Source of the DNA: Longimicrobiales bacterium
GTDB lineage: Bacteria > Gemmatimonadota > Gemmatimonadetes > Longimicrobiales > Gaopeijiaceae
NCBI GenBank assembly: GCA_028278645.1
Contig: JANQDZ010000047.1
Coordinates: 62,001-126,000 of the forward strand
Reading direction: 5' to 3'
Length of the DNA: 64,000 nt
Made by a program: the position numbers and the translations under genes. The notes under the pieces are model-generated. The model worked only from the letters and a program-made list of their open reading frames with translations, ran no database searches and was not told the DNA's origin. This document shows positions 1 to 64,000 of this stretch, in pieces (position 1 is the stretch's first letter; every line of letters begins with the position of its first letter).

Positions 1-530
1 TAGGATCCGAGGACGAGGGGGGAGAACACCATCATCAAGCCGCCACCGACATACATGGGATGTCGAACCACTGCATAGGGACCCGTGGTGATGAGGGTTT
101 GGCCTTCCTCGACCCGGACGGTTCTGGCAGCGAATCGGTTTTCCAACATAGTGCGGAAGAAGAGGTAGTACCCTGCCAACATCACGACTGCCGAAAGTGC
201 CACGAGCCAAATGGGGACCTCACTCCACCCGTTTCTCCTGTCCATGCCTGGGATGACGTAGGTCCCGATCCAGGAGACCGTCCCCAGAATCTGGAACACC
301 TTCTGTTGTCCCCGTTCCTCCCGGTTTTCCATCCGTCTCTGAAGCAGTTCCGGCTCCTTTCGAAGGAGGTAGACGGCAGAGCAGGTGATCGGGATGAACA
401 TGACGGCCAGAAAGAGCCAAGCCTCCCAATAACGGATGGTTCCGGCCGTCCAGAAGAACATGGCTCCCATGATGACGATGCCGAAAGCGAGCCGTAGAAA
501 CAGCCTGGTTTTGAGTTTTTTTGTGTCCAT
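1..530 (-). CDS. ICMT/PEMT-like membrane methyltransferase (partial)
   Basis: Reading the minus strand from an ATG at 530-528 gives an open frame to the window edge (176 codons), so the C-terminus is missing. An AGGG ribosome site lies just upstream. The protein has hydrophobic helices at about residues 10-28, 35-55 and 105-125. It then carries the motif GPYAVVRHPMYVGG, the S-adenosylmethionine-binding signature of isoprenylcysteine carboxyl methyltransferase and phospholipid N-methyltransferase-like integral membrane enzymes. In bacteria these proteins usually have an unknown methyl acceptor, so the substrate is not assigned. The family call is firm because of the motif and topology. Confidence 0.8.
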   Translation of the reverse strand, partial: MDTKKLKTRLFLRLAFGIVIMGAMFFWTAGTIRYWEAWLFLAVMFIPITCSAVYLLRKEPELLQRRMENREERGQQKVFQILGTVSWIGTYVIPGMDRRNGWSEVPIWLVALSAVVMLAGYYLFFRTMLENRFAARTVRVEEGQTLITTGPYAVVRHPMYVGGGLMMVFSPLVLGS

Positions 531-559
531 TGTTTTCCCTTGGGCTTGACCGGGTTCGG

Positions 560-1171
560 TCAGGACTTCCTCTGGCTTTGCCGAAACCGCTTAACCTTGC
601 TCCGATTTCCGCAAACGGACATATCGCACCAGCGCCTCGAGCGGTTCCTGCTCAAATCGACGAACAACCAATCACAGTCGCCAGCCGAGCATACTCTGAC
701 TCGGTCCAATATCTCAGAGGTGAGCAGAGTCATGGCCGACCGTACGACAGGTTGGAGCATCCGGTCCAGCGACGGTTCATCCTGCCAGCTCAATTCGAAG
801 CTGGAACCCTCCACCGCCAATCTCGGAATCCTGACGGCTTTTTGGAGGTGTTTGTTGAGGAGGTCGAGGGACCCATCTGGGAGGGCAGTCTGGTGAGCCA
901 CGGCCGAGAAGATATCGAACACAGCCTCTCGGAGTCTCCGCGCCCTTTTTAGGGTTTTCTCCGCTTTTTTCGGGCGCCGAGTGGCTTCTTCCCGGAGTGC
1001 CTTGGCGTCTGCCTTCTCCAGGGTCCCAGCAAGCCTTCCCCAGTCGACCAGGGTGCCGTAGTCGTGCAGGCGGTCTCTCGGGTTTTCAGTGGGCCGAGAG
1101 TCGATTGTGTTGGCGAAGTCCAGGCAGAGCTCCCCGCTGGTCAACTCGAAAGCTTGGGTTTGGTCTCTCAT
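560..1171 (-). CDS. CGNR zinc-finger (ABATE) transcriptional regulator
   Basis: This 203-residue protein matches the two-part architecture of ABATE/zf-CGNR proteins. The N-terminal half contains the LCLDFANT motif near residue 17. The C-terminal segment has a Cys-rich finger: CSAGDCDWLFVD, then CDMSVCGNRSKVKRFRQ, with the diagnostic CGNR near residues 186-189. The finger is thought to bind DNA, with the N-terminal domain a possible ligand-binding stress sensor. The gene is divergent from the large BTAD regulator at 1438. A good promoter lies just upstream, leaving almost no leader. Confidence 0.85.
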   Translation of the reverse strand: MRDQTQAFELTSGELCLDFANTIDSRPTENPRDRLHDYGTLVDWGRLAGTLEKADAKALREEATRRPKKAEKTLKRARRLREAVFDIFSAVAHQTALPDGSLDLLNKHLQKAVRIPRLAVEGSSFELSWQDEPSLDRMLQPVVRSAMTLLTSEILDRVRVCSAGDCDWLFVDLSRNRSRRWCDMSVCGNRSKVKRFRQSQRKS

Positions 1172-1181
1172 TGTAACCAGT

Positions 1182-1210
1182 AAAATAGATTTGACAGGTT
1201 ATGGAGGCAA
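1182..1210 (-). promoter_or_regulatory. Candidate sigma70-type promoter of the CGNR gene
   Basis: On the minus strand TTGCCT (1210-1205) and TATTTT (1187-1182) are separated by 17 bases. The ATG at 1171 lies about 10 bases downstream of the -10 box and no Shine-Dalgarno is visible, which would give a leaderless or nearly leaderless transcript. GGTTAC/GTAACC half sites recur between 1173 and 1251 and could be an operator. This is a pattern match only. Confidence 0.4.
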
Positions 1211-1437
1211 TCTTAGCTAGAGGTAACTTGTAAACGATCAATAGATGGTTACGTCCGAGGGCCGGGTAGAAAAAGGCCATCTGGTGAGCCTGAGGAGGAG
1301 GCGGGATTCCTGGTTTTCTCCCTGTGGGACTCCTTCGATTCCATTCCCTATTGCTTACTCGCAGTTCGCCCACTCCTTTATTCAGGTGCTCCGAACGACG
1401 GAGTCCTGCTGAGTCTCTAGAGCACTGAAGCCTCGGG

Positions 1438-4400
1438 GTGCGAGTGCCAACGCGTCTTCATACGCTGGGTGTAACCGGAATTGATATTGATCCCGGCGAG
1501 CTTCCCGCTGGTCTCGGTAGTGGGAAGCCGTTGGGGCTCCTGGTGTACCTCTCGTGCAACCTCGGGCGGCCTTTTCCGAGGGATACCCTCGCTTCGCTCC
1601 TTTGGGGTTCTTCCAGCGTTTCCGCAGCCCGGGGCTCCCTTCGGCAGGCTCTGTATGTCTTGCGAAAAGCACTCCCTGACGGGGCCATCAGGAGCGAGGG
1701 AGAGAACGTCACCCTGGTTCATGGGGTGGACCTCGACGTAGATCGATTCCAGGACGCGGTCGCCTCCGATGATTGGTCCACCGCCATCGACCTCTACCGT
1801 GGGGACTTTCTAGGGGATCTGCACCTGCCCGGTGCAGAGGACTTCCTCCGCTGGGCCGAAGGGCGACGCGTCGCGTTAAGGGAGCTATACCGGTCGGGCG
1901 TTCTGGCGGAGGTGGAGCGGGCGTCCTCGGTCGGGGACTGGGGGACGGCCCTGAACCTCGTCGGGAAGCTCATGGGTCCGGATACGCTGGAGGTGGAGGC
2001 TCAGCTCGTCAGAGCGGAATTGTTGAGCAAGGCCGGACGGGGGCCGGAAGCGATGGCGGCCGCCACCCACCTCGAAGCCCAATACAGGGAGACTTTTGAG
2101 GCTGATCCTCCCCCGGCTTTTTCCGAGCGAATCGCGGCGGTTCTTTCCTCCGACGGAACGACCGACATCGACAAATCCGACGCTGACCCGCCGCCGAGGC
2201 GCACGCCGGCGTTTTCCGGGCGCGGAGAAGAGGTGGCTTCGTTGTTCCGGGCTTGGCATCGGGCGCGGGAAGGGGAGGGGATCGTAGTCCTGGTGGAGGG
2301 GGACCCCGGGATTGGGAAAACCCGGTTGATGGAAGAGGTCATTCGGCCGGCAGAATTCGACGGGGCCACCATTCTCCGAGGGAAAAGCTACGAGCTCGAA
2401 CAGGGGCTCCTGTACGAGGCGCTGGTGGAGGTGATGCGCCAGGCCATCGGGGCCCCAGGATTCCCCGGGGTCTCCGATGTCTGGCTCTCGGAGCTCACCC
2501 GGCTCCTTCCCGAGTTGAAAGAGCGGTACCGCCACCTCGAGACAAATGGGGAAGCGGAGACGGACGCCGGCCGGCGAAGATTCTATGAGGCGGTGGCTCA
2601 GGTTTTCGAGGCCCTGGCTTACGAGGCGCCGGTCATCTGTGTCTTGGACGACCTGCACTGGGCCGATGAAGCCACCTTGGAGATGCTCCATTATCTCTCA
2701 CGGCGACTTTGCGCCGTCCCGGTTCTTCTCCTTGCGGGACTCCGCCCAGGCCAATCCTCCGAAACGCTTCGTCGCCTCCAACGCGTCCTGGTGGAGGAGC
2801 ATGGAGGGCTAGAGATCCAGCTCGGGCCCCTACAGAAGGCGGATATCCGGAGCCTCCTGTCCTCCTCGGTCGGAGACAGGCAGCCGCCTCGCCAGGTCCT
2901 GGACCTCGTGTGGGAGGCGTCGGAAGGAAACCCGTTCTTCGCGCTCTCTGCGGTTGAAGCGCTGGAAGATGCCGGGGCGTTGGAGACCGGAGAGGCCGGA
3001 TGGGTTTTTCATCAACAGGCTGAAAACCCCATATCCCGCATGCCCCCGAAAGCCAAAGAGCTGATCGATGGCTGGCTGGCCGGCCTCTCACCTGCTGAAA
3101 CCCAGATCCTGGAAATCGGGGCGGTGGCGGGCCGGACCTTCACCCCAGGTGTGGTACAGGAGATTCTCTCTCAGCCGGGTGAGGACATTGGCACTCTACT
3201 CGGTCGGCTGGAAAGACGACGGATCGTGTCAGCTCGCATTCGGGACGATCACACGGTCTGGGACTTCCGCCATGACCGGCTCAGAGAAGCCGTGTATAAC
3301 GGGATTCCGATTGAAAGAAGAGCGGAGCTTCACGGCCTTGTGGCGGGCGCGTCTAGAACCGCCACGGGTCCCGAAGCGGCATCCCTGGCCAGGCACTATG
3401 CCAGGGCCGGAAACCGAGACCTGGCGTACCAGAACGCCCTGGCCGCAGCGGACTGGGCTCGGTCCGTGTTTGCCAACTCCGGTGAGCAGGAGATGCTCCG
3501 GCTGGCTGCAGACTCTGCCCCCACCCCGGACGCAAAGAGGGCGGTCAGCGCCCGTCTGGAATTCCTTCCGACGGGAGGGTCGGAAGGGAGAGGTGGTAGA
3601 AGAGCTTCTCTCTCACCGGACGGTGAAGCTTCCCCCGTGCGTACCCGGCGAAGAGGAAAGGGGACCGCCCTTCTGGCCGCAGCAGTGGTCACGGTAGCCC
3701 TGGCTGTGACATGGCCCGCTTGGGGCCCTCGGCTGATCGGGGGCACGTCCGAACCACTTCCTCCACTCCCGCAAGGCTTGCTCCTCCAGGTGACCTCGGT
3801 CGATTGGGAGGGGTTGGCCATCATGGACCCCGACAGCGCCGAACGGCCATTCCATCGCCTTACCCCCGACCAGATCTCAGCACCAACAGACATCGACCCA
3901 GCTAGCGCACTCCTCCTCTCCCCGGATGGCCAGAAGATCGCTTTTCCGTGGACAAAACCCGGTGTTGCGTCTGACGTGTTCACCAGCCGCCGAGACGGTT
4001 CTGGACCGCAGCAGCTCACTACGAACCCGAGCGATGATGGACCCCTAGGCTGGCTCCCCGACGGATCGGGAGTTCTGCTCAAATCCCTGAAAGGTGACCC
4101 AAACGCGGGGTACACCTACGAGGTGGCCGTGGGCAGGGAGGGGGGTGGCCCCCCCACCGTAATCCTCAGCTCGGAGAGGACCATCTCCCTAGCCGTCCTT
4201 TCGCCGGATGGAACGCAGATCGCGTTCGTCGAGAGCACGGATTATCACTCCATCTGGCTGACGGACTTCCACGGAAACGGGAAGCGGTTGGTGCAAGACT
4301 CCCTCTTCCGATCCGGCCCCATGGCTTGGCATCCAGATGGGTCCAGACTCGCATATTTCGTCGGGGGACCCACAGACTCACAGCTGGTCATCACCGACGT

Positions 4401-5532
4401 CGAGAACGGTGATTCCCGGCCCCTCACGGACCAGACTTTCAGCCCCGACGGGGAATTGGTCTGGAGCAGTGCGGGGGATCGGGTCTACTTCTCGGCGTTG
4501 GCCGACGGAAGCCTGGAACTATTCTCAGCACAATTGGACGGCTCCCCGGTCGATCGGCTCAATCACTCGGGGGCCTCGGAACGTCTCGTCGGAGTTTCGG
4601 GCCCGCCCCCGCCGTTCATCTCCGAAGTCGAGATTCTGGTCGGAGCGAAGGACACCCTGATCGGTCTCCCGGGCAGGCCCGATACCCTCCCGGTGGTGAT
4701 CAGAGACTCGGAAGGCCGCGTGGTCGAAGGTATTTCCGTCCGCTGGAACTGCCTGGACACCAATGTCTGTGATGTGGACGAGAATGGCGTTCTGATCCCT
4801 GGGTTTCAGGGATCGACCCAGGTGGTGGCCGATGTCCGTGGGTGGCGGGCCGACACTCTTGCGTTCAGCGTGGTTGAGACCAGCCCGAGGCAGCTCCTGG
4901 GAGAAGACTGGGAATCCGGACTGGACCCGGAGGTCTGGCACACCTTCGGGGAACCGAGTCCCGTCGTTCTCGATGAGCTTGGCTTCAGAGGATCCCGTGG
5001 CTTCCAGAGTAATGGGGACGATTCCGAAGAGAGCGGCGTGGTATCCCGGGCATCGTTCCCACTCGGGAGGGGATTAACCGTGGAGCTATGGGGTCGGGGG
5101 GAGTTCGATCCGACTTGGCCGAGTTGGCAGTACCTCCAGGTCGGCGTCACCCAGTCCCCGCCCGAGGAGTTCAACGGCAACGGCCCTCACCCGCTCAGGC
5201 CTCTCCTCTTCCAGATCTCTGGCGAGGGGCGAGACTCACCCACCTTTCTCTCCTTTGGGCCTTTCCGAATTCGGGAGTCGGAGTACTGGGATCCGAAAGC
5301 CTGGCACTGCTACGCGATCCAGGTGCTTCCCAGCGGAGAGACAGAGTTGTGGGTTGACGGTCACCAGCTCCTACAGAACCCCAGCCAACTGCCTGTCAGG
5401 GATTCCGTACGCCTTGTGTTGGAAGGAAGGGCTAGCCACGGCCCGGTGATCCACGACGAGGTCCTGGTTTGGGGAGGGTTGAAGTATCAGCCGGGACGGA
5501 CGGGAGGCGGCTGTGTGGGGCCCTCGGGGTGA
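1438..5532 (+). CDS. Membrane-spanning BTAD/AAA-ATPase regulator with PD40, Ig-like and lectin-like periplasmic domains
   Basis: The protein has 1364 residues. Residues 1-235 resemble SARP/AfsR regulators, with an OmpR-like winged helix followed by the all-helical BTAD domain. A STAND/AAA-like ATPase follows: Walker A GDPGIGKT at 288-295 and a Walker B region VLDDLHWAD at 402-410. A transmembrane helix lies at 742-763. Beyond it are at least three PD40/TolB-like propeller motifs (SPDGQKIAF, SPDGTQIAF, HPDGSRLAY, about 825-970). A Big-like Ig segment spans about 1080-1148 and a jelly-roll, laminin-G-like tail about 1156-1352. An in-frame TGA at 1426 limits the start to GTG 1438 or GTG 1444. 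It looks like a one-protein transducer with cytoplasmic DNA-binding and ATPase parts and an outside sensor. The ligand is unknown. Confidence 0.85.
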   Translation: MRVPTRLHTLGVTGIDIDPGELPAGLGSGKPLGLLVYLSCNLGRPFPRDTLASLLWGSSSVSAARGSLRQALYVLRKALPDGAIRSEGENVTLVHGVDLDVDRFQDAVASDDWSTAIDLYRGDFLGDLHLPGAEDFLRWAEGRRVALRELYRSGVLAEVERASSVGDWGTALNLVGKLMGPDTLEVEAQLVRAELLSKAGRGPEAMAAATHLEAQYRETFEADPPPAFSERIAAVLSSDGTTDIDKSDADPPPRRTPAFSGRGEEVASLFRAWHRAREGEGIVVLVEGDPGIGKTRLMEEVIRPAEFDGATILRGKSYELEQGLLYEALVEVMRQAIGAPGFPGVSDVWLSELTRLLPELKERYRHLETNGEAETDAGRRRFYEAVAQVFEALAYEAPVICVLDDLHWADEATLEMLHYLSRRLCAVPVLLLAGLRPGQSSETLRRLQRVLVEEHGGLEIQLGPLQKADIRSLLSSSVGDRQPPRQVLDLVWEASEGNPFFALSAVEALEDAGALETGEAGWVFHQQAENPISRMPPKAKELIDGWLAGLSPAETQILEIGAVAGRTFTPGVVQEILSQPGEDIGTLLGRLERRRIVSARIRDDHTVWDFRHDRLREAVYNGIPIERRAELHGLVAGASRTATGPEAASLARHYARAGNRDLAYQNALAAADWARSVFANSGEQEMLRLAADSAPTPDAKRAVSARLEFLPTGGSEGRGGRRASLSPDGEASPVRTRRRGKGTALLAAAVVTVALAVTWPAWGPRLIGGTSEPLPPLPQGLLLQVTSVDWEGLAIMDPDSAERPFHRLTPDQISAPTDIDPASALLLSPDGQKIAFPWTKPGVASDVFTSRRDGSGPQQLTTNPSDDGPLGWLPDGSGVLLKSLKGDPNAGYTYEVAVGREGGGPPTVILSSERTISLAVLSPDGTQIAFVESTDYHSIWLTDFHGNGKRLVQDSLFRSGPMAWHPDGSRLAYFVGGPTDSQLVITDVENGDSRPLTDQTFSPDGELVWSSAGDRVYFSALADGSLELFSAQLDGSPVDRLNHSGASERLVGVSGPPPPFISEVEILVGAKDTLIGLPGRPDTLPVVIRDSEGRVVEGISVRWNCLDTNVCDVDENGVLIPGFQGSTQVVADVRGWRADTLAFSVVETSPRQLLGEDWESGLDPEVWHTFGEPSPVVLDELGFRGSRGFQSNGDDSEESGVVSRASFPLGRGLTVELWGRGEFDPTWPSWQYLQVGVTQSPPEEFNGNGPHPLRPLLFQISGEGRDSPTFLSFGPFRIRESEYWDPKAWHCYAIQVLPSGETELWVDGHQLLQNPSQLPVRDSVRLVLEGRASHGPVIHDEVLVWGGLKYQPGRTGGGCVGPSG

Positions 5533-5540
5533 CGCTCCCC

Positions 5541-5838
5541 CCTCGCGCCGATCCACCGCCGTATGCCTCCGATGCGCGGCGATGGCTGCGAAGAAGGTCA
5601 GGTGAAGAATGAAGGAACCCCAGGCGGCCGGAAAAGACGAACCTCCGAGGCCCACCGTCTCTATATCGATGATGGCGCCCAGGGTCAGGGCGCTCCCTCC
5701 CAGGGTCAGCGTCATCAGGAGTCCTCCGGGGCTCACGTACTTCAGGAGGGAGGTGCAGATGAACCGGCTGGTCACGAAGATGACCATGGCCACCAAGTTG
5801 TACTCCTGCGCCTCTACCTCGCTCAACCCCAGCTCCAA
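5541..5838 (-). pseudogene. Decayed FucP-like sugar MFS transporter
   Basis: Reading the minus strand from about 5838 gives GLSEVEAQEYNLVAMVIF and then a stretch with TSRFICTSLLKYVSPGGLL, typical of helices 9-10 of FucP/glucose-galactose MFS carriers. It then jumps to SFILHLTFFAAIAA, which resembles the last helix of that family. The N-terminal eight helices are absent and an internal segment appears deleted. There is no credible start codon with a ribosome site. The 3' part runs into the convergent regulator gene. The family assignment is by motif memory. Confidence 0.5.
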
Positions 5839-6055
5839 AACAACTAAATGCCGTGACCGATGGCCCCCGACGGAATCCCGTGCCGTGAGGCTTTTTCGAA
5901 GTCGTAGTCACCCGGGATGTCTGGCTAGGACGGGCTTAATTTGACCGTACGTCGTAAAGTCCTCCGCCTCCCTAATCCCAAAGCTCATAGGGTCCTCATA
6001 TCCCCGACCCGTTTCCCGCCGGGCTGGAGGTGGCGCCAAGTCCGGATGAGGTGCG

Positions 6056-6838
6056 TCAGAACTCGGATACGAAAGCGTCGAGCAGGAGTGTTATCCCGTC
6101 GAGACAGAATACCTCCCCCGGGCTGAAGCCAGCCAGATCCTCACAGAGCCTATGCAGTGTCGATCCATCCCCGACGCCGAGGAGGGTGGCCAGCCCACTC
6201 CGGGTTCGGATTCCCATATCCCAGAGGAAGTAGCCTTCTAGGATACGCCCCCAACGGATTGTCCTCCAAGGCGTTAGTCGTCGGAGACCTTCCATCCTTC
6301 GGTGGAGAGTTCTATCGCTGACCCGGGACTGGTGGGCTAAATCCACGACGGAGTTTGGAGCTGGCCACCCCACGACCGCCCTGAGCAGGATCTCGCAACA
6401 CTCCGGAGTCTGGTTCTGGCCCTGTGCTCCTATATGTCTTCGAATGACAGACCAAGCCCTTGTTCTGGCCAACGCTCTCAGTATCGACCTTGGGCTGTCG
6501 TCCCTCCCACTTCTCAACACGATTGGAAAGAGGGCACCGGAAAATCGGGGAAGGGGGGAGGATCCGCCGGTGTTTTGAAGTGGGATCATGCGTCCGGGTC
6601 CCAGGGTGGACCGGAGGCGGTTTAGCTTCACTTGCCCGGCTCGCACTCCATCACGGCACGGGAAGTCGGTCTGTACAATGGTGACATCAAATGAGTCTCT
6701 CACCGCACCGGACTCAAGTTCATCCCACGAAGAGAGAAACTGGAAGTGGATCTTGTCCCGGATGTCAGGACCTAGTGTCTGAGAGAACTGGAGAACCGGG
6801 AAGGCAGAAGAAGCCTCGACCAATACGCCCACCAGCAC
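6056..6838 (-). CDS. AraC-like HTH regulator with receiver-like N-terminus (copy 1)
   Basis: This 260-residue protein starts at GTG 6838 behind a strong AGGAGGTG site. The N-terminal 120 residues alternate beta-alpha like a response-regulator receiver, but the expected phospho-Asp position reads FDVTIVQTDF without a clean acceptor. The C-terminal 100 residues hold two helix-turn-helices like AraC. The second one, GLATLLGVGDGSTLHRLCEDL, aligns with the second HTH of the 16866-17696 protein. It is transcribed divergently from the peptide/thioredoxin operon at 7427. A palindrome at 7270-7294 is a plausible target. The DNA-binding role is likely; the signal is unknown. Confidence 0.65.
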   Translation of the reverse strand: MLVGVLVEASSAFPVLQFSQTLGPDIRDKIHFQFLSSWDELESGAVRDSFDVTIVQTDFPCRDGVRAGQVKLNRLRSTLGPGRMIPLQNTGGSSPLPRFSGALFPIVLRSGRDDSPRSILRALARTRAWSVIRRHIGAQGQNQTPECCEILLRAVVGWPAPNSVVDLAHQSRVSDRTLHRRMEGLRRLTPWRTIRWGRILEGYFLWDMGIRTRSGLATLLGVGDGSTLHRLCEDLAGFSPGEVFCLDGITLLLDAFVSEF

Positions 6839-7426
6839 AGGCCACCTCCTGAGGTTCCGAGGTTTCCCGGGGGGGGACGCTGGGGCTTCTCAGAGATGGG
6901 GGCTTTACACTCCCGAAACGGAGAAGGTTCCCCCGAAGAGGTTGGAATTCCCGTCACAGCCCCATCTGACGTCGAGATCCACTCCCTTCCTCCTCTCGAT
7001 GCCGGGAACCGCATCTTGACTACCACGATCCACCGCCTCCTCCGGAAACACCTAGGGACCTATCTGACCCTGGCCAATGAGACCGATCCAACGGGCGAGG
7101 GCATGCCCGACCACGTGGGAAAGGAAATCAGGAGCGCATTGGCGGCGGGGCGGCACCTTACGGATCGAAGAAACCCGAAATGGAGTATGGGTCCTGCCGC
7201 TGGCCGGAACGATTCTCACCGTCTCCAGCTGTGATAGCTAGCGAATTGGCGGAAATTGACATGGATCTGGCGGTAATCGCGACAGCATTACCGCAGCCAA
7301 GGGCATATCTTGATATCCACTCTGAGCGGTTTTCCTCATGAACGACGTGAGGAAGGAGTAGAAAGCAGAGTGCGGGGAAGTGGGTTGAGCGTGACAGTTC
7401 CGTCCCAAGATCAAAGGAGAAGGGGA
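6839..7426. other. Intergenic region with a possible decayed coding stretch
   Basis: This 588-base stretch separates the divergent AraC-like gene and the peptide operon. A plus-strand open frame at 6896-7234 encodes 112 residues, including GNRILTTTIHRLLRKHLGTY. It has protein-like composition, but I recognise no family and see no ribosome site, so I do not call a gene. The operon's probable promoter region (7240-7310) is relatively AT-rich and contains the palindrome listed separately and a TTGACA at 7256. Confidence 0.3.
7270..7294. promoter_or_regulatory. Inverted repeat, candidate operator of the peptide 1 operon
   Basis: GCGGTAAT (7270-7277) and ATTACCGC (7287-7294) are perfect 8-base inverted arms separated by 9 bases, so their centres are about 17 bases apart. 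The site lies about 135 bases upstream of the ATG at 7427 and overlaps the spacer downstream of a TTGACA at 7256. It could bind a dimer of the divergent AraC-like regulator. No second copy was seen in front of the other two peptide genes. Confidence 0.45.
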
Positions 7427-7735
7427 ATGCGGTACAAGGTGAGGTCCCTCATGTCCGGGAAGATAGGAGTGCTCTTGGTAGCCAATCTTGTCCTCGGGTT
7501 CTTCTTAACTGCTGAAGTAGTCCGTGCGGAAGGAGGAGGCGAATGCGATGGAGACCGTCCATGTTGGTGCGATCCGAGTCACCCTGACACCTGTTTGGAG
7601 GACTCTATGAGTAAAATAGTGCCCTGTATCAGAGATCAGTGGTTTGACGGAGAGCAAAGCTGGACCACCAAGGTCCTGGAGGAACAGGGCGGTGCCCCAG
7701 TTCAGCCATTTGAATATTGTAACGGAATCACGTGA
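7427..7735 (+). CDS. Small secreted Cys-rich protein (peptide 1)
   Basis: This 102-residue protein starts at ATG 7427 behind AAAGGAGAAGGGG. Residues 1-33 form a signal peptide (basic start, hydrophobic LLVANLVLGFFL, cleavage likely after VRA). The mature part of about 69 residues has six Cys, four of them clustered in ECDGDRPCWCDPSHPDTC. The gene overlaps the next one (GTGA), so the two are translationally coupled. The next gene encodes a thioredoxin-fold protein, which suggests disulfide formation in this peptide. I recognise no named family. Comparable tiny secreted proteins lie at 14306 and 18635. Confidence 0.7.
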   Translation: MRYKVRSLMSGKIGVLLVANLVLGFFLTAEVVRAEGGGECDGDRPCWCDPSHPDTCLEDSMSKIVPCIRDQWFDGEQSWTTKVLEEQGGAPVQPFEYCNGIT

Positions 7736-8301
7736 CACCTTTTTTTCGGTGGTGTGTGACTGGTACCCTGCTTGTTCTGTTGATCGGCCAACTGACCTGC
7801 CTGCTGCGGGGGGATGGTCGCCCCTCATTGGCAGGCCCTCTTCCAGGGGAGATGTTCCCCAGGGTAGTAGTACGAGCGGTCGCGGACGGCCGAACGGGCG
7901 TAATCGACCGGATGGTACGCGAGAGCGGATCCTGTGCGTTGGTAGTCTTAATGAGCATACACTGTTCACACTGCGCTAGGATGAGATATACATGGACTGA
8001 AGCATACAATTCGTGGTCCGATTCCCTGACGTTTGACGTTCCGACTTATTGGGTTACGTACGAAACACCTCACGAGGTGTCCGATTGGGTTGGAGCCTTC
8101 AACCTGCAGGGCACTTCAGTGGTTGGAGTTCTGCGAAAGCCTGATCGTGCCTGGAGAAAGCTCGGTGTCATTGGCACACCACAGTCGTATCTCGTCCACA
8201 GATCGGGGAGGGTCCATTCGGGCCACTTTGGCCCTAGTCTTCCGTCCACCGCGTTTGCTCGTGATGCGTGCAACGCGCCTGGATTCCGAACAGAGGGTTA
8301 G
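7732..8301 (+). CDS. Membrane-anchored thioredoxin-fold protein, CSHC active site (module 1)
   Basis: This 189-residue protein starts at GTG 7732, which overlaps the stop of the peptide gene. An N-terminal helix (residues 8-26) anchors it in the membrane. The rest fits a TlpA/redoxin-like thioredoxin fold: strand ALVVLMS, then redox motif C78-S-H-C81, and the cis-proline loop IGTPQSYLV with Pro150. The catalytic domain should face the periplasm. Coupling to the Cys-rich peptide suggests that peptide is its substrate. This is inferred from position, not shown. Confidence 0.7.
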   Translation: MTPFFRWCVTGTLLVLLIGQLTCLLRGDGRPSLAGPLPGEMFPRVVVRAVADGRTGVIDRMVRESGSCALVVLMSIHCSHCARMRYTWTEAYNSWSDSLTFDVPTYWVTYETPHEVSDWVGAFNLQGTSVVGVLRKPDRAWRKLGVIGTPQSYLVHRSGRVHSGHFGPSLPSTAFARDACNAPGFRTEG

Positions 8302-8316
8302 TGCAGCCTGTTGCCG

Positions 8317-9486
8317 ATGCTGCTTAAACGCATCCTTGCCCTTTGTGCAATTTTCCCTTCAGGTTGCTCCGAGTCGAGTACGGAGCTTTTCCGTATTGGA
8401 TATGTCCCACCGCTGGCCAAACTCGAGATCTCAAGCGTTCTAAAAGCGGGAGGCACACTGGATCCGTCTGGGGTGGCAGGTGGGTTCGACTGTGAGATCG
8501 TGATGGTAGGAAGGAACTGGGCTACAATCAGGAGAATCTTGTCTGACGGAGTCCTGGATCCTTTGAAAAGTCAGGTACGCCGAGTACCAGCCAACGCCAA
8601 CCTTATCGTGGGGGAAGGCGGACGGATTCTACTTTCGGCTACAAGTCCGGACTATCTGGCGGAAGTCGGAGACGACCTGTCACTTCAACCTCTTTCCATT
8701 CCTCAGCATCCCTGGGGAGGACGTTGGTCTGGGCCTGTAGTACCGATTGGGAGTGATCACTTTGCGATTGCAGCAGTGAGTGACCGAAGTCGTCCTCTAC
8801 CTGATCCCGAACCATGGATTGGCGCCTCCCTGGTTCGGATAGTAGACAGTACTGGCTTGGTAGTTGGTGGAGTCGGCAAGATCCTGCGCGAAGAGGGCCG
8901 ATACCTCACTTGGCTTACATCGCGGGTCGCTTTGGGATACTCACGGGATACCCTGTCCGTGCTCTTTCTGTCTGACGGCAAGCTTCAAAGATACACGTCG
9001 GTTCCCGGAGAGACAGAATGGAGCCTAGTGAGTTCTACCGCCCTTCCCCAATATCTCTCCTCGCCGATGGTTCGAGAGGAGATCAAACCAATCCCGTGGC
9101 TTCAAGAGTTCGACCGCTTCAAACACCACCAGGTTTCTCAGGTTCTAGCAGGTGTCATAGTGGCCGACCGCGTTTACGCTATTCGTGCATACGCAGCAAG
9201 CTGGAATCGTTTTAACCATCCGGATCTGGAGGCCCGTGGGGAATGGCAAGTCAAGGATCATGGCCTTGAGATATACGACCTGAGGGGCCGGGTACTCGGT
9301 AGATACGCCTTGCCAGCACAGCACCTGAGAACACTGAATGTTGACCTGCATGGACGCATCTTCTTGGGATTTGGAGATTCCGTTCTCATTGCGAGGCCAT
9401 CGATCAACGATGGACCGAAATGCCCGGATACCCCTCGGCGTGTCGTTTTTCCATTCGATGACGCACCATTCCGAGGAACTAGGTAG
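8317..9486 (+). CDS. Propeller-like exported lipoprotein
   Basis: The ATG at 8317 is preferred over the TTG at 8311. The 389-residue product begins LLKRILALCAIFPSGC, a plausible but non-ideal lipoprotein signal (Pro at -3). The remainder is rich in short beta repeats separated by turns, as in six- to seven-bladed propellers. One segment reads LEIYDLRGRVLGRYALPAQ, a blade-like pattern shared with propeller lipoproteins such as the next gene. No enzyme motif is visible. It sits between the thioredoxin-fold gene (15 bases) and the second propeller gene (3 bases), so it probably belongs to the same operon. Confidence 0.55.
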   Translation: MLLKRILALCAIFPSGCSESSTELFRIGYVPPLAKLEISSVLKAGGTLDPSGVAGGFDCEIVMVGRNWATIRRILSDGVLDPLKSQVRRVPANANLIVGEGGRILLSATSPDYLAEVGDDLSLQPLSIPQHPWGGRWSGPVVPIGSDHFAIAAVSDRSRPLPDPEPWIGASLVRIVDSTGLVVGGVGKILREEGRYLTWLTSRVALGYSRDTLSVLFLSDGKLQRYTSVPGETEWSLVSSTALPQYLSSPMVREEIKPIPWLQEFDRFKHHQVSQVLAGVIVADRVYAIRAYAASWNRFNHPDLEARGEWQVKDHGLEIYDLRGRVLGRYALPAQHLRTLNVDLHGRIFLGFGDSVLIARPSINDGPKCPDTPRRVVFPFDDAPFRGTR

Positions 9487-9489
9487 TCC

Positions 9490-10872
9490 ATGTCCTGCAA
9501 GGTTATTGCCGCAATGGCCATCAAGACACTACGGTGGCAATGGGAATTCCAATTCCGGATTTTAAGAAATTTACTCATCGTAACCTTCACCACCTACCCG
9601 CTGGGTTGCGCCAGCGATCATTCAGATGGATTCCCGGCTCCAGAGGGTTTCTCAGTGACGGACAGCCTAGGGGTGGAGATCGTGGTCAACCACTCTCCAG
9701 CCTGGACCCATGAGACCCGATGGACCGTCGATGGAGAGCCGGCACTAGTCATCGCCACCGATACCGCCGATCCTCGTAGCACGCTCTACCGAATCGGGAA
9801 CATCGAGGTGTTCTCCGACGGGCGAGTGGCGATCGAGAACCGGGGAACGCGTGAGATCCTGATATTCGGCCAGGACGGGAGGTTGGTGGACGTATGGGGT
9901 GGACGGGGCGAAGGCCCGGGAGAGTTCAGGTATCTGAGAGGTTTGTTCTTGTGCGGCCGAGACACCCTTATGGTGTTCGGGGGCGGGCGGGTTGTGTTCT
10001 TCGATGGGATGGGAGAGATGACCCGCAGCCTGCCGTTGTTGCTGAGGTCTGGCGATGTTTCAGGTGCATCGAGCGATTGCGAAAAGCTCCTGGTGGAGGA
10101 AAACCTACCAGGGTGGAGCCCCCCCCATCGGGATCCGGCGGAGGGCCTCAGGCCCTTTGACGAAGGCCAAGGTTATGGATTTACTGCGGTGTTGCTGCGG
10201 TGGGTATCCACCACCGAAGAGAGGGCCGATACTCTCGGCGTATTTCGCCGGAGGAAGGCGTTCGGTCTCGAGAGGAGGGTACAGGGCAGGAACGTATGGG
10301 CGGCGCTCCCCTTCACAGCGGAGGCCAGTTGGGCAACGGATGGCGGCCAGGCCTTCTACGGGTTGGGTGAAACGGCCGAGTTCCAGGTCCTCGGTGATAG
10401 GGGGGCGCTTTTGAAGATCGTCCGTTGGGGTGTTGTCGGTGGGGAGGCAACGGACGCGGAGTGGGACGCGTACGCGAGGGACCGGGAAGCTCGTCTCGAA
10501 TCATCTCCCTCTTCAGCACTGAACACCCTAAGGAGGACCGACTACCCCGATCCCCAGAGGAAGCCGGTGTACTCCTCGGATTCAGAGGATTGGCCGCCCG
10601 CTTTCCGGATCGACGACGAAGGCAACCTCTGGGTGCTGAAATATTACCGACCCTCCCTCCTTCGAGGCTCCTCGGAGTACCGTCAGCCGCTCCCTCTTGC
10701 GACATGGTGGGTGTTCAGCCCCGCTGGCGAATGGCTCGGCGAGGTTGATACACCTCCGAATTTCTCCATCCGTGCCATCCGGCTTGGATTCCTGCTCGGG
10801 GTTTCCAGAAACGAGTTCGACGTGGAAGAGGTGAGATTGTACAGGATCAATAAGTCTCAGGGAACACAATGA
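9490..10872 (+). CDS. Six-bladed beta-propeller lipoprotein
   Basis: This 460-residue protein has a lipobox-like YPLGC at residue 40. The start may be the ATG at 9490 or, less likely, the ATG at 9514. Blade-type motifs include YRIGNIEVFSDGRVAIEN, ILIFGQDGRLVDVWGGRGEGPGEF and, near the end, WWVFSPAGEWLGEVDTP. The GEGPGEF element is typical of the 6-bladed beta-propeller (NHL/TolB-like) family common in Bacteroidota and Gemmatimonadota. Such proteins are surface or periplasmic binding modules rather than enzymes. It is the fourth gene of the peptide 1 operon. Confidence 0.75.
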   Translation: MSCKVIAAMAIKTLRWQWEFQFRILRNLLIVTFTTYPLGCASDHSDGFPAPEGFSVTDSLGVEIVVNHSPAWTHETRWTVDGEPALVIATDTADPRSTLYRIGNIEVFSDGRVAIENRGTREILIFGQDGRLVDVWGGRGEGPGEFRYLRGLFLCGRDTLMVFGGGRVVFFDGMGEMTRSLPLLLRSGDVSGASSDCEKLLVEENLPGWSPPHRDPAEGLRPFDEGQGYGFTAVLLRWVSTTEERADTLGVFRRRKAFGLERRVQGRNVWAALPFTAEASWATDGGQAFYGLGETAEFQVLGDRGALLKIVRWGVVGGEATDAEWDAYARDREARLESSPSSALNTLRRTDYPDPQRKPVYSSDSEDWPPAFRIDDEGNLWVLKYYRPSLLRGSSEYRQPLPLATWWVFSPAGEWLGEVDTPPNFSIRAIRLGFLLGVSRNEFDVEEVRLYRINKSQGTQ

Positions 10873-10894
10873 CTTCGGATAGCTGGCTTTTGGG

Positions 10895-12760
10895 ATGACA
10901 CGCCGGGCGTTGAGCACCGCGGTCCCACTCCGGGGCGCCCTCGCCATCCTGGCCTCGCTGGGGGCGGTATTCGTAGTACCCGTTCATGCAATCCAGATCG
11001 ACCAACTGCCAGATCGCCTGTGGGAGGCCGAGGACAACGATGAGGCAGTGGAGGCTGTTGCGCGACTCTTCCAAGAGTTTTACCGAAACCCGCAAAACAC
11101 CCGGTATCGGCTACCTGGACGGTGGACGGTGTGTGATCAGGACGTGGGCGGGTGCCGGAGGTTTGATACTGAGGCCCAATGCATGTTGGTCCGGTGTCAG
11201 ACACCTGAGCAGGTCCGAAAGTTGGTGGAAGGTCTGGCCGCATTGGCCCGGCGTCATCCCGAGAGCCCAACCGCTGGAGGCCAGGCGATCTATACGGCGA
11301 CACGATTCGGTTTCCCGGACCTGGCGATGGAACTCGCGGCCTCCTGCGAGCCCGGGAACCGCTGGTGGTGTCACTTGGCGACGGGGTATGTCCTCCAGAG
11401 GACGGGTCACTCGCCGGAGGCGGAACGAAGGCTCCAGCGGGGCCTGGAAGTGGCTCCAGATTGGGTGGCGTTCTATCTGGAGGACCTCATGTTCCTCCTG
11501 CCCGAGGCCGAAAGATCAAAATACCGAGCAATGACGCCCCGAGAGCGAGAAAAGTACCACAAGGAGTTCTGGTGGCTCTCTGATCCGCTATACACCGACG
11601 ACACCAACGACCGGTGGGTAGAGCATGTGGCGCGGGGCCTCGAACTCCTCTCTCGGGAGAGCATGAACCTGAAAGAACTGGTGACGGGCTTTTCCGAGCC
11701 GGAGGAGGGGAGGATCCGTCGGGGGATTACTGATAGCTGGCGCCCGGACCGGGATCCCAGGGCGAGGGGAACCGGCATTAAGAGATGGACCAGCCGAACC
11801 GGGGCTTTCAACCACTTTGTTCCCGACGGGATCTCTTTAGTTGGATTCGAGCCGGGCCTCACCTTCCGAACGGTGGGGACGATGGAGGACGAAGGATACA
11901 CCAGGTCCTCCGGCCCTATGCTTCAGTTGCCTTCCCAGGTGGTACGTTTCCGGGAGGGTGATTCGCTCCTAGTGGCCATAGCGTCTGACTTGGAACAGGC
12001 GGGGGTGCCTCGGAGTCTCCCTTGGGCAGAGCAGGGTGTAGGCGGAGATCTTGCCTCTGGCCAGGCGTTCTTCGTCGCCAGCGAGGATCCGGAGCACGTG
12101 ACTACCCTTGACCTGGCCCCATTGCGGGAGAAGGTAATTTTCAAGGCCCGGGTGGTTAACCGGAATATGTTGGTGGGTCTCGAAGTCTTCACGTCGGGAC
12201 TTGATGGCCGTCACCGCCAGGTGCTGCAACCACTGGACACCTCGGAACGGTTGGTCTCCGACATCCTTCTATTCCGACCGTTAGGAGCCAACCTCCCGGA
12301 AACCCGCCTCGGTGCCGTCGCCCTCATGTACGGCAGCCAACGAGTTTCCAACGACCGGGAACTGGGGGTGTACTGGGAGGCATACGGGTTTTCGGTTGGG
12401 GAGGAGCTGAGGGTCTCAACGCGCCTGGAGAGCGTGGAAGGAGGCTGGGTCTCCAGAGCCCTCCGAGTCATCGGGGTCGGTGGAGAGGGGCGGAGCCCGG
12501 TGTCTTGGACTGAGACGGTGAATGAACCCGGTCCCTTCCCAAAGGTCATCACCCTGCACATCGGCGATTTGGCCCCTGGCTTCTACGATCTAGTCATCGA
12601 AGTGGTGGCTGACGGCGGCACCCGCCTCTCTCAACGGAGGAGATTCGAGGTCTTTGAGGCGTCCCATCCAGCCAAGGCTTTTTATAGCACCCGGTTCCTC
12701 CTGTCTGGCCTGCGCGGCCCATCCCTGCTTTCAGGCCCTGCTGGAACGGCATTCGGATGA
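10895..12760 (+). CDS. Exported TPR-like protein with GWxTD-related segment
   Basis: This 621-residue protein carries a Sec signal (about residues 1-32, cleavage near VHA). Residues 45-200 look helical, with TPR-like turns such as TGYVLQRTGHSPEAERRLQ. The segment EFWWLSDPLYTDDTNDRWVEH resembles the GWxTD domain, in which a large protein flanks a conserved FW..DP element. The C-terminal 250 residues are beta-rich, ending in a GTRLSQRRRFEV-type strand. It follows the propeller genes by 22 bases. Its role is unknown, but it is an envelope protein and probably the last gene of the operon. Confidence 0.6.
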   Translation: MTRRALSTAVPLRGALAILASLGAVFVVPVHAIQIDQLPDRLWEAEDNDEAVEAVARLFQEFYRNPQNTRYRLPGRWTVCDQDVGGCRRFDTEAQCMLVRCQTPEQVRKLVEGLAALARRHPESPTAGGQAIYTATRFGFPDLAMELAASCEPGNRWWCHLATGYVLQRTGHSPEAERRLQRGLEVAPDWVAFYLEDLMFLLPEAERSKYRAMTPREREKYHKEFWWLSDPLYTDDTNDRWVEHVARGLELLSRESMNLKELVTGFSEPEEGRIRRGITDSWRPDRDPRARGTGIKRWTSRTGAFNHFVPDGISLVGFEPGLTFRTVGTMEDEGYTRSSGPMLQLPSQVVRFREGDSLLVAIASDLEQAGVPRSLPWAEQGVGGDLASGQAFFVASEDPEHVTTLDLAPLREKVIFKARVVNRNMLVGLEVFTSGLDGRHRQVLQPLDTSERLVSDILLFRPLGANLPETRLGAVALMYGSQRVSNDRELGVYWEAYGFSVGEELRVSTRLESVEGGWVSRALRVIGVGGEGRSPVSWTETVNEPGPFPKVITLHIGDLAPGFYDLVIEVVADGGTRLSQRRRFEVFEASHPAKAFYSTRFLLSGLRGPSLLSGPAGTAFG

Positions 12761-12830
12761 TTTGTGGCTTTGCGGATGAGTCCCACTGAGGTCACTCTAG
12801 CCGTACCCCTGGAAGACCAGCCGCCCAAGC

Positions 12831-12845
12831 CTCCTCGGTGAGGAG
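12831..12845. terminator. Short hairpin after the peptide 1 operon
   Basis: CTCCTC (12831-12836), loop GGT, then GAGGAG (12840-12845) form a perfect 6-base stem about 70 bases after the stop at 12760. There is no T-run, so an intrinsic terminator is only possible. No other candidate was seen before the IS3 remnant. Confidence 0.25.
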
Positions 12846-12905
12846 TGGGGGCTCGTGTCTCCACTCCCCCGATGATGGACACAGTCCATGGGGCTCCGTC
12901 ACCTT

Positions 12906-13260
12906 TGAACCGCGCCGAGTCTATTTGGAGACTGTTTAGCTCGAGTCCTACCTCTTCGATTGGTTCTTCCTGAGTCTGAAAACACGCCTCTCAATACACA
13001 GCTGGAGGAACGTGTCCGATGGGTCCTAGGGGGCGATGGGAGTTGAACCACCAGACCCACTCCAGCGTTGCGAACTCGACGTCCTTGACGTTCCTCCAAG
13101 GCTCCCTGCGACGGACGGCTTCGGTTTTGAACAGGCCGGTCACCGATTCGGCCAGGGCATTGTCATAGGAGTCGCTCACGCTACCCACCGACGGCTCGAT
13201 CCCAGCCTCGGCCGGCCGCTCCGTGTAGCGAATGGACAGGTATTGCCCAGATTCAACCGG
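12906..13260 (-). mobile_element. IS3-family remnant (orfB C-terminus plus right end)
   Basis: The minus strand encodes SGQYLSIRYTERPAEAGIEP, then SVGSVSDSYDNALAESV and FATLEWVWWFNSHRPLGPIG, which is the C-terminal half of an IS3-type DDE transposase (OrfB). A TGA at 12993-12991 interrupts it. The frame beyond still reads QTQEEPIEEVGLELNSLQ, the usual tail. The tail runs into a terminal-repeat-like sequence starting TGAACCGCGCCG at 12906. The N-terminal half and left end are missing and I see no intact partner element. It is therefore a dead fragment. Confidence 0.75.
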
Positions 13261-13432
13261 TCGACGAAACACCCCATGGAGGTGTTGCGATGGGAACCCG
13301 AAAGCGTCGGCGCTCAGACCAAGCAATGCGCCGGCCGACGTCGTCACCTGGCCGGCCCACGTTCGGCCGCCGGGAACATCGACAGCGGTGCTGGGAATGC
13401 ATCGTCCTTGGCCTATGGAGTGAGCAGTAACG

Positions 13433-13830
13433 GTGGCAGCCGGCGTGTCTGAGGCTTTCGGAACCCGCTGGTTTTGCCAATTCGGTGGCATGCCACCTTT
13501 CAGCCTTCGCTCCCGCTTGGGCCGGTACCTATCGTTCGTCGAGCGTGAGGAGATCGCCATCCTCCGAGCCCGTGGTTGCGGCGTACCTGAGATCGCTGCA
13601 CACCTGGGGCGTTCACCGTCGACGATCTCTCGAGAGTTACGCCGAAACGCGGCCACCCGATCAGGCGGCTTCGAGGATCGCACCACCACCGCTCGGTGGC
13701 ACGCTGATCGACGGGCGAAGCGCCCAAGAACTTCCAAACTTGCTGCAAATTCCAAACTCAAGATGTACGTTCAGAATCGCGGGGCGCTCCGTCGGGAATT
13801 CACGGCGCGCCTCCGGACCGCCCCTGTCCA
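13433..13830 (+). pseudogene. IS30-family transposase fragment with internal deletion
   Basis: From GTG 13433 the frame encodes AAGVSEAFGTRWF, then GRYLSFVEREEIAILRARGC and LGRSPSTISRELRRNAATRS, the N-terminal HTH region of IS30 transposases. After KLAANSKLKMYVQNR it jumps directly to GALRREFTARLRTAP, elements that normally lie about 90 residues apart. It then loses similarity. The DDE catalytic core is absent. With the IS3 remnant it marks a hot spot of past insertions between peptide loci 1 and 2. Confidence 0.75.
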
Positions 13831-13989
13831 CCTTCAGGGGTTCACTCCAACTTTTGTGCATTTTTGGGCCACCGCTAACAGATATGTAACTCAGCCTCCC
13901 AAGGTTTGGGGGCAGGCAATCCTCCGGTGGGAGGTTCAGCGTCCCACCCCCGCAAACTCGTTGTTATCTATGCCACGAAGGTGGAATGA

Positions 13990-14150
13990 GGCTTACATGC
14001 CACCAGGGTACGGCGGAGGTTGGGAGGAAGTCTGAGGCACCATTCTTGGAGATCCACACCGGATTCACCGCCGGTGAAAGGCCAAAGGCGAGCGATTCTT
14101 CGGTCCGGCTGTAAGGGGAACCCTGCTGGGACCGGATTGTGGTCCAGCGA
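13990..14150 (-). pseudogene. 3' remnant of a thioredoxin-fold gene like that at 18057
   Basis: The minus strand encodes PVPAGFPLQPDRRIARLWPF and then TGGESGVDLQEWC. This aligns with the tail of the 18057-18602 protein (AVPAGFLVRPDQRVARVWPF, then TGRESGVDLEDWC). About two thirds of the residues over this stretch are identical. No upstream part with an active site exists. Similarity stops within about 20 bases of the tandem palindromes at 14171-14212. DNA downstream also matches the region after 18057, including a shared GAGGTTCAGCGTCCCA near 13932 and 17920. It is a former fourth copy of the module. Confidence 0.65.
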
Positions 14151-14170
14151 CCTGGACGTTGCCGAACAGC

Positions 14171-14212
14171 CACATTTTCCCCGAAAAGTGCCCCACATTT
14201 CCGAAAAAGTGG
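14171..14212. repeat. Two tandem near-identical palindromes, possible IS21-type end
   Basis: CACATTTTCCCCGAAAAGTG (14171-14190) and CCACATTTCCGAAAAAGTGG (14193-14212) are each imperfect palindromes and resemble one another. They abut the truncated thioredoxin-fold remnant and lie about 95 bases before peptide 2. Multiple short terminal repeats of this style occur in IS21-family elements, but no istA or istB is present. Alternatives are a regulatory site for peptide 2. Confidence 0.45.
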
Positions 14213-14305
14213 CAGGGTAAGGGAGGGAATCACGGCCTATCTTATTTCATCGTCCGGAATCTCAAGCGGGCAGTGTCCTGCGTCATCAATCCATGAGGGG
14301 AGAAA

Positions 14306-14575
14306 ATGCGCAAAGACAAAGTCGCAGGAAGAGCGTTGGTCGTGCTGGCAATGGCTCTTGTGGGGTGGTTTTCCCCCACAAACGCGGAGCCGTCAGAGAG
14401 ATGTAACGAGTGGTTCTGCGTAGAGCCTGATGGCCCGGTTGACTGTGCTGACCAGTTAGAGATACAGCAGATCTGCGATCAGGAATGTAGTAGTTGGACC
14501 TATTACTACTGTGAGGAAGGCGACATCCCCTGTGCCGAGTGGGAATTCTACCTGTATTGCCACAAACCCCACTGA
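14306..14575 (+). CDS. Small secreted Cys-rich protein (peptide 2)
   Basis: This 89-residue protein starts at ATG 14306 behind GGGGAGAAA, a good ribosome site. The signal peptide (residues 1-27, hydrophobic ALVVLAMALVGWF) is predicted to be cleaved after TNA. The mature 62 residues contain eight Cys and are acidic and aromatic: ERCNEWFCVEPDGPVDC, then EIQQICDQECSSW and further Cys near YYYC, IPC and LYC. No family is recognised. A DsbA-like oxidoreductase follows 212 bases downstream. It is similar in plan to peptides 1 and 3, but not clearly alignable in sequence. Confidence 0.7.
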   Translation: MRKDKVAGRALVVLAMALVGWFSPTNAEPSERCNEWFCVEPDGPVDCADQLEIQQICDQECSSWTYYYCEEGDIPCAEWEFYLYCHKPH

Positions 14576-14787
14576 AGATCTGGACTGTCTAGGGACTCGC
14601 AGCTCCCTCGCCGCCGCCGGGGAGCAACAGTTGATCCGGGTCCATTGACTGGACATCAGCTCAGGAGTCGTCCCTGGGCGCAGGGAGGTGCCTTGCCTGT
14701 TGATGGAGGACGGTCGCAAGGCAATGGCACGCTGGCCTGACGGCCGGATCAAGGTCAGGGAAGCAAGTGAGAGACCAGGTGGAGCCC

Positions 14788-15486
14788 ATGAAACAACGCT
14801 TGGATACGGTTTTGTCTTTGTTGCTGACTCTGGCGGCGATCGGGATGGCCACGGCAGTGGTCTGGCGCCAGGTCCAGCCCACCTCAGCCCTCGACCGCCT
14901 CCCTCCCGGAGGGATACAGGAACCGGAACTCTATCCAGGTTGGAGGGCTTGGCTGCCAATTGGTACTACCATGGGTGCGGATTCAGCGTCGGTGGTCGTC
15001 GTTTCCTTTTCCGACTTCGACTGCCCCTCCTGTGGCCGCTTTCACCTAACGGTGCTGAAGAAGACGATGGAGGCATTCGGGCCTTCAGTGGCGTCCACGG
15101 TCATCCACTTTCCTTTAAAAATTCATCGGTTTGCCGAGATCTCCGCTGTGGCTGCCGAATGCGCTGCGGAACAGGGCAAGTTCGAGGAGTACGCTGACGT
15201 GTTGTTCTTGAAGCAAGACTCCATCGGCCTCAAGCCTTGGGGATCTTACGCCTTGGAGGCGGGCATTCCTGAGCGAGACAGATACCAGGCCTGTGTCGAT
15301 GCTCAAAAGCCTTTGGAGCGTGTGAAAGCAGGACGGGCCCTCGCCGAGGAGATCGGGATCACAGGTACGCCGACGGTTTTCGTTAACGGGTGGCGGCTCC
15401 CGGGACCCCCCGGAGAGGCCGAGCTTTCGAGGGCCATTCAGGGCCTTCTGGATGGGGAGTGGCCTCTTCCTGAATCTGGAAAATAG
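14788..15486 (+). CDS. DsbA-like periplasmic thiol oxidoreductase (module 2)
   Basis: ATG 14788 after GGTGGAG is preferred; GTG 14767 is an in-frame alternative. The 232-residue product has an N-terminal signal anchor (residues 7-26). A DsbA/thioredoxin_4 domain follows: SDFDCPSCGRFH with C79-P-S-C82, a helical insertion (AECAAEQGKFEEYADVLF), and the cis-proline loop ITGTPTVFVNG. Length and motif order fit DsbA-family disulfide oxidases. The neighbouring eight-Cys secreted protein is the obvious candidate substrate. The next gene, 15707, is a plug-domain protein. Confidence 0.85.
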   Translation: MKQRLDTVLSLLLTLAAIGMATAVVWRQVQPTSALDRLPPGGIQEPELYPGWRAWLPIGTTMGADSASVVVVSFSDFDCPSCGRFHLTVLKKTMEAFGPSVASTVIHFPLKIHRFAEISAVAAECAAEQGKFEEYADVLFLKQDSIGLKPWGSYALEAGIPERDRYQACVDAQKPLERVKAGRALAEEIGITGTPTVFVNGWRLPGPPGEAELSRAIQGLLDGEWPLPESGK

Positions 15487-15706
15487 GAGGCTGTGGCGCC
15501 CCTTCTCCCCCGACGTTTCTCGTGGGAGTCAATGCCGGTGGCCCTCCGAGAGGAAACCGAGAGTCTTCCGGATGGAGGAGGGAACTAAAATGGTGTGAGC
15601 AGTTTACTGGATGTAATCCGAGGATGGAAGAATACTCCTTGCAGGATATGCGCTTCTGGTCCTGTTCACAGCGATTGCCAGGCTCCGACATCCGAGGTGC
15701 CCCCAC
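15487..15706 (+). other. Gap before the plug-domain gene
   Basis: No complete gene is seen in these 220 bases. Just upstream of 15707, in frame with that gene but after a TAA, the DNA encodes LLAGYALLVLFTAIARLRHP, a hydrophobic segment that could be the tail of a lost membrane protein. It is too short to assign. Confidence 0.25.
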
Positions 15707-16474
15707 ATGATTGAAGGAGCCGTGGGACTCCGCCAATCCTGTGCCGTTTGTGCGGTCTCAGTCCTTCTCCTTTCTATGAGTTTCCCATGTTCAGGAGCTG
15801 CCCAGATCATCCAAGGGCGGTTGTTGGATGCCGAGACCGGGGAGCCTATCGGCAGCGGGATTGTCACGCTCCGGGGTCATCTCGGAACGGAGGTGGCCAG
15901 AACTGGGACAGACAGTTTGGGGGCTTACTCTCTGACCGCACCGGAGCCGGGTTTGTACACCCTTCTGGTTGAAGCTTTGGGCTACCGCTCCACCGGGACC
16001 CCCCAGTTCGATCTGGGTGCGGAGGTTTCAACAACCATCGACGTCCAACTCTCCCCCGAGCCCATCGAGTTGGACCCACTCAACGTGGAGGGAGAGCGTC
16101 AGCGGATCATCCCGCATCTCGAACGGCAGGGGTTCTATAAACGTGTGGACGAGGGCTTCGGCGACTTCATCGAGCCTGAAGAGATCGAGCGGAGAAACCC
16201 CCGCTCGTTCATTGATCTGCTCCGGGACATTCCGGGTCTTTCCGTACGTGGGGGCGGGGTACTCCGATGGGGTCCCCGATGTTTCCGCGTGGCTCCACGG
16301 CTCTGGGTCGATGGCATCCTGGTGAAAGATGGGCGGATCGTCCTCGGCCAACATGTTTCGATTGACGAGATCGTGGCAATCGAGGTTTACCAGAGCGCAG
16401 CCGCGATCCCACTCCAATACGGGGGTACTGGGGGTCATTGCGCGATGTTCATCTGGACGAAGGGGGAACTTTGA
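15707..16474 (+). CDS. Carboxypeptidase-regulatory-like domain fused to a TonB-plug-like domain, no barrel
   Basis: The 255-residue product has a signal peptide (cleavage near GAA, residue 32). Residues 34-120 form a CarboxypepD_reg-like beta-sandwich: IQGRLLDAETGEPIGSGIVT, then YSLTAPEPGLYTLLVEALGY. Residues 150-250 resemble a TonB-receptor plug: RSFIDLLRDIPGLSVRGGG, then VDEIVAIEVYQSAAAIPLQY-like text and a final YGGTGGHCAMFIWTK. No beta-barrel follows, because the stop is real and a gap comes next. Such barrel-less plug proteins occur in Gemmatimonadota. It could bind an envelope partner or the peptide, but function is unknown. Confidence 0.7.
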   Translation: MIEGAVGLRQSCAVCAVSVLLLSMSFPCSGAAQIIQGRLLDAETGEPIGSGIVTLRGHLGTEVARTGTDSLGAYSLTAPEPGLYTLLVEALGYRSTGTPQFDLGAEVSTTIDVQLSPEPIELDPLNVEGERQRIIPHLERQGFYKRVDEGFGDFIEPEEIERRNPRSFIDLLRDIPGLSVRGGGVLRWGPRCFRVAPRLWVDGILVKDGRIVLGQHVSIDEIVAIEVYQSAAAIPLQYGGTGGHCAMFIWTKGEL

Positions 16475-16865
16475 AGGCGATTCTGACCTCCAGAACTCGG
16501 GACCTTGGTGACCATTTTTCGGCCTAGTCGAAGTTCTGACCACCAACCGCCGCCTCGGGCATTCTTTCGGGAAGTCAGTACTACCTCGAGGCAATGCTTC
16601 CGGTCACAAGGCGCCCAGCACACACACTCCTTCTTCCACGACACAGGCTAGGAACCGTGGAAGGGACCTGCCGTGGACTAGGTCTGCTTTTTCGTTGCTC
16701 ATCGGAGCAGAACTCTTTAGGCCCTCCCTCCGTGCTCGGGGAATCACAGTCCAAAGCCCGTCTGGTTTTTACCGCTGAAAGAGCCTAAGGGCACACTCAC
16801 CCGGTGTTTTCGCCCCGATGTCTGGAACCGCTATCCCTCCAAAAAGGGCGAGGCCGGAACGATGC
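16475..16865. other. Intergenic region without a recognised feature
   Basis: These 391 bases separate the plug-domain gene from the convergent AraC-like gene. Open frames here are short, lack ribosome sites and have no recognisable content. I see no hairpin with a T-run. Confidence 0.3.
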
Positions 16866-17696
16866 TCAGCGGAAGGACCGACGGGAATCTGAACACACTC
16901 GCACCGCCTCCTTCGTCAGGCGGCTCACCAAGGTGGGAAAGACGATGTGCTCCCCCTTTGGGCCGAAGACCTCCTTAGCTTGCCGTCCGATGAGGCGTCT
17001 GCACATGCGGCACAGTGAAGAGCGATCTCGGTAGCCCAGGTGGAGTGCCAGCCGCGACACAGTCCAGCTTCGGAACTGACACAAGCCAAGACCGAAAAAC
17101 AAGCGGCCCCAGCAAAGCCACTCTCGCGGTGGGGGGAGTGCAAGTTCTTGCGAGAGTTGGCGTTGAACCTCCTCGCTCATGCCAAAGCACTTCGCAAGCT
17201 CGGCGACGTTCTGTCCGGGGGTCCACGAAGCTAGCGCGGATAGAAATAACCCCAAGGCCTCGTTTGGGACTCGGTTCCGCAGACGCTCCGCCGCCTGATC
17301 CTGAAGAATGAATGCTGCAGCTCTCCCGAGGGTTTGTTCCAGCGAGCGTTTGTCGTCGTTTTCACCGATGAAGAGCGGTGGCCTTAGCCCGCTCTTACCT
17401 GTATTGCGGAGCCAGTCTGAAGGGAGGTTCCGGGGGGAGCCGTAGGGGATCACCCGCCTTTCGCCCAACTGTTCTTCTAGGATGAGGATCCGCTCGTAAG
17501 GTGTGGGACCGTCGCTCTGGGCCCACGGATCTAGGATTACGAGGTCTATAGCTCGGTCGTTAGCTTGGTCCAGAAGGTCGAACCAGCTTTCTACAAAGTG
17601 CAAACCTCTACCCGGCTGGAAGCAGTGCGGGGCTGGAAAAACCGAAAGGAGGGTTCTTCGACCGCGGGGATCGTGAAGATGAGCGGCGACTCGCAT
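16866..17696 (-). CDS. AraC-like HTH regulator with receiver-like N-terminus (copy 2)
   Basis: This 276-residue protein starts at ATG 17696. Residues 1-130 look like a receiver domain, with IDLVILDPWAQ around residue 55 holding a possible acceptor Asp. The C-terminal part has two HTH motifs: QNVAELAKCFGMSEEVQRQL and SRLALHLGYRDRSSLCRMCR. The second is a textbook AraC-type second HTH. It is a distant paralogue of the 6056-6838 protein, and both lie next to peptide/thioredoxin loci. Here it separates module 2 (plus strand) and module 3 (minus strand). Confidence 0.7.
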   Translation of the reverse strand: MRVAAHLHDPRGRRTLLSVFPAPHCFQPGRGLHFVESWFDLLDQANDRAIDLVILDPWAQSDGPTPYERILILEEQLGERRVIPYGSPRNLPSDWLRNTGKSGLRPPLFIGENDDKRSLEQTLGRAAAFILQDQAAERLRNRVPNEALGLFLSALASWTPGQNVAELAKCFGMSEEVQRQLSQELALPPPREWLCWGRLFFGLGLCQFRSWTVSRLALHLGYRDRSSLCRMCRRLIGRQAKEVFGPKGEHIVFPTLVSRLTKEAVRVCSDSRRSFR

Positions 17697-18056
17697 GCTA
17701 CCTGGACCCTTCAGTACGACGCCGAGTCAATCTGGACCCCTTCCCGTTTGCTAGTTCAGGATTTGACCAGGGAGCTTGAGCCCATGGCCAGGCGTAAAGT
17801 GCTAAGGCCAAGGGCCGGAGTGTTGCTGGCCTTCGTGGCCGCACTTTCGCGTACCTGCCGGCTGAGGGCACAAAAACCCCGCCTCCCGATCTTGGAAATG
17901 CGGGCTGTCCTCCTCTCAGAGGTTCAGCGTCCCAGCCCCCCCCCGGGGCTCATATGAGCCTGACGCAGGCACCGCCCGCACGTGCCTTTTCCCATGTGTT
18001 CGATTCCGGAGTCGGCCACGGCTTTCCTAGTCAATGCCGCAAAGGTCCGAAAAAGT
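17697..18056. other. Intergenic region sharing sequence with 13900-14000
   Basis: No gene is called in these 360 bases. A GAGGTTCAGCGTCCCA block at about 17920 is also present near 13932. In both places it lies downstream of a thioredoxin-fold gene or remnant, next to a small hairpin (CCTCTCAGAGG here; CCTCC-GGTG-GGAGG there). This points to duplication of a unit that included downstream DNA. The bases nearest 17697 must hold the AraC-like promoter, which I cannot identify. Confidence 0.35.
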
Positions 18057-18602
18057 TTACATGCCGGTGAGATTCGGTAGGGGCTTGAAGGGACGCCTTT
18101 GACACCAATCCTCCAGATCCACCCCGGATTCCCGGCCAGTGAATGGCCAAACGCGAGCGACTCTCTGGTCCGGCCGAACCAAGAACCCGGCTGGGACCGC
18201 ATTGAGGTCGAGGAACCCGATTTCATCTGGACCTACCTGGACGGAGTCTCTTCCAGGCACGAGACTCGCAAAGAAGGAACGGGTATCCTCGTTCTCAACC
18301 ATCCAGATCACAGGCCATGCCTCCTCACCTCCTTTGGCGGCCCATCGGTTCGCAGCCACTCTTGAGTGCAGACAAGCCGAGTCAACAGCAACCAACAACT
18401 GACAATCCCCGGAGGAGGGGTCCTTCTGCGTGGGATCGACAGACAGAGAGGGGATGGCCACCTGATCCCCGGGGACAAGGCCACTGACCGTCAAGCGGCC
18501 ATTTTCGCGATCCTTACCGTCTGCAGCCCGATACGCCCAATGAATCAGGGTGAGGGCCAGAATCGGGAGGTATACACCTAGGACTCGGCGAGCGGGCGCC
18601 AT
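18057..18602 (-). CDS. Membrane-anchored thioredoxin-fold protein with CxxS motif (module 3)
   Basis: This 181-residue protein starts at ATG 18602 with GAGG nine bases upstream. Residues 7-24 form a membrane anchor. The core aligns with the thioredoxin-fold protein at 7732: strand QLLVAVDS, then C77-L-H-S80, where the other has C-S-H-C. A loop with Pro137 (LNAVPAGF) fits the cis-proline site. The second active-site Cys is thus replaced by Ser, as in CxxS isomerase-type or substrate-trapping thioredoxins. It is 32 bases downstream of peptide 3 on the same strand. A related remnant lies at 13990-14150. Confidence 0.65.
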   Translation of the reverse strand: MAPARRVLGVYLPILALTLIHWAYRAADGKDRENGRLTVSGLVPGDQVAIPSLSVDPTQKDPSSGDCQLLVAVDSACLHSRVAANRWAAKGGEEAWPVIWMVENEDTRSFFASLVPGRDSVQVGPDEIGFLDLNAVPAGFLVRPDQRVARVWPFTGRESGVDLEDWCQRRPFKPLPNLTGM

Positions 18603-18634
18603 CCAACTGCCTCAGCGCTTAGGAAACAACCAGC

Positions 18635-18817
18635 CTATGGATCGATGCTACACGAACAGAAGAACACGCAGAAGGTGCAACATTCGTAGGGCTGGCCTTC
18701 ATCCCAGCAAATGTCATCGGTTAGGTCAGCCTGGGCAGGAGACGCGATTGCCAGGTTAATGGCAACTAAGCAGCAACACATCAAGCCGTGAAACAGCCTT
18801 CTTAACGCCGTCATCAT
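18635..18817 (-). CDS. Small secreted Cys-rich protein (peptide 3)
   Basis: This 60-residue protein starts at ATG 18817, or the adjacent ATG at 18814, with GGAGAG nine bases upstream. A signal peptide (residues 1-30, with a run of Cys in its hydrophobic core) is probably cleaved after AQA. The mature 30 residues, DLTDDICWDEGQPYECC followed by TFCVFFCSCSIDP, hold six Cys. It is the smallest of the three peptides. The thioredoxin-fold CxxS gene follows in the same direction. It could easily be missed by length filters. Confidence 0.6.
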   Translation of the reverse strand: MMTALRRLFHGLMCCCLVAINLAIASPAQADLTDDICWDEGQPYECCTFCVFFCSCSIDP

Positions 18818-19006
18818 TCGCGTACTCTCCGGATGTGGTTTGAGAAAGGCAGCCTACCGCGTGTCCCCGTTCCTCGCGATGGGACCACCCTTCTTCAATC
18901 GGCTTATCACTCTTCTAATGCCACGAACACTGGATTTCGTTTACAGCGAGAGAGCAAGTGCTCAACTTCCTTAAGGATCGTGACGGAATGTTCGCTTGAG
19001 GGAGCA

Positions 19007-19837
19007 ATGAATATGTCTGGCTCAACGACCTGGAGACGCACGGGCTTCCACGCACCCCTGTGGCTCCATGCTGGACTCCTCCTTTTTGTCTTTGCGGGAT
19101 TCTACATCCTTCGCGGGGTTTTGCAGGGTCAGGGGCTCGGTGGCGCTTTTGGCCATCTGCCAGGATTGCTCTTCTCCGCCCTCCCGGTGCTGGCAGGGAT
19201 AGCCGTTGGCATGTCGGAAACCCGGCTGGGCCTCGCTCGGAATGTCGTCCTCCTGCTCATGGTCACGGCCACGTTAATGACCATGATTGACCTCACGGCT
19301 CCAACGGCCTCGCTTCCGCCCCTTCTATTCCCGACCTGGGAGGCGGGATTTGTGGCGGAGGCCGCTGCCGGGCGGTCAACCTTTGAAGGGCGGGCGATTC
19401 CGACACTCATTTCGTGGATAGTAGATCGAGGTAGGGGCTCAGGAGAGGTCCTCCAACGATACCCCATCGGCCATCCTCGCCTCATGATAGCCAACGGTTT
19501 TTTTGCATTCCTCTTCTTCCTAATGCCCTTTGGGATCGTCGGGACTGTGCTCGGCTTCATGACCTGGGTAAGGAGGAGGGTGGTATTCCCCCGGGCTAGA
19601 GACGAACGGCTGGCCCGCGTTTTCCTCGCATGGTCGCTCGCGCCGACCCTCTATTGGGCCGTAGTCGGTTTCTCGAGGCAAGCTCAGGCAGCGGTCCTTT
19701 TCAGGGGAGAACCGTTCTTTTTGGTTCTTTTGCCGGCACTACCCCTCCTATTCCTGGCTGTGGGAGGATGGAGAGCGACCAACAAAGCAGAGAGAGACAT
19801 CCATTTGGGCGGAGATCCTCCGGGTGGAGAAGGCTAA
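19007..19837 (+). CDS. Multi-pass membrane protein of unknown function
   Basis: ATG 19007 follows GAGGGAGC and is preferred to upstream starts that add a non-hydrophobic 58-residue tail. The 276-residue product has about six membrane helices (near residues 18-38, 48-66, 75-97, 155-180, 198-216, 228-246 in this numbering). The large loop between helices 3 and 4 lies around WEAGFVAEAAAGRSTFEG. No family is recognised. It precedes an ECF sigma factor by 24 bases, so co-expression is likely. Confidence 0.6.
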   Translation: MNMSGSTTWRRTGFHAPLWLHAGLLLFVFAGFYILRGVLQGQGLGGAFGHLPGLLFSALPVLAGIAVGMSETRLGLARNVVLLLMVTATLMTMIDLTAPTASLPPLLFPTWEAGFVAEAAAGRSTFEGRAIPTLISWIVDRGRGSGEVLQRYPIGHPRLMIANGFFAFLFFLMPFGIVGTVLGFMTWVRRRVVFPRARDERLARVFLAWSLAPTLYWAVVGFSRQAQAAVLFRGEPFFLVLLPALPLLFLAVGGWRATNKAERDIHLGGDPPGGEG

Positions 19838-19861
19838 ACGCCTCGCTTGGGGGGGCCGGAG

Positions 19862-20389
19862 GTGAGCTCGGTAGAGTCCTGGTTCCGGCTCCATGGGCCT
19901 TACTTGCTCGGGGTCTTGAGGTCTGTCTGCGGAGATCGGGATGAAGCCGATGACCTCTTCCAGAAGGTCTGGCTCATCGCCCTTGAGAAGGAAGACCGAA
20001 TTCCGCCAGAAAAAGCCGCGCGCGCGTGGCTCACGGGCATTGCCCTGAAAGCTTGTCACGCCTCGGTGAGGAAGAAGAAGCGCCGAAGGCTCCTCCTGAA
20101 GAAATGGGGAACAGAGTTTCCGGCGAGCACCTCGGATCAAACCGACACGTCCATTCCAGAACACTTTCGGAGAAGGGCGCTATGGATCCGCATTGGTTCC
20201 CTACCCAAACTGCAAAGGGAGGTTCTCCTTCTCCGAGTGGTGGAGGAGATGACCACCAAGGAAGTGGCCGAAACCCTTGGGAGAGCTGAGGGTACGGTTA
20301 AGGCCTCATTACACCGCGCCCTGGGAAGCCTGAAAGCAGCCCTAGGCCCGGACTTTTTGCCTCAACATGAATTGCGCCCAACAGGGTGA
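19862..20389 (+). CDS. ECF-type RNA polymerase sigma factor
   Basis: The product has 175 residues from GTG 19862, or 180 from TTG 19847; neither start has an ideal ribosome site. Region 2 is visible in DRDEADDLFQKVWLIAL. Region 4 is LPKLQREVLLLRVVEEMTTK followed by EVAETLGRAEGTVKASLHRA, a classical sigma70 region 4.2 HTH. The length fits an ECF sigma. The downstream gene encodes a small membrane protein that could be its anti-sigma factor. The regulon is unknown; the nearby envelope genes are candidates. Confidence 0.85.
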   Translation: MSSVESWFRLHGPYLLGVLRSVCGDRDEADDLFQKVWLIALEKEDRIPPEKAARAWLTGIALKACHASVRKKKRRRLLLKKWGTEFPASTSDQTDTSIPEHFRRRALWIRIGSLPKLQREVLLLRVVEEMTTKEVAETLGRAEGTVKASLHRALGSLKAALGPDFLPQHELRPTG

Positions 20390-20426
20390 GCCCGGCTGCC
20401 CCGGAGGAGACACTTGCGGAGGAAGG

Positions 20427-20756
20427 ATGAACACCGAAGGATACCCACAAGAAGAAAAGGACCTTGAGATACTTCGGGAACTCCTCCTTGTTGAGGAGGA
20501 CCTCCCTCCCGGACTGGCCTCGAGAGTTGAGGCTGCCTTGGTCCGAGAGCGAAACAGGTGCCGATTTGTTTCCTGGACGGAAGTGCTTGCGATATTCTGC
20601 ACAGTCACGCTGATCCTCGGACGAGTCGGTGGTATCGGTACCGAACTCACCGACGTGTGGCTTTTGGCAGGAGCATGCGGAGCCTACTCCGTCGGAATCC
20701 GCTGGATTTCGAGGGAAATGTGCTCAGTTCCTGAGACAATCCCGAAGGAGAAATAA
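20427..20756 (+). CDS. Small membrane protein, possible anti-sigma factor
   Basis: ATG 20427 directly follows a GGAGGAAGG site and is preferred to ATG 20367. The 109-residue product has a charged, helical N-terminal half (EEKDLEILRELLLVEEDLPP) and two hydrophobic segments (about residues 50-65 and 72-90). The gene starts 38 bases after the sigma factor stop. Position, size and topology fit an anti-sigma factor, but there is no zinc-binding HxxxCxxC motif, so this is inferred from context only. Confidence 0.5.
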   Translation: MNTEGYPQEEKDLEILRELLLVEEDLPPGLASRVEAALVRERNRCRFVSWTEVLAIFCTVTLILGRVGGIGTELTDVWLLAGACGAYSVGIRWISREMCSVPETIPKEK

Positions 20757-21229
20757 GTCCTTCCTTTTCTCCCCTCTCCCCTTCTTTCCGGCCGGAGGAA
20801 AATCCCCCCTTCAGTCCACGGCGGGGAGCGGTCGGACCCGGGCTAACCCTGAACGGTATCCGATCAACTCACCGCAGAGGAACGGACCGATGAAGCTTCG
20901 GGTGCGGGTCATCCCACCCTGGAACCTGCCGACTCTCGGCAAAAGCCACCATCGCGTAGGGCGTGGCGGGTAGGGCCGCCGCCGCCCTCCCACGCCACAT
21001 GGGGTACGGGTCCGTACACGGCGGTTCACGAAGTACACGCAAATCCCCTGTATCGCTGGAGAAGGGGCACGAATCCCGTCTGATGCAGCGTGTTGTTGGC
21101 AACGGGCTGGTTCATATGACCGGACCCTGCATTCCACCAGGGCCTCTTCCATCGGAGGCCGAGCTCTTCGCTCGGTCCTGATCCGGGCCGAGCTTCTGGA
21201 GTTTCTTGGCGCGGGTCCGGGGTCGCCTC
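20757..21229. other. Region without a called gene
   Basis: These 473 bases follow the sigma factor operon and precede, on the other strand, the end of the apbE pseudogene. Several frames are open because of high GC, but none has a ribosome site or a recognisable domain. I note only that a minus-strand frame around 20880-20990 looks protein-like (MVAFAESRQVPGWDDPHP), so it may be further decayed coding sequence. Confidence 0.3.
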
Positions 21230-22112
21230 CACTGTAGCCTCTTCCAGGACCTTCGGCCAAGACCTGAATCCTGCCGTAGTACGTTGGTCTAGGGGGCCTC
21301 GTTTTCGGGGAAAAACCCAATCCATCGAGGACAGAGTACTTCTCGAATTCCCGAAGGTCGACAGAGCTATGTTTCGCAACCATCTATCCGACAGTGACTC
21401 GCCCGGGCCTTCGGACTCAGGGATGGTGATTCGCCATCCGTCGACTTTCGGGGATGCACCGATGGCCACGTAGTTGCTTCTTCCCAGCCCGACCAAAACC
21501 GAACCGACTTCCAGCTCCCGTCGCCGATGGGCCGTGCGATTCAGGGCCCATCCCATTCCGATTCCACCCAGATCCAACGCCAAGCCCGGCGTCAGGAACC
21601 GGACCGTCCTCGATTCTCCATTTAAAGCGATGTTGGACCAGCCGCTCTGGGCTTTGGCTTCCGACGGCTCTTCCTCGGATCGGAAGCTGTCCGACTCGCT
21701 AAAGCACCCCAATCCTCCACCAAGGGGCCCACGGTGATCTCTAAGGCGCCGCCGGTGCGAGCGCTGTGGGAGAGGGTTTCTTTCAGGATCTGAAAAACAA
21801 CTGAATTGATGGTGACGGGACGGTGGGAGGCCCCTTTGTTGATTCGCGGCCCCCCCTCGTGGAGCGGTATCGGCTCAGGTCGGACTCCACCCCAAGTTTC
21901 TCGGCAAAGGCCGCTTCAAAGAGTTCTGACGCACGGCCGGCGTTTTGTGCATAAAGAAACACCTGGGCGGTGGTCCCCATGACCGGGCGTTGTTGGTGGA
22001 ACAGGGAATCGGAAGCCCCATTCGCTGGACCGGGATCCGGGGAGAAGAAGGGATCAAAATGCAGCCCCATCTCTACGATGAGCGGTTCTGCCAGGGCGTC
22101 CTCCACCGTCAT
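21230..22112 (-). pseudogene. apbE pseudogene with two frameshifts (FAD:protein FMN transferase)
   Basis: Three minus-strand frames together rebuild an ApbE protein. First, from 22112: VMGTTAQVFLYAQ and then VESDLSRYRSTRGG. The second part, about 21840-21690, is in another frame and reads RPVTINSVVFQILKETLSHS, then ARTGGALEITVGPLVEDWG. The third, from about 21700, gives GLALDLGGIGMGWALNRTAH and GRSNYVAIGASPKVDGWRIT. Order and spacing match ApbE, so two indels broke the gene. The C-terminal DPRTG region is corrupted. The functional copy in this window is at 48189. Confidence 0.75.
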
Positions 22113-22197
22113 TCGAGCCCCAGATGTGGTGATCGGACTGGGCCGGCCCGGGGACCCACATACCGAGGAGCAGGAAGAGTGAGCGCTTTTTTTTGGC

Positions 22198-24606
22198 CTA
22201 GCCGCTTTCCTGTGGCTCCAACCTCAGGGTGGCCACCGCCCGAGCCTCCACCAGGCCCCGGTCCAGTGGGAGCAACCAGAGTTTGCCTTCTTGCCATAGC
22301 TCCAGCTGGTCGAAGGAGTGGGCGTTTGCCGGGTAACCCGATTGCCCGCCGGGAATGATGAACCCACCAGAACCGTTGGGATCCGCCATGTCTACCACGT
22401 GTCTCTGGCTAGGTCCCCAAACCACACTGAAGGGGGGTCGGGAACCTATGGGGGCCGCGACGTTCACCGAGTAAGGCCCGCCCATGCGGGGGACCTCCGA
22501 GCGACCGAACTTGAGAAGACCACCCAACACCGGGACCTGTGCCAGAGGATGGTCCAGGACCAGCTGGTGAGCCTCCCCCCAGGGTAGGTCTGCGTAGGCT
22601 GCGGCTTCCCGGGCGGCCTCCACGGGGAGTTCTGGCGGGAGCCGAAGTTCCCCGGACAACAAGCCTTCCAGCGCCTCCTCCAGGATCCAGTCCGGGAAGT
22701 GGTCGGGCTCACCTTGGTAGTAGTGTTCCCCGAAACTCCGGTGGAGGAAGGTCCACCACGTGTGGAAGAGGGTGGCTTCGGTGCTTTCCAGATCCGCCAT
22801 GCGGTCCCAGACATCCAATCGGTCGGCCAGGTCATCCAGATCTGCGCTTCTGAAAGCCTGCACCGCCCGGTGGATGTGTTTGTCCACAAAAGCGCTTCCA
22901 GTGTTCATCTGAATCGCCAGGAGGCTCTCGGCATCGTGGCGGTCGGTGGCTTCGATGAGCTCGGTGATTCGCTGTGCCCGATAGGGGCTGAACCAGCCAC
23001 CATCGCTGACCATGCGGGCTGTTTCGTCCCTCCCCTGCGCGTTGTTGGCGGTGGTGATGTAGCCACGTTCTGGCGCCAGGAGATGCGGCTTCTTGTCGAA
23101 GGGAAGCCAACCCGTCCAGTCATGCTCACCAGTCCATCCCGGGACCGGGAGGTGAGGCGGTTTCCCTGACGCCCGGATGGGAACGCTCCCGCCCATCCAA
23201 TAGCCCCAAGCCCCGGCCGTATCGGCGAAGATCACGTTCTGATGGGGATTGTCGAACTGGCGCATGGCCCGGATGAACTCGTCAGCGTTTCGGGCCCGAC
23301 CCATGTCGATGAGGGCCTGGAAGGTGCCGGCCGGCTGATGGGCTACCCACCGGAAGGCCAGCAACTCTTCGGCGGCCCTATCATCCACCGGGGTGACGAT
23401 GGGGCCGTGGTGAGTCGACCGGACCTCCATGACCACCGGGTTCTGGCCCCGGACCTGGATGATCTCCTCCCTTGTCTGGAAGGTGCCGAAACCTCCCGGC
23501 GCCAGGTACTCGTCCGGGTTATCCGGGTTGACCCGTTCGATGAAAAAGTCCGAGTCGTCTACCATGGCGTTGGTGAACCCCCAAGCCACCGCGGTAGAGT
23601 GCCCAGCGGCGATGCCAGGGGCTCCGGGGAGACTCATGCCTACGACATCGTACCCGGGGGCGTGAAGCCCCATCAGATACCAGATATTCGGGGCTCGCAT
23701 CCCCAAGTGCATGTCGTTGGCGAGGAGGGGTTTTCCGGATTTTGATCGGTCGCCTCCCACCACCCAGGAGTTGGACGCCTGAACTGTGCTACCGAGCTCC
23801 AGGACCTGGGCGATGTCCTCCGAGATGGAAGCCAAGGTCAGCGCGTCCAGGGAAACCGGGGGAGGGAGGGGGGACTCGGACCCGGGGCCGCCGTCCACGC
23901 TCACCCCGCCGGCTCGGATTTCATCAGCTCCGCGCGCTTCTTCTGCCGGCCATCCTTCGACGATGGTCACGCCCCAATCCGGATACTTGGGCATGAGCGG
24001 CGCCAAAGCCTCGTCACCGAGTTTCTCCCGGGCCGCTGCCAGGTTCAGCCCGGTCTGATAGTCGGAGAGATCCCAGGCCATGAGCTTTTCGATGCCCTGG
24101 GACAGGACCGGGTCCCACGGTTCGGGTTTGAAGCGAAGAAGGAGGAACTCGGGAGGCAGCAGGCCCTCCCACCCTTCGATAGCCAGGTTCACCCCGACCG
24201 TATAGGCCCCCATCTGTTGGTAGATGGGAGTGTTGGTGAAGGGAATCCCCGCCTTTGCTGCTTCCTCCATCCCGATGGTCCTGAGGAACCGATCCTGTTC
24301 GATGGTGGCTTCGCCGAAGATCTCGCTCAAGCGGCCCTGGAGTACTCGCCGGAACATCTCCATCTGCCAGAGCCGGTCCCGTGCGTGGACGTAGCCCTGG
24401 GCCAGGAAGAGATCCCTCATGGACTCGGCGAAGATGTGAGGCACGCCCATGGAGTCGTAAAGGACCTCCACAGGCTCCCTCAGGCCGGCCAAAACGAGCG
24501 TTTCGGACTCGAGGTCCGGGCCGGTTCGGATCTTGTGGATGCCGAAATAGCCGAGCCCGGAAGCCAGAATCAAAAAGACCAGCATCAGCTTGATCGTTTT
24601 TTTCAT
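22198..24606 (-). CDS. Penicillin acylase-family Ntn hydrolase
   Basis: ATG 24606 follows GAGGGAAG, giving 802 residues; an upstream ATG at 24633 would only add nine residues. An N-terminal signal/anchor lies at residues 3-22. The alpha-chain-like part contains VLYDSMGVPHIFAESMRDLF and YVHARDRLWQMEMFRRVLQG, hallmarks of the family. Autoprocessing should occur before Ser278 in QASNSWVVGG, the N-terminal nucleophile of the beta chain. Substrates of such periplasmic acylases include acyl-amides, acyl-homoserine lactones and beta-lactams; none can be chosen from sequence. Confidence 0.9.
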   Translation of the reverse strand: MKKTIKLMLVFLILASGLGYFGIHKIRTGPDLESETLVLAGLREPVEVLYDSMGVPHIFAESMRDLFLAQGYVHARDRLWQMEMFRRVLQGRLSEIFGEATIEQDRFLRTIGMEEAAKAGIPFTNTPIYQQMGAYTVGVNLAIEGWEGLLPPEFLLLRFKPEPWDPVLSQGIEKLMAWDLSDYQTGLNLAAAREKLGDEALAPLMPKYPDWGVTIVEGWPAEEARGADEIRAGGVSVDGGPGSESPLPPPVSLDALTLASISEDIAQVLELGSTVQASNSWVVGGDRSKSGKPLLANDMHLGMRAPNIWYLMGLHAPGYDVVGMSLPGAPGIAAGHSTAVAWGFTNAMVDDSDFFIERVNPDNPDEYLAPGGFGTFQTREEIIQVRGQNPVVMEVRSTHHGPIVTPVDDRAAEELLAFRWVAHQPAGTFQALIDMGRARNADEFIRAMRQFDNPHQNVIFADTAGAWGYWMGGSVPIRASGKPPHLPVPGWTGEHDWTGWLPFDKKPHLLAPERGYITTANNAQGRDETARMVSDGGWFSPYRAQRITELIEATDRHDAESLLAIQMNTGSAFVDKHIHRAVQAFRSADLDDLADRLDVWDRMADLESTEATLFHTWWTFLHRSFGEHYYQGEPDHFPDWILEEALEGLLSGELRLPPELPVEAAREAAAYADLPWGEAHQLVLDHPLAQVPVLGGLLKFGRSEVPRMGGPYSVNVAAPIGSRPPFSVVWGPSQRHVVDMADPNGSGGFIIPGGQSGYPANAHSFDQLELWQEGKLWLLPLDRGLVEARAVATLRLEPQESG

Positions 24607-24932
24607 TCTTCCCTCGTTACATCCGATACCCACCAGAAACGGATCCCGCGGTTACATGTCGGCTCCCAGCGCTACGTGGTCAACCCCTGCAACGGACGTC
24701 CCTGAAAGGAGCGGTCGGGGCGGCATTTGAGTCGTCCTGGTTGGAATGCCATCTGTTACGCCGAAAGTGACGGTTCCGGGCAGGGCGGACCAGGCATTCA
24801 GAACCCGCAGTGTCCATTCTCCCACATTCCGCTTGGAGTAGATGGGTGCCATTGTTGACGAGGAAGTGGACGCCGTTGTCCAGGGCTCACCCACAGCATC
24901 CCATTCGCGGTCCGAAAGAAGGAGCAAGGTTC
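24607..24932. other. Intergenic region between divergent genes
   Basis: These 326 bases hold the promoters of the divergent acylase (minus) and SGNH (plus) genes. A minus-strand frame near 24800 reads NVGEWTLRVLNAWSALPGTV, faintly like a proprotein-convertase P-domain, but it is short, has no start context and could be chance. No clear promoter motif was found. Confidence 0.3.
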
Positions 24933-25526
24933 ATGCACATCGTCCTCTTGGGCGACTCGATCTTTGACAACGCCCCATACACCGCGGGGGGGCCGGCGGT
25001 GATCGATCATTTGCGCGGGGGCCTCCAACCTGGAGAGGAGGCCACACTTCTGGCTGTGGACGGGCATTATGTGTCCGACGTGCACCACCAAATCCGGAAG
25101 CTCCCCGACGGAGCGACCCACTGTTTCCTCTCCATCGGTGGGAACGATGCTTTAGAACACGTGGAGTTGCTGAACCGGAGGGTGGACACGGCAGGGCATG
25201 GACTCGCCCTAATGGGACGACCGGTGGAGGGGTTTGCTGAGGAGTACTCTTCGCTTCTCGATCGCCTTAAGCAAGAGCTTCCCTGGTTTCAGGTCTGCAC
25301 CGTCTACAATGGTGACTTCGGCCCCGAGGCCCCCATCGTGACCGCGGCCATCCGGCTTTTTAACGACGCCATTCAAAGGGCGGCCAATGAACGGGGATTG
25401 GATGTAGTGGAGTTGAGGAATCTCCTGAACCGGTCCGAGCACTATGCCAACCCCATCGAGCCCAGTGTCGAAGGTGGGCGGATCCTGGCAGCCGAGCTCC
25501 TGAAGAGGGCCAGGGGATCCGAGTAG
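24933..25526 (+). CDS. SGNH/GDSL-like hydrolase
   Basis: ATG 24933 follows GGAGCAAG. The 197-residue cytoplasmic protein has block I HIVLLGDSIFDNAPY and block III FLSIGGNDAL, which place it in the SGNH esterase superfamily (acyl-ester hydrolysis). The expected block V Asp-x-x-His is replaced by EHYANPIEPSVEGGRILAAE. The IEPSxxGG signature recurs in a subgroup, but I see no catalytic His in the normal place. It is divergent from the penicillin acylase. The substrate is unknown. Confidence 0.75.
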   Translation: MHIVLLGDSIFDNAPYTAGGPAVIDHLRGGLQPGEEATLLAVDGHYVSDVHHQIRKLPDGATHCFLSIGGNDALEHVELLNRRVDTAGHGLALMGRPVEGFAEEYSSLLDRLKQELPWFQVCTVYNGDFGPEAPIVTAAIRLFNDAIQRAANERGLDVVELRNLLNRSEHYANPIEPSVEGGRILAAELLKRARGSE

Positions 25527-25568
25527 GCCCGCGGAAGATGGGCGGTGGTTTCCTTCGGCGATCGTGAC

Positions 25569-28500
25569 CTATCCGCCGCTCCGTCTCTCGACCACGACGT
25601 ACAACCCCTGTCCGGCACGGACGGGAACCGCCGCCAGGTCTACCTCGCCTCCCTCCTGAATCCCTTCCACAACCGGGGCATAGGCTCTAAAGGTGGGTTC
25701 GCCTCCGCCTACCACTGATCCCTCGGCTACCGCGGTGTCCGGGTCGACCTCTGGCTCCTGCCCAGTCCCCAGGCTGTCCTGGCCGATTCCGGCTTCCGGG
25801 GCTACGACCTCGGCCGTGAGACCGAGGGCATCCAGGTCCAACTCCAGGGATACGACCTCGTCCTGGTCCGACCAGGAGGCGAGGGTAATCAGGACCGCAT
25901 CAGGACGGGCGTAGGTTGTCGCGAGGATGCGTGGGTGGTCAGTACTTGCCGGAGGATCGTCCAGCCAGTACCCGAACATCCGACTTTCCGCGATCCCGAA
26001 CTCGTTCATCATGGCCCAAACGGGTCGCGGATCGTTCCCGCCGTACTTCCGCCCGGTCATCCCGTAGAGCAGCCCCCGATATGGGTGGCCGCCGTCCTGG
26101 AGCATCTCTCCCATGAGGCCGAAGGGAAGGCCGGCCACCTCCGTCATCCAATAGTCCTCATCCAGCTCGTACTCGAAGTACTCTCCGAACCAGAGGCGTG
26201 AGATGAAGGGGAAGTGCTCCATGTAGAGCATGGCGCTGTTGGTGAATCCGTCTCGGATGTTGAATTGGTTCGCCGAGTGGAGGTCGATGACGACTTCGTC
26301 ACGGTGTTCATGAAGGACCGTCACCAGTCGCTTCACCGTCTCACGGCTAAAGGCGATGTCGTCGAGGTAAAGGCCGTCGATGTGCTGATTCTGGGCAAGC
26401 CAGTTCAGCCCTTCGATGTAGTAGTTGGTCCAGCGGGACGTGCCCTTGTTGAGCATGGCCGCGTCGTCCACCCGCCACGCGTGCCAGGCCGAGTGGTACC
26501 CCGATTCCATGTGCTCCTGCATCCACGAGTGGCCGCCGCCTTCGCCGTCGTTGAGGATCTCATCGCCCAGACTGCGGAAGGCGAAAAGCTCATGGGCCTT
26601 GTAGGTGAGCTCACGAATGGTGTTGTAGAGTTTCACCTTGATTCCCTTCTCATGGGCTTCCTCGATGTAGGCGCTCTGGAGGTCGAGGTTGAAGAAGGGA
26701 TAGTTGATGAAAGGATTGATTTCGTTGGCATGGTGGATGTTCACCACCGTCCCACCCCATGCCCGGACCGAATCCACCGGCACGTACTGGTGCACGAACC
26801 GTGTGTTGAAGTGGGCCCCGGTGTCGATTGGTTTGAAAGGGGTCAGGAGAAAGCGGATGTTGAAATGGAGGGTGTCACCCTCCAGAACCTGCCTTGGCCC
26901 GGAGTAGTTATCGGCGACGACGGCACGGGCTTCGACGTCAGAATCCACGGTAGCTTCGGCGGGATCGCCGGATGCCGGGACCAGTACCTGTTCCTCGAAA
27001 ATCTGGATTCCTCCCCTGCCCTCGTTGAACCAGGAGGGAGGCATATTCAGTGGTTGGTTCCGATAGAAGTTCGTGTTCAGGGGCCTGACATAGTTCTCGT
27101 CCCGGAGAACATACTGGAGTCCCTTGTGGACCCCGCCGAGCCAAACTCCTTCCTGGTGGTTCTCCACCGCCCACTTCCAGTCCACGAAGTCGGGGCGTTT
27201 GCCGCCTTTCCTCCCCAGCCCCAGCATGTATTCGGCTGCGTCCGGTACCATGTGGATCGGAAGGCTGATCTCGTCGATGGCTGCATCGCTGGTGGCGACC
27301 AGGGTGATCCGGAGGTCCATCATCCCGTCGTATTCCAATGCCCCATCGACGGTCATATCCAAATAGTCCGAGGTGCTCTCGGCCCTCCATTCCGTTCTGC
27401 CAAGGGATATCGGCCGGATCCGGAACGGGCTGGACTCGAATTGCTCCAAGTGGTTGCCCGGGGTGATCACCCTGAGGGACATGGGCCCGGAAAGCACCGT
27501 CTCCGGCTCGTCGGCCAGCTCGGTGAGCTCCGGGGTGAAGTAGGAGTAGATCTGACTGGGAAGTCCGGTGGGCCCCAGCTCCACCCGGCGACCAAGTATG
27601 GAAACGGAAGGCCCGGCGGACCGGGTGGCGCGGTGGATCCGGACCGGCACGAACGGTTCGATGATGAAGTCGGGGTCGGATCCGATGGTGGAGTTGAGCC
27701 AGGCCAGCCGGGTTTGCAGATCGGGCTCGTCGAAGCCCTGGTTCGCGGCAGTCGCGTCCTGAACGTCGAGAAAAACCTCCACCGACCGGCTCCCACGGTT
27801 GGCGGAAGTCACCGTGACCGACCCTGTCACCGAACCCGGCCGCTGATCAGCCGGCACCTTCACTCCGAGCCAGAGAGGCTGGACCGTTTCAGCCGGGACG
27901 TGGATTTCTTTGGTGAAGGGCGCCCCTGTCCGGTCCACTCCACCACAGTTGAAGCAGGTGAGCCGGTCTTCCCAGGAGGTAGGGAAGTTGTCGAAGGTGA
28001 CGGTGAGGTCTTCCAGCGGTTCGTCCCCCGACACGACACCCAGCTGAAAAGTGAAGGCCTCGTCACGGAGGATCTGGCTGGAGAAGGCGGAGGTCGGTCG
28101 GCCCAGCCAGTGCCGTGGGATGAAGTGGCGCATCCGGATGGGATGGTCCCGATGCTCGGGCACCACGGTCCAGGGCGGGTCCCTCTCCCTCTCCAACACC
28201 GGCCTGGCCTCGGCGGTCGCCTCTTCTCCTGGTTGCCGGCCATCCAGCCCTACCACTCCGGACCAAAACTCCTCTACCTCCTCGGGCGTGGCGATTACCT
28301 CCATGGGGAAGAAGGAGTGGAAGTCGTCTACCGATTGGATGTGCGTGGTGGCGGTTCTGGGTAGTTCGTGGCTATCGCGGTTCCTGACCATCGCCTCCCA
28401 CCCGGGGTTGGGATCGGGGGACAATCCCATCCAGGAGAGGTCACCCAGACCAGCCTGTTGGGCACGGGAGGGACTCTCTCCTTCCCCCAACGCCATCCCT

Positions 28501-29066
28501 CCCGCTCCCCGGGCGGCAGCGAGAAGCTCGTCGGACGTCGGGTAGTTGATAGTGGGGTAGTACCCCCCCGTCGACTGCCAGGGCAGGTAGTAGACGTGGT
28601 AGGCGGAAGAGCCCGGATTTGGCTGGAAAACCACGTCTCCCGAGGGATTCTCTATCCGCAGCGCCATGGAGTTTCGAACCACCTCACCCGATGCGGCGTC
28701 CACGACGATGATCCCTTTTTGGTCCGGGTTCGCGTCTCGCCGACGCCATGGGATGGTGGCCAGGACCGCTTGAGGGGTGGCGGCGCCCGGTGGGTCCGTG
28801 GCTTCCACCTCCACTACGGCCCGATGGTTTCCCCATGACACGCCCTCCGGGCCCGCCGGGAGGTGGGGTTCCCAGTTCCCGGCTTCCCAGACCACGCCGT
28901 CGATGACGTTTGGCACGGCTGGGGCTCGAGAAAGGCTGATGACTGGGAATGCCTCCTCGGCTTCTGAGCTTCCCACCCTGGTAGACTCATTGTCGGTGCA
29001 GGCCGCGATGCCAATCAAGAATGAGACGAGTATGGCCCCGATAGGTCTGAACTGCCTGAGTTTCAC
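25569..29066 (-). CDS. Large lipoprotein with glycoside-hydrolase-like (DUF6067/GH123-type) domain
   Basis: Starts at GTG 29066 behind GGAGGG. The 1165 residues begin with a lipoprotein signal ending at IGIAAC23. Residues 55-300 look like a carbohydrate-binding beta-sandwich of the type found on exported enzymes. Residues 460-700 contain LAWLNSTIGSDPDFIIEPFV and similar strands typical of DUF6067-like proteins. A TIM-barrel-like part follows with NIHHANEINPFINYPFF, IKVKLYNTIRELTYKAHELF and a likely active-site strand HIDGLYLDDIAFSRETV with two Asp. The protein probably acts on glycans at the cell surface. The family is recalled from sequence style, not verified. Confidence 0.65.
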   Translation of the reverse strand: MKLRQFRPIGAILVSFLIGIAACTDNESTRVGSSEAEEAFPVISLSRAPAVPNVIDGVVWEAGNWEPHLPAGPEGVSWGNHRAVVEVEATDPPGAATPQAVLATIPWRRRDANPDQKGIIVVDAASGEVVRNSMALRIENPSGDVVFQPNPGSSAYHVYYLPWQSTGGYYPTINYPTSDELLAAARGAGGMALGEGESPSRAQQAGLGDLSWMGLSPDPNPGWEAMVRNRDSHELPRTATTHIQSVDDFHSFFPMEVIATPEEVEEFWSGVVGLDGRQPGEEATAEARPVLERERDPPWTVVPEHRDHPIRMRHFIPRHWLGRPTSAFSSQILRDEAFTFQLGVVSGDEPLEDLTVTFDNFPTSWEDRLTCFNCGGVDRTGAPFTKEIHVPAETVQPLWLGVKVPADQRPGSVTGSVTVTSANRGSRSVEVFLDVQDATAANQGFDEPDLQTRLAWLNSTIGSDPDFIIEPFVPVRIHRATRSAGPSVSILGRRVELGPTGLPSQIYSYFTPELTELADEPETVLSGPMSLRVITPGNHLEQFESSPFRIRPISLGRTEWRAESTSDYLDMTVDGALEYDGMMDLRITLVATSDAAIDEISLPIHMVPDAAEYMLGLGRKGGKRPDFVDWKWAVENHQEGVWLGGVHKGLQYVLRDENYVRPLNTNFYRNQPLNMPPSWFNEGRGGIQIFEEQVLVPASGDPAEATVDSDVEARAVVADNYSGPRQVLEGDTLHFNIRFLLTPFKPIDTGAHFNTRFVHQYVPVDSVRAWGGTVVNIHHANEINPFINYPFFNLDLQSAYIEEAHEKGIKVKLYNTIRELTYKAHELFAFRSLGDEILNDGEGGGHSWMQEHMESGYHSAWHAWRVDDAAMLNKGTSRWTNYYIEGLNWLAQNQHIDGLYLDDIAFSRETVKRLVTVLHEHRDEVVIDLHSANQFNIRDGFTNSAMLYMEHFPFISRLWFGEYFEYELDEDYWMTEVAGLPFGLMGEMLQDGGHPYRGLLYGMTGRKYGGNDPRPVWAMMNEFGIAESRMFGYWLDDPPASTDHPRILATTYARPDAVLITLASWSDQDEVVSLELDLDALGLTAEVVAPEAGIGQDSLGTGQEPEVDPDTAVAEGSVVGGGEPTFRAYAPVVEGIQEGGEVDLAAVPVRAGQGLYVVVERRSGG

Positions 29067-29109
29067 ACTTCCCTCCGGATCAACCGGCTATCAACAAAGC
29101 AGCTAGGCA

Positions 29110-30138
29110 TCAGCGTTTTCCGGTTCCGTCCTTGAGCGCTTCGATCTTCTCTTCGACTTCTCCCGGAACGAGGAGGTTGTCGGAGATCTGGGCCAACTCC
29201 TCTGCAGCCCGCCACGCCGCTCGAAGCTCGTCCAACTCCCCCTCCATGGCTCTCCGTTCCTGTTCTTCGTGTAAAGCCATCTCGATGGCGATTCGGCTGT
29301 CTGGAGTGAGAGCACCGACATTTGCGCCCGCCCGGTCCAGGGACATGACCCATCGGATGGACGAGCCCGGCCGAGGCCGAGCCTTCCCCCAGGTCTCCCG
29401 GAGGAAGGCCTCCGGGCCTCCCACCTCAGAAAGCATTGAGACGGCGTCTTGGACCGCCTGGATACGGGCTCCGGCATGGTTGACCAGGGGGAAGATCTTG
29501 CTGGCCACCCGCTTGGCATCCTGGCCGTAGAACGATACGGATTCCTTCCGTTTCAGTCGGACTCTCAGCCCGAGCTCTTGTTCCTCTCCCGGGTTCAGAA
29601 AGTCGACCTGGCCGGAATGGACCTTCCGGGCCGACCCATCAGGGAATCGGATGGAAGGTCGGGATCTCCACTTTCGGATTGCATTTACGATTTGGGGTGT
29701 CTGGTAAAGGAACCCAACCGCTCCCATGCCCACCAATGCTCCAGCCACCGCCAGACTAGCCCCAGCTGCCACACCGGCAACGGCGTAGTAGGTATTCCTT
29801 CGGTATCGTCGGCCCAGGGTTTCTCCGTATCGGCATACGGCGAACTCCACGGGCAGCGGCTCCCCAATCCGGATTAGCCGAAGACCCTCGGGGTGGGCCG
29901 CCAGGCCGATCTCCTGGGAATGTACCCTGGTAGGAAGTCTGCCGAAGAGAATCTCGCATTCCTCCACGGCCTCCCACCGCTCCTCCATGGGGGTGAGGTT
30001 CCAGCGGCGACAGGACCCGCAAACCGCCCACATTCTCCCCTTCATGGGGTCGAAGGCCAACCTCCGTCCCACGGGGAATGTCTCGATGACTTCGTTCCGG
30101 CCCAGACCTTTGTCGCAGAAGATGCAGGTGGAGTACAC
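29110..30138 (-). CDS. Zn-ribbon membrane protein, function unknown
   Basis: GTG 30138 lies three bases after the stop of the DUF5107-like gene, so the two form an operon. Of 342 residues, the N-terminus is a four-Cys ribbon: STCIFCDKGLG and AVCGSCRRWN (about residues 5-8 and 40-43). A hydrophobic Gly/Ala-rich segment lies at about 118-145, and a charged coiled-coil region at about 290-340 (EMALHEEQERRAMEGELDEL). No enzyme motif is seen. It may be a membrane-bound scaffold. No family is recognised. Confidence 0.55.
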   Translation of the reverse strand: MYSTCIFCDKGLGRNEVIETFPVGRRLAFDPMKGRMWAVCGSCRRWNLTPMEERWEAVEECEILFGRLPTRVHSQEIGLAAHPEGLRLIRIGEPLPVEFAVCRYGETLGRRYRRNTYYAVAGVAAGASLAVAGALVGMGAVGFLYQTPQIVNAIRKWRSRPSIRFPDGSARKVHSGQVDFLNPGEEQELGLRVRLKRKESVSFYGQDAKRVASKIFPLVNHAGARIQAVQDAVSMLSEVGGPEAFLRETWGKARPRPGSSIRWVMSLDRAGANVGALTPDSRIAIEMALHEEQERRAMEGELDELRAAWRAAEELAQISDNLLVPGEVEEKIEALKDGTGKR

Positions 30139-30141
30139 GGG

Positions 30142-33100
30142 TTACCTGATCCCTCCACCCAGCTCGAGAGCCCGTTGGATCAGGACCTTTTCCACCCCTT
30201 CCGGCGATCTCTCCGCCATGGCTTCGAGTTCGGCCCGGCTGGGCGGCTCCGCCTGGCTGCGTTCCGCCAGGCCCAACCTCCCTTCAGCTTCCGCCAAGAT
30301 AAAATGCACCAGACGCTCGTCCGGATTGTAGGGTCGGCCCTGACCCAGTGACTCGGGCCACTCCAATGCGGCCAGCAGGTGCTCCCTGGCCGTCGCCGGA
30401 GCCCCCCGCTCCATCGCATCCAACGCGACGGTTACATGAGCTTGCTCGTAAAGTCGATGACTCTCCCGAGCATTTTCCGACGGCAGGACGTGAATGGCCT
30501 CCATCACCTCCACGGCTTCCTGGCCCCTTTCCAGATTGACCAGGGACTTCGCCCGGAGGAGATCAAGGTTGAAATCCCTGGGGAACCGATCTCGAGCTCT
30601 TTCGATTGCAGCCAGAGCCCCTTCCCACTCGCCCTGCTCCTGGTAGTGCCGGACTAGCTGGACGTGGAGGATCCTCTCTTCAGGAGCCAGCGCAACCGCG
30701 TGCCTGAGATCCGGCCCGGGATCCGTCCCCCGTACCTCCCTCAAAATGTGGGCTCGAGCGGCATAGGCCGGTCCGTAGTCAGGAGCTCGTCCCAGGGCGT
30801 TCAGTGCGTCCGCGGCTTCATCCTCCCTGTCCACGGCCCAGAGGTTTAGGGCGTGGAGGTACGCCCAAATCCATTCACGACTGTGGGAGTCCGCCCATGC
30901 CAGCACCGGCAGTGTCTCGCGACGATAGGGGAATTCGAACGCCGGGTCTCCGGCCCCCGCCAGGAGGGCCGGGTCATCCCGGAGCCACGCGATCCAGGCT
31001 CGGTGGAGGAGAGGTCGTGGTTCGTTCCCGCTGAGGAGGGTGAGGAGCTTCAGGGCATCTTCCTTCAGGCCGAAGCCCATGTATTTCACCGCGAGCTCCA
31101 GTAGGGTTTGATCAGGGAACTCCCCTCCAAGGCTCTGGGCCAGTTCGGCGCCTTCCTTCTCGACCAGTCCGGTGGTTTGGTCCGTCCCCGGGTTCCTGTT
31201 TACCGCCGCCCCACGACCCCCTTCTTGCGCCGCCTGGAGGTACGCCTCGGTTCTCACGAAGTGGTGCAAAGGATCGAGGGCCAACAGCTCGTCCCCCGCT
31301 TCCCCGGCCAAAGCGCTGTCCTGCGTTTTCCTGCCGATGACGGCCAACGCCTGCCAGGCCGGAACGCTGTACCGATCGAAGTTGATGGCGAGGCGGGCGT
31401 AGCGGGTGGCCTCTTCGTAGTCCCCTCCTGCGATCATGATCTCGGCGAGGGCTACATACGATGCCGCTCTGTATCCGACGGCCCGGGCGGCCCAACCGAA
31501 GGCGTCCCTGGCGTCGGCCGGCCGCCCGAAGGCTCGATAGATGGTGCCAGCGAGGAAGTTCGCCTTCGCGTCGTAGGCGTCGAGTTGTAACGCCTGATTC
31601 ACCCGGTGCAGCGCGACCCCGTAGGACGCGCTTCGGTAAAGGAGCTCTGCCGATCCCAGAAGCGCATCCCGATTCCATGGTTCAGCCTGGAGGGCCAACT
31701 CGAAGAGATCCCGGGCCCGGGCATAATCCCGGCCTTTCATCAGCTCCCGAGCCTGGAACACCATGCGGTCCACATCCGGGAGGTCGGGGAAGGCACCCGG
31801 GTCGGTGTCGAAGGGCCGATTGAGCCTGCGGGCCACCGGATCGGAGCTGTAGTCCAGGTCCAGCCCTTGGAGTTGGACTCGATACGGCTCGGCAGCCGTG
31901 ACGTCCAGGAGGGTGCTGAAGGTCTGGAGGGTCTGCAGGGCTACCGGTGTGGAGCTGACCAGGGTTTCCCCCGACCACACCTTCAGCGTATCACGGATCT
32001 CGCGGAATGACGTCACTCCAACACGGAGGCGTCCGCCTTCGTTGGCCGTGTGCAGGGCTCCATTCCTAGAGGCGTCTGTGAGCCCACCGGTCCCCTCCAG
32101 CGGAAACCAGGTCTCGGTCCACCGACTGGTTGACATGGGATCGAAGCCAGCCTGGGTGATGGGGTTCACGTGGGAGCCCGGCGAATACTGGACGAAGAGT
32201 CGCCCTGCTTGGAACTCCACGTACTGCCCATCCGTGTCGGTCAGTAGTTCTTCCCAGACGCCGCCTTCCCGGGAAAGAGCCCACAACCACAGCTTCTGGC
32301 CCGGCATGTCTTCGTACCGGGCCCAGTGGCCGAAGCCGTAGTCCTCGTCGTGGTAGTAACCCCCGAAGAAGTCGTTCAGCTCACCCACTACGTGATAGGA
32401 CTTATGGCCCTCGAATCGGTTGTTGTCGTAGAGGGGCAAGTACCTGCCCTGGTCGTCCACCGGCCAGGCTTCCGCTTCACCTGAGTGGCGGAGGTAGGCG
32501 TCACCTGGCATCGACATCTCCAGGTCGTCCTGAGCGAACGCCGCAGCAGTCATCCAGTTGTAGTAGGGTTGTTCCAGTGGCGTGGGATTGTACCACAGGA
32601 CATTGGTCTCGAAGTAAGCCCGATCGGCCGGGAGGCGGATCTCCACCCGCCAGTGAGTTCGAGAGGGGAGGTCCATGCTTCCTACCCAGCAACTCACGCT
32701 CCCGTCAGGGTTCTCCACCATCGTGTAGTCGACAGGGGTGGCGGTGGCGGGGGTGTGACCAATGACTCCGAAGTTAAACTCGATTCCACCCGAGGTCCAA
32801 GGACCGCGTAGCGCGATGTTTCGGAACTTCATAACCTCGTTCCGATAGATGAATTCGTGCCCGGTTTCCTTTACGACGGCGCCCCAGACCTTTCCCCCGA
32901 CCTCCGGCAGAACGAAAACCTCGATCCACTCGTTCTCCAGCTTCACCACTTTCCACTCCTGGGGCTCGGAGGTGGCGGAGTACCCCTCGAAGGAATGGTA
33001 GGGATAAAGGCGCGAATCTTTGATGAGGATCGGAACCGGATTTGGCTCGGAAAACGGATAGGTGTCGAGGGTCCGGATCTCCTCTGAAATCCGTGCAGCC

Positions 33101-33198
33101 GGGAGGGAGGTCTGAGCCTCCGCCATGTTCGGGGCCAGCCCGGCCAGTAGGACCGCGAGTCCGAGAACACGCCTTCCAGAACGCCAAGTGCAGGACAT
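30142..33198 (-). CDS. DUF5107-like exported protein with TPR repeats
   Basis: ATG 33198 is preferred to an upstream TTG at 33210. The 1018-residue protein has a signal peptide ending near AEA. Residues 60-330 match the DUF5107 style, a galactose-mutarotase-like beta-sandwich: VFVLPEVGGKVWGAVVKETG, then WTSGGIEFNFGVIGHTP. Residues 480-1000 are TPR-like helical repeats, such as ALQAEPWNRDALLGSAELLY and DALNALGRAPDYGPAYAARA. In Bacteroidota and Gemmatimonadota such proteins go with glycan use. The neighbouring GH-like lipoprotein on the same strand supports this. Confidence 0.75.
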   Translation of the reverse strand: MSCTWRSGRRVLGLAVLLAGLAPNMAEAQTSLPAARISEEIRTLDTYPFSEPNPVPILIKDSRLYPYHSFEGYSATSEPQEWKVVKLENEWIEVFVLPEVGGKVWGAVVKETGHEFIYRNEVMKFRNIALRGPWTSGGIEFNFGVIGHTPATATPVDYTMVENPDGSVSCWVGSMDLPSRTHWRVEIRLPADRAYFETNVLWYNPTPLEQPYYNWMTAAAFAQDDLEMSMPGDAYLRHSGEAEAWPVDDQGRYLPLYDNNRFEGHKSYHVVGELNDFFGGYYHDEDYGFGHWARYEDMPGQKLWLWALSREGGVWEELLTDTDGQYVEFQAGRLFVQYSPGSHVNPITQAGFDPMSTSRWTETWFPLEGTGGLTDASRNGALHTANEGGRLRVGVTSFREIRDTLKVWSGETLVSSTPVALQTLQTFSTLLDVTAAEPYRVQLQGLDLDYSSDPVARRLNRPFDTDPGAFPDLPDVDRMVFQARELMKGRDYARARDLFELALQAEPWNRDALLGSAELLYRSASYGVALHRVNQALQLDAYDAKANFLAGTIYRAFGRPADARDAFGWAARAVGYRAASYVALAEIMIAGGDYEEATRYARLAINFDRYSVPAWQALAVIGRKTQDSALAGEAGDELLALDPLHHFVRTEAYLQAAQEGGRGAAVNRNPGTDQTTGLVEKEGAELAQSLGGEFPDQTLLELAVKYMGFGLKEDALKLLTLLSGNEPRPLLHRAWIAWLRDDPALLAGAGDPAFEFPYRRETLPVLAWADSHSREWIWAYLHALNLWAVDREDEAADALNALGRAPDYGPAYAARAHILREVRGTDPGPDLRHAVALAPEERILHVQLVRHYQEQGEWEGALAAIERARDRFPRDFNLDLLRAKSLVNLERGQEAVEVMEAIHVLPSENARESHRLYEQAHVTVALDAMERGAPATAREHLLAALEWPESLGQGRPYNPDERLVHFILAEAEGRLGLAERSQAEPPSRAELEAMAERSPEGVEKVLIQRALELGGGIR

Positions 33199-33228
33199 GA
33201 TCGTGCCCAATCCTTTAGTGGTTTTCCC

Positions 33229-33828
33229 TCAGAAGTACTTCCTGAGGTTTTCCAGGACCCGTTCCTGGGCTCCTGCGGCCACGGAGCCGACGGCGGGAAG
33301 AGAACCGGGGAAGCTCCAAAGGTGCCCCAGCTCCAGCTGTGCATCTTTGGATGACCCTGACATCAGAACTTCCCCCCGAGCCAGGAGCGGGGTGTACCAT
33401 TTCGGGTTCCCGGCCTCATTGAGAGGGGCGGCCAGGAGATCGCCTCCGTCGATGGTGCCGATCACGACCCAAGGCCGCTCCCCCTGATAGGTAGTGGCCA
33501 GGGGCCCCCGCTCCGGATCGATCACGAGCTCGCCGGGCCAGATGACGTCCCAGAGCCGGCCCCCCGTTCCGATAGCTTCCCCCAAGAGCATCCGTGGATC
33601 TCCTCCCCCTTCCGATATCACCTCCAGAAGGTCTTCACTGAGGGCACCCGCCCAAATAATGAACCCATCGGCAAACCCCAGCAGTTGGGTGTGGAAGCTG
33701 GAACGGGCCAGGAGCCCGGCGTCGTGCACGGCCACCAGGATGGCCGAGTCCTCCGGAGGGCGGAACATGAGCCTGGCGAAGGCTTCCGGTCGGATCGACA
33801 CCTGGGTACCGGGAGGGAGAGTCGGCAT
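33229..33828 (-). CDS. Hypothetical protein, weakly PemK/MazF-like C-terminus
   Basis: This 199-residue soluble protein starts at ATG 33828. Residues 90-185 carry DVIWPGELVIDPERGPLATT, then RPWVVIGTIDGGDLLAAPLN and KDAQLELGHLWSFP, an order reminiscent of PemK-like/MazF-like folds (pGe.v..., RP.vvig..., later ....l..lW). No antitoxin gene is adjacent and residues 1-90 are not recognised. It lies 30 bases upstream of the DUF5107-like gene on the same strand. The relation is only a suspicion. Confidence 0.4.
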   Translation of the reverse strand: MPTLPPGTQVSIRPEAFARLMFRPPEDSAILVAVHDAGLLARSSFHTQLLGFADGFIIWAGALSEDLLEVISEGGGDPRMLLGEAIGTGGRLWDVIWPGELVIDPERGPLATTYQGERPWVVIGTIDGGDLLAAPLNEAGNPKWYTPLLARGEVLMSGSSKDAQLELGHLWSFPGSLPAVGSVAAGAQERVLENLRKYF

Positions 33829-33938
33829 AGGCTCTAAGCTGGGGTCGAGTTATGTGGTCCGTCCAGATCGAACGTCCGAGGCCTTCCGGGTGTGACCCCC
33901 ATCACTTCCCCGCCCGGAGGGTAGCGGTACCTTCGAGC

Positions 33939-35006
33939 ATGCTAACTGGCACGAAGCGAGTCGATGCTCCCGGCCTCAAAGGCTGGCTGGCCGGCCGGAC
34001 GGGCCGAAAAGGCGACCGGACCTTCCGGATTCGGCTTTTGACACAGGCTTTCTGGGCCGCTGTGTCTCTCCTTCTGGGCGTCCAGCTCGCAATGTTTTAC
34101 AGGGCCGCCCAGGCCGGGTCCCTCCCTCTCCCCACAAGGCCCCCGGGAGTGGAGGGGTATCTCCCCATCAGTGGCCTGATGGGGATTCTGGACTGGGTAT
34201 ATCAAGGGACCCTCAACACCATCCACCCAGCGGCCACCGTCCTGATCCTGATCGCCCTGGCCATGGCTCTCCTTCTACGGAAGGGCTTTTGTTCGTGGCT
34301 GTGCCCCGTGGGGTTTCTCTCGGAGCTGCTGGCGAGGTTCGGTCGGTGGTCCTTCGGCCGGAACTTCCGGATATGGAAGTGGCTGGACATCCCCCTTCGG
34401 AGCTTAAAGTACCTCGTTCTGGCCTTTTTCCTCTGGGCCATTGTCACCATGACGGCCGATCAACTCCAGGCTTTCATCCAGTCACCGTACAACCGGGTGG
34501 CCGACATCAAGATGGGGCTTTTCTTCGTGGAGTTGGGGAAGGTGGGGACGATCGTGATGGGGATCCTGGTGTTGGGCTCCGTCTTCGTCCAGGGATTCTG
34601 GTGTCGGTACCTATGTCCCTACGGAGCCCTCCTCGGGTTCTTTTCCTGGCCCTCTCCCACCCGCATCGCCCGGAATGCCGATCCCTGCGTGGACTGTGGC
34701 TTGTGTGACAAGGTTTGTATGGCCCGCCTCCCGGTCTCCTCATCCCGGAACGTGCTGAGCCCTGAATGCACGGGATGCCTGGACTGCATTGCGGTGTGCC
34801 CGGTGACGGAAGCCCTCGAGGTGAGGACCGTGGGGCGCCGTCGCGTCTCGTCCGTCCTGTTCGCCGGCGCGCTCATGGGGATTTTCCTGGCAGGGTACGT
34901 GGGAGCACGAACCTCCGGGGTCTGGTCCAACGAAATCTCGGACCAGGAATACGTCGAGCGAATCCCCGACATCCACTCGCCGGCCTACGGGCACCCAGGT
35001 AGCTGA
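33939..35006 (+). CDS. NapH/CcoG-like polyferredoxin membrane protein
   Basis: ATG 33939 gives 355 residues. There are about six membrane helices. Two motifs of the NapH/RnfABCDGE-linked family are present: GFCSWLCPVGFLSELLARF in one loop and FWCRYLCPYGALLGFFSWP in another. Two 4Fe-4S clusters follow: CVDCGLCDKVCM and CTGCLDCIAVCPV. Such proteins carry electrons from the quinone pool across the membrane to periplasmic acceptors. No FMN-binding partner is seen beside it, though an ApbE and its pseudogene occur elsewhere in the window. Confidence 0.85.
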   Translation: MLTGTKRVDAPGLKGWLAGRTGRKGDRTFRIRLLTQAFWAAVSLLLGVQLAMFYRAAQAGSLPLPTRPPGVEGYLPISGLMGILDWVYQGTLNTIHPAATVLILIALAMALLLRKGFCSWLCPVGFLSELLARFGRWSFGRNFRIWKWLDIPLRSLKYLVLAFFLWAIVTMTADQLQAFIQSPYNRVADIKMGLFFVELGKVGTIVMGILVLGSVFVQGFWCRYLCPYGALLGFFSWPSPTRIARNADPCVDCGLCDKVCMARLPVSSSRNVLSPECTGCLDCIAVCPVTEALEVRTVGRRRVSSVLFAGALMGIFLAGYVGARTSGVWSNEISDQEYVERIPDIHSPAYGHPGS

Positions 35007-35212
35007 TTGATCGGGAGGGGCATCCGCTCCCCCGGTAGCAGAGAACCGTCACCGAGGTATCTCCGAACAGACGCCCCTCCTCTTGCCACGGGCACCTCAC
35101 TCCGTAGTTTGCTTAACCTGGTTTAGGACTTCGTGTTCGAAGGTGGTCTCCGGCGGGCTTCCCGGCGTTGCGAGGTGGCCAGGAGACCCTTGATCCGTGC
35201 AAGGAGTGGGGA

Positions 35213-36748
35213 ATGGATATCAGAGGGTATTTCGTCTCGGACATTCCGAGAAGGGCTTTCCTTGAGAAGACGTTCAAGGGAGGGATGGTGGTGGCGGCAG
35301 GACCGTCTCTTCTCGGCATTCTTGAGGGATGTGCGAGCCCGGAGATGGCCAGCGCCAAGGTACAGATCGATCCGCACGTGCTGGACAAGACGATTGGTGC
35401 CGCCCTCGCCAACGGGGGTGAGTTCGCGGACGTCTATGTGGAGAACCGCATCGCCCGATCCATCGTCATGGAGGAATCCCGCTTCAAGAGCGCGGAGTTC
35501 GGAGTCAGCCAGGGCGCAGGCGTCCGGGTCATATCGGGGGACAAGACCGGATACGCCTTTACCGAGGAGATCACGGAGGAGGCTCTTCTTCGGGCGGCCG
35601 AGGTGGCCTCGTACATCGCTCGGGGTACCGATGTGATCCAGCCGGTGGCCATCGCAGCTCCCACCCAGAGGCAGACATTCGGGTCGGTTCAGCTACCGCT
35701 GGAAGACATCGCCGACAGCCGACGACTGGAGGTCATGGAGCGAGCGAACCAGGCTGCCCTGGATTACGACAGCCGGATCGCCATGGCCAGCATCAACTAC
35801 AACGATGAAATCAGGGGTCGGGCGCTGGCCACCAGCGAGGGTGTTTACCTCACCGACGAACAACCCCTCCTCTTCTTCATCGTTCAAGCCCTGGGCGTCG
35901 GAAACGGTACCCGCCACATGGGCCGGGAGCGCCTCAGCCGTCACAGCGGCTTCGAGATGTTCGACGAAGTCACCCCGGAGGAGGTAGCCCAGACCTGTGC
36001 CCGTGAGTCCATCGCCATGCTTGAGGCTCAGGACGCCCCGGCGGGCCGGATGGACGTGGTGATGCAGAACGGATGGGGCGGCGTGCTGGTTCATGAAGCC
36101 GTGGGTCATCCCCTGGAGGCCGACAACATCGCTCGGGGGATCGGAGCATTCACCGGCAAGCTGGGGCAGAAGGTGGCCAGCGACGTCTTTACCATGGTGG
36201 ACGACGGCTCCATCCCCAACATGCGGGGCACCATCGACTGGGACGACGAAGGTACTCAGGCGAAGCGGAACGTCCTCATCGAGAACGGTATCCTCAGGGC
36301 CTACATGACAGACATCCTGTCGGCTAAACAACTCGGCCTGGAGCGTACGGGGAACGGTCGGAGGGAGAGCTTCCGATATTTCCCCATCCCGCGCATGACC
36401 AACACCTTCATCGATCAGGGTGATTCGGAACCAGCCGACATCGTGGCCTCTACCGAATCAGGCCTCTACGTCCAGAGCCTCAGCGGCGGAAGCGTGAACC
36501 CCATTACTGGCGAGTTCAACTTCACCTGTCGGGAAGCCTACCTAATCGAGAACGGACAAAAGACCACGCCGGTCAAAGGAGCCACGCTGGTGGGTAACTG
36601 CCAGGAGGTGGTCTCCAGCGTCGACGCAGTGGGCAACGATCTCGCGTTCGGGCCAGGGATTTGCGGAAAGGGCCAATCAGCGGAGGTCTCGGCGGGGCAA
36701 CCGACGGTGAGAATCAGGGGAATCAACGTTGGCGGAAGCCGCGCCTGA
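35213..36748 (+). CDS. tldD: TldD metalloprotease subunit with Tat-like lipoprotein signal
   Basis: ATG 35213 follows AAGGAG. The 511-residue product belongs to TldD. The Zn-binding motif HEAVGH lies at residues 294-299, and other family motifs include GVLVHEAVGHPLEADNIARG and PRMTNTFIDQGD. TldD/TldE degrades unfolded peptides and trims leader peptides of ribosomal peptides. Unusually, residues 12-40 read PRRAFLEKTF, then a hydrophobic GGMVVAAGPSLLGILEGC, resembling a twin-arginine lipoprotein signal. E. coli TldD is cytoplasmic and lacks this. It lies 34 bases upstream of tldE. Export needs testing. Confidence 0.9.
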   Translation: MDIRGYFVSDIPRRAFLEKTFKGGMVVAAGPSLLGILEGCASPEMASAKVQIDPHVLDKTIGAALANGGEFADVYVENRIARSIVMEESRFKSAEFGVSQGAGVRVISGDKTGYAFTEEITEEALLRAAEVASYIARGTDVIQPVAIAAPTQRQTFGSVQLPLEDIADSRRLEVMERANQAALDYDSRIAMASINYNDEIRGRALATSEGVYLTDEQPLLFFIVQALGVGNGTRHMGRERLSRHSGFEMFDEVTPEEVAQTCARESIAMLEAQDAPAGRMDVVMQNGWGGVLVHEAVGHPLEADNIARGIGAFTGKLGQKVASDVFTMVDDGSIPNMRGTIDWDDEGTQAKRNVLIENGILRAYMTDILSAKQLGLERTGNGRRESFRYFPIPRMTNTFIDQGDSEPADIVASTESGLYVQSLSGGSVNPITGEFNFTCREAYLIENGQKTTPVKGATLVGNCQEVVSSVDAVGNDLAFGPGICGKGQSAEVSAGQPTVRIRGINVGGSRA

Positions 36749-36782
36749 CCGCGGACTGCACACATATTGGGGAGGATTTGTC

Positions 36783-38117
36783 ATGCAGTACGATGATCTT
36801 TCGAAAGAGCTTGTTGACCGCTGCCTGAGCATGGGCGCCGAATCCGCGGAAGTCCTCGTTGAAGAAGGGCGCCAGCTGAACATGGAGGTTCGGAATGGCA
36901 CCCTGGAGACCATCCAGGAATCGTCGTCTCACGGGGTGGGTTTCCGGGTATTCAAAGAGGGAAAGATGGGGTTTGCCCACTCCAATGATCTCTCGGATGG
37001 GGCCGTAAACGAAGCCATCCGTAGCGCGGTGAGCTTCGCCGGGCACATGACCACTGACGAGCACAATCTTCTCCCGTCCGAAAAGGGAGTCACGGAGGTG
37101 GAGGGCCTCTTCGATCCTGGCATGGGTACAGTCTCCATGGACGAGAAGATCGAGATGGTTACCAATTTGGAGGAGCTCGCCATGCGGGACTCCAGAATCA
37201 CCCTCAGTAACGGAGCCAGCTATGGGGAAGGGGAGGGCGAGACCTTCCTGGCCAATTCCAATGGGGTGGCGAAGGGCTACCGCTCGACGGCCTGTGGCCT
37301 GGGTGTGTCCGTGGTTGCGGAGAAGGGAGATCAAAAGTCTTCCGGGGGTGAGGGCTGTAACCGGCGGTTCTTTTCGGACCTCCTGCCGGCCGAAGAGATC
37401 GCAGAAGAGGCTGCCCGTAGCGCCTACGAGATGTTGGACCCCCAGATGGTCAGGACGCAGAGGGCGCCGGTGGTCTTCGATCCTGACGTCGCAGGGTCTC
37501 TGTTGGGGGGCATCCTGGGTGCCATCAACGGGGAGCGCGTGCTTCAGGGCGCCAGCTTCCTGGCCGACAAGGTAGGTGAGACGATCTCCTCGGAGCTCCT
37601 CACCGTGGTGGACGACGGCACTCTCCCCAGGGGATTGGCGAGCAGTCCTTTCGACGGGGAAGGGGTCCCGACCCGGCGTCGGACCATCATCGATCGGGGT
37701 GTCCTCCAGGGGTTCATGTACAACACCATGGTGGCCTCCCGCGCCGGCGTGGAGAGCACAGGGAACGCGTCCAGGGGAGGGTTCTCCAGTCTCCCAGGAA
37801 TCGGCCCCCATGCCTTCTACGTGGAGCCGGGTGAGACCGACCCGGAGGAGATCATCCGAACCACGGCCAACGGCCTGTATCTGAAGGGTGTGACCGGGTA
37901 CGGCATCAACCCCGTCAACGGGGATTTCAGCGGCGGAGCACAGGGATTCTGGATTCAGAACGGCCGTTTGGCTTTCCCTGTCATGGGACTCACGATCGCC
38001 GCTTCGGCCGACGAAATGCTGAATGGCATCGACATGTTGGGGACGGACCTGGACCTGAACCGGACCATGACGGCCCCCACCCTCCGGATCAGGGAGATGC
38101 AGATCGGGGGGACGTAG
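36783..38117 (+). CDS. pmbA: TldE/PmbA family subunit
   Basis: ATG 36783 follows GGGGAGGA. The 444-residue protein matches TldE/PmbA, which lacks the HExxxH motif; here the corresponding region reads VVFDPDVAGSLLGGILGAI. Other family features are SSSHGVGFRVFKEGKMGFAH near the N-terminus and GYGINPVNGDFSGGAQGFWI near the C-terminus. It forms a heterodimer with TldD in known systems. It has no signal peptide, in contrast to its TldD partner, so co-export as a complex or cytoplasmic residence of both must be considered. Confidence 0.9.
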   Translation: MQYDDLSKELVDRCLSMGAESAEVLVEEGRQLNMEVRNGTLETIQESSSHGVGFRVFKEGKMGFAHSNDLSDGAVNEAIRSAVSFAGHMTTDEHNLLPSEKGVTEVEGLFDPGMGTVSMDEKIEMVTNLEELAMRDSRITLSNGASYGEGEGETFLANSNGVAKGYRSTACGLGVSVVAEKGDQKSSGGEGCNRRFFSDLLPAEEIAEEAARSAYEMLDPQMVRTQRAPVVFDPDVAGSLLGGILGAINGERVLQGASFLADKVGETISSELLTVVDDGTLPRGLASSPFDGEGVPTRRRTIIDRGVLQGFMYNTMVASRAGVESTGNASRGGFSSLPGIGPHAFYVEPGETDPEEIIRTTANGLYLKGVTGYGINPVNGDFSGGAQGFWIQNGRLAFPVMGLTIAASADEMLNGIDMLGTDLDLNRTMTAPTLRIREMQIGGT

Positions 38118-38240
38118 GCCGGGCTTACCGAGGGAATCAGCTCGATCCCAACTTGCCCGCCGTCCTTCCCTCGCCCCATCCTCTTCCACGGTGAAGGTTC
38201 TCAGAACCAGAGCGAGATCAGGCTTGTCCCGGAGACACCC

Positions 38241-41200
38241 ATGAGAATGCCCAAGCTCCTCCTAGGCGCCTTGGCGGTTTTATCCGCTACCCTCCTTCTC
38301 TTCTCCTCTTCCGTCCTGGCCCAGGAGGTCCGGCGAGATACGACGCCCGACGGCTTGAAGAGAATGACCGTAGACGATTTTGCCCTGTGGAGGTCCGTTG
38401 GGCAGACCTCCCTCTCTCCCGACGGTCGCTGGGTGACCTATGCCTACAGTCAGAGGGAGGTGGACGACTCCCTGTTCATCCAGCCTCTCGCCGGCGGAGA
38501 AGCCCACGTGGTGGTCCGGGGCAGCGGCCCTCGGTTCAGCGGTGACTCTCGATGGGTGGCCTATTATGTCAGTCCGGAGGACGGGGAGAGTGGTGGAGGC
38601 CGGGCCGGTGGCGGCCCCCCCGGCGGTGGAGGGAGAGGACAGGGAGGTGGTGGCGGTCAGGCCCGGGCTCTGGAGCTGTATGACCTGGCGGAGGGAGACA
38701 CGGTCAGGTGGGAGAACGTCCAGGGTTTCGGGTTCTCCGAGAGCGGCAGCGCTCTGGTGGTGAAAAAGCGGAAGGCCGACTCGGATGCGGAGCACGACGG
38801 GACGGACCTCCTGATTCGTTACCTCCTCTCCGGTCAGGAAGAGCTCATCTCTTACGTGGATGAATGGGCCTTCGATGAAAGGGGTAACCGGCTCGCCTAC
38901 TCACTGGACACGCCGGAAGGGGAATCCAACGGTGTCCATCTTCTCGATCTGGCCACCAGGGCCCGGCGGGTCCTGGACTCCGAACGGGAGGTGAGTTACT
39001 CCAGGCTCACCTGGGGGGACGAAAAAGACGCACCCTCTTCTGATGCGCTAGCGGTTCTCAAGGGAAGGGAAGATGAGGATCTGGTGGAGATGGAAAACGC
39101 CCTCCTCCTCTGGCCCGCGTTGTCCGAGTCCACCTCTCCCATAATCCTCGATCCGCGGTCGGCCAAGGACAGCACGGATGCTCGGGTCCCGGATCCCCTT
39201 GTGGACGGTTGGGTCCTGAGCGAGAAAGGGGTCCTGAATTGGGCCAAAGGCGCCGACCGGATCTTCGTTGCCACTCGGCCCCAGCTTCCGGCGCCGAAGA
39301 CGCTGTGTAAGGCCGCTGATGAGAATGGCAGAGGGCGAGGCGCCAGGAGCGACTCCGCTTCCTCCGGCTCCGATTCTACCGAGACCTCACCAAAGATCAC
39401 GAAGCTTTCCACCATGGCCTCCCGTTACGGCCTCGATGGCCGGCCCTTGGGGCCCGAGGAGGTCATGGGAGAGACCTGCCCGGACTTCATGGCCGACGTG
39501 GACATCTGGCACATCAAGGATGAGCGACTCCAATCCGTCCAGATGATCCGGGCCAACCGAGACCGGAACCAGACCTACACGTCCGTGGTCCACATCGATG
39601 GCGCCGGATCAAACGCAACAGCCCGTTTTGTCCAACTCACCGACGAGACCATGGAAGCCGTTCAGGTCAGCGAAAACGATCGTGTGGCCATGGGCCGGAA
39701 CGACAAACCCTACCGCTCCGACTGGGAGCCCGGTCGGGGTGACTACTATCTCGTCGATATGGAGACCGGGGAGCGAACGCCGGTTCTGGAGGGCCACCAA
39801 CGGACCCTCGGGTTCAGCCCCGACGGGAAGCACTACCTCTACTGGAAGGATCAGAACGTCTGGAGCTACGAAACCCGGTCCGGTGACCACGTGAACCTCA
39901 CCGACGGGTTCCCGGTTTCGTTGGTGAACGAGCAGTTCGATCGTCTGGGGGAAAAACCACCCCACGGCATCGCCGGTTGGACCAAAGACACCACCGGGGT
40001 GATCCTGAATCACCGCTACGACCTCTACCTCCAACCCCTGAACGGTGGCCCGCCCACCAACCTGACCAACGGAGCTGGAGCTGAGGGTGAGATCCAGTTC
40101 CGGATTCTCGACCTGGATCCTGACGAGGAACTCACGGATTTGTCGGCTCCCATGACGCTTACCGCCTATGGGCAGTGGACAAAGAAGGCCGGGTTCTATC
40201 GTCTCGACAATCCAGGAGGTGGTGCTCCGCCTCGACCCCTGGTGTGGGAAGACGCTCGGTTTGGACGCCCGACGAAGGCCGACTCCGCCGACGTGGTCCT
40301 CTTCACCCGGCAGGACTTCGAAACATTTCCGGATTACCACGTAGCTGGCCTGGGTTTCGATGATGCCGACCAGGTCACCGAAGCCAACCCTCAGCAGGCC
40401 GAGTTCAACTGGGGCCGCAGGGTTCTTTTCGACTATGAGACCCGCGACGGCGTCAGGCTACAGGGCACCCTGGGCATTCCCTACGACTATGTGGATGGGG
40501 AAAAGCGGCCGATGCTGGTGAACTACTACGAGAAGAACTCTCAGAACCTCCACTCGTATCCCACGCCCATCTCCCGAGACACCCCCATGTTCTCTCACTA
40601 CGTGAGCGCCGGATACTTGGTCATGCAGCCCGATGTCCATTTCCGCATCGGAGAGACCCACACCGAGATGCTGGAAGCCATCAACCTGGCAATCGAAAAA
40701 GTGGTAGAGATGGGCTATGTGGACCCGGATCGCATCGGCCTCCACGGGCACTCGTTCAGCGGCCAAGGCTCGGCCTACATCGCCACCCACTCGGACCGGT
40801 TCGCCGCCATCGTGGCGGGTGCGGCGGCCACGAACCTGATCAGTGACTTCAATCAGTTGTGGAAGAGCTCCGGGACGAATCAGCACGGATACGACACCTA
40901 CGGCCAGGGGCGGTTCGGGACCAACCCGTACGACGACCTCGAGCTCTTCTTGGATCAGTCGGCCACGCCCAACGCCGGGAACATGAATACTCCGCTTCTG
41001 ATCCTCCACGGCACCGCCGACGGATCCGTGGAATGGCTCCAGGCCGTCGAGTTCTACAATGGTCTCCGCTGGCATGAAAAAGAGAACGTCATCCTCATGT
41101 CCTACCCCGGGGAGCCCCACCACCTGCGGGTTTATGAAAACCAGAGGGATTTCCAGATCCGGATGCGGCAGTTCTTCGATCATTGGCTGTGGGACAAGCC

Positions 41201-41309
41201 GGCGCCGAGGTGGATGGAATCGGGGCGTACGTTCCTCCAGAAGGAAAGGGACAGGGCCATGGTCGAGAACGGCGGGAACGGAAATGGGAGGAGTGGACGT
41301 AGTGATTAG
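38241..41309 (+). CDS. S9-family (prolyl oligopeptidase) serine peptidase
   Basis: This 1022-residue exported protein (signal peptide, cleavage near VLA at about 27) has an N-terminal propeller with LSPDGRWVTYAYS-type strands. A Gly-rich low-complexity loop lies around residues 117-136. The C-terminal alpha/beta-hydrolase domain has the nucleophile motif GHSFSGQG (Ser838), an Asp in HGTADGSVEW, and His in PGEPHHLRVY. It should cleave small peptides in the envelope. It follows tldD-tldE, so this region holds three peptidase genes on one strand. Confidence 0.9.
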   Translation: MRMPKLLLGALAVLSATLLLFSSSVLAQEVRRDTTPDGLKRMTVDDFALWRSVGQTSLSPDGRWVTYAYSQREVDDSLFIQPLAGGEAHVVVRGSGPRFSGDSRWVAYYVSPEDGESGGGRAGGGPPGGGGRGQGGGGGQARALELYDLAEGDTVRWENVQGFGFSESGSALVVKKRKADSDAEHDGTDLLIRYLLSGQEELISYVDEWAFDERGNRLAYSLDTPEGESNGVHLLDLATRARRVLDSEREVSYSRLTWGDEKDAPSSDALAVLKGREDEDLVEMENALLLWPALSESTSPIILDPRSAKDSTDARVPDPLVDGWVLSEKGVLNWAKGADRIFVATRPQLPAPKTLCKAADENGRGRGARSDSASSGSDSTETSPKITKLSTMASRYGLDGRPLGPEEVMGETCPDFMADVDIWHIKDERLQSVQMIRANRDRNQTYTSVVHIDGAGSNATARFVQLTDETMEAVQVSENDRVAMGRNDKPYRSDWEPGRGDYYLVDMETGERTPVLEGHQRTLGFSPDGKHYLYWKDQNVWSYETRSGDHVNLTDGFPVSLVNEQFDRLGEKPPHGIAGWTKDTTGVILNHRYDLYLQPLNGGPPTNLTNGAGAEGEIQFRILDLDPDEELTDLSAPMTLTAYGQWTKKAGFYRLDNPGGGAPPRPLVWEDARFGRPTKADSADVVLFTRQDFETFPDYHVAGLGFDDADQVTEANPQQAEFNWGRRVLFDYETRDGVRLQGTLGIPYDYVDGEKRPMLVNYYEKNSQNLHSYPTPISRDTPMFSHYVSAGYLVMQPDVHFRIGETHTEMLEAINLAIEKVVEMGYVDPDRIGLHGHSFSGQGSAYIATHSDRFAAIVAGAAATNLISDFNQLWKSSGTNQHGYDTYGQGRFGTNPYDDLELFLDQSATPNAGNMNTPLLILHGTADGSVEWLQAVEFYNGLRWHEKENVILMSYPGEPHHLRVYENQRDFQIRMRQFFDHWLWDKPAPRWMESGRTFLQKERDRAMVENGGNGNGRSGRSD

Positions 41310-41346
41310 GGGTGGATGTAGTGACCCGGGGTGGATGCAGTGAGTC
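41290..41346 (+). repeat. Three tandem 19-base repeats at the S9/GPP34 junction
   Basis: Units at 41290-41308, 41309-41327 and 41328-41346 share the pattern GGGGTGGATGTAGTGA with few changes. They span the S9 stop codon and end just before the GPP34 ribosome site. Slippage duplication or a regulatory role are both possible. Confidence 0.7.
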
Positions 41347-41362
41347 GGGGAGGAAGAGAAGT

Positions 41363-42052
41363 ATGAGCAGAAGAGAGCTGTACCTTTACGAAGAGATCAT
41401 GCTCCTGGCCCTTCGGGACAAAGAGGGGACGGTGGCGGCCAACGACACCAGCTTCGCCTACACGCTGGGGGGCGCCCTCTTGGCGGAGCTCCTTTTGATG
41501 GAAAAGGTCTCGGTTGAAACGGTCAAGAAGAAGAAGCTGATCAATCTCGAGAATACGGCGTCCACCGGAGACCCTCTTCTGGACGAGTGTCTCCAGAAGC
41601 TGAGAGACGCGAAGCGGCGAGCCGCCACGACCACGTGGGTTTCTCGCTTCACGGGGATCAAGAAACTCAGGCACCGAGCGGCACAACAACTTTGCCGACG
41701 GGGGATTTTGAGGGCCGATGAGGGGAAGGTCCTCCTGATCTTCACCCGGAAGGTCTATCCGGAGCTGGATCCTGGCCCCGAACGGGATGTCGTGGAACGC
41801 CTCCGAAACGCCATCTTTACGGATGTCCAGGAGCTGGATCCCCGAACTACCGTCCTGGTGGCTTTGTCCGACAAGGCGGGAATCCTCAAAAACCACTTCG
41901 ACAAGAAGGACTTGAAGGCTCGAAAGGCCCGGATCGAAAAGATCGGGGAGGGTGAGGTCACGGCCGCGGCTGTAAGAGAAGTGGTCGAGGCCATGACAGC
42001 GGCCATCGCCGCCTCCGTGGCAGCAACGGCGGCGGTCTCGGCGGCCACCTGA
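41363..42052 (+). CDS. GPP34/GOLPH3-family protein
   Basis: ATG 41363 follows GAGGAAGAG. The 229 residues begin RRELYLYEEIMLLALRDKEG and YTLGGALLAELLLMEKVSVE, matching bacterial GPP34 (GOLPH3/VPS74) proteins. Helices around 70-160 fit the known all-helical fold, and the tail is Ala-rich. Eukaryotic members bind phosphatidylinositol 4-phosphate and sort Golgi enzymes; bacterial relatives have no established role. It sits between two peptidase genes, separated from S9 by 54 bases. Confidence 0.8.
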   Translation: MSRRELYLYEEIMLLALRDKEGTVAANDTSFAYTLGGALLAELLLMEKVSVETVKKKKLINLENTASTGDPLLDECLQKLRDAKRRAATTTWVSRFTGIKKLRHRAAQQLCRRGILRADEGKVLLIFTRKVYPELDPGPERDVVERLRNAIFTDVQELDPRTTVLVALSDKAGILKNHFDKKDLKARKARIEKIGEGEVTAAAVREVVEAMTAAIAASVAATAAVSAAT

Positions 42053-42085
42053 ACCGGGATCATAAAAAAACCATGGGATGGTCGC

Positions 42086-43003
42086 ATGAAAAAAGGTCTT
42101 GAGGGTCTGGGGCGTTGGTGGGGGGGCTCCGTCGTCCTGGCGGGCTTGTTGCTCGTATGCCCGATGTTTGTTGGGGCCGGCGCTGGAGGTTCCAGCCAGG
42201 AGCTCGGACCCTCCCTCGTGGAATTCCAGAGGGAAATCGTCCTGAAGCTCACGGGAGGAAAAGAGATCGTCCCTGGATCGACCCTGGCCGACCGGTTCAC
42301 TCCGGAGAGGCGCGCGGTGGCGAGGGACTACCTCTCCTCGGTTTTTCAAACCATGGATCTGGAGCCCCTGCGGCATCCTTATCGCGAAAACGGTGAGTCG
42401 GTGTACGCGCTACTCCCCAGCACCACAGGGAGCGATGAGTTCATCGTGGTCGGTGCTCACTTCGACACCGTGGACCGGTCTCCCGGCGCCAGCGACAACG
42501 CCACGGGTTGTGCCACGGTTCTCGGCGTGGCCCGAGGCCTGTCGTCTCTCCAGGTAAGGGGGCGGGGTGTCTTCTTCGTCCTCTTCGACGAGGAAGAGAG
42601 GGGGCTGCAGGGAAGCCGGGCGTTCGCCCAGAAGCTGGTGGATGAGGGGAAGAACGTGGTGGCCGTCCACACCATCGATCAGATGGGCTGGGACGGGGAC
42701 GGCGATGGGGCCATCGAGTTGGAGGTCCCTTACGAAGGTGCTCTGGAGCTGTACCGGGAGGCCGCTGCGGTCACGGGGTTCTCTGGGCACATCCATGTGA
42801 CCAGCGAGACCGGATCGGATCACACGGCTTTCCGGCGGCTGGGGATGCCGGCCGTGGGGTTAACCGAAGAGTACCGGAACGGCGACACCACACCCCACAT
42901 TCATCGGCCCACCGACACCTGGGATACGGTGGACTTCGAGTACCTCGCCGCGGGGACACGCCTGGTGGAGGCGGCGGTAACGAAGATACTGAGAGGGAAT
43001 TGA
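42086..43003 (+). CDS. M28-family zinc aminopeptidase, exported
   Basis: ATG 42086 gives 305 residues with a signal peptide (residues 1-33). The Zn ligands are all present in order: GAHFDTVD (His), GASDNATG (bridging Asp), FDEEERGLQGS (Glu, catalytic Glu), HTIDQMGWD (Asp) and PHIHRPTDTWDTVD (His). It should hydrolyse N-terminal peptide bonds in the periplasm. With S9 and TldD/E it makes a peptide-degradation block. Its ribosome site is weak. Confidence 0.9.
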   Translation: MKKGLEGLGRWWGGSVVLAGLLLVCPMFVGAGAGGSSQELGPSLVEFQREIVLKLTGGKEIVPGSTLADRFTPERRAVARDYLSSVFQTMDLEPLRHPYRENGESVYALLPSTTGSDEFIVVGAHFDTVDRSPGASDNATGCATVLGVARGLSSLQVRGRGVFFVLFDEEERGLQGSRAFAQKLVDEGKNVVAVHTIDQMGWDGDGDGAIELEVPYEGALELYREAAAVTGFSGHIHVTSETGSDHTAFRRLGMPAVGLTEEYRNGDTTPHIHRPTDTWDTVDFEYLAAGTRLVEAAVTKILRGN

Positions 43004-43048
43004 GGGACTAGCGGATCCGCAGAAGGAGCCCCGGCAGCCGCAGCTTCC

Positions 43049-43762
43049 TCAGGCCACCGCGCCGTTCGGGAACACCGATAGATGAACCAGGTGCCCGTTA
43101 TGCCGGAGCTCTCCGCCGGTGACCCTCCCGTGAAGGGTCGAGTACTCACCGCTCCCCACACATGGGGCTGACACCCGTTCGGCGTCTTGCATAGAGGTTG
43201 CCAGAGCTCTGAGGTCGTCGAACTTGGCGGGAGTTTCGGCGGTACCCGGCGGTCCGGCTGAAAGGGCGGTCATGAGGTACCCTGTCACCAGTCGGCGGTG
43301 GACCGACGCGTAAAGTTCCGGTGTCCCCAGGGCATCCAGCCCCAGTAGTTGCTTGCCGAAGAAGGCCAGGACGCCCACCTGACCGTCGAGGAGAGGGAAG
43401 TTTTCGTAGCTGTCCATGAAGCCCTGCTGCATCTCCTCGCAGCTCCATTTTCCAGGGTCCATGCACGAGATGGGGACCTTGGTGACGCTGTCCGGTCCCA
43501 GGAGCACGGTCTGGTTGGTGGAATGGTTGTCCTGCATCCCGTGGAATGTCTCGCAGTCCAGGAGGAGCACCGGATCCGACCCCCTGTTCCGAGCCACCAG
43601 GTGAGGCGGCGAACCTCCGCCTTTTTCCTCCACGGTGACAACGCCCCGTCTGATGGCGTCCGTGATAAGGACGTAAGACATCTCCGGATGATCCGCTGCC
43701 ACCACCGGGAATATGGTGAGCCATCCTTGTCTCTGGGGCTTGTCGGCGAAGGCTAGGAGCAT
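43049..43762 (-). CDS. ARPP-1-like protein (copy 2)
   Basis: ATG 43762 overlaps the stop of the upstream gene (TAATG), so it is translated by coupling. The 237-residue protein matches the ARPP-1 style (ARG and rhodanese-phosphatase-associated protein): LTIFPVVAADHPEMSYVLIT, then a VLLLDCETFHGMQDN-type strand, and ISCMDPGKWS. It is a diverged duplicate of its neighbour at 43762-44619. The family has been linked computationally to ADP-ribose and conflict systems, but no such gene is nearby. The biochemical role is unknown. Confidence 0.65.
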   Translation of the reverse strand: MLLAFADKPQRQGWLTIFPVVAADHPEMSYVLITDAIRRGVVTVEEKGGGSPPHLVARNRGSDPVLLLDCETFHGMQDNHSTNQTVLLGPDSVTKVPISCMDPGKWSCEEMQQGFMDSYENFPLLDGQVGVLAFFGKQLLGLDALGTPELYASVHRRLVTGYLMTALSAGPPGTAETPAKFDDLRALATSMQDAERVSAPCVGSGEYSTLHGRVTGGELRHNGHLVHLSVFPNGAVA

Positions 43763-44619
43763 TAGACACCCCCCTCCCCCGTCACCTCCCACGCCGACGG
43801 GACCGACGGCGATCTTAGGGAGAGGTGAACCAAATGACCCTGATAGGTCAGGTCTCCGCCCGCCACCGGCCCTGTAAGAGTGCAGTACTCTCCCACCCCG
43901 ATTTTCTTCGCCGGCACTCTTTCGGCGTCCCCTATTCCAGCCACAATCCTCTGAGCTTTTGTTTCGAGAGCAGAGAGATCTTCATTCTCCACGGGCGAGG
44001 CGCCCAGAGCCTCCTTGATGAACCGGACGTGGAGCCGGCGATGAAGGGGGCTGTAGAGGTTGGGGGAGCCCAGAGCCTCCAAGCCCATCATCCGGTTACC
44101 GAGGAAGGCCAGGAGGCCCACCTGACTCCTCAGAATCGGGAAGTTCTCCAGCCATTCGGTGATCTCGGTCTCCCGGTTGGAGGGCAGCCATCCCCCTCGT
44201 TCCACCGGGGACGCCGGGATCTGCGTGACGCTGTTTCCCCCCAGGAGGATGGACCGCTCCACCAGCCGACCGGGGTTCTCACCGGGGAGAGGCTCGCCAG
44301 CCAGGACCAGAAGGGGGTGGAGACTGTTGTTCCGAGCCAAAAGGAGTGGCGTTGGGCTGTCGCCCTTTTCCCGGACGGTCAGAACTTCGGAGTCCTGGAT
44401 TTCCGTGGAAAGGAGGTAGGGAAGCATCGGCCCGTGGGGGGCGATAACTGGGAAAATGGTGAGCTTTTTGTGGCTGATTGGAGCGTCGATGAACGCTTCG
44501 AACATGGCCACTTTTCCCCACGTGGACGTGTCGGGCCTGGGGCGGAAGTGCCCACCAGGCCCACCGGAAGAGTGAAGCGGAGGCGTCAAAAGGGCGTCAA
44601 ACCGTCGGCGCAGGTCCAT
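43762..44619 (-). CDS. ARPP-1-like protein (copy 1)
   Basis: ATG 44619 follows GGGAG; a shorter form from ATG 44505 is possible. The 285-residue protein carries KKLTIFPVIAPHGPMLPYLL, then LLVLAGEPLPGENPGRLVER and SILLGGNSVTQIPASPVERG, the core of ARPP-1 proteins. The fuller version of the motif is usually GEELVGAKQNR..N.SIL. The copies differ but share the order of all blocks. Both end with similar text (GEYCTLTGPVAGGDLTYQGH and GEYSTLHGRVTGGELRHNGH), showing tandem duplication. Confidence 0.7.
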   Translation of the reverse strand: MDLRRRFDALLTPPLHSSGGPGGHFRPRPDTSTWGKVAMFEAFIDAPISHKKLTIFPVIAPHGPMLPYLLSTEIQDSEVLTVREKGDSPTPLLLARNNSLHPLLVLAGEPLPGENPGRLVERSILLGGNSVTQIPASPVERGGWLPSNRETEITEWLENFPILRSQVGLLAFLGNRMMGLEALGSPNLYSPLHRRLHVRFIKEALGASPVENEDLSALETKAQRIVAGIGDAERVPAKKIGVGEYCTLTGPVAGGDLTYQGHLVHLSLRSPSVPSAWEVTGEGGV

Positions 44620-44749
44620 TGGACTCCCATTCAGACAAGCAAAATCCTGGATTCCGGGGCTTTTCCGAGCCGGATCTCTCCCTTCTACAGGGGATTAAAT
44701 GCGGTGGTAGGTCTTTTCTGGCTCTTATCTGGCCGTTTTTGGGAGAAAA

Positions 44750-45820
44750 TCAGCCTCCCTGTGAGGCGTTCCCCAGCCGTCCTGTATAGGCCACGAGAGG
44801 ATCTGCCACCCATTGTCCGGTTTCCGCTCGGAATCGCTCCTGATTCCAGGTGACCGAACCGTTTACGTCTCTTGCCATTGTGACTCTGAGGTCGCCCTCC
44901 ATGGGTTCGGGCCGGACGGTTTGAAAAACCCACGAGGCTCCTGCCGCCGGGACGTTGGCCTCCAGCCGCTGGAGCACCGGCCACCGGGTGTCGAGCCAGT
45001 ATCCGACCCACTTGTCCTGAGCCTGCTCGTAGGCCCAGACCCGGAAAACCTCCCAGGCCGAGGTTTGCCCCACGGCGGTAACTTTCTCCATCACCCCACA
45101 TCCGTCCAGAATAGGGGTGATATCGGACCGGACTCTCATTCCCTCCGCTTCGGCGGAATCCGCCTCCACCGCTCCGGCCCACTCTCCGATCAAGAAGTCC
45201 AAGGTTCGGTATTCCGGCCCGGGGCACCGGAGCGTGGTGACGGAAGGCCCGTTCAGCAGGGCACCCTGGTAGAGCGGCTCCCTTCTCGAGAATTCCATGA
45301 TCCACGAGGAATCCCACGTGCGGCCGGCGTCCTGAGAAATGCCGTCCTGCCAGCGAAGGGAGTTGGGCGTGATATCGGAGAACGTGAACCGGGTGATGGT
45401 CGTATCGCCCTCTGCGGTGAGGTTGTGGCTGAAGAACTCGCCCCGGTTGTGCCTGAATCCGCCGTAGAGCTCACCGAACCGGGGATCTCCGGTGTTGGGC
45501 CACAACAGGACGAGGTCCCATTGCCCTCGTTGGGGATTAAAAGCTCGCACGCTGAACCCGACCACGAACTCGCCGAAGGCGTGCCCCCTCCAATGCTCCA
45601 CCAGGCCACATCCGGCCACGACCGGGTACACCCTGGCCGTCGCGGCACCCGTGTCGAACCATCGAACGTCTTCGGCGGGTCGGTTCCGGTTCAAGACATC
45701 CCACTCCCCGATCCAGAAGTCGAATGCTCGGGACTCCGGGCCGCACGCACCCTGCCCACTCAAAGACCCCGGAACGGCCATCAGACATAGGATGGCAAGG
45801 GCGGATAGTCTCGATCTCAT
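44750..45820 (-). CDS. Exported protein with two FWxGEW repeats, function unknown
   Basis: The 356-residue product has a signal peptide cleaved near LSG. Two repeats are seen: RAFDFWIGEWDVLNRNRPAE near residue 31 and RTLDFLIGEWAGAVEADSAE near 205, so the protein looks like an internal duplication of a lipocalin-like domain with Trp-rich strands. Its start overlaps the terC stop (ATGA, four bases), so it is co-translated with TerC. No enzymatic motif is seen. It may bind a hydrophobic ligand. Confidence 0.6.
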   Translation of the reverse strand: MRSRLSALAILCLMAVPGSLSGQGACGPESRAFDFWIGEWDVLNRNRPAEDVRWFDTGAATARVYPVVAGCGLVEHWRGHAFGEFVVGFSVRAFNPQRGQWDLVLLWPNTGDPRFGELYGGFRHNRGEFFSHNLTAEGDTTITRFTFSDITPNSLRWQDGISQDAGRTWDSSWIMEFSRREPLYQGALLNGPSVTTLRCPGPEYRTLDFLIGEWAGAVEADSAEAEGMRVRSDITPILDGCGVMEKVTAVGQTSAWEVFRVWAYEQAQDKWVGYWLDTRWPVLQRLEANVPAAGASWVFQTVRPEPMEGDLRVTMARDVNGSVTWNQERFRAETGQWVADPLVAYTGRLGNASQGG

Positions 45821-46626
45821 TTCTTTCTCCTATGGAGTTCGACAGGTACTCGGGCCCGCCCTCGGACCTTCGCTTCCCACCAATTCTGGTAGAGGTCTAC
45901 GCTGAACATGAGGAGGAGGATGAAGATCACGATCCATTGCGGGATGTATGGGAACTCACTGTCGTTTACGGCCAGCTCGGCCACATGTCCGCCCTCCAGG
46001 AATAGGACGAAGCCCACAAGCAGGAGTACGAAGAGGCCTAAGATTTCGAAGTCCGGGTTCTCGTTGAGGAAGCGGGCCAAGGGGTTTGCGAAGATGAGCA
46101 TGAGAACAACCGAGATCACCACCGAGCCCACCATCACCGCGAACACGTCCGTCATCCCTACGACGGTCAGAATGGAGTCCACGGAAAAGAGAAGGTTCAT
46201 TCCAACGATCACCGCCACGACCTCTCCAAAGCTCTCGGTTTTTTCCACCTCTTCCTCGATCCCTTTTGCTTTGACCCGCAGTTCCTTCACTCCCTTCCAG
46301 ATCAGGATCAGGCCACCGAGGAATAAGACGATGGCTTTTACGCTGAGGGATGCCTCGATCGAGAGATTCGGCAGGGGCTCCCACGTACCGCTCATGAACG
46401 TCTTGGTGGCCACCGTCAGGAGCCAGCTAACCAGACCCAGGAGGACGATTCGGAAAAGCATGGCCAGGATCAGACCCACCTGGATTGCCAGGCCTTGTTT
46501 CTGGGCGGGGAGCTTGTTGGCCAGAACCGTGATGATGATCAGGTTGTCAGCCCCCAGGGCCACCTGAATCAGCGTGACGGAAAAGAGAGCGGCCCAAAAG
46601 GCCGGATCGGCGAAAAGGTCGATCAT
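45817..46626 (-). CDS. TerC-family integral membrane protein
   Basis: ATG 46626 gives 269 residues, typical for TerC. Motifs: VTLIQVALGADNLIIITVLA near the start and VGMNLLFSVDSILTVVGMTD in the middle, carrying the conserved acidic residues of the family. About seven helices are visible. TerC proteins are linked to tellurite resistance and Mn/Ca export and to metal loading of exported enzymes. The next gene overlaps by four bases. Confidence 0.9.
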   Translation of the reverse strand: MIDLFADPAFWAALFSVTLIQVALGADNLIIITVLANKLPAQKQGLAIQVGLILAMLFRIVLLGLVSWLLTVATKTFMSGTWEPLPNLSIEASLSVKAIVLFLGGLILIWKGVKELRVKAKGIEEEVEKTESFGEVVAVIVGMNLLFSVDSILTVVGMTDVFAVMVGSVVISVVLMLIFANPLARFLNENPDFEILGLFVLLLVGFVLFLEGGHVAELAVNDSEFPYIPQWIVIFILLLMFSVDLYQNWWEAKVRGRARVPVELHRRKK

Positions 46627-47160
46627 TGTCTGGTACCCTGAAAACGGTTCTTTCTGTGACGGCCCGGTCCCGGGTTCGGGGCAGCATTCTTCAGCACGAA
46701 GTTCGGAGAGATGAGGTGGAGGGGGCAAGGTCGGAGGAAGGAGACCGAAGGAAAGCAACGGGACGCGTCGAATCCGGCCGGTCTGCCATCCTCGCGAAAT
46801 GCGAGTCCGGCGTTTTGCAGAACACCCGAGTCTTCGCGACCTGTTGGTCCCTGGCGAGACTGCTCTCATGTACTCCCGCTGCCTGGTCTGCAGCGAAGCC
46901 AAGCTCCTCTCCAACACCGACCCCATCAGCCCTTTTCGGGCCGGGTCCGTGATGGGAGTCCGGGGCTGGGAACGTTCTCCCGGGTGCGGCGGTGCCCACG
47001 CTGCAAGGACTCTGTCCAGGGCGGTCTCCATCTCGGCAGGATCCTGGCCGAGACCGCCTCCAACGAGCCATCTTTGCCTTTTCCAGTACTGCACCCCAAA
47101 ATCCACCCTGACCGTCTCGTTTAGCAGTACCTCCCGAGGACTCGGAGGAGGACGTTGACC
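46627..47160. other. Intergenic region between divergent terC and sugar operon
   Basis: These 534 bases hold both promoters. The minus-strand frame of terC is open for another 160 codons up to 47106 (beginning DFGVQYWKRQRWLVGGG). That extension lacks helices and would be an odd N-terminal addition, so I read it as chance. A GGAGGAGGACGTTG ribosome site lies just before 47161. No promoter motif is clear. Confidence 0.35.
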
Positions 47161-48144
47161 ATGGCTCTTTTTGTGCCCGGACCCATCAGCCGCCGGTCCT
47201 TTCTCGCCGGCACCGCGGCCGCCCTTCCAGCGGTGTATTCCTTCGCCCTATCCGGCTGCGGGCCGGACCAGGCCTCCGATGAGGCAGTGGGCACCGACTC
47301 GCTGGATTCACTCTTCCGGATTTCTTTAGCCGAGTGGTCTTTGCACCGTGCCCTGAATGCTGGGGAGCTGAACAACCTGGACTTCCCCCGGGTGACCAAG
47401 GAGGAGTTCGGAATCGAAGGAGTGGAGTACGTGAACTCCTTCTTCAAGGACAAGGCCGAGGACCTCACGTATCTGGCCGATCTAAAAACCCGGTGCGACG
47501 GTCTCGGGGTCACGAGCGTCCTGATCATGTGCGACGGTGAGGGGGCCCTCGGTGACCCGGACCGGGCGGCCAGGAACCAAGCCGTTGAGAACCACTACCG
47601 CTGGGTGGAAGCCGCCCGATACCTGGGATGCCATTCCATAAGGGTCAACGCCCAGTCCCAGGGTACGCCCGAGGAGCAAAAAGATCTGGCCGCCGATGGC
47701 CTCCGTCTCCTTTCGGAGTTCGCCGACGACAGGGACATCAATGTCCTGGTGGAGAACCATGGGGGCCTGTCCTCCAATGGGGCTTGGCTCGCCGGGGTGA
47801 TGGAGGCGGTGGATCACCCACGCTGCGGCACCCTCCCCGATTTCGGGAACTTCAATCTCGGAGGCGGAGAGACCTACGATCGGTATCTGGGGATGGAGGA
47901 GCTCATGCCGTATGCCATGGCCGTGAGCGCCAAGTCCCACGTCTTCGACGAAGCCGGCGACGAGTCGCAGATGGACTTCACCCGCATCATGCGGACAGTT
48001 CTCAAGGCGGGTTACCGGGGATGGGTCGGAATCGAGTACGAGGGCTCGGAGCATACGGAGCCGGAGGGAATCCGGTTGACCAAGGCACTGTTGGAACGGA
48101 TCCGAATCGACCTGGCTCTGGAGTTCTCGGCGTCCGCCGAGTAG
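47161..48144 (+). CDS. Tat-exported TIM-barrel sugar isomerase/epimerase
   Basis: ATG 47161 follows GGAGGAGGA; TTG 47155 is an alternative. The 327 residues start with a Tat signal, [19 protein letters not shown], and a lipobox-like SGC. The remainder is an AP-endonuclease-2-like TIM barrel: [32 protein letters not shown] (metal-binding Glu/His) and [10 protein letters not shown]. Such xylose-isomerase-like enzymes act on sugars or keto-sugars. It opens the keto-glycoside-type cluster that runs to 54833. Confidence 0.85.
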
Positions 48145-48188
48145 GGCGACAACGCCATTGTCTCGATCGAGTTGAACAGGAATCGCTA

Positions 48189-49259
48189 ATGGATCCGTCC
48201 ACGCGCATCGCCCGGAAGATGGCGGCCCTGTCCGCCATGGGCTTTCAGCGTGTGGAGTCCCCGGCAATCCCGCCGGAATTGATCCCTTTGGGTGACGGTC
48301 GATACAAGGTTACCTGCGGCCAACCTTCCATGGGGACGCTCGTTTCGATCACCGGTCTTCACCAGTCCTCCGGTCTCATCCAGGAAGCTGCCGGTCTCGC
48401 TTTCAGGGAGATGGTCCGGGTGGTCAACCTCCTGAACCGGTACGATCCCTCCTCGGCCCTCTCCTACTTGAACACAGAAGGTGTCATCGACGGCCCCCCG
48501 CCGGAGTTGACGGCGGTGATGTGGCAGAGCCGGTACTTTAACCAGGCCAGCCAGGGGGCTTTCGACGCAACGGTCCAACCTCTGGTGGACCTGTTCCGGA
48601 GAAGCCTGGGAGGAAGCTACGGCCAGGACTCAGCCCCCGTCGGACCGACGGAAGCTGAACTCCTCGAAGCCGTGTCCCTGGTGGACGGACGGAATGTGGG
48701 CGTGGGGGAGAAGAAGATCCGTCTTCAAACGCCGGGCATGGGCGTGACGCTGGATGGGATCGCCAAGGGGTATGTGGTTGACCGGATCGCCCAGGTTCTG
48801 ACCCAGCAGGGTTTGCAGGACTTCCTTATCGATGCCGGAGGGGACATCCGGACTTCGGGCGTGAGGGAAGACGGGCAGCCGTGGCGGGTCGGAGTGCAGG
48901 ATCCGCAGAAGCAGGGTGATCTCCCCGATGTCATCGGTCTCACGAACGCCTCCGTCGCTACCTCGGGAAGCTACGAAATCTATTTCGATCGCGAGCGGAC
49001 CCATCACCACATCGTGAGCGCCCTGACGGGCGGCTCACCCCGAACAAGTCAAAGCGTTTCGGTTGTCGCCCCCACCACTCTGGCTGCAGACGCCCTGGCC
49101 ACCAGTGTGTTTGTGATGGAGCCCGGGCGGGGCGTTTCATTTATCGAGTCTTTGCCTCAGTGCGCTTGCCTCATCGTCGACGAGCAAGGTCGGCAATGGA
49201 GATCGAGCGGATGGCGAAGCGCCACAGACCTTCCCACCCCTAAGGCAGGGATCCCATGA
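48189..49259 (+). CDS. apbE: ApbE: FAD:protein FMN transferase
   Basis: ATG 48189 gives 356 residues. Motifs: QPSMGTLVSITG, RVVNLLNRYDPSSALSYLN, GVTLDGIAKGYVVDRIAQVL and FLIDAGGDIRTSG, all typical of ApbE, which transfers FMN from FAD to Thr of target proteins using Mg. There is no signal peptide, so it may act inside the cell or have its true start elsewhere. It overlaps doxX by four bases (ATGA). No FMN-acceptor protein (D-x-x-T-G-A-T type) is seen in the cluster. The pseudogene at 21230-22112 is its relic paralogue. Confidence 0.9.
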   Translation: MDPSTRIARKMAALSAMGFQRVESPAIPPELIPLGDGRYKVTCGQPSMGTLVSITGLHQSSGLIQEAAGLAFREMVRVVNLLNRYDPSSALSYLNTEGVIDGPPPELTAVMWQSRYFNQASQGAFDATVQPLVDLFRRSLGGSYGQDSAPVGPTEAELLEAVSLVDGRNVGVGEKKIRLQTPGMGVTLDGIAKGYVVDRIAQVLTQQGLQDFLIDAGGDIRTSGVREDGQPWRVGVQDPQKQGDLPDVIGLTNASVATSGSYEIYFDRERTHHHIVSALTGGSPRTSQSVSVVAPTTLAADALATSVFVMEPGRGVSFIESLPQCACLIVDEQGRQWRSSGWRSATDLPTPKAGIP

Positions 49260-49774
49260 ACGGTGCATCGAAGAACCTGGCTGGCAAGTTTCCGGACTAC
49301 GGGACACTTCAGCTGATCGCACTGGTGAGCATGAGGATGCTCATCGGCTGGCACTTCCTCTACGAAGGAGTGGCCAAGCTCACGAACCCATACTGGACGT
49401 CGGCAGGCTACCTCCAGCAATCGGAGGGGTGGTTTTCCGAGATGTTCAACGACCTGGCCAACAACCAGTCGGCCTTGCCCCTGGTGGACAACCTCAACCA
49501 GTGGGGCTTGGTGTTGATCGGTCTGGCCCTTCTGGTGGGGTTCTTCTCCCGGACCGCAGCGGTGTTCGGGATCGTTGTTCTGGCCCTCTATTACGTGGCC
49601 GCGCCTCCCTTCCCGGGTCTCGAGTATGCCATGCCCGCGGAGGGAAGTTATCTGATTGTTAACAAGATTCTCATCGAACTGGCGGCACTCCTGGTGATCG
49701 TGGTCTTCCCCACGGCTCATCGGGTTGGACTGGATCGGTTCTTCTTCCGCAAGCGTTCCGCTGAGACCATGTGA
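49256..49774 (+). CDS. DoxX-family membrane protein
   Basis: The 172-residue product starts at an ATG that overlaps the apbE stop. It has four membrane helices and the family motif RMLIGWHFLYEGVAKLTNP with the conserved FLYEG.AK.. near residues 30-45. DoxX proteins are often linked with thiol/quinol redox chemistry or terminal oxidases. Coupling to apbE suggests a shared redox role, possibly taking electrons from the sugar dehydrogenases. Confidence 0.85.
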   Translation: MNGASKNLAGKFPDYGTLQLIALVSMRMLIGWHFLYEGVAKLTNPYWTSAGYLQQSEGWFSEMFNDLANNQSALPLVDNLNQWGLVLIGLALLVGFFSRTAAVFGIVVLALYYVAAPPFPGLEYAMPAEGSYLIVNKILIELAALLVIVVFPTAHRVGLDRFFFRKRSAETM

Positions 49775-49816
49775 ACGGCCCTGACCAGCCGTAGGGCGTT
49801 ATCAGGAGGCAGTAGC

Positions 49817-51394
49817 ATGAGTGACGAGATCAAGAAGGAAGAGATAGGTCAGGATCCGAGTCGGAGAGATGTCCTGAAAGCTCTGGCGTCCGTTCCGGTC
49901 CTCGGCGTTTTCTTTGTTGGTTGGTATCAGAAGAAGCTGAAAGCCGATGCCAAGCGCGAAGCCATCATGTCCGAACTCGGGATCGCGGAGGGGGCGCCGG
50001 CGGTGATCCCCGATGCCATCTCGAGACCTCCGGGAGACCGGATTCGACTCGGGATCATCGGAAACGGTGGGGAAGGGGAAGCTTTGGTTCGGTTCGCCGG
50101 TTTCGCCCACCCCGAGTGGATCGAGGACCAGAGGGAGGCGGCGGCAAGGAATCCCCGGAACAGGGGCCTCGAGACGTTCATGTCCCAGGACGACCTCAAC
50201 ATCGATCTCACGGGAGTGTGCGACGTCTTCGATGTCCGTGCTCAGCGTGGGCTGGACGCGGCGGCCAACAAGGTGGGACCCACGGCCGAAAACTCCCGGG
50301 GTCAAGCGACGCGCTATCTCAGGTACCAAGACATGTTGGAAAGTGACGATGTGGACGCGGTCCTCATCGCCACCCCGGACCACTGGCACGCTCAGATGTG
50401 CATCGACGCCGCGGCGGCAGGGAAGCACATCTACGTCGAAAAAGCCATGACCCGTGAGGAGGAAGAAACCCATCAGATGTACGATGCGGTGAAAAACTCC
50501 GACGTCGTCTTCCAGTTGGGCCATCAGCAGCGGCAAACGGAAAGCCACATCAAGGCCCGTGAGGTCATCGAAGCCGGGATTCTGGGTGATATCACCCTCA
50601 TCGAGACCACCACCAACCGGAACGATCCCTGGGGTGCCTGGGTCTGGGACATCCACGAAGAGGGGAACGAGAACACCATCGACTGGGAGCAGTTCGAAGG
50701 GCCTGCTCCCAACAAGGTGCCTTTCGACCTCGACCGCTTCTTCCGCTGGAGGAAGTACTTCGACTACGGGACCGGCCTCTCCGGCGACCTGTTCTCCCAC
50801 GAGTACGACGCCATCAACCAGATCATGGATCTGGGGATTCCTAAGACGGCTGTTTCGTCAGGTGGGATCTACCACTTCAAGGACGGCCGGGACGTGCCCG
50901 ACACATGGCAAGCTGTCCTGGAGTACCCCGATCGGGATCTTACCCTGGTTTACAGCGCCACTTTGTGGAATGGGAACTGGAGGGGGCGGGTATTCATGGG
51001 CCACGACGCCACCATGGAAGTGGACAACGGCCTCTCTATTCGCGCCGAGGGGAGTTCCACCCGGTTCCGGGAGAAGATCGACGAGGGCATCATCGACACC
51101 TCCCGGCCCATGTTCACGTTCCAGCCCGGGTTCACCGGTCTGGACGCCATCACGTCGGCTACGGCTGAATACTTCGCCCGGCGCGGCCTCCTCTATACGT
51201 ACCGCGGAGGGCGGCTCACCAGCGCCTACCATCTCCACATCGCCGAGTGGCTCGATGTGATTCGGAACGGTGGCGATACCAGCTGTAACATCGAGCGAGG
51301 GTACGAGGAGGCCATCTCCTGCCACATGGCCACCAAGGCCTACCTCGAGAAGCGTGAGGTGCAGTGGGATCCGGTAGCCCGGAGAATTGTGTGA
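49817..51394 (+). CDS. Tat-exported Gfo/Idh/MocA-family oxidoreductase
   Basis: The 525-residue protein begins with a Tat-type signal, SRRDVLKALASVPVLGVFFV. The NAD(P)-binding Rossmann motif is IRLGIIGNGGEGEALVRF, followed later by AVLIATPDHWHAQMCIDAA and HIYVEKAMTREEEE with the EK.. catalytic Lys. Exported members often use tightly bound NAD in keto-sugar chemistry. It sits between doxX (42 bases) and the MFS gene, separated from the latter by a long inverted repeat. Confidence 0.9.
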   Translation: MSDEIKKEEIGQDPSRRDVLKALASVPVLGVFFVGWYQKKLKADAKREAIMSELGIAEGAPAVIPDAISRPPGDRIRLGIIGNGGEGEALVRFAGFAHPEWIEDQREAAARNPRNRGLETFMSQDDLNIDLTGVCDVFDVRAQRGLDAAANKVGPTAENSRGQATRYLRYQDMLESDDVDAVLIATPDHWHAQMCIDAAAAGKHIYVEKAMTREEEETHQMYDAVKNSDVVFQLGHQQRQTESHIKAREVIEAGILGDITLIETTTNRNDPWGAWVWDIHEEGNENTIDWEQFEGPAPNKVPFDLDRFFRWRKYFDYGTGLSGDLFSHEYDAINQIMDLGIPKTAVSSGGIYHFKDGRDVPDTWQAVLEYPDRDLTLVYSATLWNGNWRGRVFMGHDATMEVDNGLSIRAEGSSTRFREKIDEGIIDTSRPMFTFQPGFTGLDAITSATAEYFARRGLLYTYRGGRLTSAYHLHIAEWLDVIRNGGDTSCNIERGYEEAISCHMATKAYLEKREVQWDPVARRIV

Positions 51395-51398
51395 CGGC

Positions 51399-51485
51399 GG
51401 CTGAGGGGCTCCCGGCGCTCACTTCGGAGAGAACCGTTCGCTTCGCTTCCGGACACTCCTCAGGGAGACCGGGAGCCCCTCGGCC
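51399..51485. terminator. 17-base inverted repeat between oxidoreductase and MFS genes
   Basis: GGCTGAGGGGCTCCCGG (51399-51415) pairs with CCGGGAGCCCCTCGGCC (51469-51485) with one G-T wobble, enclosing 53 bases. It begins five bases after the stop at 51394. There is no T-run. It could lower read-through, protect the upstream mRNA or be a REP-like element. Confidence 0.5.
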
Positions 51486-51542
51486 GAACCACAATCCCCC
51501 GTTCTTGTTCTTCCATAGTAGGCGACAAACAGGGAGGGTGAA

Positions 51543-52760
51543 GTGAGCGCGAAGACTCGACTCGGTATCATGATGTTCCTCCAGTACGCCATCTGGGGGG
51601 CATGGGCTCCGGTCCTCTCGGTGTACCTCCTGGACGACCTGGGCTTCACCGGATTCCAGGCCGGCGTGATCTACGCTCTGCTTCCGTTGGCCACCATTCT
51701 CTCCCCGTTTATCGGAGGGCAGGTGGCGGACAGGTACTTCTCATCCGAGAAGGTCATCGCCTTCCTTCAATTCACGGGTGGAATACTCCTCATCGCCTGC
51801 GCCCAGGCCACCGGCTTCACGACTATGGCCTGGATCATGTTCTTCTACTGTCTCCTCTACGCCCCGACGCTGGCCCTGACCAACTCGGTGGCCATGATCA
51901 ACTTGAAGGACTCGGAGAAGGAGTTCGGGGCCATTCGGGTTTGGGGGACCATCGGATGGATCGCCGCCGGCCTCATCCTCTCGGGGTGGCGGACGGTTGG
52001 TGGGGGGAACGAGTCCCTGATGATGGGTGGGGATATGCTGTTCCTGGCCGGTGTGGCGTCCATCGTCATGGCCCTCCAGGCCTTCATGCTCCCCAAGACC
52101 CCTCCGCAGAAGGAGGGGGTGAAACCGTGGGCATTCCTGGAGTCCATGAAGATGCTGAAGTCGAAGAGCTTCGCCGTCTTCATCGCCATCACCTTCGTGG
52201 TTTCGACGGAACTGGAGTTCTTCTACATCCTCACGGCGCCCTTCCTCCAGTCCGACGCCATCGGCGTGGCTCCGGCCAATCTTCCGGCGGTCATGACCAT
52301 CGCCCAGGTGGCAGAGATCTTCGTGATGGCGTTCATGTTGTCATGGGCGCTGAAGCGCTACGGCATGCGGAAGACCCTGGCCATCGGCGTGGTAGCCTGG
52401 CCGATCCGGTACGTGATCTTCGCAATCGGAGGGCCGGCCTGGCTGGTGATCGCTTCATTGGCGCTCCACGGATTCTGCTACGTGTTCTTCTTCGTGGCCG
52501 CCTTCATCTACGTGGACAAGGTCGCCCCGCCTGACATCCGTGCGTCGGCCCAGAGCATGATCGCCATTGTGGCCTTGGGGCTGGGTAGGTTCCTAGGCAG
52601 CCTGTTTGCGGGGAAGATCCAGGAGATCTTCACCACCGACGCCGGAACCGACTGGACAGGTGTGTTTTTGGTGCCATGTGCGCTGACGTTCCTTTGCGCG
52701 GTGGCTTTCTTGCTCTTCTTCCGGGAGCAAGGCGGGTCCGAAGCGGAAGCAGTTGCGTGA
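51543..52760 (+). CDS. MFS transporter of the nucleoside/sugar NupG type
   Basis: GTG 51543 follows GGGAGGGTGA. The 405 residues have 12 helices. RLGIMMFLQYAIWGAWAPVL near the start and FIYVDKVAPPDIRASAQSMI near helix 10-11 match nucleoside:proton symporters of the NupG/XapB group, a family that in keto-sugar clusters is annotated as a sugar or nucleoside importer. Context suggests uptake of a sugar product. The substrate is not determined. Confidence 0.85.
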   Translation: MSAKTRLGIMMFLQYAIWGAWAPVLSVYLLDDLGFTGFQAGVIYALLPLATILSPFIGGQVADRYFSSEKVIAFLQFTGGILLIACAQATGFTTMAWIMFFYCLLYAPTLALTNSVAMINLKDSEKEFGAIRVWGTIGWIAAGLILSGWRTVGGGNESLMMGGDMLFLAGVASIVMALQAFMLPKTPPQKEGVKPWAFLESMKMLKSKSFAVFIAITFVVSTELEFFYILTAPFLQSDAIGVAPANLPAVMTIAQVAEIFVMAFMLSWALKRYGMRKTLAIGVVAWPIRYVIFAIGGPAWLVIASLALHGFCYVFFFVAAFIYVDKVAPPDIRASAQSMIAIVALGLGRFLGSLFAGKIQEIFTTDAGTDWTGVFLVPCALTFLCAVAFLLFFREQGGSEAEAVA

Positions 52761-52788
52761 TCTACAATCAACCAAAGGTGAGTGTTTG

Positions 52789-54045
52789 ATGGGTGCGAAA
52801 AGACTCGGGATCGGTTTTGTGGGAGGTGGTTTCGTCGGCAAGTTCCACATCCGTTCCTTCGTTGGGGTGAGAGACGCCGATGTGCTGGGGGTTGTGGGCG
52901 GGGATGACGACTCGGCCGAGGAGGCCGCCGCTCTGGCTCGGTCCTTGGGCGTGGGGGACGCGAAGGCCTTCGATTCCATCACGGACATGGTGGCCGATCC
53001 TACCATCGATGCCATCTGGATCTGCGCTCCCAACTTCACCCGTTTGGAAGTCATGGAGGAGATCGTCGAGGCCCTCGAGTCGGGGAAGGGGGAGCTCGTC
53101 GGGATCGCGTGCGAAAAGCCGTTGGGTCGAACGGCGGCGGAAGCTCGGAAAATGCTGGAGCTCGTGAAACGAGCCGGTGTTCAGGACGGGTACCTGGAGA
53201 ACCAACTCTTCTCTCCAGGAGTCGTCCGAGGAAAGGAGATCCTCTGGCAACGGGGAGCCTCCCTCACCGGAGCGCCTTTCCTCGCCCGGGCGGCGGAGGA
53301 GCACTCAGGGCCGCACATGCCCTGGTTCTGGGAAGGTGAGCTTCAGGGCGGTGGCGTCCTCAACGACATGATGTGCCACTCGGTGGAGGTGGCACGCCAT
53401 CTTCTCACACCTCCCGGCTACCCAAGGGATTACCTCACGCCCATGAAGGTCACGGCCCAAATGTCGTGCCTGAAGTGGCAGCAACCGAGGTATGCAGAAC
53501 TCCTCGCCGTAGGCAGTGACGGCATGCTGGATTACGAAAACCGTCCCTCCGAAGATTTCGCCCGGGCCCTCGTGGAGTATCACGATAAGGCCGGGAACGT
53601 GAAGATCGTGGAAGCCACCACCTCATGGTGCTTCGTCGGAGCCGGCCTCCGCTTGAGCATGGAGCTGTTGGGGCCCGAGTATTCCATGTCCCTCAGCTCG
53701 CTGGATTCGGGGCCCAAGGTCTTTTTCAGCCGGGAAGTGCGGGGAGATGCCGGTGAGGACCTGGTGGAGAAGCAGAACGCGGAAGTCGGCTTGATGCCGG
53801 TTGTGAGTGATGAGGAAAGCGAATACGGATACGTTGGCGAAAACCGGCACATGGTCCGCTCGTTCCTGGATGGGAAACGTCCTGATGAGAACTTCGAGGA
53901 CGGGGTGAACGTGGCCGAGCTCCTCATGACGGCTTACATGAGCGCTGAACAGGGAAGGACCATTAAATTCCCTCCGTCCGGTTTGGCGGACTTCGTACCG
54001 GCGGTGGCTCGAGGTGAGTGGAACCCGAAGAAGGCCGATAAGTGA
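52789..54045 (+). CDS. Gfo/Idh/MocA-family oxidoreductase, cytoplasmic
   Basis: ATG 52789 follows AAAGGTGA. The 418-residue protein has the Rossmann motif GIGFVGGGFVGKFHIRSF, then CEKPLGRTAAEA with the family EKP, and HSVEVARHLL. There is no signal peptide, unlike the other oxidoreductase of the cluster. It would act on the imported sugar. The MFS importer gene directly precedes it (28 bases). Confidence 0.9.
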   Translation: MGAKRLGIGFVGGGFVGKFHIRSFVGVRDADVLGVVGGDDDSAEEAAALARSLGVGDAKAFDSITDMVADPTIDAIWICAPNFTRLEVMEEIVEALESGKGELVGIACEKPLGRTAAEARKMLELVKRAGVQDGYLENQLFSPGVVRGKEILWQRGASLTGAPFLARAAEEHSGPHMPWFWEGELQGGGVLNDMMCHSVEVARHLLTPPGYPRDYLTPMKVTAQMSCLKWQQPRYAELLAVGSDGMLDYENRPSEDFARALVEYHDKAGNVKIVEATTSWCFVGAGLRLSMELLGPEYSMSLSSLDSGPKVFFSREVRGDAGEDLVEKQNAEVGLMPVVSDEESEYGYVGENRHMVRSFLDGKRPDENFEDGVNVAELLMTAYMSAEQGRTIKFPPSGLADFVPAVARGEWNPKKADK

Positions 54046-54101
54046 AATGCAAGTCCAGGCCCCGGAAACGTCGTGGCCCGTAAACACATAAAGGATCCGA
54101 G

Positions 54102-54833
54102 ATGAGAGCTTTGAGACTGGGTTTGGCGCTGGTGATCGTGGCGGGAATCCTGCTTTTCCGGTACTTCGGATCGGACGATCCACAGGCCGCTGAGGCAGGC
54201 GCCGCGCCCGCCGATGTGATGGAGGTGTCCGAAATGGAGGTGCCCGAGTTGGAGATGGTCCAGGTCCCGGAGGGATATGAGCGGCTGCTGGGTATGTGGA
54301 ACGACCGGTACCACAAAGGCGGTTGGAATCACTACGGCCCAGGGTACTTCGAGCTGGATCCGGCCACCGGGGTCCTGAAATCCCACGGTGGGATGGGGCT
54401 GTTCTGGTACAGCGTGAAGGAGTTCACCGACTTCGTTCTGGAGTTGGATTTCCTGTGTACCGACGCGTCGACCAACTCAGGCGTGTTTGTCCGTGTCCCG
54501 GGTGTGCCCACGAGCGACGACTACATCTATCACTCGTTCGAGATCCAGATCTACGATGCCGGAGAAGGGATCCACATGACCGGGGCGGCCTACGACGCGG
54601 AAGCCCCGACCCATCTGGCTTCGAACCCTCCTGGGGAGTGGAACCACTTCAAGATCTCCTTCGTCGGGAGCCGCCTCCAGGTCGAGCTGAACGGTGAGGC
54701 CATTCTTGATTGGGAGGCCGAGGGGCGAGGGAAGGTCGAAGATTTTGCGCCGGGTGGATACATCGGCCTACAGAACCATGACGACAGGTCTCCCGTCTAC
54801 TTTAAAAACATCATCATCAAGGACCTCAGCTGA
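54102..54833 (+). CDS. DUF1080 (3-keto-disaccharide hydrolase-type) exported protein
   Basis: The 243 residues start with a membrane/signal helix (4-20) and an acidic linker. The DUF1080 domain occupies about 60-243: WNDRYHKGGWNHYGPGYFEL, then KEFTDFVLELDFLCTDASTN, SGVFVRVPGVP and PGGYIGLQNHDDRSPVYFKN. This concanavalin-like fold is used by periplasmic hydrolases of 3-keto-glycosides. It completes the cluster: isomerase, ApbE, DoxX, two oxidoreductases, importer and hydrolase. Confidence in the fold is high; specificity is inferred. Confidence 0.85.
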   Translation: MRALRLGLALVIVAGILLFRYFGSDDPQAAEAGAAPADVMEVSEMEVPELEMVQVPEGYERLLGMWNDRYHKGGWNHYGPGYFELDPATGVLKSHGGMGLFWYSVKEFTDFVLELDFLCTDASTNSGVFVRVPGVPTSDDYIYHSFEIQIYDAGEGIHMTGAAYDAEAPTHLASNPPGEWNHFKISFVGSRLQVELNGEAILDWEAEGRGKVEDFAPGGYIGLQNHDDRSPVYFKNIIIKDLS

Positions 54834-54917
54834 ATCGGGGCCGTCGCCAAGGTCGCAGACGCCTATGTGGCCTTCTGGTTTGCATGGGCTAATTTCTTCC
54901 CAAACACCATCCTCTGG

Positions 54918-55052
54918 CTGCCCTGAGCGCCAGTTCCCCAGGCGCCGCGAACCCCCCTGGGCGGCGGCGGACCGCCCTGAGCGCCAGCTCTCCCGGCGCC
55001 GCGAACCCCCTTGGGCGGCGGCGGACTGCCCTGAGCGCCAATCCCCCCAGGC
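54918..55052 (+). repeat. 2.5 tandem copies of a 54-base repeat
   Basis: Units at 54918-54971 and 54972-55025, and a partial copy at 55026-55052. Each begins C[TC]GCCCTGAGCGCCA and contains GGCGCCGCGAACCCCC and GGGCGGCGGCGG. The repeats are GC-rich, with GGCGCC palindromes. They lie about 30-165 bases before the PadR operator. They are perfectly head-to-tail without spacers, so this is not a CRISPR. Confidence 0.8.
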
Positions 55053-55080
55053 AACCTTGCCGAACCCGTGCGCGTCATAG

Positions 55081-55100
55081 TATCTGTCAGGTGACAGATA
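55081..55100. promoter_or_regulatory. PadR-type operator palindrome
   Basis: TATCTGTCAGGTGACAGATA is a perfect palindrome with 9-base arms (TATCTGTCA and TGACAGATA) and a two-base centre. It lies 51 bases before the PadR start codon. PadR proteins usually repress their own operon through such an inverted repeat, so it probably controls padR and the permease gene. Confidence 0.75.
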
Positions 55101-55120
55101 GTCGCCCGTAGGCGGGCGAC
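55101..55120 (+). promoter_or_regulatory. Hairpin in the leader of the PadR operon
   Basis: GTCGCCCG (55101-55108), loop TAGG, CGGGCGAC (55113-55120) give a perfect 8-base stem directly after the operator. As it lies in the probable 5' untranslated region it may stabilise the mRNA or be a second half of the regulator site. Confidence 0.5.
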
Positions 55121-55151
55121 CACTTCCCTGGTCCAGAACAGACAGGTGACG

Positions 55152-55493
55152 ATGGACTACCAGAAACACCTTCCGCTCGCTCCAAGGGACTTGATGATCC
55201 TCTCGGTCCTGGCCGAGGGCCCCCTTCACGGATACGGGATCATCAAAGCGGTGGAGGACCGTTCCAAGTCGGGCGTCCTCCTGGATCCGGCCAACCTCTA
55301 TCGTGTTCTGCGCCGGATGCAGAGAGTCGGGTGGATCAGTGAATCCGCCTCTGACGCCCGCAGAAGGACGTACGCCATCACCGGTGACGGGCGCCTCCTC
55401 CTGGAGGCGGAGCTGGCCCGACTCGAACGACTGTTGCGCCATGCCAAGCCGGCCCTGGCCAATGGGTTCCCTTCCTCGGGATCCGGAAGATAG
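55152..55493 (+). CDS. PadR-family transcriptional regulator
   Basis: ATG 55152 is preferred; GTG 55146 is an in-frame alternative. The 113-residue protein has the PadR winged helix: LAPRDLMILSVLAEGPLHGY, then ANLYRVLRRMQRVGWISES and DARRRTYAITGDGRLLLE. This is the short class that controls a neighbouring ABC-type permease. The gene is 9 bases before the ADOP permease. Confidence 0.9.
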   Translation: MDYQKHLPLAPRDLMILSVLAEGPLHGYGIIKAVEDRSKSGVLLDPANLYRVLRRMQRVGWISESASDARRRTYAITGDGRLLLEAELARLERLLRHAKPALANGFPSSGSGR

Positions 55494-55502
55494 GCATCGT
55501 CG

Positions 55503-58196
55503 GTGTCTGACCCCCGTCCCTTCCCGGTTGTGCTCTATGGAGGAGCGCTTCGGGTTCTTCCGCCCAACTTCTTCCGGGAGGATGGAAGGGACATGGAGGG
55601 GGTTTTCCTGGAGCTTTGGAAAAGCGCCGAGGGCGTCGGCCCCAAAGCTCGGTTGATGCTTCGAGCATTCGGTCGCCTGCCGTGGGTGGCCCTGGTGGAA
55701 TGGATGGAGTACCTGGGTTTGATCCGAGCCCCCGGGTCTGACCGTTCACAAAGGAGGTGGGGGATGTCGGCATGGGGTGCCAATCTCAGACTGGCCTTCA
55801 GAACACTCCGGAAGGCACCGGCCTTTACCCTGACCACCGTCGTCCTCCTGGGACTGGGGATCGGGGCCGTGACCACCATTTTCACCGTGGTCGATCACGT
55901 CTTCCTCCGAGCCCTCCCCTACCCGGAACAGGATCGGCTCATCGTGGTGGAGAACGGTTCCCACTCCGGTCCGGTATGGCGCGAGCTCCAGAACGTCGAA
56001 TCGGTGGAGATCTGGGGAGCCTCCTGGTCCAACACGGCTAATCTGGTTGGGGAGGGTGACCCCGTTCGCCTCACCATGACGGGGGTTTCCACCGACTTCC
56101 TGAACCTTTTTGGGGCGAGACCGGCCCTGGGGCGGACCTTTGTCGAGGATGACTTCCTCGCCTCTGACGTGGCCGTGCTGGACTACGGTTTCTGGCAAAG
56201 CGCCTTCGGGGGCGACGAAGAGGTAGTCGGGAAGGTCATTCAGTTGGACACGGAGAACGCCCGTGCCTCCCTCCAGGTTGTGGGGGTACTGACGGAAGAC
56301 TTCGTGGCGCCGGAAGGTGTCGCGGGGGCCGCGGACAACCCCGAGGTATGGCGCCCCATGGACTGGACCCATGAGGGGCTCCAAAGGGCCTCAATGTGGG
56401 TTCTTGATGTCATGGGCCGGATGAAGGAGGGGGCCACCCTCACCGAGGTGAATGGCGAGCTGGACCAAGCAGCCCGGGCTTTGGCCGAGGCCTGGCCCGA
56501 GGATCGCGTGGACCGGGACGGGACTCCCACCGAACTGCCCGCCCTCCACCTCCAGGAGTCCACGACCGAGAGGTATCGCATGGGCCTGGGCCTTCTCCTA
56601 GGCGCCGTGGGGCTCCTCCTCCTCGTGGCATGTATGAACGTGGCCCACCTGTTCCTGGCTCGAGGGCTTGGGCGCTTGAGGGAGATGGCGGTACGACGGG
56701 CTCTGGGGGCCGGGACAGGGACCCTGGTCCAACAGCTCCTGGTGGAGAGCCTGGTCTTGGGGGCGGTTGGAGGGTTGTTGGGTCTGGGCCTGGCCTCCCT
56801 CGGTCTCAGATCATTCCTTACCCTGAGTCCCAATGCCATTCCGTGGACCAGCGACGTGTCGGTGGACCTCCGGACCCTGGTCTTCGCCGCTGGGATTTCG
56901 GCCGTCACTGTTCTGGTTTTTGGTTTGGTCCCCGCCCTACGATCAGTAGGCCACGATCTCACCCACGACCTGAAGGGGACCTCCAGGGGATCGACAATCG
57001 GAAGAAGTTCCTCCCGCCTCCGAAACGGGCTCGTCGTGGCCGAGGTAGCCCTGTCTCTGGTCCTGGTAGCCGAAGCGGGCCTCCTCCTGAGGAGCTTCAT
57101 GAAGGTCCAGTCCCAGGATCCCGGGATCGAGGTGGCCGGTGTGTGGACGGTGCCGCTGACTCCATCCGGTCTCGGCTCTCCTGAGGAATACGTCCAATCC
57201 ATGGACCAGGTCGAAGCTTCCCTGGCCATGGTCCCTGGCGTATCCAGCGTTTCTTACAGCTTCTCCCTTCCACTGGAGATGACCGGGACGGGGCGCTGCT
57301 GCTGGATGACAGGCAACTTCAGCGTGGACGGGGAGAGGAAAGAAGGGATCCGCCTGTTCCTCCAACCGGTGTCCGAGACGTTCTTCGAGACGCTGGGCGT
57401 GCCGCTCAGATCCGGCCTGGCCTGGAGTCAGGCCGACGCCATGGCTGACCCGTGGCCGGTTGTCATCGCCGAGAATCTCGCGGTGGAGTTGTTCGGATCG
57501 GCCGACAGGGCGGTGAACCAGGTTCTGGACGTGGGGGGGGACGTGACCCGGATGCTCATCGTGGGAGTGGCCGGAGACACGAGACATTTCGGCCTCGATC
57601 AGGACTACGAAAGCATGGTGTACCTGCCCATCGAGAGACTTCCGTTCACCATTCCCCTGGCTCATATGGCGGTCCGGGCCGAGGGGAACGTTCCGCCTGG
57701 GTGGGGCAGAACACTTAGGGAGGCCGTGTGGGCGGCGGCGCCCGCCATGCCCGTGCCCACCGTGCGGAACATGGAGGAGTGGTTGGAGATCTCCACGGCC
57801 GGTCGTCGCTTCGACGGAGTGCTCTTTGGTTCGTTCGGTGCCCTGGCTTTGATCCTGGCCGCCGCTGGTTTGTACGGTACCCTCCTCTACACCGTGGGGC
57901 AGCGTCGGCGTGAGCTCGGGGTTCGCATGGCCTTGGGCGCGGCCCGAACCCGGGTCCAGCGGCAAGTGGTATCGCAGGGGCTCATTCTGGCGGCTGTGGG
58001 ATGTGTTGTGGGGTTGGGGGCTGCCTGGGGCGCCGGGAGATTCCTCGAGAGCAGGCTCTTCGGGTTGACACCCAACGATCCCACGACCCTCCTCAGTACC
58101 GTAGGCGTGCTTTTGGGCGCGGCCTTCCTGGCGAGCTGGCTGCCCGCCCGCAGGGCGTCCCGTCTCGATCCGATGGAAGTGCTGAGGGAGGAGTGA
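55503..58196 (+). CDS. ADOP-type FtsX-like ABC permease
   Basis: GTG 55503 gives 897 residues. The N-terminal cap (YGGALRVLPPNFFREDGRDM) is typical of ADOP permeases linked with PadR. FtsX-like helices follow at about 105-130, then a large periplasmic domain. Three helices lie around 365-490 (LLLGAVGLLLLVACMNVAHL), with a second duplicate periplasmic domain and final helices (ALILAAAGLYGTLLYTVGQR). This is the duplicated MacB-like architecture known as ADOP. No ATPase is encoded next to it, as is usual for the type. The role is envelope transport or signalling. Confidence 0.9.
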   Translation: MSDPRPFPVVLYGGALRVLPPNFFREDGRDMEGVFLELWKSAEGVGPKARLMLRAFGRLPWVALVEWMEYLGLIRAPGSDRSQRRWGMSAWGANLRLAFRTLRKAPAFTLTTVVLLGLGIGAVTTIFTVVDHVFLRALPYPEQDRLIVVENGSHSGPVWRELQNVESVEIWGASWSNTANLVGEGDPVRLTMTGVSTDFLNLFGARPALGRTFVEDDFLASDVAVLDYGFWQSAFGGDEEVVGKVIQLDTENARASLQVVGVLTEDFVAPEGVAGAADNPEVWRPMDWTHEGLQRASMWVLDVMGRMKEGATLTEVNGELDQAARALAEAWPEDRVDRDGTPTELPALHLQESTTERYRMGLGLLLGAVGLLLLVACMNVAHLFLARGLGRLREMAVRRALGAGTGTLVQQLLVESLVLGAVGGLLGLGLASLGLRSFLTLSPNAIPWTSDVSVDLRTLVFAAGISAVTVLVFGLVPALRSVGHDLTHDLKGTSRGSTIGRSSSRLRNGLVVAEVALSLVLVAEAGLLLRSFMKVQSQDPGIEVAGVWTVPLTPSGLGSPEEYVQSMDQVEASLAMVPGVSSVSYSFSLPLEMTGTGRCCWMTGNFSVDGERKEGIRLFLQPVSETFFETLGVPLRSGLAWSQADAMADPWPVVIAENLAVELFGSADRAVNQVLDVGGDVTRMLIVGVAGDTRHFGLDQDYESMVYLPIERLPFTIPLAHMAVRAEGNVPPGWGRTLREAVWAAAPAMPVPTVRNMEEWLEISTAGRRFDGVLFGSFGALALILAAAGLYGTLLYTVGQRRRELGVRMALGAARTRVQRQVVSQGLILAAVGCVVGLGAAWGAGRFLESRLFGLTPNDPTTLLSTVGVLLGAAFLASWLPARRASRLDPMEVLREE

Positions 58197-58301
58197 GGAG
58201 GGATTGGCCGCCAAAGGCTGACCCGGATCCAACCATCGAGGCAGCATCTTCCCGACCAGACCTGGTCCGGCGACCCGGTCCGCCGGTGGGCGTTCTCTGG
58301 T

Positions 58302-59057
58302 CTACCGAAAGGTCAGGATCCCCGCCGGACAACGGAGGGTGAACTCGTACCCTTCCGTGGAACCGTCGGACGTGGTCACCTCCACGGGCAGTCTGAGAAC
58401 CCCGATGAACGTGCCGAGGCCCTCATGGTCCGGGGTCATGACCTTCAGGGCCTCGAGCTCACATCCCCCGGGAGAAGTGGCTGCGGGGTGGGGAGATTCC
58501 GCGCTCCATTCGATGAAGAAGGGCGAGCCCGCAAGAACGGGATCTTGAATCGATGCCGTCTCCCATCTCAGGAGTCCACCGTCGGGCGTGGCTCTGGAGC
58601 CGGAGGCCGTCCCGGACGGGACGAATCCGTTTCCGCCCACCAGGGCCAGGGTGCCCTCCAGGTCGGTGGTGGAGGCGGCCCAGCCCCAGGGAGTCAACGT
58701 GGTGAGCTCCGCCAGGCCCGAGGCATCTTCCACCTCCTCGATACCCTCCTGAAGAGCCAGCACTTCCAGATACGTCCCGGGGCCGAGGGAGACCAAGGCG
58801 TTTCGAGTTCCTCTGCCTGGATGCTCCCCGCCAAAAACCGGACGGACACCGGTCAACTCTTCGAACTCGTCCATTCCGGCTTCGAGGTCCGCCACGGCCA
58901 GGATGATGTGGTCGATCTGGACGGAAAGACCGTCCGATTCCTGGACCTCGGTCACCTCTGTTTCGGACCCTGGCTCCCCGGGGCCACAAGCCGCGGCCGC
59001 CGTGGTGAGGATCGGAAAAAGGGCCAACAACCAGCTGAGCGTGGGAACGGTCTTCAT
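58302..59057 (-). CDS. VOC-superfamily (glyoxalase-like) lipoprotein
   Basis: ATG 59057 follows AGGAGGTGCACG. The 251-residue protein has a lipobox at AAAACG (Cys24), then a VOC fold: QIDHIILAVADLEAGMDEFE, then ELTGVRPVFGGEHPGRGTRN and LVSLGPGTYLEVLALQEG. The His and Glu positions of the metal site are present in DHI and YLEV. Exported VOC proteins of this glyoxalase_3 type are not common. Function is unknown. Confidence 0.8.
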   Translation of the reverse strand: MKTVPTLSWLLALFPILTTAAAACGPGEPGSETEVTEVQESDGLSVQIDHIILAVADLEAGMDEFEELTGVRPVFGGEHPGRGTRNALVSLGPGTYLEVLALQEGIEEVEDASGLAELTTLTPWGWAASTTDLEGTLALVGGNGFVPSGTASGSRATPDGGLLRWETASIQDPVLAGSPFFIEWSAESPHPAATSPGGCELEALKVMTPDHEGLGTFIGVLRLPVEVTTSDGSTEGYEFTLRCPAGILTFR

Positions 59058-59243
59058 CGTGCACCTCCTGGTCCGTCCGGGATTCACGGGGACGGGCGGC
59101 AACATGGGCGAGGTCGTTTCGGCGGGTCAAGGAAGACACCGTACGGCGGACCCGTTGTGGGGTCGTCCGGACCCCTTTCTCGACACCGGTGTACCCGGAA
59201 TCTCGTTCCTCAAAAGTCGGATCCGATCACTGGGTAGATATAG

Positions 59244-60410
59244 ATGAGTCCCTCTCCGGACGGCCGCACGGATCCTCGGTTCGCGCGGACCCTCCTCCAA
59301 CGCGAAGACGCCTTTCTCCGGGAAGATGAGGGCGACGACGCCGGTTTCTACGAGCAGCCACGCTTGGTCTCCCATCTGGATGCCACCGCACTCAACACGG
59401 TCGAGCGTCTGGTTGCCGGGCTGATCGTCGAAGACGATCCGGTGGTTTTGGACCTGATGGCCTCGGTGGACTCCCACCTCCCCTCCCGACGTGAGTTCTC
59501 CCATGTGACGGGGTTGGGTTTGAACGAGGAGGAGTTACGGGCCAACCCGGCTCTGGCGAACCGGGTCGTTCACGACCTGAACGCCGACCCGGTGCTCCCC
59601 TTCGAGGGCGGGACCTTCGACGTGGTTTTGAACGTGGTGTCTGTCGAATACCTCACCAGGCCCTTCGAGGTGTTTCGGGAGGTGGGTCGGGTCTTGAAAC
59701 CGGGGGGACTCTTCCTGGTGGTGTTCTCAACCAGGTGGTTTCCACCAAAAGTTGTGAGGGTTTGGGAGGACGCACGGGAAGAGGAGCGGATCGGGATCGT
59801 GGAGGAGCTCTTCCGGGAAGCCGGCGTCTTCGGGAATTCTGAGTATTTCATCTCCATGGGCCTCCCTCGTCCCGAGGACGATCGATATTTCTCCCTCGGT
59901 GTTCCGAGTGATCCGGTCTTTGCCGTCTTCGCCGAAAAGAAGGGGCTGGTCCGCGATCGAGGAACTCGTTTGGTCCTGAGGGACCCAGCACAGCTCGACA
60001 CCGATTGGGCAGCCGTTCAGAGTAGGAAGGAGACCGTTGGTGAGACGATGGAGTGCCCCCATTGCCAGGGGACTCTCAGCAAGTGGGAAGTCCCGGACGA
60101 TCCCTGCATCGATTGGCCCAACGACTATCTCTACCTTTGCTTCAACGACTTTTGCCCCTTCGTCGTGAGGGGTTGGCGATTCATGTGGAATCAGGGGATT
60201 CTGGGGACGAGCTACCGATACCTCTACAACCCACTCAAAGGGACCTCCACCACCGTTCCGATTCGAGGACTGACGGATCTCCGCCCGGGAATCGTCGATG
60301 AAGACCCCGCCGGTCGCTTCCGATCGGCCATCAAAAAGGGAATCCCTGATTTCTCAGGGATGACCCCTGTGAAGGAGTACGGCCCGAAGCTGGGGCCGTC
60401 CAGGGGGTAA
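59244..60410 (+). CDS. SAM-dependent methyltransferase with C-terminal zinc ribbon
   Basis: The 388 residues contain a class I methyltransferase domain. Motif I is unusual (DPVVLDLMASVDSHLP) and motif IV is GTFDVVLNVVSVEYLTRP, with motif VI VLKPGGLFLVVFS. The C-terminal part (about 265-345) has a zinc-ribbon-like CPHCQGTLSKWEVPDD and, 30 residues later, YLCFNDFCPFVVRG. The combination suggests methylation of a small or protein substrate recognised by the ribbon. The substrate is unknown. It is divergent from the VOC lipoprotein. Confidence 0.8.
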   Translation: MSPSPDGRTDPRFARTLLQREDAFLREDEGDDAGFYEQPRLVSHLDATALNTVERLVAGLIVEDDPVVLDLMASVDSHLPSRREFSHVTGLGLNEEELRANPALANRVVHDLNADPVLPFEGGTFDVVLNVVSVEYLTRPFEVFREVGRVLKPGGLFLVVFSTRWFPPKVVRVWEDAREEERIGIVEELFREAGVFGNSEYFISMGLPRPEDDRYFSLGVPSDPVFAVFAEKKGLVRDRGTRLVLRDPAQLDTDWAAVQSRKETVGETMECPHCQGTLSKWEVPDDPCIDWPNDYLYLCFNDFCPFVVRGWRFMWNQGILGTSYRYLYNPLKGTSTTVPIRGLTDLRPGIVDEDPAGRFRSAIKKGIPDFSGMTPVKEYGPKLGPSRG

Positions 60411-60553
60411 ACGCCGGAACTTCCCCGCCGAGACTGGCAGGAGGACGGATCGCGGAGGCCGGCCGAAAGGCGGATCGCTAGCTCTCGAGGGGGGCGGCGT
60501 GTAAACTCCCAAGCCGGCAACCAATCTGATCCAGGTCCCTTTCGGAGTTCCAC

Positions 60554-61909
60554 ATGACGTCGTTCCTCCGCCGACTCCGCTTTCCCCACCCCCTCGTCCT
60601 GCTCTCCGGTGCGGTGCTCGTTGCCGCAGCCGCTTCATGGGTGGTCCCTGCGGGGCAGTATGACCGCGTCGAGGATGAGGTCACAGGTCGGACGGTAGTC
60701 GTGAGCGGGACCTATCATGCGGTGGAATCGGCCCCGGTCGGCCTCTTCGATGCTTTCGTAGCGATGCCCAGGGGTATGATCGAAGCCGCCGAAGTCATTT
60801 TCCTGGTCTTTCTCATTGGTGGGGCTTTCACCGTCGTGGATCAGACCGGAGTCCTCAGGAGGGGAGTCAGTTGGTTGGTTGGGGTCCTGGGCGACAGGAC
60901 GATCCTGGTCATCCCCATCGTCTGCGTGCTTTTTGCGACAGGGGGTGCTCTGGAGAACATGCAGGAAGAGATCATCGCGCTCATCCCGGTTCTCCTGGTC
61001 CTCACGAACCGCCTGGGGTTTAGACCGATGGTGGCGGTGGCCATGAGCGTCGGAGCCGCCAACGTGGGCTCGGCCTTCAGCCCAATCAATCCGTTCCAGG
61101 TCGGGATTGCCCAGAAGCTGGCCCAGCTTCCCCTTCTTTCCGGTGGTGGCTTCCGCCTCGCCTTCCTCGCTCTGGCGCTGAGCGTATGGATCACCTTTGT
61201 GGTTCGTATGGCCCGGGCCACGGCCACGGAACCGAGCATCGCCGAGGAAGAGCCGACAGAGGCGTCTTTCCTGAGGACAGATTGGATGGTGATCGGGTTG
61301 GTGGGCCTCACCTTCGCGACCCTGGTGTGGGGGATGCTGACCCAGGGTTGGGGTTTCAACGAGATGTCGGGCCTGTTCTTCGGAATGGGGATCCTGGTGG
61401 GCGCCATTGCCGGGATGGGAGTCGGCGGCACGGCCCAGGCTTATGCCAAGGGATTCCGGGAGATGGCTTTGGCGGCCCTCCTGATCGGGTTTGCACGAGC
61501 CATCTATGTGGTGCTGGAGGACGGCCGCGTCGTGGACACGATGGTCTACGCCATGGTGACCCCGCTCGAGAGTCTCCCCACCCTCGCTTCAGCCATTGGG
61601 ATGATCGGTGCCCACATCGCCATACACTTCCCTGTGCCCAGCGTCAGCGGGCAGGCAGTTCTGACCATGCCGGTGCTCGTTCCCCTGTCCGACCTATTAG
61701 GTCTTTCCAGGCAGGTCACCGTGTTGGCTTACCAGTACGGCGCTGGAATCACCGACCTCATTATCCCCACCAGCGGAACGCTCATGGCGGTTCTGGCCAC
61801 CGCCAAGGTTCGTTACGAGGACTGGATTGCCTGGGTCCTTCCCCGGTGGGCCACACTTATCGCCATCGGGGCGCTGTCGGTCGCTGTGGGAATCGCAATA
61901 GGGTTGTAG
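60554..61909 (+). CDS. YfcC-family transporter (DcuC superfamily)
   Basis: The 451-residue protein has about 11 helices. Typical YfcC/ArsB-NhaD-related features are PAGQYDRVEDEVTGRTVVV, near the start, AAEVIFLVFLIGGAFTVVD, and ANVGSAFSPINPFQVGIAQK, with the hairpin near FPVPSVSGQAVLTMPVLVPL. YfcC proteins are annotated as C4-dicarboxylate or basic amino acid carriers. The substrate cannot be chosen here. Confidence 0.85.
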   Translation: MTSFLRRLRFPHPLVLLSGAVLVAAAASWVVPAGQYDRVEDEVTGRTVVVSGTYHAVESAPVGLFDAFVAMPRGMIEAAEVIFLVFLIGGAFTVVDQTGVLRRGVSWLVGVLGDRTILVIPIVCVLFATGGALENMQEEIIALIPVLLVLTNRLGFRPMVAVAMSVGAANVGSAFSPINPFQVGIAQKLAQLPLLSGGGFRLAFLALALSVWITFVVRMARATATEPSIAEEEPTEASFLRTDWMVIGLVGLTFATLVWGMLTQGWGFNEMSGLFFGMGILVGAIAGMGVGGTAQAYAKGFREMALAALLIGFARAIYVVLEDGRVVDTMVYAMVTPLESLPTLASAIGMIGAHIAIHFPVPSVSGQAVLTMPVLVPLSDLLGLSRQVTVLAYQYGAGITDLIIPTSGTLMAVLATAKVRYEDWIAWVLPRWATLIAIGALSVAVGIAIGL

Positions 61910-61911
61910 GG

Positions 61912-61939
61912 CCTCCCTCGCGGATGCTCCGAGGGGAGC
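61912..61939. terminator. Possible terminator between yfcC-like and mscL genes
   Basis: CTCCCTCG and CGAGGGGAG form an 8-9 base stem with one bulge, directly after the stop at 61909 and between convergent genes. A T-run is missing, so this is a weak call. Confidence 0.35.
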
Positions 61940-61987
61940 TTGGACCCGGAAAGGCTACGGCCGCTCTGTATTAGACCTATCGAGCCC

Positions 61988-62422
61988 CTAACCCTGGGCC
62001 TTCAGCAGATCCCTGATCTCCGTCAGAAGGACCTCTTCGGCAGACGGTTCCGGCTCGGCCGGGGCTTCCTCCACCACTTCCTCTTCCTTTTTCATCTTGT
62101 TGAATCCCTTGACCACGAAGAACACTGCCCAGGCAACAATCAGGAAAGAGATGAGGGCGTTGATGAAGAGCCCGTAGTTGATTGTGACGGCTCCGGCTTC
62201 CTGGGCCGCGGCCAGGGTATTGAATGGAGCGCCGGCGGGATCACCAAGTGTGATGAAGAACTCCTTGAAGTCCACACCGCCCAGGAGCATTCCGATGGGG
62301 GGCATGATGACGTCGTCCACGAGGGACTTGATGATGGTGCCGAAGGCGGCGCCGATGATGATACCCACTGCCATGTCGAGCATGTTGCCCTTCACGGCAA
62401 ACTCCTTGAACTCCTTGAGCAC
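61988..62422 (-). CDS. mscL: Large-conductance mechanosensitive channel MscL
   Basis: GTG 62422 after GGAGGAG gives 144 residues starting [20 protein letters not shown], the conserved N-terminal amphipathic helix and pore-lining TM1 of MscL. TM2 is near residues 75-100 ([20 protein letters not shown]) and the C-terminal helix is acidic then ends [13 protein letters not shown]. The length agrees with the family (about 130-150). It releases osmolytes during hypo-osmotic shock. Confidence 0.95.
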
Positions 62423-62552
62423 GGTTCTCCTCCTGCCCGGGGGGACGTGGTCTTCCGCCGTTGGTGCGGATTGCTTTTGGGGAAGATTCCTGAATGTTAT
62501 GGACAGATTGCCTTTTTGGAAGTCACATCCGGGAGTCCGAACCCGAGCCAAC

Positions 62553-62610
62553 GGCGGGGCGGACCTTGGTCGATTGGTGGGTGGACGTTGACCCACTGGC
62601 GGGGCGGACC
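62553..62610. promoter_or_regulatory. Direct and inverted repeats upstream of hypA
   Basis: GGCGGGGCGGACC occurs at 62553-62565 and 62598-62610. Between them GTGGGT (62577-62582) and ACCCAC (62591-62596) form inverted arms. The unit ends 13 bases before the hypA start, so it may be a regulator site or hairpin of the leader. Confidence 0.35.
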
Positions 62611-62623
62611 CTGAGGGTAGGAG

Positions 62624-62974
62624 ATGCACGAGCTTCCGGTAACCAAGAGCATTCTTCAAATCGTGCTTCGTCACGCGGAGGCCCAAGGCGTGGAAAAGGT
62701 CCACGCTATCGACCTCTCCATCGGCGCCCTGAGCGATCTGGAGGCCGAATGGCTGCAGAGCTACTTCGATCACCTGAGCAAAGACACCTTGGCGGAGGGA
62801 GCGGAGCTTCGTGTGCACCGCTCGGCCTTGACCTTCAAATGTGAGCCCTGCGCACGGGAGTACACCGCAAAACGGGAGGAGCTGGATACAGCGACGTGCC
62901 CCGGATGTGGTTCTCGCGACGCCGCATTGATGGGAGGAACCGCGTACACCGTCGAGAGCATGGAGGCCGAGTGA
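62624..62974 (+). CDS. hypA: HypA nickel-insertion accessory protein
   Basis: ATG 62624 follows GGTAGGAG. The 116-residue protein begins [10 protein letters not shown], with the nickel-binding His2 at the N-terminus. The zinc site has two CxxC pairs, C73-E-P-C76 and C92-P-G-C95. HypA delivers nickel to [NiFe] hydrogenase together with HypB. hypB follows directly (TGATG overlap). Confidence 0.95.
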
Positions 62975-63642
62975 TGTCGGACATCACCCTCATCAACATC
63001 AAGGAAGAGATCCTCTCGGAGAACCGTGAGCTAGCGGCCCGATTGCGCTCCGATCTGGACGAAAAAAGCGTGTTCCTCGTGAACTTCATGTCCTCCCCTG
63101 GCTCGGGAAAAACGAGCCTCATCGTTCGCACGCTGGAGCATCTGAAGGATCAGTTCCAGATGGCGGTCATCGAAGGTGATGTGGATTCGGCCGTGGACGC
63201 AGAGCGGGTGGCTGGCGAGGGCTTCCCTGCGGTTCAAATCAAGACCGGCGGCTCATGCCATCTGACGGCGGCCATGGTGGAAAAGGGCCTGGACGCTCTA
63301 ACGCTGGAGGAAATCGACCTTCTCTTCCTGGAGAACATCGGGAACCTCATTTGCCCGGTGGGATCGGATACCGGCGCTCACCTGAACGTGGCTCTCCTCA
63401 GCATACCGGAAGGGGACGACAAGCCTCTCAAGTACCCCAAGATCTTCCAGACTGCCGACGCGTTCGTCGTGAATAAAACTGACGTCGCCGACTTCTTCGA
63501 TTTTGATGAAGATGCATTCAGAAGGAGGGTAGGGAGGCTGAATCCCGAGGCCCCCATTTTTGGCCTGTCCTGCAAGACCGGAGATGGGGTTGCCCCGTGG
63601 TGTTCCTGGCTCTCTGACAGGGTTGGGGCGAAACGTCCTTAG
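62974..63642 (+). CDS. hypB: HypB GTPase for nickel insertion
   Basis: ATG 62974 overlaps the hypA stop by one base. The 222 residues carry the P-loop [10 protein letters not shown] (Lys46, Thr47), then the switch-like [16 protein letters not shown] and a metal/GTP-linked [13 protein letters not shown], with NKTD as the guanine motif. The N-terminus lacks the poly-His or CxxCGC extension of some HypB, so it is the minimal form. The 3' end overlaps that of the convergent ferredoxin gene by four bases. A hydrogenase is implied but not inside the window. Confidence 0.95.
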
Positions 63643-64000
63643 ATCTTCATCCCCAGGACCTTCTTCGCGGCCAACTTCGCTGTACCCAGGGGACCATAAC
63701 GCTCTTTCAGGATCTGCATGTAAAGATCGTCCTGGTCCTTGGGAGGTGCCTTGGCGTCCGGTTTTTCCCGGAGCTGGATGGCGCTATCGGGACAGGTGGG
63801 GATACAGAGGCCACACCCGATACACTGCATCACGTCCACCTGAGAAGGGCCGCCATTAAACGAGATGGCGTCCATCTGACACCTGTCTGAACAGTTCCGG
63901 CACTCGGTGCAGAGCTCCTCCTCGATTTCCGCGTAGTAGTTGGCGTCGAAGTACTCCGCCGGCCGGGGCAGTTTCTTGGCGGTGGTGAGAACCGCACAGC
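63639..64000 (-). CDS. 2x[4Fe-4S] ferredoxin-domain protein (partial)
   Basis: The minus frame is open to the right edge, so the N-terminus is missing. It has two cluster motifs: LCTECRNCSDRCQMDAI and QCIGCGLCIPTCPDSAIQL, and a basic C-terminal tail ending in [10 protein letters not shown]. This is a bacterial-type dicluster ferredoxin domain that is part of a larger redox protein. Proximity to hypAB suggests a link with hydrogenase or another Fe-S enzyme. No more can be said. Confidence 0.8.
   Translation of the reverse strand, partial: CAVLTTAKKLPRPAEYFDANYYAEIEEELCTECRNCSDRCQMDAISFNGGPSQVDVMQCIGCGLCIPTCPDSAIQLREKPDAKAPPKDQDDLYMQILKERYGPLGTAKLAAKKVLGMKI

Follow-up and report, generated by a model that had tools for sequence, protein, structure and literature searches.

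A conserved ApbE–DoxX–oxidoreductase gene set in a putative keto-glycoside cluster of a Longimicrobiales bacterium, and a candidate flavinylation motif within it

Gene content and conservation of the cluster

A 64,000 nt stretch of a Longimicrobiales genome (GenBank assembly GCA_028278645.1, contig JANQDZ010000047.1; hereafter the window) contains a run of seven genes, all of which were verified, between positions 47161 and 54833 of the forward strand. These are labelled A to G below, alongside two features of D.

47161..48144, +, A: exported xylose-isomerase-like TIM barrel, likely Tat lipoprotein (PF01261, 99.7 bits; 4ovx, 388 bits)
48189..49259, +, B: ApbE, FAD:protein FMN transferase, signal peptide not seen (PF02424, 227 bits)
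49256..49774, +, C: DoxX-family membrane protein (PF07681, 30 bits)
49817..51394, +, D: exported, probably N-anchored Gfo/Idh/MocA oxidoreductase, predicted flavinylation target (PF01408, 51 bits)
49862..49867, +, Arg16-Arg17, twin-arginine start of D (at least 97% conserved)
51143..51163, +, DAITSAT, D residues 443-449, candidate ApbE site (motif comparison)
51543..52760, +, E: NupG-like MFS transporter (PF03825, 338 bits)
52789..54045, +, F: cytoplasmic Gfo/Idh/MocA oxidoreductase (PF01408, 61 bits)
54102..54833, +, G: 3-keto-disaccharide hydrolase family (DUF1080), N-terminal hydrophobic segment (PF06439, 114 bits)

Domain profiles bore out the identities proposed in the initial annotation (a TIM barrel, ApbE, DoxX, two Gfo/Idh/MocA proteins, an MFS transporter and DUF1080), and the four-base overlap it described between ApbE and DoxX is the ATGA at 49256-49259. 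Protein A, of which 4ovx is a solved homologue, carries an N-terminal ISRRSFLAG with LSGC further on, a pattern that we take to be that of a Tat lipoprotein. An alternative TTG start for F is possible at 52753, and no signal is visible in this protein. Searching Rfam and scanning for promoters both gave zero matches, and seven terminator-like sites were observed against 6.1 expected.

The surroundings of D were compared across the best 80 of 222 relatives, representing 79 loci. In 71 of 74 loci, drawn from five phylum-level groups, the gene immediately upstream of D is DoxX; the genes behind this count, as behind the fractions 2/853, 0/54 and 71/75 below, were predicted with a simple script that takes the longest ORF. 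ApbE precedes DoxX in 18 of the 19 Gemmatimonadota loci having upstream sequence, the window being one of the 18, and these span five families; several genomes are common to this survey and the cross-phylum one. Companion alignments comprised 47 (A5) and 41 (A6) of 72 listed references, each with the window, L089 and L090, and, for the neighbouring genes, 76 of 133 (A7) and 81 of 109 (A8) listed sequences. The sugar-related genes are less constant: an E-type MFS gene comes next after D in 38 of 72 loci, an F-type Gfo/Idh/MocA gene is found within 3.5 kb after it in 35 of 65, and an A-type TIM barrel adjoins the D cluster in many. Hence ApbE, DoxX and D form a conserved core, with the sugar genes as frequent companions, and the proposal that ApbE and DoxX are part of the cluster is upheld.

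Outside the Gemmatimonadota, however, ApbE mostly does not adjoin the D cluster. The absence of ApbE-DoxX from related clusters, which the initial annotation had named as refuting its reading, was not encountered for DoxX, nor for ApbE within the Gemmatimonadota, but does largely describe the position of ApbE elsewhere. All 27 Gemmatimonadota genomes with D encode an ApbE somewhere, as do 37 of 42 tested genomes from among the 57 loci without a local copy, including 6/6 isolates; the five D genomes with no ApbE are all MAG records of 1.4-1.9 Mb. As ApbE is common, its presence in a genome is weak evidence. One genome (L096, identical to L176) retains D and DoxX with the adjoining ApbE reduced to a remnant, and has another ApbE elsewhere.

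A predicted exported oxidoreductase and its near-ApbE motif

D matches both PF01408 and PF22725 above cut-off, corresponding to a Rossmann domain and a C-terminal alpha/beta domain. Its fold aligns with 9m3d_B (Z 34.1, rmsd 2.3, 329 residues aligned) and with the glucose-fructose oxidoreductase (GFOR) 1rye_D (Z 31.7, rmsd 2.7, 326 aligned), whilst the closest solved structures by sequence are the BT_2158-type proteins 8tdf and 8tdh (E 6.7e-28). Against NF058561, the model for BT_2158 glycoside 3-dehydrogenase, D scores 111.9 bits, below the curated cut-off of 750. The NAD-binding marks G79, G82, G84, D136, E208 and K209 are all kept. At the N terminus SRRDVLK precedes a hydrophobic segment; 71 of 75 D genes encode a twin-arginine pattern within their first 70 residues, and there are two matches to TatC in the window's genome. 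From these features D is probably a Tat substrate, anchored in the membrane by its N-terminal helix.

ApbE target sites are described by the motif D-x-x-[ST]-G-A-[ST] (PMC8238504, PMC12052999). The initial annotation had recommended looking for such sites without reporting one; D bears a near-exact match, DAITSAT, at residues 443-449. The relaxed form D-x-x-[ST]-[SGT]-A-[ST] is present in every one of the 80 D proteins whose aligned sequence extends to the site. Of its positions, the glycine is the one that varies from the published pattern, being Gly in two proteins (L146 and L161, which have the exact motif) and Ser or Thr in the other 78, such that six of the seven positions agree with it in most proteins. 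Only 2 of 853 other genes in the same loci contain the relaxed motif, as do 0/54 of their other Gfo/Idh/MocA genes; it is likewise missing from all 22 ORFs of paralogues in the window's family and, on inspection by eye, from the other genes of the window's cluster. The motif is restricted to the DoxX-linked D family, and diverges at its margins: in a distant family, eight of nine copies have Glu at the first position and three of nine have Ala at the fifth, whilst L193 has DAVTTPT, with Pro replacing Ala; both keep the last Thr. Thr449 of D is hence named, by this motif comparison, as the candidate residue for FMN attachment.

In published work, changing the motif Gly to Ala cut flavinylation by half in one enzyme studied, and wording such as '[S/T]GA[S/T]-like' is in use; the Asp is called essential in one paper, whilst its change to Ala had a minor effect in another. 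Since approximately 90 D positions outside the motif are equally conserved, conservation of the loop by itself proves nothing. No FMN pocket could be identified in D. Residues 439-448 have pLDDT below 50 in the predicted structure, for which reason no distance between the loop and the NAD site is claimed.

ApbE without a visible signal, and its DoxX neighbour

The Asp-Ser-His triad of ApbE, as defined in PMC12052999, was mapped by eye to Ser259, His273/274 and Asp301, invariant in six ApbEs of ApbE-DoxX-D loci (core ApbEs); the invariant residues of B fall in blocks aligning with solved ApbEs. No signal peptide was seen in B, and the in-frame stretch upstream of its start is not hydrophobic; this matters, and was unmentioned in the initial annotation. 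None of 15 core ApbEs had a convincing twin-arginine signal: the pattern matched one (L099, RRTFRVTAA), judged to be the start of the domain, and L093 and L096 were not scorable. The same pattern, composed after the Tat signals of the NosR-type group had been seen, matched 11/12 and 8/8 members of other ApbE groups of these genomes. A weak test of hydrophobicity marked one of 18 core ApbEs (L102), compared with 9/9 and 4/4 in two other groups, but also only 1/12 in the NosR-type ApbEs, the Tat signals of which escaped it. By these sequence criteria, no export signal can be recognised in the core ApbEs, whereas the nearest ApbEs of other kinds have one.

Those other ApbEs adjoin targets of kinds already known, namely an NQR locus in the window's genome and NosR-like FMN_bind proteins, the latter making up seven of the eight neighbours scanned. 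An alternative target for the window's ApbE was considered and set aside, the other intact ApbE of the genome already being placed in an NQR locus. A second FMN_bind protein is encoded on another contig of this genome, and may be a distant second target of B.

C is predicted to fold as a helical membrane bundle (mean pLDDT 89). Across phyla, no gene accompanies D more constantly than DoxX, including where ApbE is not adjacent. The DoxX alignment contains no invariant His, and haem was ruled out, the His at position 33 being replaced by Tyr in Carboxylicivirga. The best fold-search match had an E value of 0.5, hence no clear solved relative was identified; GGCX and VKOR appeared amongst the weak matches, from which nothing was concluded. 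Comparison of the sequence with solved chains gave zero matches up to E 1.

A predicted electron route and its relation to known systems

We propose, with a probability of roughly 0.6, that B, C and D constitute one redox unit of a 3-keto-glycoside pathway, in which ApbE flavinylates D and electrons pass from FMN through DoxX to quinone. B, lacking a signal, would attach FMN to Thr449 in the cytoplasm, after which D would be exported folded via Tat and held by its N-terminal helix. Judging from its family, D would oxidise a glycoside outside, probably at C3, using NAD in the Rossmann fold; the tethered FMN would accept electrons at this NAD site and deliver them through DoxX to the quinone pool, and free NAD would therefore be unneeded outside. 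G and A could then cleave or isomerise the keto-glycoside, E import the product, and the cytoplasmic F reduce it, as their families suggest. The flavinylated or quinone-linked exit of electrons put forward in the initial annotation is supported as a prediction, by the synteny of the core and the near-exact motif, each of its checkable predictions having held, with ApbE mostly non-adjacent in other phyla.

The retained NAD-binding residues, the fold shared with NAD enzymes such as GFOR and the many other positions conserved as well as the loop would also suit a D balanced by tightly bound NAD(P) alone, as in glucose-fructose oxidoreductase or NAD-dependent glycosidases, the loop being catalytic or structural and ApbE serving another protein. 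We consider this unlikely, as agreement with the ApbE motif is far more frequent in this loop than in other genes, ApbE is fixed beside DoxX-D in the Gemmatimonadota, and no second motif bearer was seen by eye in the window's cluster. Similarly doubtful is a flavinylated D for which DoxX is only an anchor or assembly partner, FMN passing electrons to a cytochrome or other carrier encoded elsewhere. In favour of this reading, neither a known cofactor site nor a clear structural relative can be named for DoxX here, and partners of published flavinylated enzymes are often encoded elsewhere (PMC8238504); however, the constancy of DoxX beside D across phyla, even without an adjacent ApbE, counts against it. 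It is very improbable that ApbE and DoxX adjoin the sugar genes by chance. The DoxX query did match just 8 of the 116 genomes in the window's family, but five Gemmatimonadota families share the gene order and five phylum-level groups share DoxX-D, which rules chance out for DoxX wherever loci were sampled and, within the Gemmatimonadota, for ApbE as well.

Free NAD is a cytoplasmic carrier, hence the destination of the hydride from an exported Gfo/Idh/MocA dehydrogenase is puzzling. Covalent FMN, if present on D, would answer this question for the family in five phylum-level groups, extend the range of folds known among ApbE substrates, point to a function for one group of DoxX proteins and widen the ApbE motif to allow Ser or Thr for Gly. 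The near-ApbE motif of D is new here. A literature search, with preprints and most subscription papers outside its scope and slashed names unsearchable, returned no paper combining DoxX and ApbE; for ApbE with MocA, among 20 of 21 papers listed, it gave one, which judging from title and abstract is a seaweed expression list of no relevance here, and nothing closer. More broadly, we see an even chance that these proteins represent a new class of covalent flavoprotein: a sugar dehydrogenase of NAD fold whose mobile loop carries a tethered FMN as relay, which receives its flavin in the cytoplasm from a signal-less ApbE dedicated to it, crosses the membrane folded via Tat and is linked through DoxX to quinone. 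Keto-glycosides would then be oxidised outside the inner membrane by a respiratory route of ancient origin, in Gemmatimonadota, Neomarinimicrobiota, Aminicenantes, Calditrichota and Bacteroidota.

The BT_2158-type glycoside 3-dehydrogenases (8tdf, 8tdh) are the best solved sequence matches of D, which nevertheless falls far below their 750-bit cut-off and differs further in its motif and its link to DoxX. Glucose-fructose and aldose-aldose oxidoreductases are also exported or export-related Gfo/Idh/MocA proteins with the fold of D; they recycle bound NADP via a second sugar, and we know of no ApbE or DoxX link for them. In the DoxD/DoxA thiosulfate:quinone oxidoreductase, a DoxX/DoxD-type membrane protein partners a quinone-linked enzyme, but the soluble partner and substrate differ, and C resembles it at the family level only (PF07681, 30 bits). 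The LacABC dehydrogenase of Caulobacter, which uses flavin and cytochrome c, is a different, three-part enzyme. Its lactose pathway nonetheless shares with the cluster a membrane-bound glycoside oxidation outside and a DUF1080 hydrolase (PMC9007349). The signal-less ApbE that acts on a soluble fumarate reductase of Klebsiella flavinylates in the cytoplasm (PMC12052999), as proposed for B, but its target remains inside, whereas D bears a twin-arginine start. Known extracytosolic redox proteins flavinylated by ApbE include NqrC, RnfG, NosR, DUF2271, DUF3570 and fumarate and urocanate reductases (PMC8238504, PMC12052999); D is like these targets in its adjacent ApbE, a motif near D-x-x-[ST]-G-A-[ST] and a proposed membrane electron partner, and unlike them in being a Gfo/Idh/MocA protein without an FMN_bind domain, in having Ser for most of the motif glycines, in its ApbE having no visible export signal and in its presumed partner being DoxX.

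The ApbE-DoxX-D gene triad

The seven-gene cluster at 47161-54833 proposed in the initial annotation was recovered in full, each gene at the coordinates assigned to it, and the suggested overlap of ApbE and DoxX was confirmed, the stop codon of the former and the start codon of the latter sharing the four bases ATGA. Within the window's family, a DoxX query had matches in eight of 116 genomes, six of them strong, and in all six DoxX adjoins the gene for the exported Gfo/Idh/MocA protein (49817-51394; hereafter D). The complete triad is present in all three genomes of the window's genus, two genomes of genus g5 and one of g52; the g5 genome G006 had no match to either the DoxX or the D query. 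Neither the NupG-like MFS transporter (E) nor the cytoplasmic Gfo/Idh/MocA protein (F) was found in the stretches covered around the g5 and g52 triads.

D was also used to scan public genomes, with search patterns that did not include the motif discussed below. This yielded 79 loci from the best 80 of 222 relatives; their titles name Gemmatimonadota, Aminicenantes, Calditrichota, Neomarinimicrobiota and Bacteroidota, the rest being unplaced. Where 600 bases or more are available upstream (74 loci), DoxX lies directly 5' of D in 71; at L111 and L167 a DoxX frame just ahead of the D frame was excluded by the gap rule used, and at L112 DoxX belongs to another D copy. A survey of Gemmatimonadota found a D-type gene in 27 of 395 genomes. 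Strong loci (>800 bits) numbered 21, two of which (L194 and L044) stop at a contig edge; 18 of the 19 with upstream sequence have ApbE-DoxX-D, and the remaining one, L176, has DoxX plus an ApbE remnant. At L176 and L096, which position and size indicate to be from one genome, the remnant before DoxX is weak (28 bits), and D still reads DAVTSAS. In the distant family f11, DoxX-D was found in six genomes, with no ApbE in their short flanks, one of which stops at DoxX. Distant D relatives with DoxX (L195-L203) often have two D copies side by side, and in eight of the nine the motif discussed below starts with Glu.

A candidate flavinylation motif in D

The target motif of ApbE has been described as D-x-x-[ST]-G-A-[ST] (PMC12052999) and as D-[GAIQ]-[IALVF]-[ST]-G-A-[ST] (PMC10722498). 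Residues 443-449 of the window's D are DAITSAT. Of the D proteins aligned (81, the window's among them), 80 extend to this site. In these, position 1 is always D, position 4 always T or S and position 6 always A, whilst position 5 is S in 72, T in six and G in two, and position 7 is T in 75 and S in five. The motif is missing from ten aligned paralogues, which are also some 17 residues shorter in this region, and from all 22 paralogue ORFs of the window's family. Across the 79 loci, 74 of 75 D genes match the pattern (L105 stops short of the site), compared with two of 853 non-D genes (300,717 residues; four with a wider form of the motif) and none of 54 other Gfo/Idh/MocA genes.

However, there are departures from this pattern among the nine f11 copies of D, with Glu first in eight and Ala at position 5 in three, and in the L193 protein (DAVTTPT); the last Thr is retained in all nine f11 copies. 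In published mutants, changing Thr to Ala abolished flavinylation, Gly to Ala left about half and Asp to Ala had a minor effect (PMC12052999); the last is at odds with a description of the Asp as essential (PMC10722498). In the structure model of D, residues 439-448 have pLDDT <50, and Thr449 begins the next helix.

ApbE groups, partners and export signals

The window's ApbE starts at 48189. No signal peptide was seen, and the in-frame sequence 5' of the Met is not hydrophobic; in its L105 and L094 relatives the open frame starts only three or four residues ahead of the start. A cytoplasmic ApbE that modifies a soluble enzyme has a precedent in Klebsiella (PMC12052999). The window has a second ApbE on the minus strand at 21338-21846 that appears to be broken, being split between two overlapping pieces whose frames differ; the penicillin-amidase gene at 22198-24633 lies upstream of it.

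When a tree of 68 ApbEs is rooted at its midpoint, the 35 from triads, of which some share a genome, cluster together with a support of only 0.53. The adjacent group of 12 ApbEs has a NosR-like FMN_bind and Fer4_5 protein adjoining in seven of eight cases scanned, the eighth (L086) having a beta-lactamase-family protein. In the window's family, the Tat-signal ApbEs at L008-L018 and L029 lie next to such NosR-like proteins, as confirmed for 7/8 scanned neighbours. The window genome's other intact ApbE is in an NQR locus; an FMN_bind protein (392 aa frame; G000:C39:249522-249755) lies away from both intact ApbE loci.

Eleven of the 12 NosR-type ApbEs match a twin-Arg signal pattern, as do all eight in the group of the NQR ApbE and one of the 15 triad ApbEs that could be scored, this last match being judged false. 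In each setting ApbE therefore adjoins a likely target, and it lacks a twin-Arg start where that likely target has one of its own. Near D in Neomarinimicrobiota and at L104, all nine ApbEs have a hydrophobic start, hence flavinylation there would occur outside.

Putative electron path and related systems

Alignment indicates that D retains NAD-binding marks (G79, G82, G84, D136, E208 and K209), and it has the same fold as sugar enzymes that use NAD (9m3d_B; Z 34.1, rmsd 2.3, 329 aligned). On the basis of family knowledge, the sugar hydride would therefore pass to NAD bound in D; the motif, synteny and ApbE suggest subsequent transfer to a tethered FMN, from which, given synteny and the analogy with DoxD, it may go on to DoxX and quinone.

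Of 72 loci, 38 have E within 900 bases after D; for F, allowing 3.5 kb, the count is 35 of 65. DUF1080, MFS, Gfo and TIM barrels are the commonest families among 76 neighbours, taken from 133 listed, of Neomarinimicrobiota and one group of related loci, as are Gfo, GH3, DUF1080 and TIM barrels among 81 of the 109 listed for Bacteroidota loci. The recurrence of these families supports a role for the D cluster in a keto-glycoside pathway in a general sense, with no particular substrate indicated.

The literature searched contained no paper on DoxX and ApbE together, and none among the matches listed linked a Gfo/Idh/MocA target with ApbE. In two surveys of ApbE systems, word searches did not find DoxX in one (PMC8238504) or Gfo in the other (PMC11334425). 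Flavinylation of D, if confirmed, would add a new variant to electron transfer based on ApbE. The nearest known pathway is that of LacABC with DUF1080 (PMC9007349).
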